In this document: piece by piece, positions 1 to 6,842 of the stretch
Layout: each line of letters begins with the position of its first letter
Position numbering within the stretch: position 1 is the stretch's first letter
Assembly (NCBI GenBank): GCA_016935955.1
Contig: JAFGPY010000248.1
Location: 1 to 6,842 of the forward strand
Origin: Planctomycetota bacterium
GTDB taxonomy: Bacteria; Planctomycetota; Phycisphaerae; FEN-1346; JAACEH01
DNA length: 6,842 nt
Reading direction: 5' to 3'
Position numbers and translations under genes: made by a program
Notes under the pieces: generated by a model
What the model saw: the letters and a program-made list of their open reading frames with translations, nothing else
The model's database searches: none
Told to the model about the DNA's origin: nothing

Positions 1-941
1 AGGTACTCATAGAGCGAATCCAGCCGCCGCACGAACAGCAGCATGTCGTTGCCGGCGTTCAGGCAGGCCAGGTGCATCGGCAGCCGGCGCTCGTGCATGG
101 TCAGTCCGGCCATGGTCACGGCGTCGGTCACCAGCAGGCCGTCGAATCCGAACTCGTCGCGGAGGATGCCCGTGCAGACGCTCTTGCTGACCATGACCGG
201 CCGCGGGAAGAGCGGGTCGCCCGCCTCGGGGTCGATGCCCGGGCAGGCCTTCGGGCTGCTCATGATCGACCAGACCCCGGCGTCGATGGCCATCTTGAAC
301 GGCAGGCCGCTGGTGCGGTACCACTCCTGCCGCGACTGGTGATTGACGGCCGTGGTCAGGTGCGAGTCCAGGTCGTCGGTGCCGGCGCCGGGCAGGTGCT
401 TGGCCGTGGCCGCCAGGCCGTGAGACTGCATGCCCTCGATCATACGGCAAGCCAGGCGGCCGACCTTCTCGGGTTCGGTGCCCAGGCAGCGGATGGTGCT
501 GAGGTTGCCCGGGTGGATGCTCAGGTCAACGACCGGGCCGAACGACCAGTTGATGCCCGTGGCTGTGCCTTCGACGGCGATGGCCTCGCCCATGCGGTAG
601 GCCAGCTCCTCGTCGTCGCAGGCCCCGAGGGCCAACTGGCCGGCGAACTCGGTGCTGCCTTCGACGCGCTGGCCGATGCCGCGCTCCAGGTCGGCCGTCA
701 CCAGCATCGGAATCTTCGACGCCGCCTGAATCTCCGCGATGACCTTGTGCGTCGTCTCCAGATCGCCGCCGAACATGTGGCCGCCGCCCGGCTGGTACTT
801 CTCCACGTAGCCGCCGAAGCCGTGCGGCTCCACACTGTTGGCCGTGATCCGCGGAATCATGATCTGGCCCAGCTTCTCTCGCGTCGAGAGGCCGGCCAGC
901 GTCTGTTCAACCCATTGTTTGTCGGCAGCGGTCAGCGTCAT
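1..941 (-). CDS. Glycoside hydrolase family 3 catalytic domain, NagZ-like (3' end cut off by window)
   Basis: The 313 visible residues form the N-terminal TIM-barrel domain of a GH3 enzyme, a retaining exo-hydrolase that releases terminal sugars. Residues 83-94 (ADLERGIGQRVE) match the family's early DxExG-type strand. Residues 181-194 (KHLPGAGTDDLDSH) fit the NagZ-type loop KHxPGxGx4DSH, whose Asp-His pair serves as general acid/base in beta-N-acetylglucosaminidases. Asp273 in LLVTDAVTMAG is the expected nucleophile. This loop favours an N-acetylhexosaminidase or the related phosphorylase over a beta-glucosidase, but the substrate is inferred. No signal peptide is visible at this start, so the enzyme is probably cytoplasmic. 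The start at 941 is supported by AAGGGAG about 8 nt upstream. The gene has no stop in the window, so whether a C-terminal GH3 domain follows cannot be seen. A promoter candidate lies near 1046-1074. Confidence 0.93.
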   Translation of the reverse strand, partial: MTLTAADKQWVEQTLAGLSTREKLGQIMIPRITANSVEPHGFGGYVEKYQPGGGHMFGGDLETTHKVIAEIQAASKIPMLVTADLERGIGQRVEGSTEFAGQLALGACDDEELAYRMGEAIAVEGTATGINWSFGPVVDLSIHPGNLSTIRCLGTEPEKVGRLACRMIEGMQSHGLAATAKHLPGAGTDDLDSHLTTAVNHQSRQEWYRTSGLPFKMAIDAGVWSIMSSPKACPGIDPEAGDPLFPRPVMVSKSVCTGILRDEFGFDGLLVTDAVTMAGLTMHERRLPMHLACLNAGNDMLLFVRRLDSLYEY

Positions 942-1038
942 GGTGCTCTCCCTTGTGCTTGCGTGTCGAAGCCGCAGACCGATCGCTCGGGCCGAATCCC
1001 CCTGCGGCCGGGGAGTGCGGCCCTCCGTCCATACAGTA

Positions 1039-1074
1039 ACGCCGCATCATAGGAGCGGCGTCGCAAAATGTCGC
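1039..1074 (-). promoter_or_regulatory. Candidate sigma70-type promoter with a palindrome around the -10, upstream of the GH3 gene
   Basis: Read on the minus strand, GCGACA (1069-1074) is followed after exactly 17 nt by TATGAT (1046-1051). These are fair -35 and good -10 matches. A perfect 7-bp inverted repeat, ACGCCGC (1039-1045) and GCGGCGT (1055-1061), flanks the -10 hexamer, the geometry of an operator or a melting-sensitive hairpin. The implied leader before the GH3 start codon is about 100 nt. No experimental support can be seen, and GC-rich spacers produce such matches by chance. Confidence 0.35.
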
Positions 1075-1091
1075 GGAGAAAATGGGGGCGC

Positions 1092-1166
1092 CACAAGCCC
1101 CCGGCATCGCCGGGGGATCGAACGGGTGTGAACCCTCGTATCCCGCCGCAGTGCGGCGGGCTTGTG
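1092..1166 (+). repeat. Cloverleaf palindromic repeat, copy 1
   Basis: This 75-nt element folds into a four-way junction. The outer stem is CACAAG (1092-1097) with CTTGTG (1161-1166). Arm 1 is CCCCCGGC (1098-1105), loop ATC, GCCGGGGG (1109-1116). The centre arm is CGA..GGGT (1119-1127) with ACCC TCG (1132-1138). Arm 3 is CCCGCCGC (1142-1149), loop AGT, GCGGCGGG (1153-1160). Arms 1 and 3 abut the outer stem with no spare bases. It lies between the GH3 promoter candidate and the 1211-1347 repeat. Its centre arm differs in sequence from copies 2 and 3 but still pairs. It resembles REP-type elements; it is not a tRNA, since no anticodon or T-arm sequence fits. A run of nine G follows at 1170-1178. 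Confidence 0.85.
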
Positions 1167-1210
1167 CGAGGGGGGGGGCTATGTAGGATTTCGCATGAAG
1201 AGGGCCCGGG

Positions 1211-1347
1211 GGGTGCCATGCTTCTGCTTGTCGTAGACCCCGAGCGAAGCCGAGAGGCAGAAGCATGCCGCCAAGCCAGTTGCGCGCGAGCACGCGTCTA
1301 CCCTTCGACAGGCTCAGGACCTGACGGCAAGTAGACGCGTGGCACCC
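1211..1347. repeat. Composite palindrome: outer stem enclosing two hairpins with related 29-nt loops
   Basis: An outer stem, GGGTGC (1211-1216) with GCACCC (1342-1347), encloses two hairpins. Hairpin A has perfect 11-bp arms CATGCTTCTGC (1217-1227) and GCAGAAGCATG (1257-1267). Hairpin B has perfect 11-bp arms CACGCGTCTAC (1291-1301) and its complement (1331-1341). Both loops are exactly 29 nt. The reverse complement of loop A and loop B share the start C..TCG and the end CGxCAA, and loop B holds CTTCGACAGGCTCAGGAC. The arms are unrelated to each other. With the cloverleaf and the 95-bp repeat it fills the 942-1450 gap, where I see no gene. Confidence 0.75.
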
Positions 1348-1439
1348 TCGCAGCCTTTCGCGGGCACGGCCTCTCGACTTCGCTCCCTTCGGCGAGTTCA
1401 GGACCGGCGGGACAGGCAGGCCGTGCCCCCACGGGCTTG
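1345..1439. repeat. 95-bp direct repeat, copy 1, with 11-bp inverted arms
   Basis: This stretch is repeated at 1913-2007 with two differences (G1350/A1918 and C1430/T1998). Inside it, GGGCACGGCCT (1362-1372) pairs with AGGCCGTGCCC (1418-1428) around a 45-nt insert that contains CTCGACTTCGCTC and TTCAGGAC words related to the 1228-1330 loops. It begins 12 nt beyond the stop codon of the minus-strand gene at 1451-1795, so it would lie in that transcript's 3' end and could act as a stabiliser or terminator. No T-run follows the stem on the minus strand. Confidence 0.85.
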
Positions 1440-1450
1440 ACGCCTCCGGT

Positions 1451-1795
1451 TCAGAGCCAGGCCCGCTTCTGCCGCGGGTCGAGGCCGTCGCGGTCGTCCT
1501 CGTCCACCAGGCGGTTCTCGGTCCAGCGATTGCCCAGTATCCAATCGGTGCGGCAATGACCGTCGTGCAGCCGGCCCAGGGCATCATGGTAGACGACGTG
1601 AAAGAGCATTGATCCGTTGGGAGTGAAAAAAAAGCCCCGGCCGAACGGCGCCCACGCGATGCGGATCATGCGGCCGCCCAGGCCGACGATCTCCCGCTCG
1701 ACGCGCCGACGCCCCATGTTCATCGACAGGGCGAACATGCCGATGGCCAGGGAAAGGATGGTAACTGCCACCAGGGCAATGAGTACGGGTTCCAT
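1451..1795 (-). CDS. Small single-helix membrane protein of unknown function (114 aa)
   Basis: I do not recognise the family. Residues 4-27 (from PVLIALVAVTILSL to ALSMNM) form one strong transmembrane helix. It is followed at once by GRRRVER, so by the positive-inside rule the C-terminal part should face the cytoplasm. Residues 35-114 form a small soluble region rich in aromatic and glycine residues (AWAPFGRGFFF, then FHVVYHDALGRLHDGH), ending in a charged tail (VDEDDRDGLDPRQKRAWL). The start at 1795 is chosen because GAGGGA lies 6 nt upstream and the helix begins directly after it. The frame is open up to 1882, but that extension only translates repeat hairpins. The gene stands alone: its 3' end meets the 95-bp repeat and its 5' side another hairpin cluster. 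Confidence 0.7.
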   Translation of the reverse strand: MEPVLIALVAVTILSLAIGMFALSMNMGRRRVEREIVGLGGRMIRIAWAPFGRGFFFTPNGSMLFHVVYHDALGRLHDGHCRTDWILGNRWTENRLVDEDDRDGLDPRQKRAWL

Positions 1796-1830
1796 GCGTA
1801 GTCCCTCGGCACGTAAGGTAGCCGCTTGCA

Positions 1831-1915
1831 GGGTCACACCTTGACCCGAAGGGCAAGGTGTGCGGTCGCCGACATGTCGCACACTTTGGGGCTGCGCCCT
1901 CCAAAGTGTGAACCC
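1831..1915. repeat. Composite palindrome: CACACCTTG hairpin followed by CACACTTTGG hairpin
   Basis: Hairpin 1 is CACACCTTG (1835-1843), an inner CCC-GAA-GGG tip, and CAAGGTGTG (1854-1862). Hairpin 2 is CACACTTTGG (1880-1889), an inner GGC-TGC-GCC tip, and CCAAAGTGTG (1901-1910). A short outer stem GGGT (1831-1834) with ACCC (1912-1915) encloses both. The same two arm words recur in reverse order, with different tips, at 3086-3171. The cluster lies just upstream of the start codon at 1795 and runs straight into the second 95-bp repeat. Confidence 0.75.
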
Positions 1916-2007
1916 TCACAGCCTTTCGCGGGCACGGCCTCTCGACTTCGCTCCCTTCGGCGAGTTCAGGACCGGCGGGACAGGCAGGCCGTGCCCCTAC
2001 GGGCTTG
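1913..2007. repeat. 95-bp direct repeat, copy 2
   Basis: This copy matches 1345-1439 at 93 of 95 positions. Arms GGGCACGGCCT (1930-1940) and AGGCCGTGCCC (1986-1996) flank the same 45-nt insert. It lies 29 nt past the stop codon of the minus-strand gene at 2036-2926, the same relative place as copy 1 has to its own gene. The near identity implies recent duplication or gene conversion. Confidence 0.85.
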
Positions 2008-2035
2008 GCATCCTCGCGGCGGCCAGGGACATCTG

Positions 2036-2926
2036 TCACCGCCGCAACGGCCGCGCGAGCTGGGGCGACTCGATGAGGCCGAACGTCGACACGCCGCCCT
2101 GCTGCCGCATCTCGCTCATGCCGAACAGATACGCCCTGGACCGTACGTCGCGACCGCTGCTGAGGTTCGTCATCTGCTCCTCGGTCAGCACCGTCCTGAG
2201 CCCTTCGAAGTACTGGTCGTCGAGTTCCTGGACGACCTCTCTCTGCCCGTTGCCGATGATGGCACTGATCTGGTCGCGGGCTTCGGCTTCGGCCTGCTGG
2301 TCGCCGGCGGCCTGGGCGGCGCGGACGGCCTCGAACGCGATGTTCATCCGCGCCCGCAGGTCTTCGACCTTGGCGTCGTACAGCGGCCGGTACTCGTTCG
2401 TGTAGGCGTCCACGAGTTGCCGCTGCTCGTCGGTCAACTCAAGTCGCTCCAGCCGCCGGGCCGTCGGGATGACCATCGGCCGCACGGGCTCGACCTTCAG
2501 TTCCGCCTCCTGCCCCTCGCCGAGGCGAATGGTCAACGACGTGCGGCCCTCGTCCGTCTGCGTCACGACCATGCTGGTGATCTGGCCCTCGCCCTGCGTC
2601 GCGGCGATCTGCGGCTCGTTGGCGGCCTCATTGTTCGGTGTCCCGTTTCCACCGTCGGAGGACGCGATGTCGTCCTCTGTCCGCTCCGGATAGGACGGCA
2701 GTTCAGCATCCACCGATGGCCACCGACCTCGGTTCTCGGCGGAGTACGTCTTGATTGCCTGACCCAGATCTCTGAGACTTGCTGCACAATTGGCCCTCGC
2801 TCTGGCCTTCCGGGCATCGGCAACATAGCTTCGCACCACCACGGCGACAATCCCGACCACGGCGATGCCCACGGCCAGAATGGCCACCAGCAGCACGACC
2901 CACGTCGACCTGGATTTCCGGTTCAT
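2036..2926 (-). CDS. Membrane-anchored protein: pseudopilin-like N-terminus and LTxxQ-like helical C-terminus (296 aa)
   Basis: Residues 9-32 form a strong N-terminal membrane helix after a short basic stretch (NRKSRS). Residues 39-70 (RKARARANCAASLRDLGQ...YSAENRGRWP) match the segment that follows the helix in planctomycete type II pseudopilin-like proteins (R-N-L-LG-A-Y-N-G-WP pattern). The prepilin peptidase site (GFTLIE-like) is missing, so processing as a pilin is doubtful. Residues 80-115 are an acidic, Asn/Gln-rich linker. Residues 116-150 look like beta strands. Residues 160-260 are charged helices that begin with LTDEQ (164-168) and end with LTEEQM (247-252), like the LTxxQ repeats of Spy/CpxP-type periplasmic proteins. 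A periplasmic, envelope-linked role is inferred. AAGGTG 7 nt before the ATG supports the start. It has no close operon partner. Confidence 0.85.
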   Translation of the reverse strand: MNRKSRSTWVVLLVAILAVGIAVVGIVAVVVRSYVADARKARARANCAASLRDLGQAIKTYSAENRGRWPSVDAELPSYPERTEDDIASSDGGNGTPNNEAANEPQIAATQGEGQITSMVVTQTDEGRTSLTIRLGEGQEAELKVEPVRPMVIPTARRLERLELTDEQRQLVDAYTNEYRPLYDAKVEDLRARMNIAFEAVRAAQAAGDQQAEAEARDQISAIIGNGQREVVQELDDQYFEGLRTVLTEEQMTNLSSGRDVRSRAYLFGMSEMRQQGGVSTFGLIESPQLARPLRR

Positions 2927-2951
2927 GGTCCTTCACCTTTCCTGAACGTCT

Positions 2952-2957
2952 ATTGTA
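2952..2957 (-). promoter_or_regulatory. Possible -10 element for the 2036-2926 gene
   Basis: Read on the minus strand, TACAAT matches the -10 consensus TATAAT at five of six positions and lies 25 nt upstream of the start codon at 2926, in a locally AT-richer patch. No good -35 hexamer is seen 16-18 nt further upstream, so this is a weak call. Confidence 0.25.
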
Positions 2958-3060
2958 CGACAAGGGGACCGCCGGACGCGAGGGCTTTTGGAGCGGGTCA
3001 ACATGCGAGGGAACAGTTGCTTCTCGATGTGGGCCAGCCCCGGCAGGGGCGTCTGGTGGC

Positions 3061-3207
3061 TAAGAATCTGTTTCACAGCGGGGTTCACACTTTGGAGGCC
3101 CGACGAAGTCGGGACCAAAGTGTGCGTGTCGCAGGGCACACCTTGGCGTCCCCTGCGGGGCCGCTCCAAGGCACCCACGAGTCAGGGGTTATGAAACAGC
3201 TCCTAAT
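3061..3207. repeat. Composite palindrome with CTGTTTCA/TGAAACAG outer arms and two inner hairpins
   Basis: The outer stem is CTGTTTCA (3068-3075) with TGAAACAG (3192-3199), with patchy pairing continuing outward. Inner hairpin 1 is CACACTTTGG (3086-3095), a CCCGAC-GAA-GTCGGG tip (3099-3113), and CCAAAGTGTG (3115-3124). Inner hairpin 2 is CCTTGG (3141-3146), a CCCC-TGC-GGGG tip, and CCAAGG (3166-3171). The outer 3' arm ACAGCTCCTAA resembles ACAGAACCTAG of the 6279-6438 element. No gene is credible between 2927 and 3394; the rest of that gap (2958-3060 and 3208-3278) shows nothing further that I can name. Confidence 0.7.
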
Positions 3208-3278
3208 GATCAATCGCCGCATACGCGACTCGGAATCCGTGCCTCTGCCGCTCCGCCGCAGTTTTTTCGGGCAACAGG

Positions 3279-3307
3279 TTGCAAGTCCCCGGTTTCGCCG
3301 GTAGCAT
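3279..3307 (+). promoter_or_regulatory. Candidate promoter for the Gfo/Idh gene
   Basis: TTGCAA (3279-3284) and TAGCAT (3302-3307) are separated by exactly 17 nt, each matching four of six consensus positions, about 87 nt upstream of the start codon at 3395. This is the best -35/-10 pair I found in this spacer, but it is only a moderate match. Confidence 0.27.
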
Positions 3308-3394
3308 CGGGCGTTTGCAGGCACGCGATCCGGACGGTCCGTTGCCCGGTGTCGGGGGGCGGCCGTTCGGCGATTCTGCCAGGAGACATCTGCC

Positions 3395-4255
3395 ATGAAA
3401 CTCGGTTACGTCGGTCTCGACAGTTCGCACGCCGATCAGCTCACCCGCATGGTTAACGTGGAGCCCCCGGCCGGACTTCCCGAAGCCCGGTTCACGCACA
3501 TCTGGGGCCGCGACGCGGAGCGGGCCAAGGTCGTCCAGGAGAAGGGCCAGGTCCGGACCGTCTGCGCCACGATCGAGGAGATGATCGGCCAGGTGGACGG
3601 CGTGGTCGTCGGAGCCCGCGCGGGCGAGCGGCACCTTGCCGAAGCGCGGCCGCTGATCGAAGCCGGCCTGCCGATCTTCGTCGACAAGCCGCTGACGAAC
3701 ACGCTGGCCGACGCCCAGGCCCTGCTGGACCTGGCCGAGAAACACAAGGTGCGTCTGAGCAGCTTCTCGGGGCTGCGCGTCGTGCCGGAGGTCGTCGAGT
3801 TCAAGAAGAAGTATGCCGCGATCGACGCCGAGAAATACGGCGGCGCGATCAACGGGCACGGCGACGACACGAATCCGTACGGCGGCTGGTACTTCTACGC
3901 CGTGCACTCGATTGAGCTGCTGCTGGAGGTCTGGGGGCTGCAGAGCGGCGAACTGCTGGCGGCCGAACTCAACAACCAGTTGCACGTTCGCTGCGCCCTG
4001 GACGACGGGCAGATCGTGACGATTCAGCTCAGTGCGAAGTTTCCGCCGTTCAGCCTGATCGGCTTTATCGACCACAACACGTTCGCGACCGTTGTGCCGC
4101 TGGGCGGCATGCAGGAACAGGTCACGCGGCGCATCGTGGGTTTCTTTCACGGAGACGCGGGACTGACGCGCCGTGAGTTGCTGGCGCCCCTGGCGGTCAT
4201 GGAGGCGATCCGCCAAAGCCTCAAGACGCACAAGGCGGCAAGCTACGAGGTCTGA
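3395..4255 (+). CDS. Gfo/Idh/MocA-family oxidoreductase, short form (286 aa)
   Basis: This is a predicted NAD(P)-dependent dehydrogenase of the sugar/inositol oxidoreductase family, cytoplasmic. The N-terminal half is a Rossmann fold, but the usual GxGxxG is replaced by GYVGLDSSH (residues 4-12), the pattern of a GLDxSH subgroup. FVDKPL (95-100) is the family's E/DKP motif, whose Lys normally acts at the active site. Residues 163-179 (GGWYFYAVHSIELLLEV) place His171 where the catalytic His of the family usually sits. At 286 residues it is shorter than the usual 330-390, the loss falling in the C-terminal beta-sheet domain. AGGAG 9 nt before the ATG fixes the start. The substrate cannot be told from sequence. 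The gene is followed after 11 nt by a cloverleaf repeat, so read-through to the next gene is uncertain. Confidence 0.88.
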   Translation: MKLGYVGLDSSHADQLTRMVNVEPPAGLPEARFTHIWGRDAERAKVVQEKGQVRTVCATIEEMIGQVDGVVVGARAGERHLAEARPLIEAGLPIFVDKPLTNTLADAQALLDLAEKHKVRLSSFSGLRVVPEVVEFKKKYAAIDAEKYGGAINGHGDDTNPYGGWYFYAVHSIELLLEVWGLQSGELLAAELNNQLHVRCALDDGQIVTIQLSAKFPPFSLIGFIDHNTFATVVPLGGMQEQVTRRIVGFFHGDAGLTRRELLAPLAVMEAIRQSLKTHKAASYEV

Positions 4256-4266
4256 CGGCCGGATGA

Positions 4267-4339
4267 ACAAGCCCCCGGCACCGCCGGGGGATCGAATGGT
4301 TGCAGACGTTCGTATCCCGCCGCATTGCGGCGGGCTTGT
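4267..4339 (+). repeat. Cloverleaf palindromic repeat, copy 2
   Basis: Same orientation and same fold as copy 1. The outer stem is ACAAG (4267-4271) with CTTGT (4335-4339). Arm 1 is CCCCCGGC, loop ACC, GCCGGGGG (4272-4290). The centre arm CGAATG (4293-4298) pairs with CGTTCG (4307-4312) through one G-T wobble, around loop GTTGCAGA. Arm 3 is CCCGCCGC, loop ATT, GCGGCGGG (4316-4334). It starts 11 nt after the Gfo/Idh stop codon, where it could end or protect the transcript. Confidence 0.88.
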
Positions 4340-4359
4340 GCGAGCATGTGGAATGTAGG

Positions 4360-4444
4360 GTGGGTTCGTGCGGACCCACGCGGCAACGTAGGGGCACGGC
4401 CTGCCGTGCCCGTCGTGTGTGCGTCGGACGCCTTACCCCGACGC
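4360..4444. repeat. Run of three short hairpins after cloverleaf copy 2
   Basis: Three adjacent inverted repeats are visible: GTGGGT (4360-4365) with ACCCAC (4374-4379); GGGCACGGC (4392-4400) with GCCGTGCCC (4403-4411), loop CT; and GCGTCGG (4421-4427) with CCGACGC (4438-4444). The middle one has the arms of the 95-bp repeat but lacks the 45-nt insert. The first shares CCGCGTGGGTCCG (reverse complement) with the hairpin at 6207-6225. No gene is credible between 4256 and 4657. Confidence 0.65.
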
Positions 4445-4504
4445 AGAAGCCGGTGACGAACCATGAGACCGACCGCAGTCCCCAAATCCATTCGCCGTCC
4501 TCGC

Positions 4505-4536
4505 GGCCGCACGAGCGGACCGTGGGGCGTGCGGCC
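4505..4536. repeat. 9-bp perfect inverted repeat in the leader of the MttB-family gene
   Basis: GGCCGCACG (4505-4513) and CGTGCGGCC (4528-4536) are perfect complements around a 14-nt loop, about 120 nt upstream of the start codon at 4658. It could be an operator or a leader hairpin. I saw no cobalamin riboswitch features in this leader. Confidence 0.4.
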
Positions 4537-4657
4537 CAAGGTGGCCGTCGTCTTGTAGCCGACCTGCCGACGTGTCTGTTCCGTGACGCGGCCGGCCGCC
4601 GAGGCGCCCGCGCCGACCCATTGCGACACTCAGGCAACCTACGGGGAGGCTCATCCC

Positions 4658-6064
4658 ATGTTTCAACTCGTACTCCGCGACATCGAACAGATCGATCGCA
4701 CCAGCATCCGCATTCTGAGCGAACTCGGCGTCCGCGTGGACGACGCCGCGTTGCGCGAGCAGGCCGTCCGGGCCGGCGCCCGCCCCGGACGCGACGCCGA
4801 CCGCATCCGCATGAGCGAAGAGATGGTCCGCCAACTCGTGGCCCTGGCTCCGCACGAAGCCCGCTACGCCGACCTGGCCGGCAACGTGACGACGGTGGGC
4901 CTCGGCGCGCGGCCCACGTTCTGGACCGGGGCAGCGCTCAACTACGTGACCGGCCGCCAGTCCCGAGCCATCACGGCCGCGGACCTGGCCGAGTTCTGTC
5001 GCGTGGCCGACACGATCGACCCGCTGCTGGCCGTGGTCGGCACGAGCATCGAAGACGTGCCGCCCGAGTGCCGCGACTTCGTGGGCTTCCGCATCATGGC
5101 CGAGAACACGTCGAAGCACCTGCGGCCGCTGCTGTTCACGGCCCAGGGTGTCGCGCCGATCCTGGAGATGGCCCAGGTGCTGGCCGACGGCAAGCCGCTG
5201 AAGGACCGTCCGCTGGTCTCGTTCGGCTACTCGTGCCTCTGCCCGCTGCACTGGTCGCAGATTTCGATCGACCTGTGGCGAGCCACGGCCGGACACAACA
5301 TCCCCGTGATGCTCAACGGCGAACCGATCGCCGGGGCCAGCAGTCCCGTGACCCTGGCCGGCGCCCTGGCCCTGGCCAACGCCGAGATCCTGGCCGGCGT
5401 GGTGCTGACGCAGTTGCTCGAGCCCGGTCGCCCGGTGATCCACAACCTGGGCTTCGCCCACGTGACCGACATGCGCAGCGGCACCTGCCTGTCGGGCACG
5501 GCCGAGTGCGGCATGCTGGCCTGGGCGGGCGCCCGCCTGGCCGCCTTCTACCGGTTGCCCTCGGCCTCGTGGATGTGCACCGATTCGTTCATCGACGACG
5601 AGCAGGCGGCTCAGGAAAAGATGCTCACGGCCTTCGCCCACGTCTCGGGCGGAGTCAACATCATCTGGGGCATGGGCCAACTGGAGAGCGAGAAGACCCT
5701 CTCGCCCGTGCAACTCGTGATGGACGAAGAGGTGGCCCGCGCCGCCCTGCGCTGGTGGGACGGGTTCAAGGTCGACGACGACGCGCTGGCCTACGACGTC
5801 ATCCGCGACCACGTGGAGAAGGGCGAGGACTTCCTCGGCCACGAGCACACCTTCACGCACTTCCGCAGCGAACTGAGCCTGTCGCCGCTGATGGCCCGCA
5901 GCAGCCGCGGCACGTGGGAACAGAAGGGAGCCACGAGCCTGGCCGAGCGTGCCGCCGCGAAGGTCCGCGACATTGTGGCGTCCGATCCGCCGCAGCACTT
6001 GTCGGACCAGCAGCGCAAGGACCTCCGGGCCATCGAGCAGCGCGAACTGAAGCGCCGGGCGTAA
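4658..6064 (+). CDS. MttB-family (non-pyrrolysine) methylamine/betaine:corrinoid methyltransferase (468 aa)
   Basis: This belongs to the trimethylamine methyltransferase (MttB) superfamily, TIM-barrel enzymes that move a methyl group from a quaternary or tertiary amine to a cognate corrinoid protein in the cytoplasm. Family landmarks are RILSELGVRVDD near the N-terminus, GASSPVTLAGALALANAEIL (residues 226-245), LLEPGRPVIH (253-262), the DSFIDDEQAAQEK stretch (309-321), GGVNIIWGMGQLES (331-344) and a C-terminal HTFTHFRSELS. Its length is normal. No in-frame TAG occurs, so it is not a pyrrolysine trimethylamine enzyme; its nearest characterised relatives are the glycine betaine (MtgB), carnitine and proline betaine enzymes. 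The substrate is unknown. GGGGAGG about 8 nt before 4658 fixes the start; the frame is open back to 4583 without a ribosome site. No corrinoid protein, MtgA-type partner or transporter lies in the window. Confidence 0.9.
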   Translation: MFQLVLRDIEQIDRTSIRILSELGVRVDDAALREQAVRAGARPGRDADRIRMSEEMVRQLVALAPHEARYADLAGNVTTVGLGARPTFWTGAALNYVTGRQSRAITAADLAEFCRVADTIDPLLAVVGTSIEDVPPECRDFVGFRIMAENTSKHLRPLLFTAQGVAPILEMAQVLADGKPLKDRPLVSFGYSCLCPLHWSQISIDLWRATAGHNIPVMLNGEPIAGASSPVTLAGALALANAEILAGVVLTQLLEPGRPVIHNLGFAHVTDMRSGTCLSGTAECGMLAWAGARLAAFYRLPSASWMCTDSFIDDEQAAQEKMLTAFAHVSGGVNIIWGMGQLESEKTLSPVQLVMDEEVARAALRWWDGFKVDDDALAYDVIRDHVEKGEDFLGHEHTFTHFRSELSLSPLMARSSRGTWEQKGATSLAERAAAKVRDIVASDPPQHLSDQQRKDLRAIEQRELKRRA

Positions 6065-6109
6065 GAAGCCGTGTCGGGTGGCCGAGGGACGCCGGTCAGG
6101 CGCCACTCA

Positions 6110-6182
6110 ACAAGCCCCCAGCGCCGCTGGGGGATCGAACGGTTGCAGACGTTCGTATCCCGCCGCAATGCGGCGGGCTTGT
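6110..6182 (+). repeat. Cloverleaf palindromic repeat, copy 3
   Basis: Same orientation and fold as copies 1 and 2. The outer stem is ACAAG (6110-6114) with CTTGT (6178-6182). Arm 1 is CCCCCAGC, loop GCC, GCTGGGGG (6115-6133). The centre arm CGAACG (6136-6141) pairs perfectly with CGTTCG (6150-6155) around GTTGCAGA. Arm 3 is CCCGCCGC, loop AAT, GCGGCGGG (6159-6177). In arm 1 a G-C pair of the other copies has become A-T on both sides. It lies 45 nt after the MttB-family stop codon. Confidence 0.88.
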
Positions 6183-6206
6183 GCCCGTAGCGTCTTGACG
6201 TTCCGC

Positions 6207-6225
6207 GTGGGTCCGGTGGACCCAC
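6207..6225. repeat. Perfect 8-bp hairpin after cloverleaf copy 3
   Basis: GTGGGTCC (6207-6214), loop GGT, GGACCCAC (6218-6225). With its flank it shares CCGCGTGGGTCCG with the reverse complement of the hairpin that follows cloverleaf copy 2 at 4360-4379, so the two cloverleaf copies carry related followers. No T-run follows, so a classical terminator is not supported. Confidence 0.6.
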
Positions 6226-6278
6226 TACGTGCTGGGGGCACGTCACCAACCGTGGATGAAGGAAGGACCGACGGTATA

Positions 6279-6438
6279 CTAGGCTTTGTCTGAAAACGGC
6301 TTCGTGCCGTGGCACGGGCGTCCCGCCCGTGCGTCCCAGGGGCATCTTGCCCCTGGGCTTGGACCGCTTGCCACGGGCGTGACGCCCGTGGAACGCATGG
6401 GCAAGATGCCCATGCCACGGTCTTCAGACAGAACCTAG
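6279..6438. repeat. Large nested palindrome: 16-bp outer arms enclosing four triloop hairpins
   Basis: The outer arms CTAGGCTTTGTCTGAA (6279-6294) and TTCAGACAGAACCTAG (6423-6438) pair at 15 of 16 positions, counting one G-T wobble. A second stem is CCGTGGCA (6307-6314) with TGCCACGG (6413-6420). Inside are four hairpins with 3-nt loops: GCACGGGCG/CGCCCGTGC (6312-6332), CCCAGGGGCA/TGCCCCTGGG (6335-6357), CCACGGGCG/CGCCCGTGG (6371-6391) and GCATGGGCA/TGCCCATGC (6395-6415). The first and last hairpins share bases with the second stem, so they are alternatives to it. No protein is encoded. It ends 26 nt before the methyltransferase start codon and has the form of a MITE-like element. Confidence 0.85.
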
Positions 6439-6464
6439 TCTGAACTGATAGAAAGGATCCGGCG

Positions 6465-6842
6465 ATGGACCTGGGCATGGACATGTGGAAGTACTACGGC
6501 ATCACCCACACCGACCACACGGTCATGAACCCCTTGAGTCTGGACAAGACGCGGGAGTTCGTGGGTCTCTTGCGGCTGCCGGAGGGCGGCCGCGTCGTGG
6601 ACGTGGCCTGCGGCAAGGCGGAGTTCCTCTGCCTCGTAGCCGAGGCGTACGGCGTGACGGCCACGGGCATCGACCTGTCACCCTACACCATCAAGGCGGC
6701 CCGCGAGAACGTGGAAACCCGGGGCCTGGCCAACCGCATTGAGCTGCTCCACGCCGACGGCGGTGAGTACGAGCCGAATGCGCCGGAGAGTCTGGACTTG
6801 GCCTCTTGCATCGGTGCCTCCTGGGTGTACCAGAATCACAGG
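6465..6842 (+). CDS. Class I SAM-dependent methyltransferase, N-terminal part (3' end cut off by window)
   Basis: The 126 visible residues hold the SAM-binding half of a class I methyltransferase. Motif I is VVDVACGKAEF (44-54), close to the VLDxGCGxG form with Ala in place of the final Gly. The acidic residue that binds the SAM ribose is Asp70 in GIDLSPY. HADGGEY (96-102) gives the adenine-contacting Asp98, and LDLASCIGASW (110-120) is the motif IV strand. The N-terminal WKYYGITHTDHTVMNPLS matches a subgroup with a YGxTHxDHxxxNP opening, which is of unknown substrate as far as I know. Start 6465 is supported by AAAGGA about 8 nt upstream; ATGs at 6477 and 6483 are alternatives with weaker sites. 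Despite lying next to an MttB-family gene it is not a corrinoid enzyme, and a link is unproven. Confidence 0.9.
   Translation, partial: MDLGMDMWKYYGITHTDHTVMNPLSLDKTREFVGLLRLPEGGRVVDVACGKAEFLCLVAEAYGVTATGIDLSPYTIKAARENVETRGLANRIELLHADGGEYEPNAPESLDLASCIGASWVYQNHR

Follow-up and report, generated by a model that had tools for sequence, protein, structure and literature searches.

Palindromic repeats are abundant in many bacterial genomes. The window analysed here, i.e. the whole stretch of 6,842 nucleotides, contains a 75-nt repeat in three copies, which raises the question of what kind of element this is and what has kept its letters paired. The copies lie at 1092-1166 (copy 1), 4266-4340 (copy 2) and 6109-6183 (copy 3), all on the forward strand; the length, the positions and the shared orientation that an earlier note had claimed were confirmed on the sequence. 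The pairwise identities among the three copies are 65/75, 63/75 and 70/75. According to the list of open reading frames each copy is situated in a gap between genes of the same direction. Copy 2 starts 11 nt past the stop codon at 4255 of a Gfo/Idh/MocA-type gene and copy 3 starts 45 nt past the stop codon at 6064 of an MttB-type gene, distances that agree with those reported before. Copy 1 is oriented opposite to both of its flanking genes.

An outer stem with three arms is present in all three copies, as the note had proposed, and the fold was recovered with RNA as well as with DNA parameters. In copy 1 the outer stem pairs 1093-1097 with 1161-1165 and encloses arm 1 (1098-1116), the centre arm (1117-1141) and arm 3 (1142-1160); the corresponding arms are found at 4272-4290, 4291-4315 and 4316-4334 in copy 2, and at 6115-6133, 6134-6158 and 6159-6177 in copy 3. 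The loop triplets of arms 1 and 3 are ATC/ACC/GCC and AGT/ATT/AAT, just as described earlier. Arm 1 of copy 3 has an A-T in place of one G-C pair. The centre arm of copy 1 has indeed been rebuilt: two pairs are broken and an alternative stem, GGGT/ACCC, is formed instead. The folding z-scores of the copies on the forward strand are between -4.3 and -5.6. When the forward strand of the window was scanned with a descriptor of the fold (outer stem of at least 6 pairs, two flush hairpins, G-T pairs permitted), 27 rows were returned, spread over five places; 40 dinucleotide shuffles averaged 0.8 rows and never exceeded 5. Three of the 27 rows belong to two places inside coding DNA (837-896 and 4134-4202), and these look like chance matches.

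Arms 1 and 3 have basal CCC/GGG letters with two ways of pairing, either within the arms or across, in the outer stem and the centre arm, so the junction is able to slide by 3 bp. The slid and unslid forms differ by 0.6 kcal/mol with DNA parameters and by 2.7 kcal/mol with RNA parameters. In the DNA optimum the centre arm is open at its two basal A-T pairs, and the optimum with RNA parameters has 5-bp arms 1 and 3 together with longer outer and centre stems. In all six energy comparisons the cloverleaf was more stable than a long hairpin, by 2.0-4.7 kcal/mol.

The cloverleaf arises because two copies of one hairpin unit lie in inverted orientation, a known arrangement (REP dimers, REPINs) that the earlier note had overlooked. 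Each copy of the repeat is an inverted pair of a unit of about 34 nt, ACAAG-(8-bp hairpin)-AT(A)CGAACG with small variations, in which the hairpin has an 8-bp stem and a 3-nt loop; a short loop separates the two inverted units. In the half-unit alignment the left units are at 1092-1125, 4266-4299 and 6109-6142 on the forward strand and the right units at 1132-1166, 4306-4340 and 6149-6183 on the reverse strand, and 23 of the 35 columns are invariant across the six half-units. In other words, two inverted palindromic units are repeated between called genes as three pairs, a layout shared with REP dimers or REPINs in the broad sense.

It was further claimed that the copies show selection on the fold of a Holliday-like junction. 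That the pairing has been kept is supported: variable columns make up 5 of the 58 paired positions as opposed to 7 of the 16 unpaired ones (Fisher P 0.0027), and 2 of 42 as opposed to 3 of 6 in the outer stem and arms alone (P 0.010). Between the left and right units two of the eight stem pairs differ, both of them changed on both sides, and 48/48 cells are paired. The percentage of paired cells and the covariation score were matched by 1/500 shuffles and were above those of all slid structures; 401/500 shuffles had as many pairs with two-sided changes, and 112/500 as many pair types. Since the left units cluster together as related rows, and so do the right units, this signal amounts to roughly two events. 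Among the three copies strict two-sided compensation is found at one pair only (columns 12/20), and 164/500 shuffles match it. We therefore rejected covariation among the three copies alone as evidence, this one compensatory pair being not above chance. The fold is real and preserved pairing is supported; the claim of selection is too strong for three copies, because the single pair is within chance and because template-switch repair can likewise keep palindromes perfect.

The latter possibility deserves attention. The copies could be ordinary spread repeats with no selection on their fold, in which template-switch repair of quasi-palindromes has kept the pairing and the two-sided changes are single mutational events. 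In its favour, quasi-palindrome correction is a known mechanism, and just one two-sided change is present among the copies. On the other hand, the stems are less variable than the loops, the centre arm of copy 1 was rebuilt in another register, and the arms remain unlike, though they would be expected to grow more alike under correction between inverted units. We consider repair without selection possible but unlikely.

Inverted pairs of this kind are known from several REP families, and the closest counterpart that we found, by way of the window's own covariance model, is the CGTC REP heterodimer (Di Nocera et al. 2013, PMC3733652). According to the available text of that study, CGTC units are defined by their tag, CGTC (or TGTC/CCTC), and by first stem pairs that are A-T, and they occur mostly as head-to-head dimers, with heterodimers preferred in most families. 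The 75-nt repeat has the same layout, i.e. a head-to-head dimer with heterodimeric arms: two short inverted hairpin units whose heads face outwards, arms that are unlike, a spacer with complementary ends, AT adjoining the arms and a four-way fold. By this analogy its unit pairs may work like CGTC heterodimers. The repeat differs from such heterodimers, as seen in genomes G215 and G572, in several respects: the head is ACAAG in the window and CGTC/TGTC in theirs, the stem of the window units does not have pairing A-T letters flanking it on both sides, the inner tail is CGAACG in the window and CCACGAGT in theirs, and the window's spacer is shorter. In the half-unit alignment neither the CGTC (or TGTC/CCTC) tag nor the A-T first stem pairs were seen, and the eight CGTC hairpins of the window are all outside the copies.

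With REPINs and BIMEs the repeat shares the inverted REP-like pair, the constant length, the intergenic position and the compensatory changes; according to the accessible parts of Bertels and Rainey (2011, PMC3116915), what replicates is the inverted REP doublet, and compensatory changes are common. Unlike the REPINs described there, the repeat has no GTAG tag, and where REPINs are drawn as one long hairpin its unlike arms favour the cloverleaf. The GTAG REPs with TnpA-REP, as excerpted from PMC8266576, are similar in that their S. maltophilia type has perfect 8-bp palindromes with a 3-nt loop. GTAG-tagged hairpins (stem of 6 pairs or more, tag no further than 3 nt away) do adjoin two copies, at 4355-4379 (forward strand, 15 nt after copy 2), 4388-4411 (forward strand, also after copy 2) and 6208-6228 (reverse strand, downstream of copy 3), yet the repeat's own hairpins carry no GTAG, and the window scan found such hairpins solely outside the three copies. 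Three GTAG hairpins beside copies 2 and 3 are reached in 1/100 shuffles. The portions of PMC2873474 at hand mention REP elements and cloverleaf shapes only separately, and among the literature matches listed no description of the 75-nt repeat was recognised.

The likeness to CGTC heterodimers emerged from the covariance model built from the window's repeat (R1). It matched 1 of 150 genomes from the phylum of genome G001 at E <= 0.001 and, within an alphaproteobacterial sample of 289 genomes (the class of G001), 2 genomes at E <= 0.01, at five places. The E-values are per genome, so that 1e-3 across 289 genomes is not strong by itself and the layout of the matches is what counts. The matches in genomes G215 and G572 have the form [CT]GTCAT (AGTCAT once)-hairpin-ATCC..GGAT-hairpin-ATGAC, i.e. 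they are head-to-head heterodimers of TGTC/CGTC-type REP units laid out as in the window. The centre pattern of these matches gave 82 rows, which merge to 26 places in G572 and 17 in G215; there were none in G001 and none in the backward-read control. With at most 2 mismatches allowed, a strict CGTC pattern turned up only 2 places in G215, and a single one of these is a pair.

Among these comparator pairs 42/43 could be parsed, and the unit stems are paired in 574/588 cells. The unconstrained fold was better than the long hairpin in 32/42 pairs with RNA parameters and in 34/42 with DNA parameters. The two arms are identical in 0/42 pairs as compared to 2.25 expected (P 0.09), or 0/39 as compared to 2.05 expected when likely orthologues are left out (P 0.11). 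Arms with at most two differences occur in 1/42 pairs against 7.8 expected (P 0.001, at a threshold picked afterwards), and the mean arm difference is not raised (5.24 as compared to 5.44 at random). The avoidance of identical arms is weak, i.e. only partly borne out. In G572, with its 26 pairs, there was no match to a Y1 transposase, and in G215 there was one, so the pairs do not track a Y1 enzyme. In L089 a GTCAT-type single hairpin is located about 400 bases ahead of a Y1 transposase match, if that match starts at base 1501, as the length of the locus suggests; we place no weight on this hairpin.

On balance we lean towards the view that each copy is a REP-like heterodimer, most likely a non-autonomous mobile palindrome, and that the 75-nt repeat represents a new, differently tagged REP-heterodimer family which is probably mobilised in trans. 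In a single strand the centre arm would form from the unit tails and the outer stem from the unit heads; arms 1 and 3 would be the unit hairpins themselves, and the resulting four-way junction could slide by 3 bp. The folded unit would, we infer, be recognised by a single-strand transposase of the HUH/Y1 type whose gene lies elsewhere, and this enzyme would transfer the pair, by copying or by moving it, into intergenic gaps without target duplication; among the six window proteins scanned there is no transposase. The unequal arms may have been kept so that no long perfect hairpin is formed, and inserted copies could also act at transcript 3' ends.

A role in RNA could, however, be the primary one: the repeat may be a transcribed structural element behind or between genes, such as an mRNA stabiliser, a processing site or an attenuator, with selection acting on the RNA fold. 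We regard this as a doubtful alternative, although all copies are in gaps between same-direction genes, copies 2 and 3 follow stop codons closely, the RNA folds are strong, and REPs are described in the available text of PMC3733652 as lying mostly downstream of genes, many of them plausibly transcribed. What speaks against it is that copy 1 is opposite to its flanking genes, that the terminator scan found no sense-side T-tract at copies 2 and 3, that no Rfam family reached the gathering score, and that DNA parameters give a fold just as clear. The terminator scan did give an antisense match on the minus strand at copy 2 (4290-4272), and at copy 1 a minus-strand match at 1102-1084, which is sense for the flanking genes and pairs the repeat edge with flanking DNA. 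A tRNA or a curated Rfam RNA was rejected, there being neither a gathering-score match nor an ARAGORN call; the sole sub-threshold Rfam match that touches a copy is Esr41 (E 0.41), with a 10-nt overlap with copy 1.

A DDE-type MITE would explain why the units at the two ends are inverted, why the length is constant and why the copies are dispersed, and is quite improbable: no target duplication was visible by eye in the 20-nt flanks of the three copies, whose ends are not defined to the base, and it is unusual for DDE ends to be hairpins in their own right. Least probable of all is an operator-like, dispersed binding site for a chromosomal or regulatory protein, which would suit the roles in genome structuring and gene regulation that excerpts of PMC8266576 name for REP/BIME elements, given that no regulator was found among the family matches of the six window proteins scanned and that a 75-nt four-way structure is larger than an ordinary operator.

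Further copies of the REP-like pair were sought in other DNA. The strict pattern matched 2 places in the genome-contig set and 2 in the viral-contig set (one sequence twice); these were rejected, as their surroundings have no arms and models R1 and R2 gave nothing below E 0.1. A single-unit pattern found three matches on viral contigs (L006, L007 and L008), and further patterns gave 0 matches there. L007 agrees with the left unit of copy 1 at 26/27 positions (R2: 28.1 bits, E 7.9e-5), but it is situated close to the end of a long open frame and no inverted partner accompanies it; it is probably a chance match of a pattern that fixes 17 letters. With R2, L006 has E 0.073 and L008 nothing. A Blast-type search of plasmids with flanked copy 2 gave no match, one of phages gave none, another plasmid search gave one 21-base match, copy 2 DNA was found in 0/61 relatives of G001, and the alignment of MttB relatives turned up no viral contig. 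Exact cores miss variants, so these blanks hold solely for the DNA that was scanned.

Should the repeat prove to be a REP-type pair headed by a new sequence, it would extend a class known chiefly from its GTAG and CGTC superfamilies. The heterodimer preference, which according to the accessible text of PMC3733652 "has no obvious explanation" and for which protection from hairpin-cleaving enzymes is then suggested, would be put on a measurable footing by comparing a slidable four-way fold with a long hairpin; the 42 parsed comparator pairs from two genomes are a start toward this. A wider speculation, which we think rather unlikely, is that one rule holds across unrelated lineages, i.e. that the arms of paired repeats stay self-paired yet unlike, giving a slidable four-way junction in single-stranded DNA and not a long hairpin. 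This junction would be either a means of surviving hairpin nucleases, as already suggested for heterodimers in the available part of PMC3733652, or, and this is the new part, the form that the mobilising enzyme recognises.

The 75-nt repeat is present in three copies (1092-1166, 4266-4340 and 6109-6183) with pairwise identities of 63 to 70 of the 75 positions, and a 76th letter, C, is common to the right end of the copies. The four-way fold that the earlier note ascribed to all of them was obtained for 3 of 3, with both RNA and DNA parameters. This makes 12 folds, one for each copy on each strand under each parameter set; in a comparison with 200 shuffles, one fold was equalled by 1 of the 200 and the other 11 by none. 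The variation between the copies was counted over 74 columns, i.e. with the first column dropped. Twelve columns are variable: 5 of the 58 paired versus 7 of the 16 unpaired ones (Fisher P 0.0027), or 2 of 42 paired versus 3 of 6 loop columns if only the outer stem and arms 1 and 3 are considered (P 0.010). The centre arm of copy 1 is indeed rebuilt, in that two pairs are lost and GGGT/ACCC is formed in their place. The compensatory change that had been reported among the copies comes down to one pair changed on both sides (columns 12/20), a result equalled by 164 of 500 shuffles.

When the right half of the repeat is reversed it aligns with the left half as one unit, hence the repeat is an inverted pair. 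The unit reads ACAAGCCC, thirteen bases, GGGAT, CGA and mostly ACG, with an additional A after GGGAT that is confined to the right unit. Two stem pairs distinguish the left units from the right ones, each being changed at both of its positions, and pairing is seen in 48 of 48 cells. The percentage paired and the covariation score were attained by 1 of 500 shuffles, the plain number of two-sided pairs by 401 of 500; the left-right differences are common to all copies and were therefore counted as about two events. Since the arms differ from each other, a single long hairpin is 2.0 to 4.7 kcal/mol worse than the optimum, which is the cloverleaf, in 6 of 6 comparisons. The basal CCC/GGG is identical in both arms, which allows the junction to slide by three pairs. 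An inverted hairpin pair with a common base must yield a cloverleaf whose arms are flush and whose junction slides, so a special junction need not be assumed for any of this. Covariance models of the pair and of the single unit recovered the three copies and the six units with high scores. On the opposite strand the pair model found the same three places at 58-64 bits, and its next-best matches in the window were other compound palindromes (about 20 bits).

A second compound palindrome occurs in two inverted copies, 1830-1916 (plus) and 3079-3179 (minus), each of which folds into an outer stem (GGGT/ACCC) and arms, the latter on CACACCTTG/CAAGGTGTG and CACACTTTGG/CCAAAGTGTG with unlike tips. 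A large palindrome at 6278-6439 has near-perfect terminal inverted repeats, CTAGG..TGTCTGAA and TTCAGACA..CCTAG, encloses several GC-rich hairpins and has a sub-threshold Rfam match to mir-4504 (31 bits vs 104). There is also a 96-nt direct repeat (1344-1439 and 1912-2007, 98% identical) that folds into a long hairpin.

According to the paper that defines the GTAG and CGTC superfamilies of REPs, both types are found in Planctomycetes, REPs lie mostly downstream of genes, and CGTC units are chiefly head-to-head dimers without a dedicated transposase (PMC3733652). The same paper notes that the partners of a dimer could each fold on their own or join in one large structure, and that most families favour heterodimers, with no obvious explanation given other than possible protection from hairpin-cleaving enzymes. 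In Pseudomonas the replicative unit is described as the inverted doublet (PMC3116915), and single-stranded REP is described as cleaved by its transposase with a GTAG requirement that varies in degree (PMC8266576). The window repeat has the layout of REP head-to-head heterodimers. Neither tag is present in its units, as judged by the half-unit alignment and a tagged-hairpin scan of the window, which places them outside both named superfamilies. The scan found three GTAG-tagged hairpins within 4355-4411 and 6208-6228, downstream of copies 2 and 3 (three attained by 1 of 100 shuffles), and eight CGTC-tagged ones versus 3.85 in shuffles (eight attained by 3 of 100), none of them within a copy.

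Exact-core searches of public collections did not find a second place with the pair. On a viral contig (L007), the stretch 1606-1632 agrees with the left unit of copy 1 in 26 of 27 letters; it lies late in a long open frame and has no inverted partner. The pair model was also run on genome samples from the phylum and class of an alphaproteobacterium (G001), under stricter filters by which weak matches are lost; it matched 1 of 150 and 2 of 289 genomes, respectively. The matched places read [CT]GTCAT (one AGTCAT), hairpin, ATCC..GGAT, hairpin, ATGAC, i.e. the four-way layout is like that of the window repeat but the letters differ. A search with the centre pattern, whose 82 rows were merged into pairs, gave 26 pairs in genome G572, 17 in G215 and none in G001; the control pattern gave none.

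These 43 loci (L046-L088) are inverted hairpin pairs of the TGTC/CGTC type whose arms are varied yet self-paired. Forty-two could be parsed, with 574 of 588 stem cells paired; most of the stem positions have several pair types. Identical arms were seen in none of the 42 versus 2.25 by random pairing (P 0.09), and in none of 39 once likely orthologues were removed (P 0.11). Arms with at most two differences occurred in one pair versus 7.8 at random (P 0.001, at a threshold chosen post hoc), and the mean arm difference was not above random. The unconstrained fold was better than the long hairpin in 32 (RNA) and 34 (DNA) of the 42. G215 has a single Y1 transposase match, and a lone GTCAT-type hairpin (L089, position 1072) would lie some 400 bases before it if the match starts at base 1501, as the locus length suggests; no such match was found in G572 despite its 26 pairs.

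The family scan placed a partial family 3 glycoside hydrolase at 3-941 (minus), a Gfo/Idh/MocA-type gene at 3395-4255 (plus), an MttB-type gene taken as 4658-6064 (plus) and the start of a methyltransferase from 6465 (plus); the open reading frames at 1451-1882 and 2036-2926 (both minus) had no family match. Relatives of the Gfo/Idh-type and MttB-type genes (3395-6064) lie on contigs of equal size (7919, 11254, 6067, 5259, 108970 and 6878 bases), which suggests a kept gene pair. The MttB-type protein has 120 listed relatives, of which the closest to bear an organism label are MAG proteins labelled Anaerolineaceae (81% identical), Lentisphaeria (63%) and Kiritimatiellae/Kiritimatiellia (57-58%). 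Its gene has a sub-threshold Rfam match to PYLIS_3, the pyrrolysine insertion sequence of mttB, at 5576-5675 (24.5 bits vs 38, E 0.066).

The Holliday-like junction under selection proposed in the earlier note thus gives way to something more ordinary, although the repeat itself is real and was well observed: it is a REP-type pair in inverted arrangement whose head sequence is new. Most likely the repeat is a non-autonomous mobile palindrome that an enzyme encoded elsewhere would spread via single-stranded DNA, its copies being tolerated in gaps behind genes. What the analysis shows directly is the anatomy and the likeness of layout to the REP pairs; movement and the enzyme are inferred. The main functional rival is an RNA role at transcript ends, and the two readings can be compatible. 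Unlike arms may be of benefit to such a pair, and the lead of greatest interest is how they relate to the cloverleaf.
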